From positions 1-25,553 of the IMG/VR virus record IMGVR_UViG_3300006119_001263: a stretch of 25,553 nt of DNA, one strand, 5' to 3'. A program made the position numbers and the translations under genes. The notes under the pieces are model-generated. The model saw nothing but the letters and a program-made list of their open reading frames with translations, did not search any database and was not told the DNA's origin. Source of the DNA: a virus. Positions within the stretch are counted from its first letter, which is position 1. Every line of letters begins with the position of its first letter. Positions 1-25,553 of this stretch are shown here, one piece after another.

Positions 1-813
1 GGTATCGTTACATGTAATAGAAATGACTTTTTAAAAGGCTTACTTGCATCATTACCGCGTGAACAGATAGATGAATTAGTAGTTGTAAATGACGGTAAGG
101 CTGAGAATCAAATAGAAGTGCCAGGTATCTGGTTACAGAATGAAGTTAACTTAGGTGTTGGTAAATCTAAGAATAAAGCAATGAAGCATTTATATGATGC
201 AGGTTGTGATTATATCTTTATTATTGAAGATGATATGATTATTAAGGATAAGACTGTATTCCAGAGATATATTGAAGCTTATCAAAAATCAGGTATTGAG
301 CACTTTAATTACGGTCCGGGTTCACCATTTAACCGTAAACAAACCATTAAAGACTTTGATTTACATAACAGACACTTACTAGACCAGCACAGTGAACCAA
401 ACCCGAAACTAATTATAGATTACGGTACAATAAAGATAGCATTATATGAGCATACAGTTGCAATGTTTTCGTTCTTTACACGTAATGTATTAGAAAAGGT
501 AGGTTACATTGATGAAGAGTTTTATAATGCCTGGGAGCACGTAGATCATACATACCGTATTATCAAGGCCGGGTTTCATCCTCCTTTCTGGTGGTTTGCT
601 GATATAGCTAATAGTGAAGACTACTTAACTGAAGCACCTGGTGCAATTGATAACTCTTCTATTGCTAATAAGACAGAACAATGGCAAAAGAATGTGTATG
701 GTGGTAGGGAAATATACTTAAAGAAGCATGGCCACTACCCTAACCAACCACCTTACGTAACAAAAGAACAAGTTATACAAACTTTAAAGAATTTAAAAAA
801 TGATAAAAAATAG
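1..813 (+). CDS. Family 2-like glycosyltransferase (5' end missing)
   Basis: The frame is open from the first base, so the gene begins upstream of the window; 270 codons are visible. The protein has the GT-A layout of family 2 enzymes. It begins with GIVTCNRNDF, typical of the first strand and nucleotide-binding loop. This is followed by NEVNLGVGKSKNKAM, the usual NxGxGxxxNxA region, and by FIIEDDMII, a DxD-like acidic cluster that would hold the metal and the nucleotide-sugar diphosphate. It should transfer one sugar in the cytoplasm; donor and acceptor cannot be read. No membrane segment is seen. Its stop codon lies 14 bases inside the next gene, which suggests translational coupling in the glycan cassette. 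Confidence 0.85.
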   Translation, partial: GIVTCNRNDFLKGLLASLPREQIDELVVVNDGKAENQIEVPGIWLQNEVNLGVGKSKNKAMKHLYDAGCDYIFIIEDDMIIKDKTVFQRYIEAYQKSGIEHFNYGPGSPFNRKQTIKDFDLHNRHLLDQHSEPNPKLIIDYGTIKIALYEHTVAMFSFFTRNVLEKVGYIDEEFYNAWEHVDHTYRIIKAGFHPPFWWFADIANSEDYLTEAPGAIDNSSIANKTEQWQKNVYGGREIYLKKHGHYPNQPPYVTKEQVIQTLKNLKNDKK

Positions 814-1573
814 TTGCATATTCTACTTAGTAAATAATAGTCCTATCCATTTAAGAAGACTATATGTAAGTTTAGATCTTCTTAAAGCCAATGTACTGAA
901 CAAATATCCTTATCCAGTTGTATTTGGCCATGAAGGATTACCACAAGATGTTGTCGACTCAATTAAACAACATGCCCCTGAAAATCACTTCTTCTATAAT
1001 GTAAAGTTTAAAGTACCAGATTATAGTGATGATATTAAAAGTCAGATACCGGAAAGGTTTAAAGGTCACTGGGATGAAAGTGCTTTCTTTTCTTTAGGTT
1101 ATAGACATATGTGCAGATTTTTTGCCGGTGATCTTTTTAAACATACTTTTTTTGAAAAGGTAAAGTATATTATGAGATTAGATTGTGACTCATATATTCA
1201 TAGTCCATTGACTTATGACCCCTTTGAAGTAATGAGTAAAGGCAAACACGTTTACGGTTATCTTGGCACTGAAACAGATATGGATTACGTAATTGAAGGC
1301 TTCAATGATGCTTGTAAGACGTATTTCAAAGACAAGTACGATCCAAGTACATACAACTTAATGTACCAGACTCATTTTTTTGTTGCTGATGTACAGTACT
1401 TTAAGAATAGTGAGTATATTAAGTTCTTTGATTACGTGGATCAAACAGGTAACATTTATATTAAGAGATGGGGTGATGCAGTAATTCAATACCAAGGCAT
1501 TACCAACACTGTTAATAGTGATCAGATTTATCAGTTTGATGATCTAGCTTATAGACACGGAGGTGACTTTTGA
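800..1573 (+). CDS. GT15-like (KRE2/MNT1-type) glycosyltransferase
   Basis: This 257-residue protein carries most of the landmarks I know from the GT15 alpha-1,2-mannosyltransferases (yeast Kre2/Mnt1). GYRHMCRFFAG is at 100-110, YIMRLDCDSYIHSPLTYDPF at 123-142 (family form YxWRVEPxVxFxCDxxYDPF), a short YGY block at 152-154, HFFVADVQYFKNSEY at 192-206, and FFDYVDQTGNIYIKRWGDA at 209-227. The fungal enzymes are longer because they have a membrane stem; this version has only the catalytic part and no signal anchor. Sugar donor and acceptor are unknown; mannose is only the family precedent. The ATG at 800 overlaps the previous gene by 14 bases, and the stop overlaps the next start as TTGA. Confidence 0.8.
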   Translation: MIKNSCIFYLVNNSPIHLRRLYVSLDLLKANVLNKYPYPVVFGHEGLPQDVVDSIKQHAPENHFFYNVKFKVPDYSDDIKSQIPERFKGHWDESAFFSLGYRHMCRFFAGDLFKHTFFEKVKYIMRLDCDSYIHSPLTYDPFEVMSKGKHVYGYLGTETDMDYVIEGFNDACKTYFKDKYDPSTYNLMYQTHFFVADVQYFKNSEYIKFFDYVDQTGNIYIKRWGDAVIQYQGITNTVNSDQIYQFDDLAYRHGGDF

Positions 1574-2322
1574 AAATAGCCATATTAGTACCGTCTAGAG
1601 AAAGAATGAATAGACGTTTGACTATGCTCATGTCTATTCTTACCACGGTTAAAGACATTAATAACGTAAATGTTTACTTTGGTGTTGATGAAGATGACCC
1701 AACAAGAGACATTATTAAAAAAGTAGCTTCAGCTATACCTTGTGTAAAAGTTGTTGATATTAAAAATGATAAAAAGTTTATTGGTTTAGGTAAGATGTGG
1801 AATCTTTGCGTAGATGCTTCAACAGAAGAAATCATTTCAATGATTGGCGATGATATGGTGTTTAAAACACCTGGTTGGGATGAAATGCTTATTAATGAAT
1901 TTAAAAACATGCCATCTGATAACATTTTAGGCGTTCATTGTAATGATGATTGCCATGGTGAAAAATTGGCTGTAAACTTCTTCTGTCATAGACAATATGT
2001 CAATGTAGTGGGTAAGTTTATGAGAGAAGAATTTAAGATTAATTGGATTGATCAATGGTTACATCAAGTGTTCAGTTCCGTCGGTAGATTGAAGTATAGA
2101 GGTGACATTATGATTGAACACCGCCATTGGGTACTAGGTAAAGATAAAAAAGACGGAGTAGCTGATAGAATGGCTGTTGCTGATGCCAACAAGATTAGTG
2201 ATAAACTCTGGTATGATTTAGTACAAGAAAGAATTGAAGATGTTAAAACATTAGCCAGTTACCTAAAAAAGAATCCAGACTGGAGTAAAGTTGATACGGC
2301 TGGAGGCAACATTAATGGCTGA
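1570..2322 (+). CDS. GT-A glycosyltransferase, family 2-like
   Basis: A 250-residue protein starting on TTG at 1570, which shares four bases with the previous stop. It opens with KIAILVPSRERMNRR, a first strand with the arginine-rich loop common in phage family 2 proteins. SMIGDDMVFKTPGWDEML is at 90-107: a GDD metal-binding motif followed by the usual TPGWDE. LGKMWNLCVD at 73-82 fits the helix before the DxD strand. No transmembrane segment. The later part (HRQYVNVVGKFMREEF, then IDQW) resembles acceptor-side regions but does not reveal the acceptor. The TTG start and lack of a ribosome site suggest translation by coupling. Confidence 0.8.
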   Translation: MKIAILVPSRERMNRRLTMLMSILTTVKDINNVNVYFGVDEDDPTRDIIKKVASAIPCVKVVDIKNDKKFIGLGKMWNLCVDASTEEIISMIGDDMVFKTPGWDEMLINEFKNMPSDNILGVHCNDDCHGEKLAVNFFCHRQYVNVVGKFMREEFKINWIDQWLHQVFSSVGRLKYRGDIMIEHRHWVLGKDKKDGVADRMAVADANKISDKLWYDLVQERIEDVKTLASYLKKNPDWSKVDTAGGNING

Positions 2323-2947
2323 AATTACAAGAAATGACATCTTTGGAGCAATAATCATCCAAGCCGTTAAAGAATTTAAATTAGCTAAGTGTTTAGAAAT
2401 TGGTTCTTGGGACGGGCTTGGATCAACTCAATGCTTCATAGAAGGTATGAAAGATTTACCTGACCGTCATTTAGATTGTATTGAGATAAACAGAGATAGG
2501 TTTAAAGAGTTAATTTACAATACATACCAGTATAAAGGTTGGGTAGATTGTTATAATAAATCATCTATAAGTTATGATGACATGCTTCATAAAGACTTTA
2601 ATGAAATATGGAGCTCACCTTATAATAAATTTGAGAATACTAAAAAAGAAACAGCAAATGGATGGTTTAAAGGCGAGTTAATTACTATATTATCAAATGA
2701 CGGGTTTATAACTCCTGGTATGAAATATGACGGGGTGTTAATAGACGGTGCTGAGTTTACAGGATATAGTGAGTTTAAACTTCTTAAAGATAATGTAAAT
2801 GTTTTCTTTTTAGATGATTATTTTAGAGCGTTTAAAACAAATCAGGTTGTAGAAGAATTAAGCAATGATAGTGATTGGGAAGCAGTAGCTATAAATCCAA
2901 ATTTAAGGAATGGGTTTGCTATTTTTAAACGTAAGCAATTTGTATGA
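2315..2947 (+). CDS. Class I SAM-dependent methyltransferase (Methyltransf_24-like)
   Basis: I start this at the ATG at 2315, because GGAGG at 2302-2306 is a clear ribosome binding site at good spacing; an upstream TTG at 2291 is in frame but has no such site. The product is 210 residues. CLEIGSWDGLGSTQCF is the glycine-rich SAM loop (motif I), LDCIEINRDRF has the acidic residue at the end of strand 2, and YDGVLIDGAEF matches the strand 4 DG motif of Methyltransf_24-type enzymes. VNVFFLDDYFRAFKTNQVV follows as the typical strand 5 region. In a glycan cassette it most likely methylates a sugar or a sugar precursor, but the target is not visible. It overlaps the previous gene by 8 bases and the next by 4 (ATGA). 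Confidence 0.7.
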   Translation: MAEITRNDIFGAIIIQAVKEFKLAKCLEIGSWDGLGSTQCFIEGMKDLPDRHLDCIEINRDRFKELIYNTYQYKGWVDCYNKSSISYDDMLHKDFNEIWSSPYNKFENTKKETANGWFKGELITILSNDGFITPGMKYDGVLIDGAEFTGYSEFKLLKDNVNVFFLDDYFRAFKTNQVVEELSNDSDWEAVAINPNLRNGFAIFKRKQFV

Positions 2948-3639
2948 AAACAGTAGGTATAGTGCAACCGGGTAAACTTGGAGATTTAATTATTTGTCTA
3001 CCAATTGCAAAGTATTATAGTGATAATGGATATAAAGTTATATGGCCTGTATTTAAAAACTTTTTACCCATGTTTGAGGAAGTAGCAAGTTATGTAACCT
3101 TTTTACCAGTTACTGATAATGTATATGAATGCGTACCTCAAGCTTTTGAATTATTAAAACAATATGACTTAGATAAAATAATTGATATAGCTGCTACATT
3201 TCCAGGAAGCAAATGTACAGATGAATATGTTAAATTAGGTGACGGATTTGGTCCTGAAAAGTTTGACGAGTTTAAATATAGATTAGCCAATGTACCTTTT
3301 AAAGAGAAATGGAATTTACAATACAAACGTAATAAAGATAAAGAAGAAGAAGTCTTTAACTTATACGTAAAAGAAAAGAAGTATGATGTAGTTGGCATTA
3401 AACATTCAAGAGGACAATTAAACGTGCAATTTTTAAGTAAAAATCAAGTCATCCATATAAATGAAAAACATAGCATTTTTCATTGGCGTAAAGTACTAGA
3501 AAAGGCTAAATGTATTGCTTTAGTAGATAGTGCAATGGCTAACTTAGTTGAACAGTTAAATTTAGATAATAAAAAGATATTTCTAACTAAACCTGGACAA
3601 CCCACACCTACACTACATAATCAATGGGAGATTAAATGA
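2944..3639 (+). CDS. GT9/heptosyltransferase-like GT-B glycosyltransferase
   Basis: A 231-residue protein. The N-terminus KTVGIVQPGKLGDLIICLP (2-20) is the GxxGDxxxxxP signature of ADP-heptose:LPS heptosyltransferase-type GT-B proteins. KYYSDNGYKVIWPV is the following strand 2 region. Near the end, CIALVDSAMANLVEQL (190-205) resembles the family's VDTGxxHLAA donor-domain motif. At 231 residues it is shorter than bacterial heptosyltransferases (about 320-350), so the C-terminal domain is reduced. Heptose is not implied; related phage proteins have no assigned donor. ATGA overlaps join it to both neighbours. Confidence 0.6.
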   Translation: MKTVGIVQPGKLGDLIICLPIAKYYSDNGYKVIWPVFKNFLPMFEEVASYVTFLPVTDNVYECVPQAFELLKQYDLDKIIDIAATFPGSKCTDEYVKLGDGFGPEKFDEFKYRLANVPFKEKWNLQYKRNKDKEEEVFNLYVKEKKYDVVGIKHSRGQLNVQFLSKNQVIHINEKHSIFHWRKVLEKAKCIALVDSAMANLVEQLNLDNKKIFLTKPGQPTPTLHNQWEIK

Positions 3640-4433
3640 GAATTGGTTTTACAATAGTTCTAAACGGTCTTAGACATTTACAACATAACGATTATTACCG
3701 TACGTTAATCAATAATCTCGATTATTGGATTATAGTTGAAGGTGTATCTTTACCTACAGGATCAACTTCTTGGTGTAAGGAGTTACCTAAAGATATGCAT
3801 ACCAACTACTTATCTAATGACGGTACATCAGAATTTTTAAATACAATAAAGAGCAATAAGGTTAGAATTATTAGACCATTAACTGATAATTTTGAACTTA
3901 GACCTTGGAAGAATAAAGACGAACAAGTCAATGCTGCAATAACAGAAATTAAAACCATTACCGACTCTTGTATGTTGTGGCAAATAGATGTTGATGAGCA
4001 ATGGAGTTACACACAAATGGTAGATGCAGAAAATCATTTACTGAAAAATGGTGGTAAGACAGGATGCTTTTACTGTAACTATTATGTTGGTAAAAATCAG
4101 CAAGTATTTGGTCAATGGGGTGAAGGTAAAATTGAACCATACAGAAGATTGTGGGACTGGAAAGGTGAAAGATTTATTACTCATGAGCCTCCAAAACTTG
4201 AAGGTAAAAATGGTCCAGGATTATTATTACCTCAAAGATTTGAACATTATGCTTACTTTTTTGAAGAGGATGTAAGGTTTAAAGAAGCTTATTACAGTGG
4301 TTATGAAGGTTTAGTAGATCGTTGGAAAAAGGTTCAAAATAACCGAGATGTATTACCGGTCAAAGAGTTATTAGGACCTAATACATGGTGGAGTACCACG
4401 CAAACGTATATAAAATACGTTAATGATCGTTGA
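3636..4433 (+). CDS. GT-A glycosyltransferase-like protein
   Basis: A 265-residue soluble protein. IGFTIVLNGLRHLQHNDYY at the N-terminus, then WIIVEG at 31-36 and LWQIDVDEQWS at 114-124, have the order of a GT-A fold of the family 2 type. The DVDE segment would be the DxD metal site. The downstream RFEHYAYFFEEDVRFKEAYY resembles the C-terminal part of phage and bacterial proteins annotated as glycosyltransferases that act after a 'DxDE' site. Substrates cannot be read. The last 11 bases overlap the next gene. Confidence 0.6.
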   Translation: MRIGFTIVLNGLRHLQHNDYYRTLINNLDYWIIVEGVSLPTGSTSWCKELPKDMHTNYLSNDGTSEFLNTIKSNKVRIIRPLTDNFELRPWKNKDEQVNAAITEIKTITDSCMLWQIDVDEQWSYTQMVDAENHLLKNGGKTGCFYCNYYVGKNQQVFGQWGEGKIEPYRRLWDWKGERFITHEPPKLEGKNGPGLLLPQRFEHYAYFFEEDVRFKEAYYSGYEGLVDRWKKVQNNRDVLPVKELLGPNTWWSTTQTYIKYVNDR

Positions 4434-5253
4434 AGGCAATAACTTTATTTCTCACTATTTAAAAACTGGCAAACCTTTATGCGCTGGTAAAATAGGGGTC
4501 ACAGAACTTAACCTATTATATTGTGAGCATAATTTGCAAAATGCTGCTAGATTTTTACCGCATTTACAACATGAGGTAGAAGACATTGCAGGTTTATATC
4601 CTTATAATAAAGAAACCACTATACAGTTTGCAAAAGATATGAAGGATGCTTTGAAAGAAGTAGACTTAATACCTAAATGGAATAAAGTTAATCCTGTTTT
4701 TGAAAAATACGTATTTGAAGAGTACTGCAAAAATGCTCACTTTACAGAACTACAGCATTTAGAGCCTTACTTTTTTGATAAACCTTGGACAAATTATCTC
4801 GATGGTAAAAAAGTATTGGTAATGAGTCCATTTGCAGAGTCTATTCAAAACAATTTTTTAAATCTTGAAAAAATTTGGAACGGTAAAATTAAACCTAACT
4901 TTGGACTTAAAACTATAAAGTATCCTTTTGCATTAAAGATACAACCAACTCCAATGTATAGTACTTCAGATGAAGTGTATAAAAAGTACTTAGATATTTT
5001 ACGTAAAGAAGATTTTGACGTAGGTATATTTGGCACCGGGTATACCTCATTATTGTTTACTGCTGAAGCTAAACGTATGGGTAAGGCAGGAATACATTTA
5101 GGGGGGTCAACTCAAATATTATTTGGTGTTAAAGGTCAGAGATGGAGAGAAATAAAAGAGTTTCAACCATTCTTTAATGAGCACTGGACAGACCCATTAC
5201 CATCTGAATTACCGGAAAAAAGAAATATGGTAGAAAATGGCTGTTATTGGTAA
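4423..5253 (+). CDS. Conserved polysaccharide-cluster protein, possible GT-D-fold glycosyltransferase
   Basis: A 276-residue protein with two regions I recognise from uncharacterised proteins of bacterial and phage polysaccharide loci. These are AGKIGVTELNLLY near the N-terminus (21-33) and GIHLGGSTQILFGVKGQRW (223-241). MSPFAESIQNN at 134-144 and DVGIFGTGYTSLLFTAEAKR at 199-218 lie between them. The N-terminal R/K-x-G-x-x-E pattern recalls the GT-D (DUF1792) glycosyltransferase fold, where a comparable acidic motif binds metal; this is an inference and not a firm family match. There is no membrane segment. The gene overlaps its neighbours by 11 and 1 bases, which ties it to the cassette. Confidence 0.5.
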   Translation: MIVEGNNFISHYLKTGKPLCAGKIGVTELNLLYCEHNLQNAARFLPHLQHEVEDIAGLYPYNKETTIQFAKDMKDALKEVDLIPKWNKVNPVFEKYVFEEYCKNAHFTELQHLEPYFFDKPWTNYLDGKKVLVMSPFAESIQNNFLNLEKIWNGKIKPNFGLKTIKYPFALKIQPTPMYSTSDEVYKKYLDILRKEDFDVGIFGTGYTSLLFTAEAKRMGKAGIHLGGSTQILFGVKGQRWREIKEFQPFFNEHWTDPLPSELPEKRNMVENGCYW

Positions 5254-6014
5254 TGAGCGTATACGTGCAATATGATGAATGGGGTAGGATGGGTAACAGA
5301 ATGTTTCAGTTAGCCTTTGGTTATTTACTGGCTAAACAAAAAGGTGTAAAACTTAGTCATACCGGTCTACCAAACTTTGAAATAAGACCAAGTGTATTAA
5401 GTGCTAACCAGGTTAACGCCATATACATTAAGTCTTACGGAGACAATTATGTTGACATGGATGAGCTGTTAAAAACAGATAAAGACATTGTTGTAAACTC
5501 TTTTGTACAGAAAGCAGAATACTACAAACCATTTAGAAAAGATCTTATTAATTTTTTTAATGTTCGTCAACATTCAATTAATAAAGATAAACTTATAGTA
5601 CATATTCGTGAGACTGACTATAAAGATATTGGAGTGTTCTTGGGTTATGATTTCTATAAAAAATTAATTACCGATTCAGGGTTCACTGACGTTATTATAG
5701 TTACTGATAATTCTAAATGTGACACTGTACAGAGATTAGTGAGTGAGGGGTGTAGATTAAATTCAGAAGGCTATGTAGATAAGTTTACACATACAAGTGA
5801 TGCAAGAGCTATGAACGACTTTGATACTTTATTGCAAAGTGAAAACATTGCCATATCTCAATCATCTTTCTCATGGTGGGCTGCATTTTTAGGTAACCAT
5901 AAAAATATTATCTTTCCGTATAAGTCAGATGGAGGGATATGGCCTGTTAAGCCACAGAAAGATAACATAGATCTTTATTTTGATTACGGCTCAAGTAAAT
6001 ACCACATAAGCTAA
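5253..6014 (+). CDS. GT11-like (alpha-1,2-fucosyltransferase family) glycosyltransferase
   Basis: I use the ATG at 5253, which overlaps the upstream stop as TAATG; a TTG two codons earlier is also in frame. The 253-residue protein has the three GT11 landmarks: GRMGNRMFQLAFG at 11-23 (family GGLGNQMFQYAFG), VHIRETDY at 116-123 (family VHIRRGDY), and SQSSFSWWAAFLG at 202-214 (family SNSTFSWWAAWL). The second motif is altered, RET where the family has RRG. The arginine of HIRRGD contacts the GDP-fucose phosphate, so donor use may differ. Length is a little below bacterial FutC/WbsJ-like enzymes (about 290-300). No GDP-fucose synthesis genes are in the window, so the donor would come from the host or elsewhere in the phage. 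Confidence 0.75.
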   Translation: MSVYVQYDEWGRMGNRMFQLAFGYLLAKQKGVKLSHTGLPNFEIRPSVLSANQVNAIYIKSYGDNYVDMDELLKTDKDIVVNSFVQKAEYYKPFRKDLINFFNVRQHSINKDKLIVHIRETDYKDIGVFLGYDFYKKLITDSGFTDVIIVTDNSKCDTVQRLVSEGCRLNSEGYVDKFTHTSDARAMNDFDTLLQSENIAISQSSFSWWAAFLGNHKNIIFPYKSDGGIWPVKPQKDNIDLYFDYGSSKYHIS

Positions 6015-6889
6015 TGAACGTAGTACTATTCAACCTTTATGATATACCAGGTTATTTAAAAACCTGTATAAAACAAATTCAGCATTTTAATCCAGATGCT
6101 ACTATACATCTTATTACAGATAAAAATATACAAGCACCTGGTATAAACTGTTATAATGTGAATCAATTTGGTATTACTTTTGGTTTAGCACAAAAGGTAA
6201 AGTTTTTTAAAGATAACAACGTTAAACATCACCGTGAACTTTTCCTATCATCTGCATTAAGGTTTCTTTATATCTATGAATTAGCTAGACATTTAAAACT
6301 TGAAGATATCTTTACCTTTGATAACGATGTAATGATATACGGTGATTTGAAAGAGATAGCTAACAGTTTAAAATGGAAGACAAATATAGCTATAACACAG
6401 AGTGTAAAGAATGAATTTATTTGCGGGTTTAGCTATTTTAGAAGTCATACAGACCTAACTGAAATTGCTGGTGATATGGAATCGTTCTTGCAATACTCAC
6501 AGAACGAATTGAAGGATATATTTGGTAATGCATTTACAGGTGATTTTATAAGTGAAATGTCATTACTATTTTATATTAATCAAGTACGCAATTTAAATGC
6601 ATATATATTACCGTCATTACCTAAAGACAGTTTAAATGGTAGATTAGTTTTTGACTCAATTACTTACGGCCATGTATTAGGAGGATTAAGTCCTAATAAC
6701 GGCGGTGATGGTACTCCTTTCATAGATAAAAATCATATTACAGCTGATGAACTTTTATTAAACAATGTAAGAGTTGTTTTTCATCCAGACTTAAAAAAGC
6801 CATTTATCTATGATAGTGAAGGTAAACAATACGACCTGTTCAACTTACATTTACATAGTAAAAACTTAGACGCATTTAAGAGCTTTTAA
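6014..6889 (+). CDS. GT-A glycosyltransferase-like protein with DxD motif
   Basis: A 291-residue soluble protein. VVLFNLYDIPGYLKTCIKQI at the N-terminus, TIHLITDK at 30-37, then SALRFLYIYELARHLKLED and the DxD strand IFTFDNDVMIYGDL (99-112) follow the order of GT8/GT32-like retaining transferases. These also have an R-x-x-x-L-Y-E helix just before DxD. LHLHSKNLDAF near the end may be the C-terminal His-containing motif of that superfamily. Exact family, donor and acceptor are uncertain. It starts with a TAATG overlap and ends one base before the next ATG. Confidence 0.6.
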   Translation: MNVVLFNLYDIPGYLKTCIKQIQHFNPDATIHLITDKNIQAPGINCYNVNQFGITFGLAQKVKFFKDNNVKHHRELFLSSALRFLYIYELARHLKLEDIFTFDNDVMIYGDLKEIANSLKWKTNIAITQSVKNEFICGFSYFRSHTDLTEIAGDMESFLQYSQNELKDIFGNAFTGDFISEMSLLFYINQVRNLNAYILPSLPKDSLNGRLVFDSITYGHVLGGLSPNNGGDGTPFIDKNHITADELLLNNVRVVFHPDLKKPFIYDSEGKQYDLFNLHLHSKNLDAFKSF

Positions 6890-6890
6890 T

Positions 6891-7571
6891 ATGTCAAAGT
6901 GTGTTGTTACATTTGGTAAAGGTCATAACTTTCTAAAAGGTGTAGAAAGATTAAAAACTAAATGTAATGAACTTAATGTGTCTTTTGAAGGATTTACTGA
7001 ATATCCTGAAGGCTGTCCTGCACATGAAGAGTCTCCTTTTGCATTTAAGTTCTTTTGTATAAGAGAATGCTTAAAGAGAGGTTATAAACAAATACTATGG
7101 CTTGATTCAAGTGTTATGATTAAAAAAGACTTAAACAGCGTTTTTCAAATTATAAACGATCTAGGTTATTTTTTTATCAAAAATTGGCATTCAGTTGGGC
7201 ATTACTGTCATGATAAAGCTTTAAAAACTTTAAACATTACAAGAGAAAAATCTTTTGAAATACCTTGCTTACAGGGCACAAACTTTGGTTTGAATTTTGA
7301 TAACACAATTGCTGTGGAATTTTTTAACACCTTGTTAGCGTATTCAGTTGATGGGGTAACATTCCCTGGACCGTACGGTAACGCAAACGGTGAAGCATCA
7401 AAAGATAAAAGAGTAAGCGGACATAGACATGATCAGATACCAATGGCCGTGACAGCACTAAGATTAAAAATGAATGTATGGTATCCAGCTGAACATGAAT
7501 GGTTTATGCATGATAGAGACTTTGTAAAAAATGTTGCAAGTACTGTAACAGATAAAATAATGAGTGAATAA
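6891..7571 (+). CDS. GT-A glycosyltransferase-like protein (LDSS variant motif)
   Basis: A 226-residue protein with FAFKFFCIRECLKRGYKQIL followed by WLDSSVMIKKDL (70-81). That is where GT-A enzymes place the DxD; here the residues are D-S-S, a weakened form. CLQGTNFGLNF resembles the 'xxGxxxGF' segment of GT32/GT8-like folds, and SGHRHDQIPMAVTALRLKM is like the HRYDQ-type element of uncharacterised phage and bacterial glycan proteins. I infer a transferase fold. The loss of the second Asp raises the possibility of a metal-independent or inactive member. No membrane segment. Confidence 0.5.
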   Translation: MSKCVVTFGKGHNFLKGVERLKTKCNELNVSFEGFTEYPEGCPAHEESPFAFKFFCIRECLKRGYKQILWLDSSVMIKKDLNSVFQIINDLGYFFIKNWHSVGHYCHDKALKTLNITREKSFEIPCLQGTNFGLNFDNTIAVEFFNTLLAYSVDGVTFPGPYGNANGEASKDKRVSGHRHDQIPMAVTALRLKMNVWYPAEHEWFMHDRDFVKNVASTVTDKIMSE

Positions 7572-7572
7572 T

Positions 7573-8430
7573 ATGAACTACAATTACTATTGGAATCCAG
7601 ATGAATTTATAACAGGCGATAACTTAGAAAAGTTAGGTGACTTTTTATTTGATATAGGTAATTACCTGCACGGTGATCATGGTAGACCTAAAACGTTTTA
7701 TACAGAAAAGCAATTAATTGACGAACAAGTACAAAAGATAAATGATTTAAAACCTAGAATCATATACGTATATGGTCACGATACGGCAAGATTTTTAACT
7801 CAGTTAGATAATATTCATCATGAGTTTGTTTTAATTACTCATAATTCAGATTTAGGAATATTGGATGAATATAGCTGTTTTGTTAATAATAAAAAGATTA
7901 TTAAATGGTTTGGTCAAAACAATTACATTGATCATCCTAAAGTTATCTCATTACCTATTGGTATAGCAAGAGCAAAATACCCTCACGGTAATGTACAACT
8001 GTTAAGTGAAAAGTCTAAGCTACAGGAAAAGAATTATCTTGTATATAAAAACTTTTCAATTGAAACTAATCTATTTGAAAGAACTGAAATAGATAAGATT
8101 ACAAGAGCTAACGGTATTGGAATGTCACCTTCTGTGCCTCATGAAAATTATCTTGATACAGTAGCAAGGACGGTGTTTACTATTTCACCACCAGGTAACG
8201 GAGTAGATTGTCATAGAATATGGGAAAGTCTTTATCTTAAGACTGTGCCAGTTGTAAAGAGACATAGAGTTTTAAAACAGTTTGAAGATTTACCTATATT
8301 GTTTATAGATTCTTGGAATGACGTTACTGTCGATTTCTTAAGAAATAATGTTAAATATATAAACGGGTTAAGCACAAAACTTGAAAAACTACATTTCAGT
8401 TATTGGCAAAACCTAATTAAAAACACATGA
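7573..8430 (+). CDS. Exostosin-like (GT47-related) GT-B glycosyltransferase
   Basis: I choose the ATG at 7573, one base after the previous stop; GTG at 7564 is in frame and would add three residues. The 285-residue protein has a long N-terminal half without recognised motifs. It then has FTISPPGNGVDCHRIWE (202-218) followed by SLYLKTVPVV, the C-terminal donor-site signature of exostosin-like and related bacterial transferases (S-P-x-G-x-x-x-D-x-x-R-xx-E-xx-xx-G-xx-P-V). The E in RIWE is the usual nucleotide-ribose ligand. Substrate unknown. It joins the next gene by ATGA. Confidence 0.6.
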   Translation: MNYNYYWNPDEFITGDNLEKLGDFLFDIGNYLHGDHGRPKTFYTEKQLIDEQVQKINDLKPRIIYVYGHDTARFLTQLDNIHHEFVLITHNSDLGILDEYSCFVNNKKIIKWFGQNNYIDHPKVISLPIGIARAKYPHGNVQLLSEKSKLQEKNYLVYKNFSIETNLFERTEIDKITRANGIGMSPSVPHENYLDTVARTVFTISPPGNGVDCHRIWESLYLKTVPVVKRHRVLKQFEDLPILFIDSWNDVTVDFLRNNVKYINGLSTKLEKLHFSYWQNLIKNT

Positions 8431-9269
8431 CAAGACATCTAGTAACATTTGTAAATTATAACAACGATTATAATACTAAAGAAGATAAAGAACGTTACGC
8501 ACTGTTTAAACAGTTTAACTCTGAGCGTAATAAAAAGTATTGTGAAATGCACGATATGAAGTACTATGAAGTGGATGAGTCTGTATTTAAAATTCCATTA
8601 ATGTTTAAGTTAGCTGATAAGCCAGAGTTTGAAGTAAAAAATAATAATCACTTTGCTCGTTGGCAGTTTTTTAGAGATAAAATAGATGATGGTACGTTTA
8701 AAGAAGGTGATATCATTCATCACCATGATGCAGATGTGTTTATAGTGCAGACCGATAAAGTAATGCCATGTAATAAAAACTTTACATATGCTATAGACTC
8801 AGGCAATACGCACTGTTTTGGAGCTTTTGCTCTTAAGGTAGGTGACTTTGCTAATAAACTTATTAACTTAATGCTTAGTAGAGAGAGATTTGATAAATTA
8901 ACTAAGTTAAAATTTTATAAAGAGAATGACGGTGGTGAGGTGTTCTTTTATTGGGGTGATCAACAAGCTTATTACATTGCATGTGGTATTAAATGTCATA
9001 GCTGGGTACCATTCTTCTATTTACCTAATAACGGATTCTATACATACCAAACTGAACATGTAGCATTTACATTACAAGAACTTTTAGATAATGTAGAAAT
9101 TTTAGGCGTTGAATGGAACACAACTCACCTAGTTGATGAATCTGGTAAGAACGGAAGACACGATGATTTTGATATAGTTCGTTCAACCAAAGACAAAACA
9201 ATACTAAGACATTTTGCAGGCGGTCAGCAATGGAGATTTGAACAGTATTCAAAAGAGTATCCTTTATAA
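8427..9269 (+). CDS. GT-A glycosyltransferase-like protein with DAD motif
   Basis: A 280-residue soluble protein. RHLVTFVNYNNDYN opens the fold, NNNHFARWQFFRDKI (72-86) is the helix before the metal site, and GDIIHHHDADVFI (94-106) is a strand with a DxD. YAIDSGNTHCFGAFALKVG and GGEVFFYWGDQQAYYIACG resemble acceptor- and donor-closing loops of GT34/GT8-like proteins, including the WGDQ element. LRHFAGGQQWRFEQY at the end could supply the C-terminal His. Family assignment is only at fold level. It overlaps the FkbM gene by one base (TAATG). Confidence 0.55.
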   Translation: MTRHLVTFVNYNNDYNTKEDKERYALFKQFNSERNKKYCEMHDMKYYEVDESVFKIPLMFKLADKPEFEVKNNNHFARWQFFRDKIDDGTFKEGDIIHHHDADVFIVQTDKVMPCNKNFTYAIDSGNTHCFGAFALKVGDFANKLINLMLSRERFDKLTKLKFYKENDGGEVFFYWGDQQAYYIACGIKCHSWVPFFYLPNNGFYTYQTEHVAFTLQELLDNVEILGVEWNTTHLVDESGKNGRHDDFDIVRSTKDKTILRHFAGGQQWRFEQYSKEYPL

Positions 9270-9808
9270 TGCGTAATGTTTTTATAGACTGCGGTGCAAA
9301 TGTTGGTACTGGTTATGAAAGAATTAACAGTGCTCGTAATTTTACCAATTACGAAGTAATAATGTTTGAACCAATTAAGAGTTGCTATGAAGAGTTAGTT
9401 AAAAAGTATAAACACTTCACGATTTATAATAAAGCAGTCTGGATTGCAGATGAGATAAAAAGTTTTGGTGTTGAAGCCGGTCAAGGACATTCAAGCAATT
9501 TACTAGGTAACAACTATAACAGACATTTAAATCAACACAATCCTTGGGACGAAGTAATGGTAGAATGTATAGATCTGCCAAACTATATAAAAACTAATTT
9601 TAATACCGATAATAATATCTTTTTAAAATTAGATATTGAAGGTGCTGAATATAATATTTTAGATAAATTCATAGAACTTAATATGCTAAACTATATTAAA
9701 ACTATTAATGTAGAGTTTCATGATCACATGTTATTTGATAAACCTAAGCACGATAATGAATACTATATAAATTATCTAAAAGAAAAAAACGTGGAGATCT
9801 TTATATGA
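9269..9808 (+). CDS. FkbM family (Methyltransf_21) SAM-dependent methyltransferase
   Basis: A 179-residue protein with the FkbM signatures: VFIDCGANVGTGYE (4-17) is the SAM-binding loop, VIMFEPIKSCYEEL (30-43) has the FEP at the end of strand 2, and IFLKLDIEGAEYNIL (117-131) is the K-x-D-x-E-G-x-E motif that defines the family. FkbM-type enzymes usually O-methylate sugars or lipids, and they often sit in glycan clusters of bacteria and marine phages. It would methylate the product of the surrounding transferases, but the position is unknown. It is slightly shorter than typical (about 200-250 residues). ATGA overlap with the next gene. Confidence 0.85.
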   Translation: MRNVFIDCGANVGTGYERINSARNFTNYEVIMFEPIKSCYEELVKKYKHFTIYNKAVWIADEIKSFGVEAGQGHSSNLLGNNYNRHLNQHNPWDEVMVECIDLPNYIKTNFNTDNNIFLKLDIEGAEYNILDKFIELNMLNYIKTINVEFHDHMLFDKPKHDNEYYINYLKEKNVEIFI

Positions 9809-10578
9809 ATAAAATAAATGAAATAACAATTTGTTTACATTGCGGTTGTTCTAAACCTGTCGTTGATAGACAAATGGCTTTACTCAAGCCTTTAGAAAGC
9901 AAGTACAAAGTGCATTGGAATAATAGAATAGATAGATTTCCAAGAGCTTACTCTTCATACTCACAATTAATTAACCATTCAATTGCTACAAGCCCTTCTG
10001 AGGTTATGTTATTGTTAAATGATAGAACAATACCAAAGGTGGAAGAAGCAGAAAAAATTATCAATCATTTAGAGAACGGATTTGCTTGTTCTTTTATATA
10101 CAATGTTGGGTTTATGGGTTTCACTAAAGAGTTAGTAAGAACTATTGGATGGTGGGATGAGAGATTTTTAAATGGTGGGTGGGAAGATAGAGATTGGGTT
10201 TTTAGAATGAAGTTAGCTAACTTAGCTTTATATGAAAGCTTAGAGGGTGAATATGAAACACATTGGAAATCACCTTTACAAATTGCTGATGGTTGTGCTA
10301 AATCAGGTCCTGTTTGGTTACAGAAGTATGATCAAGGGCCAAGACCAGATGTATGGACTGTAGGTACCGGGCCTGTTATCTATAAACGGTTAAGAGAAGA
10401 GTCTTATCCACATTGGCAGCAAACTTTAGGACCTGCTAGAGATGATATAAGACAATCGTGGATGACTTGGGACAAATCAGTGCTTAACTTATTTTACGCA
10501 GGTACAGAAAACCCACGCGGTGGACCGTCAGCTTCTGGCATGATAAATAATAGAGAAATAATTGAAAAATATGACTAA
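9805..10578 (+). CDS. Family 2/galactosyltransferase-like glycosyltransferase
   Basis: A 257-residue protein. ITICLHCGCSKPVVDRQMAL is the N-terminal strand and loop, VMLLLNDRTIPKVEEAEKII (67-86) places N-D-R where a DxD is expected, and RTIGWWDERFLNGGWEDRDWV (112-132) is the clear acceptor/catalytic-base region of GT2 and glycosyltransferase 7-type enzymes (G-x-x-D-E-x-F-x-G-x-x-E-D). NDR in place of DxD is unusual. The tail (YPHWQQTLGPARDDIRQSW onward) is not recognised. The last 8 bases overlap the SDR gene. Confidence 0.65.
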   Translation: MNKINEITICLHCGCSKPVVDRQMALLKPLESKYKVHWNNRIDRFPRAYSSYSQLINHSIATSPSEVMLLLNDRTIPKVEEAEKIINHLENGFACSFIYNVGFMGFTKELVRTIGWWDERFLNGGWEDRDWVFRMKLANLALYESLEGEYETHWKSPLQIADGCAKSGPVWLQKYDQGPRPDVWTVGTGPVIYKRLREESYPHWQQTLGPARDDIRQSWMTWDKSVLNLFYAGTENPRGGPSASGMINNREIIEKYD

Positions 10579-11533
10579 AAAAGTTTTAATTACAGGCGGT
10601 GCAGGTTTCTTGGGAACCTATGCTGTAGAAAAATATCTAAGTGAAGGGTGGGAGGTAACTGTTATTGATAACTTTTCTACAGCTGTTATTCCTAAAGATG
10701 ATGCTTTATTAGGTAAAGTTAAACTTATAGAGAATGATATACTTAACGTTGATACTAGTGCGTTAGGTAAATTTGACCTACTAGTTCATTTAGCTAGCCC
10801 AGTAGGTCCTGTAGGCATATTAAAACATTCAGGGTTAATGGCTAAGTATATTTTAGATGACATATATTGGGCTATTGATTGCGCTAAAAATAATAAATGC
10901 CCTTTAATATTTGTTAGCACATCAGAAATATATGGTTATAGACCAACACCGGTATTATTAAAAGAAGACGATGATAAATTGCTTACCGGTGACTATAAAG
11001 TAAGAAATGAATATAGTATGGCTAAATTATTAGCTGAAATTGTACTAAGCAATACAGCTAAAGTTTCAAATATCAATTATCAAATTATTAGGCCATTTAA
11101 CATTAGTGGTGCTCGTCAGTTAATGACAGGTGGGTTTGTTTTACCAACATTTGTTAATCAAGCCCTGGGTAAGAAAGACATAACAGTGTTCGGTAATGGA
11201 GAACAAGTGAGAGCATTTACACATGTAAAAGATATTATTGATGGTATTTACCTTACTAGCATTACGGATAAAATGAATCAAATATGGAATATAGGTAATG
11301 CTGATAATACAACTACTATAAATGATATGGCGCAGAGAGTTAAAGCTTTTACTAAAACTGAATCTAAAATTATTAAAGTAGATCCAAAGACAATTCACGG
11401 ACCTTTATATGAAGAGGCTTGGGATAAAATACCGGATGCCAATAAGATAAAAAATGAATTAGGATGGAAGCCTAAGTACGATGTGGATTATATAATTAAC
11501 GATGTAATTAGTTATTATGAATCAAAATGCTAA
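10571..11533 (+). CDS. NAD-dependent epimerase/dehydratase (extended SDR, nucleotide-sugar)
   Basis: I use the ATG at 10571 because it places the cofactor loop near the N-terminus as usual; TTG at 10562 is in frame. The 320-residue protein is full length for an extended SDR. LITGGAGFLGTY has the GxxGxxG NAD(P) loop (G9, G12, G15), FDLLVHLASPVGPVG is the strand 4 region, STSEIYGY (116-123) holds the catalytic Ser/Thr, and YSMAK (148-152) the Tyr and Lys. The HLASPVGP and SEIYG wording is closest to UDP-glucuronate decarboxylase or UDP-glucose 4-epimerase types, but the substrate cannot be fixed. Next to the dehydrogenase-like gene it suggests a UDP-Glc to UDP-GlcA to UDP-Xyl/epimer branch (inference). 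Confidence 0.8.
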   Translation: MTKKVLITGGAGFLGTYAVEKYLSEGWEVTVIDNFSTAVIPKDDALLGKVKLIENDILNVDTSALGKFDLLVHLASPVGPVGILKHSGLMAKYILDDIYWAIDCAKNNKCPLIFVSTSEIYGYRPTPVLLKEDDDKLLTGDYKVRNEYSMAKLLAEIVLSNTAKVSNINYQIIRPFNISGARQLMTGGFVLPTFVNQALGKKDITVFGNGEQVRAFTHVKDIIDGIYLTSITDKMNQIWNIGNADNTTTINDMAQRVKAFTKTESKIIKVDPKTIHGPLYEEAWDKIPDANKIKNELGWKPKYDVDYIINDVISYYESKC

Positions 11534-12263
11534 AAAAATAGGAATAGTAGGTTACGGTGAAATAGGTTCATCGTTAGAAAAATGCTATTTAGGTAAAAAT
11601 TTTGACGTACGTGTTAGAGACATTGTACGTGATGATGGTTTAGAAAATTGCAATATTTTAAATATCTGTATACCTTATAAAGATGAATCATTTATTGATA
11701 TCGTTTCTTATTATATTAAAAATTTAAACCCTGGTCTTACTATTATTCATTCGACAGTAATACCTGGAACAACTTTAAAGATAATAGAAAAAACAGGCAA
11801 TAATAATATTGTACATAGCCCTGTGAGAGGAGTTCATCCTAAACTATATGAAGGGTTAAAAACTTTTGTCAAGTATATAGGCAGTGAAACCTTTCAACCG
11901 GCAGTAGAGGCATCAAAGCATTTTAACGAACTAGGTATATTAAATGAAGTTATTTTAAGTACCAAATCAACTGAGTTAGCTAAAATTTTATGCACCACTT
12001 ATTACGGTCTCTGTATTGCATGGCATGATGAAGTAAACAGAATATGCAAAGAACAGGATGTATTGTTTGAGAATGTAATGACAAAGTGGAATACAACTTA
12101 CAATGATGGTTACGAAAAGCTTGGTATGAAGCACGTAAATAGACCAGTTTTATATCCTCCAGTTGATAGTAAAATTGGCGGTCATTGTGTGATACCTAAT
12201 GCTGAACTTTGTAAGACATTTTTTGAGAGTACAGTTTTAGATTATATTCTAGAACGAAAGTAG
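11517..12263 (+). CDS. UDP-glucose/GDP-mannose 6-dehydrogenase-like protein, short form
   Basis: A 248-residue protein built like the N-terminal and central domains of UDP-sugar 6-dehydrogenases. GIVGYGEIGSSL has the GxGxxG loop (12-17), IIHSTVIPGTT (76-86) is the STxxPGT motif, STELAKILCTTYYGLCIAW (151-169) is the central helix with the catalytic Lys (155), and DSKIGGHCVIPNAE (217-230) matches the WecC-type GIGGHC that carries the catalytic Cys (224). Usual enzymes run to 390-450 residues; this one stops 24 residues after the Cys, so the whole C-terminal UDP-binding domain is absent. It may be a minimal dehydrogenase or a variant oxidoreductase. Starts inside the previous gene (17-base overlap); last gene of the cassette. 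Confidence 0.7.
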   Translation: MNQNAKKIGIVGYGEIGSSLEKCYLGKNFDVRVRDIVRDDGLENCNILNICIPYKDESFIDIVSYYIKNLNPGLTIIHSTVIPGTTLKIIEKTGNNNIVHSPVRGVHPKLYEGLKTFVKYIGSETFQPAVEASKHFNELGILNEVILSTKSTELAKILCTTYYGLCIAWHDEVNRICKEQDVLFENVMTKWNTTYNDGYEKLGMKHVNRPVLYPPVDSKIGGHCVIPNAELCKTFFESTVLDYILERK

Positions 12264-12291
12264 TTGAGTTTAATAGGAATGTCTTTATAAT
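12264..12291 (+). promoter_or_regulatory. Candidate sigma70-like promoter, leaderless spacing
   Basis: TTGAGT at 12264-12269, 16 bases, then TATAAT at 12286-12291. The ATG of the next gene begins at 12298, about where transcription would start, so the message would have almost no leader. It lies in the only gap after the glycan cassette and would start a separate unit. Confidence 0.5.
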
Positions 12292-12297
12292 CGGGAT

Positions 12298-12885
12298 ATG
12301 ATTATTAAAGACATTCCTGTATATGACGGTTTATTAATTCATAAGAGATTTGCTTACAATTACTTTCGTAAGAAAACATTACCAATTGGTAACATTGTAG
12401 CTTTTAGAGCTCCTATGAATGTACAAGCTGATGGTATGATTGATAGTGAAGATATTTTGCAAAATGACTTTATCTATAGTGATGATGCAATTAACTTTTG
12501 CTGGGAAATACCTAACTTAGACCCATTCGGTGCAGTTGCATATCAGAGACTTTTTAATACTCAAATTGCTAATATTTTAAATACTATTATTAAAAAACCT
12601 ATTGAAGTAGATGGTGACGATCTTTTAGTACATACAGAGTTTGAAGGTAGTGATGGATCAATTCAAAAGGTAGGTAAGTGCAGTGTAAGTATTACTATTT
12701 CAAAGAATAATGTTGCATTAGGACATACTGGTATTAATATTAATGCCGGGCGTAAGGCTCCTAACTTTGCATATAGTACTGGACTTACTGATGAGCAAGC
12801 AGATCAGTTTATGAAAACCGTTATTGATATGTTTTACGCGTTAAATGACGACATCTTTATTGCAACGACAAAAGTAATAGCATGA
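12298..12885 (+). CDS. DUF366-like conserved protein
   Basis: A 195-residue protein that I match by eye to DUF366 (archaeal PH1223-type). The elements are an N-terminal 'Y.G..I....Y' stretch, then NIVAFRAPMNVQADGMIDSE (32-51) like the FRG..V..E.MVD.ED block. AYQRLFNTQIANIL follows, then a GDDLLV segment (central VDGDDLLVHTEF), and the end has GKCSVSITISK and GHTGININAG like K-L-S-V-S-I-A-T...H-x-G-I-N. Archaeal members have a fold related to lipoate/biotin ligases, but no function is established. Homologues occur in T4-like marine phages as unknown genes. First gene of its own unit, ATGA overlap to the next gene. Confidence 0.55.
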   Translation: MIIKDIPVYDGLLIHKRFAYNYFRKKTLPIGNIVAFRAPMNVQADGMIDSEDILQNDFIYSDDAINFCWEIPNLDPFGAVAYQRLFNTQIANILNTIIKKPIEVDGDDLLVHTEFEGSDGSIQKVGKCSVSITISKNNVALGHTGININAGRKAPNFAYSTGLTDEQADQFMKTVIDMFYALNDDIFIATTKVIA

Positions 12886-13064
12886 AGAAGAAAACAAGTG
12901 TTGGCTGGTTAGTTGAGGTGCAGAAAGATGAAAAGACAAAAGAAATGTTCATTCAACTACCAGCTGCACTTTGTCAGCAAATGGATTTAAACGAAGATGA
13001 TAATATTATCTGGGAAGAAAATCCTAACGGTACCTGGCAAGTAACTAGAGTAAAAAAGAAATGA
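12882..13064 (+). CDS. AbrB/SpoVT-like small protein
   Basis: A 60-residue protein. GWLVEVQKDEKTKEMFIQLP, then LCQQMDLNEDDNIIWEENPN and GTWQVTRVKK, follow the swapped-hairpin pattern of SpoVT/AbrB (MazE-like) DNA-binding domains: a strand, LP at the turn, a helix ending in 'L..gD.i.w', and two final strands. Such domains act as dimeric regulators or antitoxins; here no toxin gene is adjacent. It sits in a replication block between the DUF366-like and gp62-like genes with ATGA overlaps on both sides, so it may regulate early genes. Weak sequence resemblance only. Confidence 0.5.
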   Translation: MKKKTSVGWLVEVQKDEKTKEMFIQLPAALCQQMDLNEDDNIIWEENPNGTWQVTRVKKK

Positions 13065-13423
13065 CCATATTTGATTACATAGGTTCAATCATTAACACCA
13101 AGAAGAAGATAGAGTTAAACTGTGATGATGAGTCACAGTTTAGTATCTTCATGGTTAATAGATGGTTATCTTTTTATTCAAATGAAGTATCAAACTATGT
13201 AAATGAAACTTCTAACCGGTATGCTAACTTATTCTCTACCAAGCAAGAACAGTATGATTTTCTTTACCACGTCTTACCTAAGCTAAAGTTTAAAAAGATT
13301 AACTATTTAAAGAAAGTGAAGAAGGAAGATAAGGAAGAAAAAGAAAAACCTTACATACCTGAGTTTATGAGTAGAGCTGAGTATGAAAGAAACCTTGAAC
13401 TTCTAAGCGTTATTGGTAAATAA
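13061..13423 (+). CDS. 62: Clamp-loader small subunit, gp62-like
   Basis: A 120-residue protein. MTIFDYIGSIINTKKKIEL at the N-terminus, FSIFMVNRWLSFY (residues 27-39) and EQYDFLYHVLPKLKFKKINY are the conserved opening of the gp62 clamp-loader subunits of T4-like marine phages (FD..x..I..TKK....N.FMVNR.LSF, then x.Q.DFL...+.K.KRF.+). With gp44 it would load the gp45 sliding clamp onto primed DNA; those partners are not in the window. It is shorter than T4 gp62 (187 residues), which is usual for marine relatives. The lysine-rich VKKEDKEEKEK segment leads to a helical tail. Confidence 0.7.
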   Translation: MTIFDYIGSIINTKKKIELNCDDESQFSIFMVNRWLSFYSNEVSNYVNETSNRYANLFSTKQEQYDFLYHVLPKLKFKKINYLKKVKKEDKEEKEKPYIPEFMSRAEYERNLELLSVIGK

Positions 13424-13427
13424 TTGT

Positions 13428-13913
13428 ATGGCACAAGTATCTGTTGACGTATTAGAAACGAGAAAGAGTTTAATTGACTTAGATTCTTACGGTAAAGGTA
13501 ATTTCGGTATGGGTGAAGACTTCACCTTATCTTTTATTTTTGATGACATTGTACTAGTAGAATTCATCGATGAAGTTAGTGATAACTCAGGCGATGCAGT
13601 AGTACGTAACGGAATTTTCGTACCAACAAACGCTTTAATTAAAGCTTGGAGAAAGGCTAAAGTAATTTTAGCAGGACCAAGTGTAAAGTATTGCAAGCCA
13701 GGCGACATAGTAATCTTTCCAAATGATAAAGGTGCTTCAGTATCTAACATTGAAGTGGAAGGTTATGGTAAGCTTAAAAAAGGAGTATTTTTAAACGAAC
13801 AAAGATTATTCGGAATTTGTAAGCAAGTATCTACGGAATCTAAAGCAGAAACTTTTATTAATGAAAACGACATTGCAGGGACTAAGAACAGTACTAAGAG
13901 AAAACGTCTGTGA
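13428..13913 (+). CDS. GroES-fold co-chaperonin, gp31-like
   Basis: Start taken at ATG 13428, four bases after the previous stop; a TTG five codons upstream is also in frame. The 161-residue protein has a GroES-type core: DDIVLVEFIDE (first strand), GDAVVRNGIFVPTNALI (the mobile loop equivalent and 'GI.vP' strand), KAKVILAGPSVKYCKPGDIV (the 'G.V...G......GD.V' block), and RLFGICK as the closing strand. T4 gp31 plays this role with host GroEL in folding the major capsid protein gp23. The lysine/arginine-rich tail (STKRKRL) is outside the fold. The gene overlaps the next by 53 bases. Confidence 0.6.
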   Translation: MAQVSVDVLETRKSLIDLDSYGKGNFGMGEDFTLSFIFDDIVLVEFIDEVSDNSGDAVVRNGIFVPTNALIKAWRKAKVILAGPSVKYCKPGDIVIFPNDKGASVSNIEVEGYGKLKKGVFLNEQRLFGICKQVSTESKAETFINENDIAGTKNSTKRKRL

Positions 13914-14235
13914 GATTGTTTTCATTAGAAGACGTCCAAAACCAGGCAAACCTCCTATGAGACGTATGCTATGTACTCTTGATGACAGAATTTTAAATTC
14001 TGAAAACGGTAGACTTGCACTCAATTATAAACCAGCAGGTGGTCCTATGCCATATAACACAGATGCAAAAAACTTATTACCAGTTTGGGATATTTTTATG
14101 CAGGACTGGAGAATGGTAAGCATGGATAATTGTGACATTGTTACCACGATTAAAGAACAAGACTTTTGGAAATATTTTAACGACACTTTACTAAAAATGT
14201 CTCCTGAACAGAAAATAGGATACATGGATTCATGA
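13861..14235 (+). CDS. WYL_2 (DUF2693)-like small protein
   Basis: A 124-residue protein starting inside the co-chaperonin gene (53-base overlap). LRTVLRENVCEIVFIRR at the N-terminus, RRMLCTLDDRIL in the middle and LLPVWDIFMQDWRMVSMDNC towards the end match the pattern I know from DUF2693/WYL_2 proteins of T4-like phages (L+..L....+V.FTK.dG....m.CTL, then VwD...gWRsfr.d.v), an Sm-like SH3 barrel of unknown role. Here the middle part is longer and richer in Pro than usual. The overlap and the conserved LRENVCE stretch near the N-terminus support the ATG at 13861. Confidence 0.5.
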   Translation: MKTTLQGLRTVLRENVCEIVFIRRRPKPGKPPMRRMLCTLDDRILNSENGRLALNYKPAGGPMPYNTDAKNLLPVWDIFMQDWRMVSMDNCDIVTTIKEQDFWKYFNDTLLKMSPEQKIGYMDS

Positions 14236-14570
14236 ATAAAGAAACTGAAAAATTAATCTTTAACTTTTTACAAAGAGAAGTAGTTTTCTTTATTAACAAA
14301 GAAAAGCCAATTAAATCTGGTAAACTTCTCATTTTTAGATTTAAAGATTTTTATTTCAACTTCATTATTAAGAGTAACAATACAAATAAGATATTTGAAA
14401 TACCTTATCCTTTTAAAGTAGAGCAAGGTCATAACTGTTTAGTATTTTCATATACACTGGATGACTTTTCTCAGAAGAACATGGACTTATATTATAAAGC
14501 ACTGTTGTTGAAACCTAAAAAGAAAAATAAATTATACAATTCAACAGTTGTTTTATCTGCACTTAACTAA
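14232..14570 (+). CDS. Hypothetical protein of the replication block
   Basis: A 112-residue protein that I cannot assign. It is alternating hydrophobic and basic, with a beta-like middle (GKLLIFRFKDFYFNFIIKSN, then KIFEIPYPFKVEQGHNCLVF) and a lysine-rich segment LKPKKKNKL near the end. It has no signal peptide, membrane helix or cysteine cluster. ATGA overlap with the WYL_2-like gene places it in the same unit, ending 12 bases before the helicase. Confidence 0.6.
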   Translation: MNKETEKLIFNFLQREVVFFINKEKPIKSGKLLIFRFKDFYFNFIIKSNNTNKIFEIPYPFKVEQGHNCLVFSYTLDDFSQKNMDLYYKALLLKPKKKNKLYNSTVVLSALN

Positions 14571-14576
14571 TATAAT
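14548..14576 (+). promoter_or_regulatory. Candidate promoter of the helicase gene
   Basis: TTGTTT at 14548-14553, 17 bases, then TATAAT at 14571-14576, with the GTG start six bases further on at 14583. The -35-like part lies inside the end of the previous gene. The geometry equals that at 12264-12298. Confidence 0.4.
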
Positions 14577-14582
14577 AGACGG

Positions 14583-16211
14583 GTGTTAAGTAAATACCTT
14601 TCAAGATTCCCGGACGGATACAATCCGAGCAAACAGCAAATTGAGTTAATTAAACGTGCTGAAGATGCTTTTGCTCAGGGCTACAAGTACGTCATATGCA
14701 GTGCTCCTACCGGTTCAGGTAAGAGCTTTTTATCCAAAACAATGGGTAATGTGGCTACAGGATGTACTGCTGAGTTTAAAAACTTAATTAACACATACGA
14801 AGCATTTAAACAGGACTATGTTGGCAACTATACTAAAGAGATTGATTGTATGAAGGAGCCCCCTTTTGGGGCATTTGCTTTAACTATTACAAAGTCTTTA
14901 CAAGATCAGTATCAAAAGCTATTTGAAGAGACTCCTTTACTTAAAGGTAAAAACAATTATCAGTGTGCAGTGGATGTGAATGTGGATGTAGAAAATGCAC
15001 CTTGTATGATAACTCCAAAGATGAAAGAAGGGTGCTGGAGTAAGAATTTATGTCCTTATTATAATGCTCGTAATATTGCATTAACAAGCAATTTTGCAGT
15101 ACTAAACTATAAAATGTTTTTAGCATTGCCCGGGCACGTTAAACGTAAAAACTTTATAGTATGTGATGAAGCTTCAGAACTGGAAGATGAATTAGTAAAA
15201 CAGTTTTCAGTTTTTATTGACCCAGATAGATTAAAACTATACGGTGTGAAAGTACCTTACCTCTATAATACTGAACCTGAAAATGTACACCGCTGGCATA
15301 ACTGTGTAATGGTTGCTGTGAGTGAACAAATTGAGGCATTAACTGATAGGTTTAATAGTAAAACAGCTTCGTTGAATATAAACGAAAGAATAAAATTAAA
15401 TTGGCTTAAAAACTTACACCGTACTCTTATCTTAATTGATGAAACGTGGGGTAGTTGTGAGTATATATGTCAAAGAGAAAATAAAACAGTACGTTTAACA
15501 CCTCTTAGAGTTAATACGCTTTCAAAGTATATTTTTGATTATGCTGAAAATGTACTATTAATGTCAGCCACAATTATTGACCATAAAAATTATGCAAAGT
15601 CTTTAGGCATTAAAGAATACAAGTACATTGAGGTAGATAGTACTTTTGATGCAAAGAAAGCTCCTATATACGTTTCCGTTACTAATAAGCTTAACCAGGG
15701 TAACATAAAAAGGCTTATGCCTAAGTTACTAAGTCAGATTGAGAGTATATGCGAAGATCATAAAAATGATAAAGGTCTAATACATACGCATACCATGGAA
15801 ATTACTAAGGAGCTTCAAAGGAATCTCAAAGGTAAGAGGTTCTTATACAGAGATGGAGAGTTAAAGAATGAACTTATTCTCGACAATCATTTCAAGTCAA
15901 AGGAAGCCACTGTTATTGTTAGCCCCTCTATGACCTTTGGTGTAGACCTGAGAGATGATTATGCAAGGTTTCAGATTATAGTGAAAGCAGCATATCTACC
16001 TTTAGGAGACATAAGAATACAACGTTTAGCTAAAGAAGACCCTACCTGGTATACTAATAAGATGCTTTGTAATTTAGTACAGGCCTGTGGTAGAGGTATT
16101 AGAAGTAAAGAAGATTATTGCGTTACTTATATACTTGATGCTAATGTGTATGAAGAGGTAGTTAAACATAAAAACAAACTCCCAAAGTACTTTATAGATA
16201 GGTTTGTTTAA
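14583..16211 (+). CDS. XPD/DinG-type Fe-S superfamily 2 helicase
   Basis: A 542-residue helicase starting on GTG. Walker A is APTGSGKS (41-48), motif II is VCDEASEL (193-200; DEAS instead of DEAH), motif III is LLMSATII (325-332), motifs V-VI are VIVSPSMTFGVDLRDD (444-459) and QACGRGIRSKEDY (500-512). Between motifs I and II are four cysteines (128, 141, 151, 157; the last in NLCPYYNAR), spaced like the [4Fe-4S] cluster of XPD/DinG helicases that unwind 5'-3'. LTITKSLQDQY (100-110) is motif Ia. It would act in replication or recombination-linked unwinding or removal of RNA:DNA hybrids. Its 542 residues are fewer than E. coli DinG (about 716), as in marine T4-like relatives. It has an extra loop between motifs I and Ia. 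Confidence 0.8.
   Translation: MLSKYLSRFPDGYNPSKQQIELIKRAEDAFAQGYKYVICSAPTGSGKSFLSKTMGNVATGCTAEFKNLINTYEAFKQDYVGNYTKEIDCMKEPPFGAFALTITKSLQDQYQKLFEETPLLKGKNNYQCAVDVNVDVENAPCMITPKMKEGCWSKNLCPYYNARNIALTSNFAVLNYKMFLALPGHVKRKNFIVCDEASELEDELVKQFSVFIDPDRLKLYGVKVPYLYNTEPENVHRWHNCVMVAVSEQIEALTDRFNSKTASLNINERIKLNWLKNLHRTLILIDETWGSCEYICQRENKTVRLTPLRVNTLSKYIFDYAENVLLMSATIIDHKNYAKSLGIKEYKYIEVDSTFDAKKAPIYVSVTNKLNQGNIKRLMPKLLSQIESICEDHKNDKGLIHTHTMEITKELQRNLKGKRFLYRDGELKNELILDNHFKSKEATVIVSPSMTFGVDLRDDYARFQIIVKAAYLPLGDIRIQRLAKEDPTWYTNKMLCNLVQACGRGIRSKEDYCVTYILDANVYEEVVKHKNKLPKYFIDRFV
14858..14872 (+). repeat. GC-only inverted repeat inside the helicase gene
   Basis: GCCCC at 14858-14862 pairs with GGGGC at 14868-14872 around a CTTTT loop. 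It is the most GC-rich point I see in the window and falls in the region between helicase motifs I and Ia (coding KEPPFGA). It could slow ribosomes or polymerase, or mark an inserted segment. Confidence 0.4.
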
Positions 16212-16218
16212 ATATAAT
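16207..16218 (+). promoter_or_regulatory. Candidate late/AT-box promoter of the lysozyme gene
   Basis: TTTAAATA at 16207-16214 matches 7 of 8 bases of the T4 late box TATAAATA, and TATAAT overlaps it at 16213-16218. The ATG is at 16223. The box overlaps the stop codon of the helicase gene. Confidence 0.35.
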
Positions 16219-16222
16219 AGTA

Positions 16223-16822
16223 ATGACGTTTAAAGAGCATTTTAATAAAACCCAAATTCAAGAAGAAGGAATTGGTAACTTTTTAAAAGGAGCAGCTTTA
16301 TCAGCTGGGTTAGCATTAGGTGCACCTGCAGTAGGGCACGCTCAAGTAACATCAAATATGCTATTTCCTCAAATTGTCAAACACGAAAAGTTAACACACC
16401 ATGTATATAGAGACACAAAAAATCACCCTACGGTTGGTATCGGTGTTAATTTAGATGACGTAAACAATAGAAAGACTTTAGCTAAAATGGGCGTTGATGT
16501 GAATGCTTTAGTTAAAGGTAAAATAGATTTAAACGATAACCAAATAAAACAATTGTACGAAATTAACTTTAATAGAGCTCTTGCTGATGCTGAGAAGTTT
16601 TTACCTAATTTAGGTAGTTTACCTCTAAACGTACAAAAAGCAATTATTGATATGTCGTTTAATTTAGGGTATAATAAATTATCCCAGTTTAAAGCATTGA
16701 AAGATGCTTTATTGAAAAACGATTTTGAGTTAGCTTCAAAAGAAATGTTAAACAGTCTTTGGGCTAGACAAGTAAAAGGTAGAGCAGTTGAACTAGCCAA
16801 TATGGTTAGAACTTCTTCTTAA
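16223..16822 (+). CDS. T4-type lysozyme (GH24) with long N-terminal presequence
   Basis: A 199-residue protein whose residues 50-195 are a GH24 muramidase. E55 (KHEKL), D64 (YRDTK) and T70 (HPTVGIG) have exactly the spacing of T4 lysozyme E11/D20/T26. ALADAEKFLPN, IIDMSFNLGY and the terminal GRAVELANMV also match. It would cleave peptidoglycan for lysis or entry. The first 40 residues are extra: MTFKEHFNKTQIQEE resembles a capsid-targeting sequence with a possible gp21-type cleavage after IQE or EE. Then comes a Gly/Ala/Leu hydrophobic stretch (about 19-38) ending in GHA-Q, which could be a signal peptide. It converges on the minus-strand head genes, overlapping tail to tail by 17 bases. Confidence 0.85.
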   Translation: MTFKEHFNKTQIQEEGIGNFLKGAALSAGLALGAPAVGHAQVTSNMLFPQIVKHEKLTHHVYRDTKNHPTVGIGVNLDDVNNRKTLAKMGVDVNALVKGKIDLNDNQIKQLYEINFNRALADAEKFLPNLGSLPLNVQKAIIDMSFNLGYNKLSQFKALKDALLKNDFELASKEMLNSLWARQVKGRAVELANMVRTSS

Positions 16823-16976
16823 GACGATTCTTTTTTAATTTAATTCTATCTTTAGGTAGTTTAAAAATTGCAGCTTTAGGTGGTTGTATACTATAAGCAC
16901 CGCCAACTTGATTCTTAGGAGAGTTCAAATTAAAGTTCTGTGCACCTACAGATGCATTCGTATGCCTGGTAGGCAT
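16806..16976 (-). CDS. Small basic protein, or C-terminal part of a frameshifted head protein
   Basis: On the minus strand this frame stays open from just upstream of the poly-A run (about 17033) to the stop at 16806-16808. The first in-frame ATG is at 16976 and gives 56 residues beginning MPTRHTNASVGAQNFNLNSP and ending in a lysine/arginine tail (LKKNRLKKKF). The 12 codons upstream of the ATG (VTEARVAPYDNR) also look like coding sequence, but no start codon lies before them. They would be joined to the preceding 64-residue protein by a -1 shift at A AAA AAG (17012-17018). The stop is inside the lysozyme gene (convergent overlap). Function not recognised; its basic composition fits a DNA-binding or internal head protein. 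Confidence 0.5.
   Translation of the reverse strand: MPTRHTNASVGAQNFNLNSPKNQVGGAYSIQPPKAAIFKLPKDRIKLKKNRLKKKF
16962..16976 (-). repeat. Short perfect inverted repeat downstream of the slippery run
   Basis: On the minus strand ATGCCT, ACC, AGGCAT: a six-base stem with a three-base loop, containing the only candidate ATG of the downstream frame. It starts about 35 bases after the A AAA AAG heptamer, farther than the usual 5-9 base spacer of frameshift stimulators. Confidence 0.45.
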
Positions 16977-17008
16977 TCTATTATCGTATGGTGCAACTCT
17001 AGCTTCAG

Positions 17009-17203
17009 TTACTTTTTTTTTGGCTTTTTGCTTTCAATCTTCTGAGCTTTTTCTTTGCTCATTTTAACAGCTACTTTTTTACCGCCAACCATTGTGGTCT
17101 TTTCACCAGCCATAGCAGCTTTAGCTACTTTATCAACAAATTCGTTACCGTCTTCATCTTTTTTTTCTGATAGGTATGTGTTTACTAGTTGGTCAAATTT
17201 CAT
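17009..17203 (-). CDS. Small lysine-rich protein with internal-head-protein-like N-terminus
   Basis: A 64-residue protein. MKFDQLVNTYLSEKKDEDG resembles the capsid-targeting N-terminus of T4 internal proteins (T4 IPIII starts MKTYQEFIAEA), with a possible protease cut after YLSE. The rest is lysine-rich (VGGKKVAVKMSKEKAQKIES, then KKPKKK), as expected for a DNA-associated packaged protein. Its last codons are CCA AAA AAA AAG TAA: an in-phase A AAA AAG directly before the stop. A -1 slip there would continue for 68 codons (17012 to 16806) and give a 132-residue product. The gene starts one base after the stop of the upstream minus-strand gene (TAATATG). Confidence 0.7.
   Translation of the reverse strand: MKFDQLVNTYLSEKKDEDGNEFVDKVAKAAMAGEKTTMVGGKKVAVKMSKEKAQKIESKKPKKK
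17012..17018 (-). promoter_or_regulatory. Candidate -1 frameshift slippery heptamer A AAA AAG
   Basis: In the zero frame of the 64-residue gene the heptamer is in phase and is followed at once by TAA. It lies in a run of nine A. Slipping back one base reads GTA ACT GAA GCT and enters an open frame. A AAA AAG is the slippery sequence used in E. coli dnaX. The alternative is a simple one-base change in a homopolymer, real or from sequencing. Confidence 0.4.
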
Positions 17204-17204
17204 A

Positions 17205-17426
17205 TTATTTCTTCTTTTTAATATTTAATGCAAAGTTAGCGCGTTTCTTTTCAAGAGCAGTACCATGTGCTTTTAAACCTTTTAACTCACTAGTTGTCAT
17301 TTTCTGGCCCTTTTTCTTATGCTCCTGTTTTCTAAGAGCACCTTTTTTGATACCCTTTACAGCTTTTTTAACCCAATTTTTCTTGGCTTCTGTCAATATT
17401 TCTTCAACTAGTAGATTGAACTTCAT
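17205..17426 (-). CDS. Small lysine-rich protein with capsid-targeting-like N-terminus
   Basis: I start at the ATG at 17426, five bases after a T4-late-type box; a longer frame beginning at 17462 would run through that promoter. The 73-residue protein opens MKFNLLVEEILTEAKKNWVK, with the same MKFxxLVxxxLxE pattern as its downstream neighbour, and a plausible gp21-type cleavage after ILTE. The remainder is about one-third lysine (RKQEHKKKGQK, KKRANFALNIKKKK). Composition and N-terminus point to an internal head protein packaged with DNA, possibly injected on infection. No enzymatic motif. Confidence 0.7.
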   Translation of the reverse strand: MKFNLLVEEILTEAKKNWVKKAVKGIKKGALRKQEHKKKGQKMTTSELKGLKAHGTALEKKRANFALNIKKKK

Positions 17427-17443
17427 GTTATTATTTATATAAT
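17416..17443 (+). promoter_or_regulatory. Candidate sigma70-like promoter
   Basis: TTGAAC at 17416-17421, 16 bases, TATAAT at 17438-17443, then the ATG six bases further on at 17450. It is one half of a divergent pair with the late box on the other strand. Confidence 0.5.
17432..17439 (-). promoter_or_regulatory. T4-late-type promoter TATAAATA
   Basis: On the minus strand TATAAATA is identical to the T4 late consensus, five bases before the ATG at 17426. It overlaps the forward TATAAT at 17438-17443, so a late minus-strand and a forward promoter share the same few bases. Confidence 0.6.
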
Positions 17444-17449
17444 GAGGGT

Positions 17450-17818
17450 ATGAATAAAACAAAAAAGCTCACTTGCATCATAACAGGTAAGAGCATAGTT
17501 ATAAGCGGTGAGTATCTTCAGAAGAAGATAGAAGAGTACGGTACAGAAGAAATCTTAGATAAGATGTATGTCTGTAAAGAAGTAAAAGGTTTCTTAAAAA
17601 GAGGTTACAAAATTCTAGAAATTAGAAAGCTTCTTAATGTACCTGCTGATGAAGACTTGCCAGCTAAAGATATTATAGATGCATTGGAAGCAGAGTATCA
17701 AAAGACAGCAATCAAAGTAAATGATATTAGTAGCTCTGTTAGTGCGCTTACATCTTTTACCTATAATAAATCGGATGAAGATGTTGAAAAATTCATTAAC
17801 ACATTTATAATTAAGTAA
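17450..17818 (+). CDS. Conserved-looking hypothetical protein
   Basis: A 122-residue protein of unknown function. KLTCIITGKSIVISGEYLQK near the start, CKEVKGFLKRGYKILEIRKL in the middle and a helical, acidic C-terminus (DALEAEYQKTAIKVNDISSS) suggest a small alpha-helical soluble protein. Two cysteines (9 and 42) do not make a metal site. It heads a three-gene unit with its own promoter, divergent from the head genes. A nucleic-acid role is possible from the basic helix, but this is a guess. Confidence 0.65.
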   Translation: MNKTKKLTCIITGKSIVISGEYLQKKIEEYGTEEILDKMYVCKEVKGFLKRGYKILEIRKLLNVPADEDLPAKDIIDALEAEYQKTAIKVNDISSSVSALTSFTYNKSDEDVEKFINTFIIK

Positions 17819-17822
17819 CAAC

Positions 17823-18047
17823 ATGAATACAGTATACTCAATGATTAAAAAAGATGACAGTAAGTTGGCAATAGTTAATACTGCCAATGGTCAGACACGT
17901 AAATTGCTTACTGTAGATGGTATAATAACTAGCGGACCAAACATATCTGGAGAGATAGCTACCGTGCAAGTAAAGAAAGGCAACGTTGTTAAGATGTATG
18001 TTTATGATTTAAAGTCAGGTAACGTAAAAAGAATTTTCACAGTATGA
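17823..18047 (+). CDS. Hypothetical small beta-rich protein
   Basis: A 74-residue protein with repeated short strands (KLAIVNTANGQTRKLLTVDG, then ATVQVKKGNVVKMYVYDLKS), which suggests a small beta-barrel or half propeller. No family recognised. It starts four bases after the previous stop and overlaps the next gene by ATGA, so the three genes are probably cotranslated. Confidence 0.6.
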   Translation: MNTVYSMIKKDDSKLAIVNTANGQTRKLLTVDGIITSGPNISGEIATVQVKKGNVVKMYVYDLKSGNVKRIFTV

Positions 18048-18559
18048 TAGATATAGAATTAATACACGAACCAGTTTCTGAAAAAGAATTTATAACATTA
18101 CCATATAATAAGTATCCGATACTATTTTTAGGCTTTGTTATTCATAACGAATACGATAATAAAAGAATTGAGCTAAATCCAAAATATAACCCTCAAAGTT
18201 TTTTTCATATCACTAAAGCAGGTCCTCATTTGCAGGTACTTCCTTTAAAAGGGGTGTTACTAAAACCTAACGCTAGTATGGTGAAGGTTATTAATGCTAT
18301 TGTTAATCAAGAGAAAACCGGTAATATAGGATTAGTAACTTATGAGAATTTAATTTCGCAATATAACCTTTCGTGTAAGAATACGTATAAACATTTTCAG
18401 AAAGGTGTATATCCTATAGATTTTAACAATCTAAAAAGTATATGCGATGATAGTTTTAACGAAGATAAAAAAATATTCCAGCACTTATTGAACTTAAAAG
18501 AGGATGTCTTTGATTTCCAAAAATTTGCCTCTTTGAAATTGTTTATACTTTCTGTATAG
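18044..18559 (+). CDS. Hypothetical protein
   Basis: A 171-residue protein that I do not recognise. It has a beta-like N-terminal half (YPILFLGFVIHNEYDNKRIE, then HLQVLPLKGVLLKPNASMVK). A helical C-terminal half follows, with NAIVNQEKTGNIGLVTYENL and then QYNLSCKNTYKHFQKGVYPI, which could be a helix-turn-helix-like segment, though I cannot confirm it. It ends 34 bases before nrdB. Confidence 0.55.
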   Translation: MIDIELIHEPVSEKEFITLPYNKYPILFLGFVIHNEYDNKRIELNPKYNPQSFFHITKAGPHLQVLPLKGVLLKPNASMVKVINAIVNQEKTGNIGLVTYENLISQYNLSCKNTYKHFQKGVYPIDFNNLKSICDDSFNEDKKIFQHLLNLKEDVFDFQKFASLKLFILSV

Positions 18560-18593
18560 GCTTTTCGGTTTACCATTAAATAATTTTCCAACT

Positions 18594-19565
18594 ATGATTT
18601 TTAACGAACAGATTTCCCGCAAACCAAATCACTATCCATGGACAGAAGATTTTATTGAATCCATGCATAATGGATTCTGGACTGACAAGGAGTTCAGTTT
18701 TAAATCAGATGTGCAGCAATTCAAAGTTAAGCTAACAGATCAAGAAAGAGAAATTATTATCCGTACTCTCTCTGCTATTGGTCAAATAGAAGTTGCTGTG
18801 AAAACATTTTGGGCAAAATTAGGAGAAAATTTACCCCATCCTTCGTTGCAAGATTTGGGCTACGTTATGGCTAACACAGAAGTTATTCATAACAATGCTT
18901 ACGAAAGATTGCTTACAGTTTTAGGCCTTGAAGAAGTATTTGAAGAGAATTTAAAGCTTGAATGGATACAAGGCAGAGTAAAGTATCTTAAAAAGTACAC
19001 ACATCGTTTTTACAAAGAACATAAAAAGCAATACCTATATGCTATTATTCTCTTCACTTTATTTGTAGAAAACGTTTCATTAATGAGCCAGTTTTATATT
19101 ATTAACTGGTTTGCACGTAATAAAAACGTACTTAAAGACACTGACCAACAAGTTAAGTATACTCGCAACGAAGAGAACATACATGCTTTAGTTGGTATAA
19201 AAATTATCAATACCATTAGAGAAGAATATCCAGAACTTTTTGATGACGAGCTTACAGAAAGAATACTCTCTGAAGCCAAAGAAGCATACGAAAGTGAAGC
19301 TAAAATTATTGATTGGATGGTTAACGGTATCAAGGAAGATGGTTTATCAGCAGCTCACTTAAAAGAAGTAATAAAAGACCGTATAAATGAATCTCTCAAA
19401 AGTATTAACTTACCTACCGTATTTGAAACAGATGAAAAGTTACTTAAAGACACTGCATGGTTTAATGAAGAGTTGTTAGGCAATAATATGACCGACTTTT
19501 TTCATTCCCGTCCCGTTGAATATTCAAAGAAATCTCAAAGTTTCTCGGAAGACGATCTGTTTTAA
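18594..19565 (+). CDS. nrdB: Class Ia-type ribonucleotide reductase beta subunit
   Basis: A 323-residue R2 subunit. The di-iron/tyrosyl site is readable: TEVIHNNAYE has the E-x-x-H and the Tyr four residues later, FVENVSLMSQF has the third Glu, and TRNEENIHALVG has the E-x-x-H of the second half. In place of the usual first Asp the sequence has IGQIEVAVKTFW, so a Glu is the likely ligand, as in other phage R2 proteins of this subgroup. The C-terminal tail (SFSEDDLF) would dock to NrdA. It makes the radical for deoxynucleotide synthesis. nrdA follows 26 bases later; the order nrdB-nrdA is inverted relative to E. coli. Confidence 0.95.
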   Translation: MIFNEQISRKPNHYPWTEDFIESMHNGFWTDKEFSFKSDVQQFKVKLTDQEREIIIRTLSAIGQIEVAVKTFWAKLGENLPHPSLQDLGYVMANTEVIHNNAYERLLTVLGLEEVFEENLKLEWIQGRVKYLKKYTHRFYKEHKKQYLYAIILFTLFVENVSLMSQFYIINWFARNKNVLKDTDQQVKYTRNEENIHALVGIKIINTIREEYPELFDDELTERILSEAKEAYESEAKIIDWMVNGIKEDGLSAAHLKEVIKDRINESLKSINLPTVFETDEKLLKDTAWFNEELLGNNMTDFFHSRPVEYSKKSQSFSEDDLF

Positions 19566-19590
19566 TCTAACCTCTATATTATAATATAAT
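19557..19590 (+). promoter_or_regulatory. Candidate promoter before nrdA
   Basis: Two overlapping TATAAT boxes (19580-19585 and 19585-19590) lie just before the ATG at 19592; the first is six bases away. The -35 (CTGTTT at 19557-19562) is weak. nrdA could therefore be transcribed on its own as well as with nrdB. Confidence 0.35.
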
Positions 19591-19591
19591 T

Positions 19592-21244
19592 ATGTCAAAC
19601 AAAGATATCTATTGGCTAAATAATGACTCACGTAAATTTCTTGCAAGAGGTTACCTATTAGAAAACGAAACCGCTGAACAGCGTATTAGAGATATTGCTG
19701 AAAAAGCAGAATACTATCTCAACTTGCCTGGATTTGCAGATAAGTTTGAAGGTTATATGCATAAAGGTTTTTATTCTTTAGCATCTCCTATTTGGGCTAA
19801 CTTTGGCCGTAAGCGTGGTTTGCCAATATCTTGTTTCGGTTCTTATGTTGATGACGACATGGACGCTATTCTATACAAAATGGCAGAAGTGGGAGCAATG
19901 TCAAAATCAGGTGGTGGTACATCCGGTTACTTTGGTGCAATCAGACCGCGTGGTGCATTAATTGGTTCAGGTGGCGAATCTACCGGTGTACATCATCAGT
20001 TAACAGTATTTGAATCATTAACTGATTACATTTCACAAGGCAATGTACGTAGAGGTTCATTTGCTGCGTACCTACCAATTGACCATAAAGACATTGAAGA
20101 GTTTTTAAAGATTAGAAGTGAAGGCGATACTATTCAGAACCTTTCCATTGGCGTCTGCGTTACTGATAAGTGGTTCAAACAAATGGTTGACGGCGATAAA
20201 GAAAAACGTCGCATATGGGGATTAGTAATTAAGAAACGTTTTGAATCTGGTTACCCATATATCTTCTTTACAGATAATGCTAATAAACAAGCACCAAAAG
20301 TTTATAAAGATAAAGGTTTAAAAATACATCATAGCAATCTTTGTACAGAAATCATGTTATCTAATGGTGTTGATGAATCATTTGTATGTGATTTGTCTTC
20401 TCTAAACTTTGAAAAATGGGATGAATGGAAAGAAACTGATGCAGTAGAAACGTTAGTTTACTTCCTAGATTCAGTAATGACAGAATTCATCAATAAGACA
20501 GAAGGTATGAAATTCATGGAGCATCCAAGAAACTTTGCTATCAATCAGAGAGCTCTTGGTATTGGATCGTTAGGTTGGCATACATACCTGCAATCTAAAA
20601 TGATTGCTTTTGAATCAATGGAAGCTAAACTTTTAAATACACAAATTTGGAAGTTTGTACGTACTAAAGCAGATTTAGCATCTGAACAACTAGCTAAAGA
20701 GTACGGTGAGCCGCCATTACTTAAAGGTTATAACCGCCGTAACGTTACTACATTAGCAGTAGCACCTACAACATCTAGTTCATTTATATTGGGTCAAGCA
20801 TCACCTTCTATTGAACCTTTAAACTCTAATTACTTCACAAAAGATTTAGCTAAGGGTAAATTTACTTATAAGAACCCTTATCTTGAAAAATTATTAGAAA
20901 GTAAAAATAAGAACACAGATGCTGTTTGGAAGTCTATACTTGTAAAAGGTGGCTCAGTGCAGCATTTAGAGTTTTTATCTTCAGTAGAAAAAGACGTGTT
21001 TAAGACTTTTGGTGAGATAAGCCAGAAAGAAATAGTAATTCAGGCAGCAGCACGTCAAAAGTACATTGATCAAGGTCAATCATTAAACTTAATGATACCG
21101 CCAAATACTAAACCAAAGGATGTTAACGACTTGTTAATCTTTGCTTGGGAGAACGGTATCAAGAGTCTTTACTATCAACGTTCTGCTAACCCGGCACAAG
21201 AATTAGCACGTTCTATTTTAACATGCTATAGTTGTGAATCATAA
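19592..21244 (+). CDS. nrdA: Class I ribonucleotide reductase alpha subunit without ATP cone
   Basis: A 550-residue catalytic subunit. LPISCFGSYV has the first redox Cys and SFVCDLSSLNF its partner. HHSNLCTEIML carries the N-x-C-x-E active-site trio, where the central Cys takes the thiyl radical. LYYQRSANPAQE has the radical-chain tyrosines, and the C-terminal CYSCES supplies the swinging cysteines. Typical NrdA has about 760 residues; here the N-terminal ATP cone that senses dATP is missing, since the protein starts near the catalytic ten-stranded barrel. The enzyme should therefore escape dATP shut-off (inference from family knowledge). It reduces ribonucleoside diphosphates for phage DNA synthesis. 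Confidence 0.95.
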   Translation: MSNKDIYWLNNDSRKFLARGYLLENETAEQRIRDIAEKAEYYLNLPGFADKFEGYMHKGFYSLASPIWANFGRKRGLPISCFGSYVDDDMDAILYKMAEVGAMSKSGGGTSGYFGAIRPRGALIGSGGESTGVHHQLTVFESLTDYISQGNVRRGSFAAYLPIDHKDIEEFLKIRSEGDTIQNLSIGVCVTDKWFKQMVDGDKEKRRIWGLVIKKRFESGYPYIFFTDNANKQAPKVYKDKGLKIHHSNLCTEIMLSNGVDESFVCDLSSLNFEKWDEWKETDAVETLVYFLDSVMTEFINKTEGMKFMEHPRNFAINQRALGIGSLGWHTYLQSKMIAFESMEAKLLNTQIWKFVRTKADLASEQLAKEYGEPPLLKGYNRRNVTTLAVAPTTSSSFILGQASPSIEPLNSNYFTKDLAKGKFTYKNPYLEKLLESKNKNTDAVWKSILVKGGSVQHLEFLSSVEKDVFKTFGEISQKEIVIQAAARQKYIDQGQSLNLMIPPNTKPKDVNDLLIFAWENGIKSLYYQRSANPAQELARSILTCYSCES

Positions 21245-21258
21245 CACTTTTTTTATTA

Positions 21259-21264
21259 TATAAT
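21259..21264 (+). promoter_or_regulatory. Candidate TATAAT box before the Bfd-like gene
   Basis: TATAAT lies three bases before the GTG at 21268 in the 23-base gap after nrdA. No convincing -35 (TTGTGA at 21232-21237 is 21 bases away). Read-through from nrdA is equally likely. Confidence 0.3.
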
Positions 21265-21267
21265 ATT

Positions 21268-21447
21268 GTGGACGGTAGCTGTACTTGCAATAATATTACA
21301 TATAGAGAAATAATTCATTTAGTAGATAAACATGATGATATTAAGTCTATAGAAGACTTACAACAATATTGTCACTGTGCTGATAGATGTTCTCGTTGTT
21401 ATTCGGATATAAAAGAAATTATTGATTTATTTAGAACAGAGAAATAA
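21268..21447 (+). CDS. Bfd-like [2Fe-2S] ferredoxin-type small protein
   Basis: A 59-residue gene on GTG. Reading the frame gives MDGSCTCNNITYREIIHLVD, then a helical KHDDIKSIEDLQQY, then CHCADRCSRCYSDIKEII. The C-x-C at 5-7 followed by 'N.IT..EI' and the C-x-x-C at 41-44 followed by a helix match the bacterioferritin-associated ferredoxin (Fer2_BFD) pattern, in which four Cys hold a [2Fe-2S] cluster. Two more Cys (35 and 37) precede the CxxC. Known Bfd (64 residues in E. coli) reduces bacterioferritin to release iron; related domains also serve as electron donors. Between nrdA and hsp20 it may supply electrons or iron to NrdB (inference). Confidence 0.65.
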   Translation: MDGSCTCNNITYREIIHLVDKHDDIKSIEDLQQYCHCADRCSRCYSDIKEIIDLFRTEK

Positions 21448-21480
21448 ATAATTTTGCGGGCACTTAATCCGCAAAATTAT
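21448..21480 (+). promoter_or_regulatory. Hairpin covering the hsp20 start codon (candidate RNA thermometer)
   Basis: ATAATTTTGCGG at 21448-21459 is perfectly complementary to CCGCAAAATTAT at 21469-21480, with a nine-base loop GCACTTAAT. The last two paired bases are the A and T of the hsp20 ATG (21479-21481). The stem has four G-C pairs next to the loop and eight A-U pairs towards the start codon. No U tract follows it, so it is not a normal terminator. AATAAATA at 21443-21450 (7 of 8 to the T4 late box) overlaps its left foot. Confidence 0.6.
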
Positions 21481-21895
21481 GACTAAACTAACTACATATA
21501 AATACAATCCGATAAGCAACATTGAACGGCTTTTTCAAGAGCAATTCAATCTATTCCCGATCTTTCATGATCTGGAAGAAGTATATAGAACAGGAGACAC
21601 GGTCCGTTTTTCACAAGATGAAAAAGGGATGACTGTTGATATTGACCTACCAGGGGTCAGTAAAGAAAATACAGAAATGAATGTCGATACTAACACTAGA
21701 GACATTTATATTACTGCTAAGAAAATAGTAAGAGACCAACAAGGCCAAACAACAAAGACCTTCAATAGAAGCTTTGGCATTGGTAATGAGTTTGATCTTA
21801 CTAATGTGTCAGCAAAACAAGTGGACGGGGTACTGTCAGTGTTCGTACCCAGAATGAAAAAAGATACATATCTTAAGAAAGTAAGTATCGAATAA
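21479..21895 (+). CDS. hsp20: Hsp20/alpha-crystallin small heat shock protein
   Basis: A 138-residue protein. The N-terminal arm (ISNIERLFQEQFNLFPIFHD) is followed by the alpha-crystallin domain: VRFSQDEKGMTVDIDLPGVS with the usual DLPGV, then NTRDIYITAKKI, FNRSFGIGNEFDLTNVSAKQ and DGVLSVFVPRM (the 'GVL.v.vP' signature). The end, KKVSIE, is a weak form of the I-x-I oligomer anchor. Small Hsps hold unfolding proteins; hsp20 is a common core gene of marine T4-like phages and is thought to protect virion scaffolding or host machinery. No Shine-Dalgarno sequence lies before the ATG, and the start codon is within a hairpin. It converges on the gp5-like gene four bases further. Confidence 0.9.
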   Translation: MTKLTTYKYNPISNIERLFQEQFNLFPIFHDLEEVYRTGDTVRFSQDEKGMTVDIDLPGVSKENTEMNVDTNTRDIYITAKKIVRDQQGQTTKTFNRSFGIGNEFDLTNVSAKQVDGVLSVFVPRMKKDTYLKKVSIE

Positions 21896-21899
21896 GATA

Positions 21900-24236
21900 T
21901 TACTTCTTAGTATGCCATCTTGGGCTTGCTGTAGCACGTGCTAACCCTGTGTTCATGATTGCTGCAGCAGCCCTCACCTCTGCATTTGAATCAAATAATG
22001 TGAGGGGTAAGTTCTTAAAGATATGTGAGTGATCGTAGCACTGTACAAAGTTATCATTACTATTAGTTGTTAACGTAACAGTTGCATCAGCAGCAGTAAC
22101 TGTGCCTGAACCTGCAGCAACACCCGGTAAAGTAATGTTTGCAGTAAATTGTAACCCAGTTAACAATTTACCAAATAGCTTAGTTATTTCTGTTACCTGA
22201 TATTCAACAGGAGCAGTAACGTGTTGTAAGTATGTTTCACCTTCAACCGATAACCCACCACCTACAATAACGTTATAGTTAACACCTAAACTATTATCAA
22301 TATAAACTTGTCTTTGACGTTTATTGCGTAATCTTAATATTTCAGCAGATATATTAATAGTCTTTGCATCAATATTAATTTCATTTTCACTACCTAAATT
22401 GATTTGTTCACCGGCAATATTGGTAATAGTACCTGTAATGTTTGTACTACCTAATGATTTTAAATTTAAACCACCAGCACCTACCATTACATTAAACCTA
22501 TTACATACATTTAAAGAGTAGTTACCGCCAGGTAAGTCCTGTACATGAACATATTCAACTAATGGACTTTCTTTATAGTTAACAAAAGTACCAAACTCAT
22601 CAATTAGCATTTCATTAGTTAACATCTTACCGGCACCGTCATATCTAAAGCTACCGAAATTGTTAACAGCTAATCCTATTGTTTCAACTTTATGTTTAGC
22701 AATATTAATTATTTCACTACCACCTGGTCCTAATTGAGCTTCAATAGATGCTAACGTTGACATATTAGCTTCAATTAAAGTTTGTAGTAATTGTTTATTT
22801 GGATCAGGAGTCCATACACCGTCCTGTGATGATGTACTTAACCCTGGACCACCTAATCCCCAAATTGTTTGTGAGTCTACAACGTACCTATCTGCTGCAA
22901 TTAATGATCCTGGTGTAAAGATAGGTTGCGGTATAACCGGCATTGGTAATATGTCAAAAATTTCCGGTTCATTTATTAAAGAATCAGATATGCTTAATTT
23001 ACCACTGCCAATTGATACTGTAGCGTATACAGCAGTTTCATTAACACAACTATAAATGTCTGTACCATCTAATGCTGGGTGCGGTGCATATTCACCAGCT
23101 TGTACTTGCATTAAACTATTTCTTTTTATTACAATATTACCTAAATGATCGGTAACGTTATCGGCAAACGTTCTTTGTATTTCAAACAACTGTTTATTGT
23201 CTTGAATAGGTGCATATGTTTGTTGCCATTGCTGAAAAAGATCTGCATTTAACTGACCAACCTTCTTATACTTGTCTCTTAAAATGTTTTCATCTAAACT
23301 CTTACCAACATACTCGTTTTTAAAACCTCTAACTGTTTCATATTGATCATTTAATACTAACTTTTGATCATTCTTAGTAGCTAATTCAATGTTAGCTTGA
23401 TTGTTAAACTCTTTAAATGAACCTGAATAATGTGTAAACTTTAAATTCTCTTTTAAGTCGGTATTAACAATTTCAATGCTACCGCCTTTTTGATTTAAAA
23501 CGTATTTGTTTCTATATGTTTCAACATTTACATTATAGTCAGTATTAGCACCTGTTTTGTTTTCAAACGTACCAGGGTAATCACCGCTTTCAAATATACC
23601 TGACCAATCATCAACCCCGTACACGGTAGCAAAGTAAACCGGTGATATAGGATTGCCTTCCCTAAAGAACACCCAAACGTGACTACCTACCGTTGGTACA
23701 CTAAATGAACCTTTAGCTCTATTTGAATATGTGGAAGGTACATATTGATAAGCTAACGGATTGGGTCTATTAATATTATCACTTGCATTAACAAATGCAT
23801 CAGTTAGTCTATAAGATTCCTGTTCATAGAAAGAACCTGGTTTGCCAGGGGTATCTGCTGCTGAATTTGTAGATTGAGAAAACGAACTATAGAAATTTGC
23901 ATCAGAAATGTTAGCAAAATTGTTATAATCATTGAACCTGCCACTGCCACTTTCACCGATCAAAGGTGCAGCACATTGTGCCCATGGTAATATAAGCTTC
24001 AACTCTTCTAAAATGCTTGTAACGTGTTGACTGTTTGATCCCCCTGAAAGAGCTTGTGACAGGACAGAATTAATATTAGCTCCCATAAACTTGAATGACT
24101 TGTTCGTGGAGTTATTAATCCATTGATTGTATACTGTAGGTGATATATGTGGTACAAAAACTTTTACTTTACCTGCTTGATCAGGATCGTTATTCTGTAT
24201 TACTATACCAATATAATTACCGTAATATTTTTTCAT
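21900..24236 (-). CDS. 5: Baseplate hub/spike protein, gp5-like without lysozyme domain
   Basis: A 778-residue structural protein on the minus strand. KKYYGNYIGIVIQNNDPDQA opens a gp5/VgrG-type OB fold, PWAQCAAPLIGESGSG (84-99) is the motif common to T4-like gp5, and GSFSVPTVGSHVWVFFREGN (176-195) followed by PVYFATVYG closes the OB fold. The middle part is long and I see no muramidase triad, unlike T4 gp5 (575 residues with lysozyme). The C-terminal third is beta-helical (LGSTNITGTITNIAGEQINL, then NIDAKTINISAEILRL), forming the membrane-piercing needle. CYDHSHIFKNLPLTL near the end contains H-S-H, like the metal-binding tips of some spikes. It starts one base after its partner gene. Confidence 0.75.
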   Translation of the reverse strand: MKKYYGNYIGIVIQNNDPDQAGKVKVFVPHISPTVYNQWINNSTNKSFKFMGANINSVLSQALSGGSNSQHVTSILEELKLILPWAQCAAPLIGESGSGRFNDYNNFANISDANFYSSFSQSTNSAADTPGKPGSFYEQESYRLTDAFVNASDNINRPNPLAYQYVPSTYSNRAKGSFSVPTVGSHVWVFFREGNPISPVYFATVYGVDDWSGIFESGDYPGTFENKTGANTDYNVNVETYRNKYVLNQKGGSIEIVNTDLKENLKFTHYSGSFKEFNNQANIELATKNDQKLVLNDQYETVRGFKNEYVGKSLDENILRDKYKKVGQLNADLFQQWQQTYAPIQDNKQLFEIQRTFADNVTDHLGNIVIKRNSLMQVQAGEYAPHPALDGTDIYSCVNETAVYATVSIGSGKLSISDSLINEPEIFDILPMPVIPQPIFTPGSLIAADRYVVDSQTIWGLGGPGLSTSSQDGVWTPDPNKQLLQTLIEANMSTLASIEAQLGPGGSEIINIAKHKVETIGLAVNNFGSFRYDGAGKMLTNEMLIDEFGTFVNYKESPLVEYVHVQDLPGGNYSLNVCNRFNVMVGAGGLNLKSLGSTNITGTITNIAGEQINLGSENEINIDAKTINISAEILRLRNKRQRQVYIDNSLGVNYNVIVGGGLSVEGETYLQHVTAPVEYQVTEITKLFGKLLTGLQFTANITLPGVAAGSGTVTAADATVTLTTNSNDNFVQCYDHSHIFKNLPLTLFDSNAEVRAAAAIMNTGLARATASPRWHTKK

Positions 24237-24237
24237 A

Positions 24238-24870
24238 TTAACAATTTAAAGATAAATTTTGTAAACTTGACATTGTTGAGTTATGTGCTGCTACTGTAGC
24301 AGAATTGCTAACTGAACTTAAAGCAAAAGATGATGCAGAAGATATTGCACTATTTGTAGCATTACCTATAAATGAATTTAATTGGTTAACATCTTCTGAT
24401 AATGTTTTAGCAACACTATTAGTAATACCTGAAACACTTACACTATTAGCTGCCTGGTTAATGCTTGCTTGTAAATTTACTGTTTCGACTAACTGTGTAA
24501 AGCTATCAGATATTGAACCAATTTCACAGTTAATGAAAGCATTAACTGCTGCGTACTCTTTACTTAACAGACTAGATATGCCATTAAATTTGTTAAGAAA
24601 TAACTGCGGTAAACTTTTAAATGAAGTTGATAAGCTTTGTACTTGCTTTAAACTTATAGGCAACTTGCCTGTTATTTGTCCTAAAGCATTGTTTACTACC
24701 CCGGTTACTAACGTTTTAATGCTATTTGCAGAGTTTTGAAATGCTGCATTAACATTACTAATTTGTGTTTTTAACGAAAAATTTTGCAATACAGAAGGCG
24801 TAATTGCTTGTAACTGTTTAGGTAATTGCGGCAGAACTGGGTTATTGGCTAACTTAGATAAACATGACAT
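24238..24870 (-). CDS. Baseplate-associated structural protein of unknown type
   Basis: I start at the ATG at 24870, which sits five bases after a T4-late-like box; a GTG at 24885 in the same frame would lie upstream of that box. The 210-residue protein is rich in Ser, Asn, Ala and Leu, and is predicted by eye to be mostly helical with an amphipathic pattern (SINQAANSVSVSGITNSVAK, then SSASSFALSSVSNSATVAAH). It begins MSCLSKLANNPVLPQLPKQL and ends NLSLNC. I recognise no family. Position directly before the gp5-like gene, one base apart and under a shared late promoter, suggests a baseplate hub or needle partner, possibly a chaperone. Confidence 0.6.
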   Translation of the reverse strand: MSCLSKLANNPVLPQLPKQLQAITPSVLQNFSLKTQISNVNAAFQNSANSIKTLVTGVVNNALGQITGKLPISLKQVQSLSTSFKSLPQLFLNKFNGISSLLSKEYAAVNAFINCEIGSISDSFTQLVETVNLQASINQAANSVSVSGITNSVAKTLSEDVNQLNSFIGNATNSAISSASSFALSSVSNSATVAAHNSTMSSLQNLSLNC

Positions 24871-24875
24871 ATTAA

Positions 24876-24883
24876 TATTTAAC
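24876..24883 (-). promoter_or_regulatory. T4-late-like box for the baseplate genes
   Basis: GTTAAATA on the minus strand (6 of 8 to TATAAATA) lies exactly five bases before the ATG at 24870, the same spacing as the perfect late box at 17432-17439. Confidence 0.4.
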
Positions 24884-24889
24884 ACTATA

Positions 24890-24916
24890 TTGATTTTATC
24901 AAAGTGGTATTATAAT
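24890..24916 (+). promoter_or_regulatory. Candidate sigma70-like promoter for the TGT-like gene
   Basis: TTGATT at 24890-24895, 15 bases, TATAAT at 24911-24916, and the ATG at 24922 five bases later. It is divergent from the late-like box of the baseplate genes; the two occupy only about 50 bases. Confidence 0.45.
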
Positions 24917-24921
24917 AAGAT

Positions 24922-25553
24922 ATGGATCATAAAATATTAGTTTCACATGAGTCTCCTATAACCATTTTACAGGACTCGAAGAGTTATAATGACTACGATT
25001 ATGCTTTGGTGCACTTATTTACTAGTCATCCAAACTATTACGAATTTTTTAAACAGTCATTATTAGAAGGTAGACAAGTACTACTCGATAATAGTATATT
25101 TGAGTTAGGTAAAGCTTTTGATGCTGATCAATATGCTAAGTATGTGAAAGAATTAAACCCTTCGTTCTATATTGTTCCAGATGTTTTAGAGGATGGTTAC
25201 GCTACGGTAAAGAGTTTTAGTGACTTTGTAGGTAAATATCCTGACTTACCAGGGCTTAAGATAGGTGCAGTGCAGGGTAGAACTTATGATGAAATTGTAG
25301 ACTGTTACAAGTATATGTCTGAGTACTCAGATTATGTAGCAATTAGTTTTGACTTTTCTTACTATCTTATTTCTGGGCGTGGTAAGAACAAACTTGAAAG
25401 ATGGTGTTATGGGCGTCAAAAGTTAATCAAAGATCTTATTGACGACGGGGTATGGAATTGGAGTAAGCCACATCACTTACTGGGATGTTCCTTAGCTAAA
25501 GAGTTTAGATACTACGTTGATGAAGAGATCACTAATATTAGAAGCTGTGATAC
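24922..25553 (+). CDS. tRNA-guanine transglycosylase/DpdA-like protein (3' end missing)
   Basis: The frame is open from ATG 24922 to the end of the window (210 codons). LLDNSIFELG (54-63), SFYIVPDVLEDGYATVKSFS (81-100), LKIGAVQGRTYDE (112-124), DYVAISFDFS (137-146) and HHLLGCSLAKEF (184-195) recall the TIM-barrel order of queuine/archaeosine transglycosylases: an Asp-containing strand, the 'D..x' strand, the 'G.VQG..y.elr' strand, and the later 'H.LG' strand. Phage members include DpdA, which exchanges guanine in DNA for 7-deazaguanine bases. Whether this acts on tRNA or DNA cannot be told, and the zinc-binding region is beyond the window. It has its own promoter and points away from the baseplate genes. 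Confidence 0.5.
   Translation, partial: MDHKILVSHESPITILQDSKSYNDYDYALVHLFTSHPNYYEFFKQSLLEGRQVLLDNSIFELGKAFDADQYAKYVKELNPSFYIVPDVLEDGYATVKSFSDFVGKYPDLPGLKIGAVQGRTYDEIVDCYKYMSEYSDYVAISFDFSYYLISGRGKNKLERWCYGRQKLIKDLIDDGVWNWSKPHHLLGCSLAKEFRYYVDEEITNIRSCD

Follow-up and report, generated by a model that had tools for sequence, protein, structure and literature searches.

A probable gp55-type late promoter and a candidate 5'-terminal stem-loop at the hsp20 gene of an uncultured T4-like phage

What is a perfect hairpin doing across the start codon of a small heat-shock gene in a T4-like phage? The gene, hsp20, lies downstream of ribonucleotide reductase genes in the window, meaning the whole stretch of 25,553 nucleotides analyzed here (IMG/VR record IMGVR_UViG_3300006119_001263).

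18594-19565: nrdB, which precedes nrdA
19592-21244, + strand: nrdA, ribonucleotide reductase large subunit (Pfam PF02867, 2.7e-93; phrog_84, 5e-147)
about 21268-21447, + strand: Bfd-like [2Fe-2S] ORF directly upstream of hsp20 (Pfam Fer2_BFD, E 9e-9; GTG start assumed)
21448-21459 and 21469-21480, + strand: arms of the 12-bp hairpin, complementary at 12 of 12 positions and covering the AU of AUG in read-through RNA
21479-21895, + strand: hsp20, small heat-shock protein of 138 aa (Pfam PF00011, 2.8e-11; phrog_432)

All three upstream genes point the same way as hsp20. The original prediction had spoken of read-through from nrdA; the gene immediately before hsp20 is not nrdA but the Bfd-like ORF. 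This ORF is conserved beside nrdA in other contigs too, and its TAA stop (21445-21447) falls inside the late promoter box described below. The hsp20 ATG at 21479-21481 is supported by an N terminus, MTKLT or MTRLT, common to the nearer relatives, and by the late box that abuts the same ATG. The bfd-like gene separates nrdA from hsp20 in the window clade, in L025, and apparently in L286; hsp20 adjoins nrdA directly in L004, L207, L208, L280, and L285, and in other contigs a lipoprotein-like gene takes the place of hsp20 after nrdA-bfd. The window also carries a weak GroES-like match at 13413-13913 (phrog_3188, E 2.4e-4). Relatives among known phages were sought by tblastn with Hsp20 and gp5, and none were found.

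The perfect 12-bp hairpin that had been described at 21448-21480 is real and far above chance. Its loop is 9 nt long, and the arm coordinates confirm that the last two bases of the right arm are the AT of the hsp20 ATG, as claimed. The hairpin RNA has a minimum free energy (MFE) of -14.5 kcal/mol (z -4.8), matched by none of 200 shuffles. Perfect inverted repeats with a stem of 12 bp or longer and a loop of 3 to 20 nt number just two in the window, whereas a first-order Markov model predicts about 0.017 in 25.5 kb. Two simple identities were ruled out: an intrinsic terminator, since no T-run follows the stem on its 3' side and a terminator scan did not list it, and a mobile hairpin repeated through the genome, since each genome yielded the module a single time, at hsp20. 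Further pattern matches to the module elsewhere in the genomes look like chance, and a DNA pattern scan for the hairpin, being biased to hairpins and returning mostly chance hits, was used only for loci with Hsp20 behind them. The other perfect inverted repeat of the window (12275-12287 and 12306-12318) is 13 bp long, reaches an MFE of -24.3 when extended, and flanks the start codon, at 12298, of an ORF of unknown function (195 aa); its loop contains GGGAT and ATG. L009 shares this repeat, which is absent in the 85%-identical L040 homologue and in the likely L267 homologue.

The left foot of the hairpin overlaps a second element.

21443-21450, + strand: late promoter box AATAAATA, -13 to -6 by T4 numbering, kept in relatives
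21456, + strand: predicted late transcription start (+1), placed by T4 numbering (PMC2988020)

The T4 late box spans -13 to -6 (PMC2988020). AATAAATA fits the consensus nATAAATA, its A at -13 being a listed T4 variant, and a variant box, TATAATTA, occurs in the L207/L208/L280 clade. The window itself is a 25-kb fragment; a gp55-like sigma factor is encoded in all seven of its large relatives (E 2e-6 to 1e-10) and also in the Pelagibacter phage HTVC008M. T4-type Gp23 capsid protein was found in six of the seven, and in 5/6 of the large relatives used for the box-to-ATG count given below; the sliding clamp model PF09116 matched only HTVC008M and was uninformative. The late-type box predicted on the left foot of the hairpin is thus strongly supported by its conservation and by the gp55-like sigma genes of relatives. 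A Bacteroidota promoter had been entertained, as TAATTTTG also fits TAnnTTTG, and was dropped because distant relatives keep ATAAATA and not TTTG. Within the window ATAAATA is strongly under-represented, with 4 occurrences against 19.7 expected, which gives the impression of avoidance outside promoters.

Which part of the hairpin do relatives share? The leaders of more distant Hsp20 relatives, L004 and L005 (75% identical) and L025 (61%), read AATAAATAATTTTGTATG and contain no hairpin, and these phages manage without one in a similar gene context. A scan based on the C-terminal part of NrdA, which does not select for hairpins, yielded 11 distinct hsp20 leaders. A stem lies at the same site, between TTG and ATG, in seven of them (L272 of the window clade, L277, L280, L281, L283, L285, and L291) and is absent in four (L286, L287, L294, and L296). 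What these leaders share is a short stem, TGCGN/N'CGCA, which sits between promoter and ATG in two hsp20 lineages.

21455-21459, + strand: 5' arm TGCGG of the short stem; TGCGN/N'CGCA is present in 8/8 aligned leaders
21460-21468, + strand: loop, 9 nt here, 4 nt in most relatives, 17 nt in L281
21469-21473, + strand: 3' arm CCGCA, which pairs with TGCGG

The 9-nt loop belongs to the window clade, and the 4-nt loops are GTAA, GCAA, ACAA, or AAAA. All hairpin leaders place the first G of the stem six bases past the box or box-like octamer, at the predicted +1. At the fifth position the pairing is C-G for L277/L280/L291 and L207/L208, U-A for L283/L285, and G-C for the window clade and L281 (C-G in five, G-C in two, and U-A in one of the eight aligned leaders). 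For these eight leaders the 12-bp stem has a covariation score of 0.131 against a shuffled mean of 0.033, reached by 1 of 500 shuffles, and the score falls to between 0 and 0.03 when the stem is slid. Pair counts, which leave out L281 as its long loop was misplaced in the alignment, give four cells changed on both sides of the 12-bp stem, three of which belong to pair five of the short stem. RNAalifold independently predicts only the five pairs of the short stem. The covariation appears modest, comprising one varying pair that may have changed independently two or three times within a set of related sequences. The compensatory changes that the original prediction asked for upstream of hsp20 were found mainly for the fifth pair of the short stem, and the full 12-bp stem proved not to be conserved. 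By this comparison, the part kept by selection is the small stem at the predicted +1 and not the half that covers the AUG, and among the sequences compared the perfect hairpin is peculiar to the window alone.

The perfection of the hairpin itself depends on two bases.

21474-21475, + strand: AA, a private derived change completing the palindrome; TT in four near-identical contigs

These four IMG/VR contigs match the window at 99.2 to 99.7% identity over 6.9 to 11.5 kb and encode an identical Hsp20 (one ends after 20 residues). Their TT breaks two pairs, leaving a 2x2 internal mismatch and -11.0 kcal/mol, with the A and U of AUG still predicted to be paired. Other hairpin leaders with the same right arm read GCATTAy or GCATAC and then TATG, which marks TT as ancestral and the AA of the window as derived. 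Two adjacent substitutions that perfect a quasi-palindrome are the signature of template-switch correction. The AA substitutions raise pairing from 10/12 to 12/12, and this recent two-base change would be best explained by quasi-palindrome correction through a template switch; an assembly error is a possible alternative source. Five differences from all four contigs cluster in the 56 bp from 21420 to 21475, while the flanks are identical to L015 for about 650 bp upstream and 3.3 kb downstream, and outgroup bfd genes agree with the window base at 21420 and 21432. A small exchanged tract around 21420-21475 is possible.

On a broader scale, the presence and absence of the hairpin require three changes on the Hsp20 tree. 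By NrdA the window is closer to the L208 type, which bears the hairpin (91%, against 86% for L004), whereas by Hsp20 it is closer to L004 (75%, against about 39% for the L208 type). These differing affinities suggest a mosaic structure around the nrdA-hsp20 junction, and the two hairpin groups might share an origin through recombination.

How could such a leader work? We see an about even chance that the locus is a gp55-type late promoter of the phage hsp20 gene whose message begins with a 5'-terminal stem-loop. Late RNA from about G21456 would fold its first bases into GCGG...CCGC, followed by six unpaired bases and then the AUG, and the stem-loop would most likely shield the 5' end of the late message while holding the AUG open near that end. 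In the longer read-through RNA from nrdA-bfd, the same sequence would extend to a stem of 12 to 13 bp that shuts the AUG, so expression would favor the late, promoter-born messages. Folding predictions put the open fraction of the A and U of AUG at 0.01 to 0.07 at 37°C in read-through RNA for both alleles (window and L272), and that of the AUG at about 0.97 to 0.99 in a short construct starting at G21456; with 40 nt of coding sequence added, the prediction of AUG opening varies with temperature and context. The box with its conservation and spacing, the sigma genes of relatives, the short stem with its one covarying pair and its place relative to the box, and the private AA are observed; we infer the start site, the protection of the mRNA, the template switch, and any effect on translation.

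The original prediction had proposed an RNA thermometer, in which warming melts the stem and frees the start codon. The idea is a natural one for hsp20, a classic thermometer-controlled gene whose AUG the hairpin covers, and a single short hairpin is enough in Synechocystis hsp17, while an Anabaena thermometer mainly blocks the start codon (PMC4166951). However, the perfect stem is private: it is broken in the four near-identical contigs, hairpin-less relatives are common, beginning with those at 75% and 61% identity, and no conserved or covarying stem over the Shine-Dalgarno region or AUG was found in the relatives' leaders. The stem is also too stable. The A and U of AUG are predicted to be open at only 0.07 and 0.21 at 55°C, mostly closed at 60 to 65°C, and at 0.32 and 0.49 at 70°C, so the stem would stay shut to about 60 to 70°C, well beyond the physiological range. 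In any case, late RNA transcribed from the conserved promoter would be without the A-U half of the left arm, and Rfam gave no ROSE or fourU family match. With AUG accessibility not systematically different among leaders either, a thermometer is highly improbable. The main rival is a switch of the T4 type, whose selected function would be to hide the AUG in early or middle read-through RNA and leave free the late RNA that starts inside the 5' arm. Predicted closure of the AU of AUG in read-through RNA in both alleles, set against open RNA from G21456, fits this reading, as do the codirectional nrdB-nrdA-bfd genes upstream and the overlap of the late box with the 5' arm, also seen in T4 e, I-TevI, and Aeh1 mobE. 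Patchy conservation is compatible with it as well, since the structure is missing in several relatives of T4 gene e itself (PMC3014915). Against it, relatives mostly leave several pairs of the lower stem open (columns 6-38, 9-35, and 12-32), and hairpin leaders do not systematically have a less accessible AUG in read-through RNA than hairpin-less ones, the hidden start being predicted for the window and L272 alleles and not shared systematically by related leaders. The promoter-dependent switch of the original prediction stays plausible, on modeling, in the window clade, and it corresponds to a known T4 mechanism (e, soc, 49, and I-TevI; PMC3014915). Translation of the Bfd-like ORF speaks against it: a ribosome reaching the stop at TAA 21445-21447 would move into the left arm and unfold it. 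We regard this switch as doubtful for the selected function and possibly a second effect in the window clade.

Symmetrical changes in both arms would fit a double-stranded DNA operator equally well, a palindrome at the start site that binds a phage protein controlling the late promoter, a parallel being the operator on the I-TevI late promoter of T4, which I-TevI itself binds (PMC2988022). Such an operator is improbable here, as half-site spacings of 4, 9, or 17 nt would hardly be tolerated by a fixed dimer and the element is found at no other gene. The structure could also be a functionless product of mutation, a small palindromic insertion at a recombination junction that template switching then perfected. 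Its private perfect form, the three presence/absence changes on the Hsp20 tree, and the five differences clustered in 56 bp around the hairpin agree with this, but the GC stem is intact in every hairpin leader, includes a covarying pair, and is retained across two hsp20 lineages that share only about 39% protein identity; a neutral origin is improbable too. The 5'-terminal stem-loop is favored because the kept part is the +1 stem, AUG accessibility fails to tell the two kinds of leader apart, and a terminating ribosome would enter the left arm.

If a stem-loop begins the late message in some lineages, what begins it in the others? The gap between box and ATG in hairpin-less hsp20 leaders is 7 to 8 nt in nearly all cases, for example AATAAATAATTTTGTATG, TATAAATATTTTTCTATG, and CATAAATACTTATGTTATG. 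A scan by the neighboring gp5-like baseplate gene covered 80 loci and supplied many additional hsp20 leaders, with a box that is nearly always nATAAATA, and once GTAAATA, 7 to 8 nt before the ATG. The spacing of the window is longer, 28 nt. Taken with T4 numbering, the 7- to 8-nt spacing implies that late messages of hairpin-less hsp20 genes would start 2 to 3 nt before the AUG, and we infer that in most relatives these messages are almost leaderless.

The layout is wider than hsp20. Of 89 boxes within 60 nt upstream of ORFs, 63 sit 5 to 9 nt from the ATG, and the pattern ATAAATAN{5,9}ATG occurs 226 times in six large relatives against 44 in the reversed control. HTVC008M likewise has an excess of boxes 5 to 9 nt from ATG (16 against 2 in the control), whereas T4, P-SSM2, and Syn9 show no clear excess of the same pattern (5/6, 7/9, and 5/3 against the reversed control) and the T4 excess lies instead at 10 to 35 nt from ATG (54 against 23). 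Boxes 5 to 9 nt before many ATGs were seen in L065-L144, G006-G010, G001, and HTVC008M. The pattern is not enriched in G011, a genome of the L207/L208/L280 clade (9 against 6). Several genes of this L208-type phage (L266, L267) instead carry TAAATA- or TAAGTA-like boxes, which may mean that its late box has drifted. Genes abutted by a box showed no significant avoidance of Shine-Dalgarno sequences (2/52 against 41/403). The wider reading, which we hold to be evenly balanced between right and wrong, is that uncultured T4-like phages and HTVC008M make many near-leaderless late messages through a gp55 box 5 to 9 nt before the ATG and that at hsp20 some lineages swapped the leaderless start for a covarying +1 stem-loop, the same promoter yielding either message. 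In the open-license PMC literature searched, no description was found of the 5- to 9-nt box-to-ATG layout or of a +1 stem-loop at hsp20.

The late promoter and the early/late switch are of already known kinds. Like the gp55-dependent late promoters of T4 (PMC2988020), the hsp20 promoter has an 8-bp nATAAATA box and an A/T-rich downstream segment, and relatives encode a gp55-like sigma factor; it differs in that many genes here have the box 5 to 9 nt from the ATG and not at the distances favored in T4. As in T4 e, soc, 49, and I-TevI and in Aeh1 mobE (PMC3014915, PMC2988022), the late box lies in or next to the 5' strand of a hairpin that shuts the start region in longer RNA begun further upstream, and several of that set, like hsp20, are in or beside nucleotide-metabolism genes. 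Unlike them, the gene here is hsp20, its stem is without a Shine-Dalgarno sequence, the longer stem is not conserved, and the conserved part is the stem from the predicted +1, which would be retained in late RNA. The predicted arrangement of an extreme 5' stem-loop followed by a single-stranded start region resembles the 5'-terminal stabilizing stem-loops of Escherichia coli ompA and papA (cited in PMC3997798), although the hsp20 leader is without a Shine-Dalgarno sequence and its stabilizing role is putative. Thermometers of small heat-shock genes (ROSE, fourU, and Synechocystis hsp17; PMC4166951) share with this locus a hairpin over the gene start, whereas the hairpin here is not conserved, is too stable, does not pair with a Shine-Dalgarno sequence, and would be mostly missing from late RNA.

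These results remove a tempting but unsupported phage RNA thermometer, and the hsp20 leaders offer a natural pair, leaderless and stem-loop, for gauging the effect of a +1 hairpin. A study of pelagimyophages reported that earlier methods failed to predict late promoters in those genomes (PMC7029224), and the box-to-ATG distance of 5 to 9 nt in HTVC008M may partly explain this. If the wider reading is true, late expression in a widespread uncultured T4-like group would use messages that start at the start codon or within 2 to 3 nt of it, unlike those of T4.
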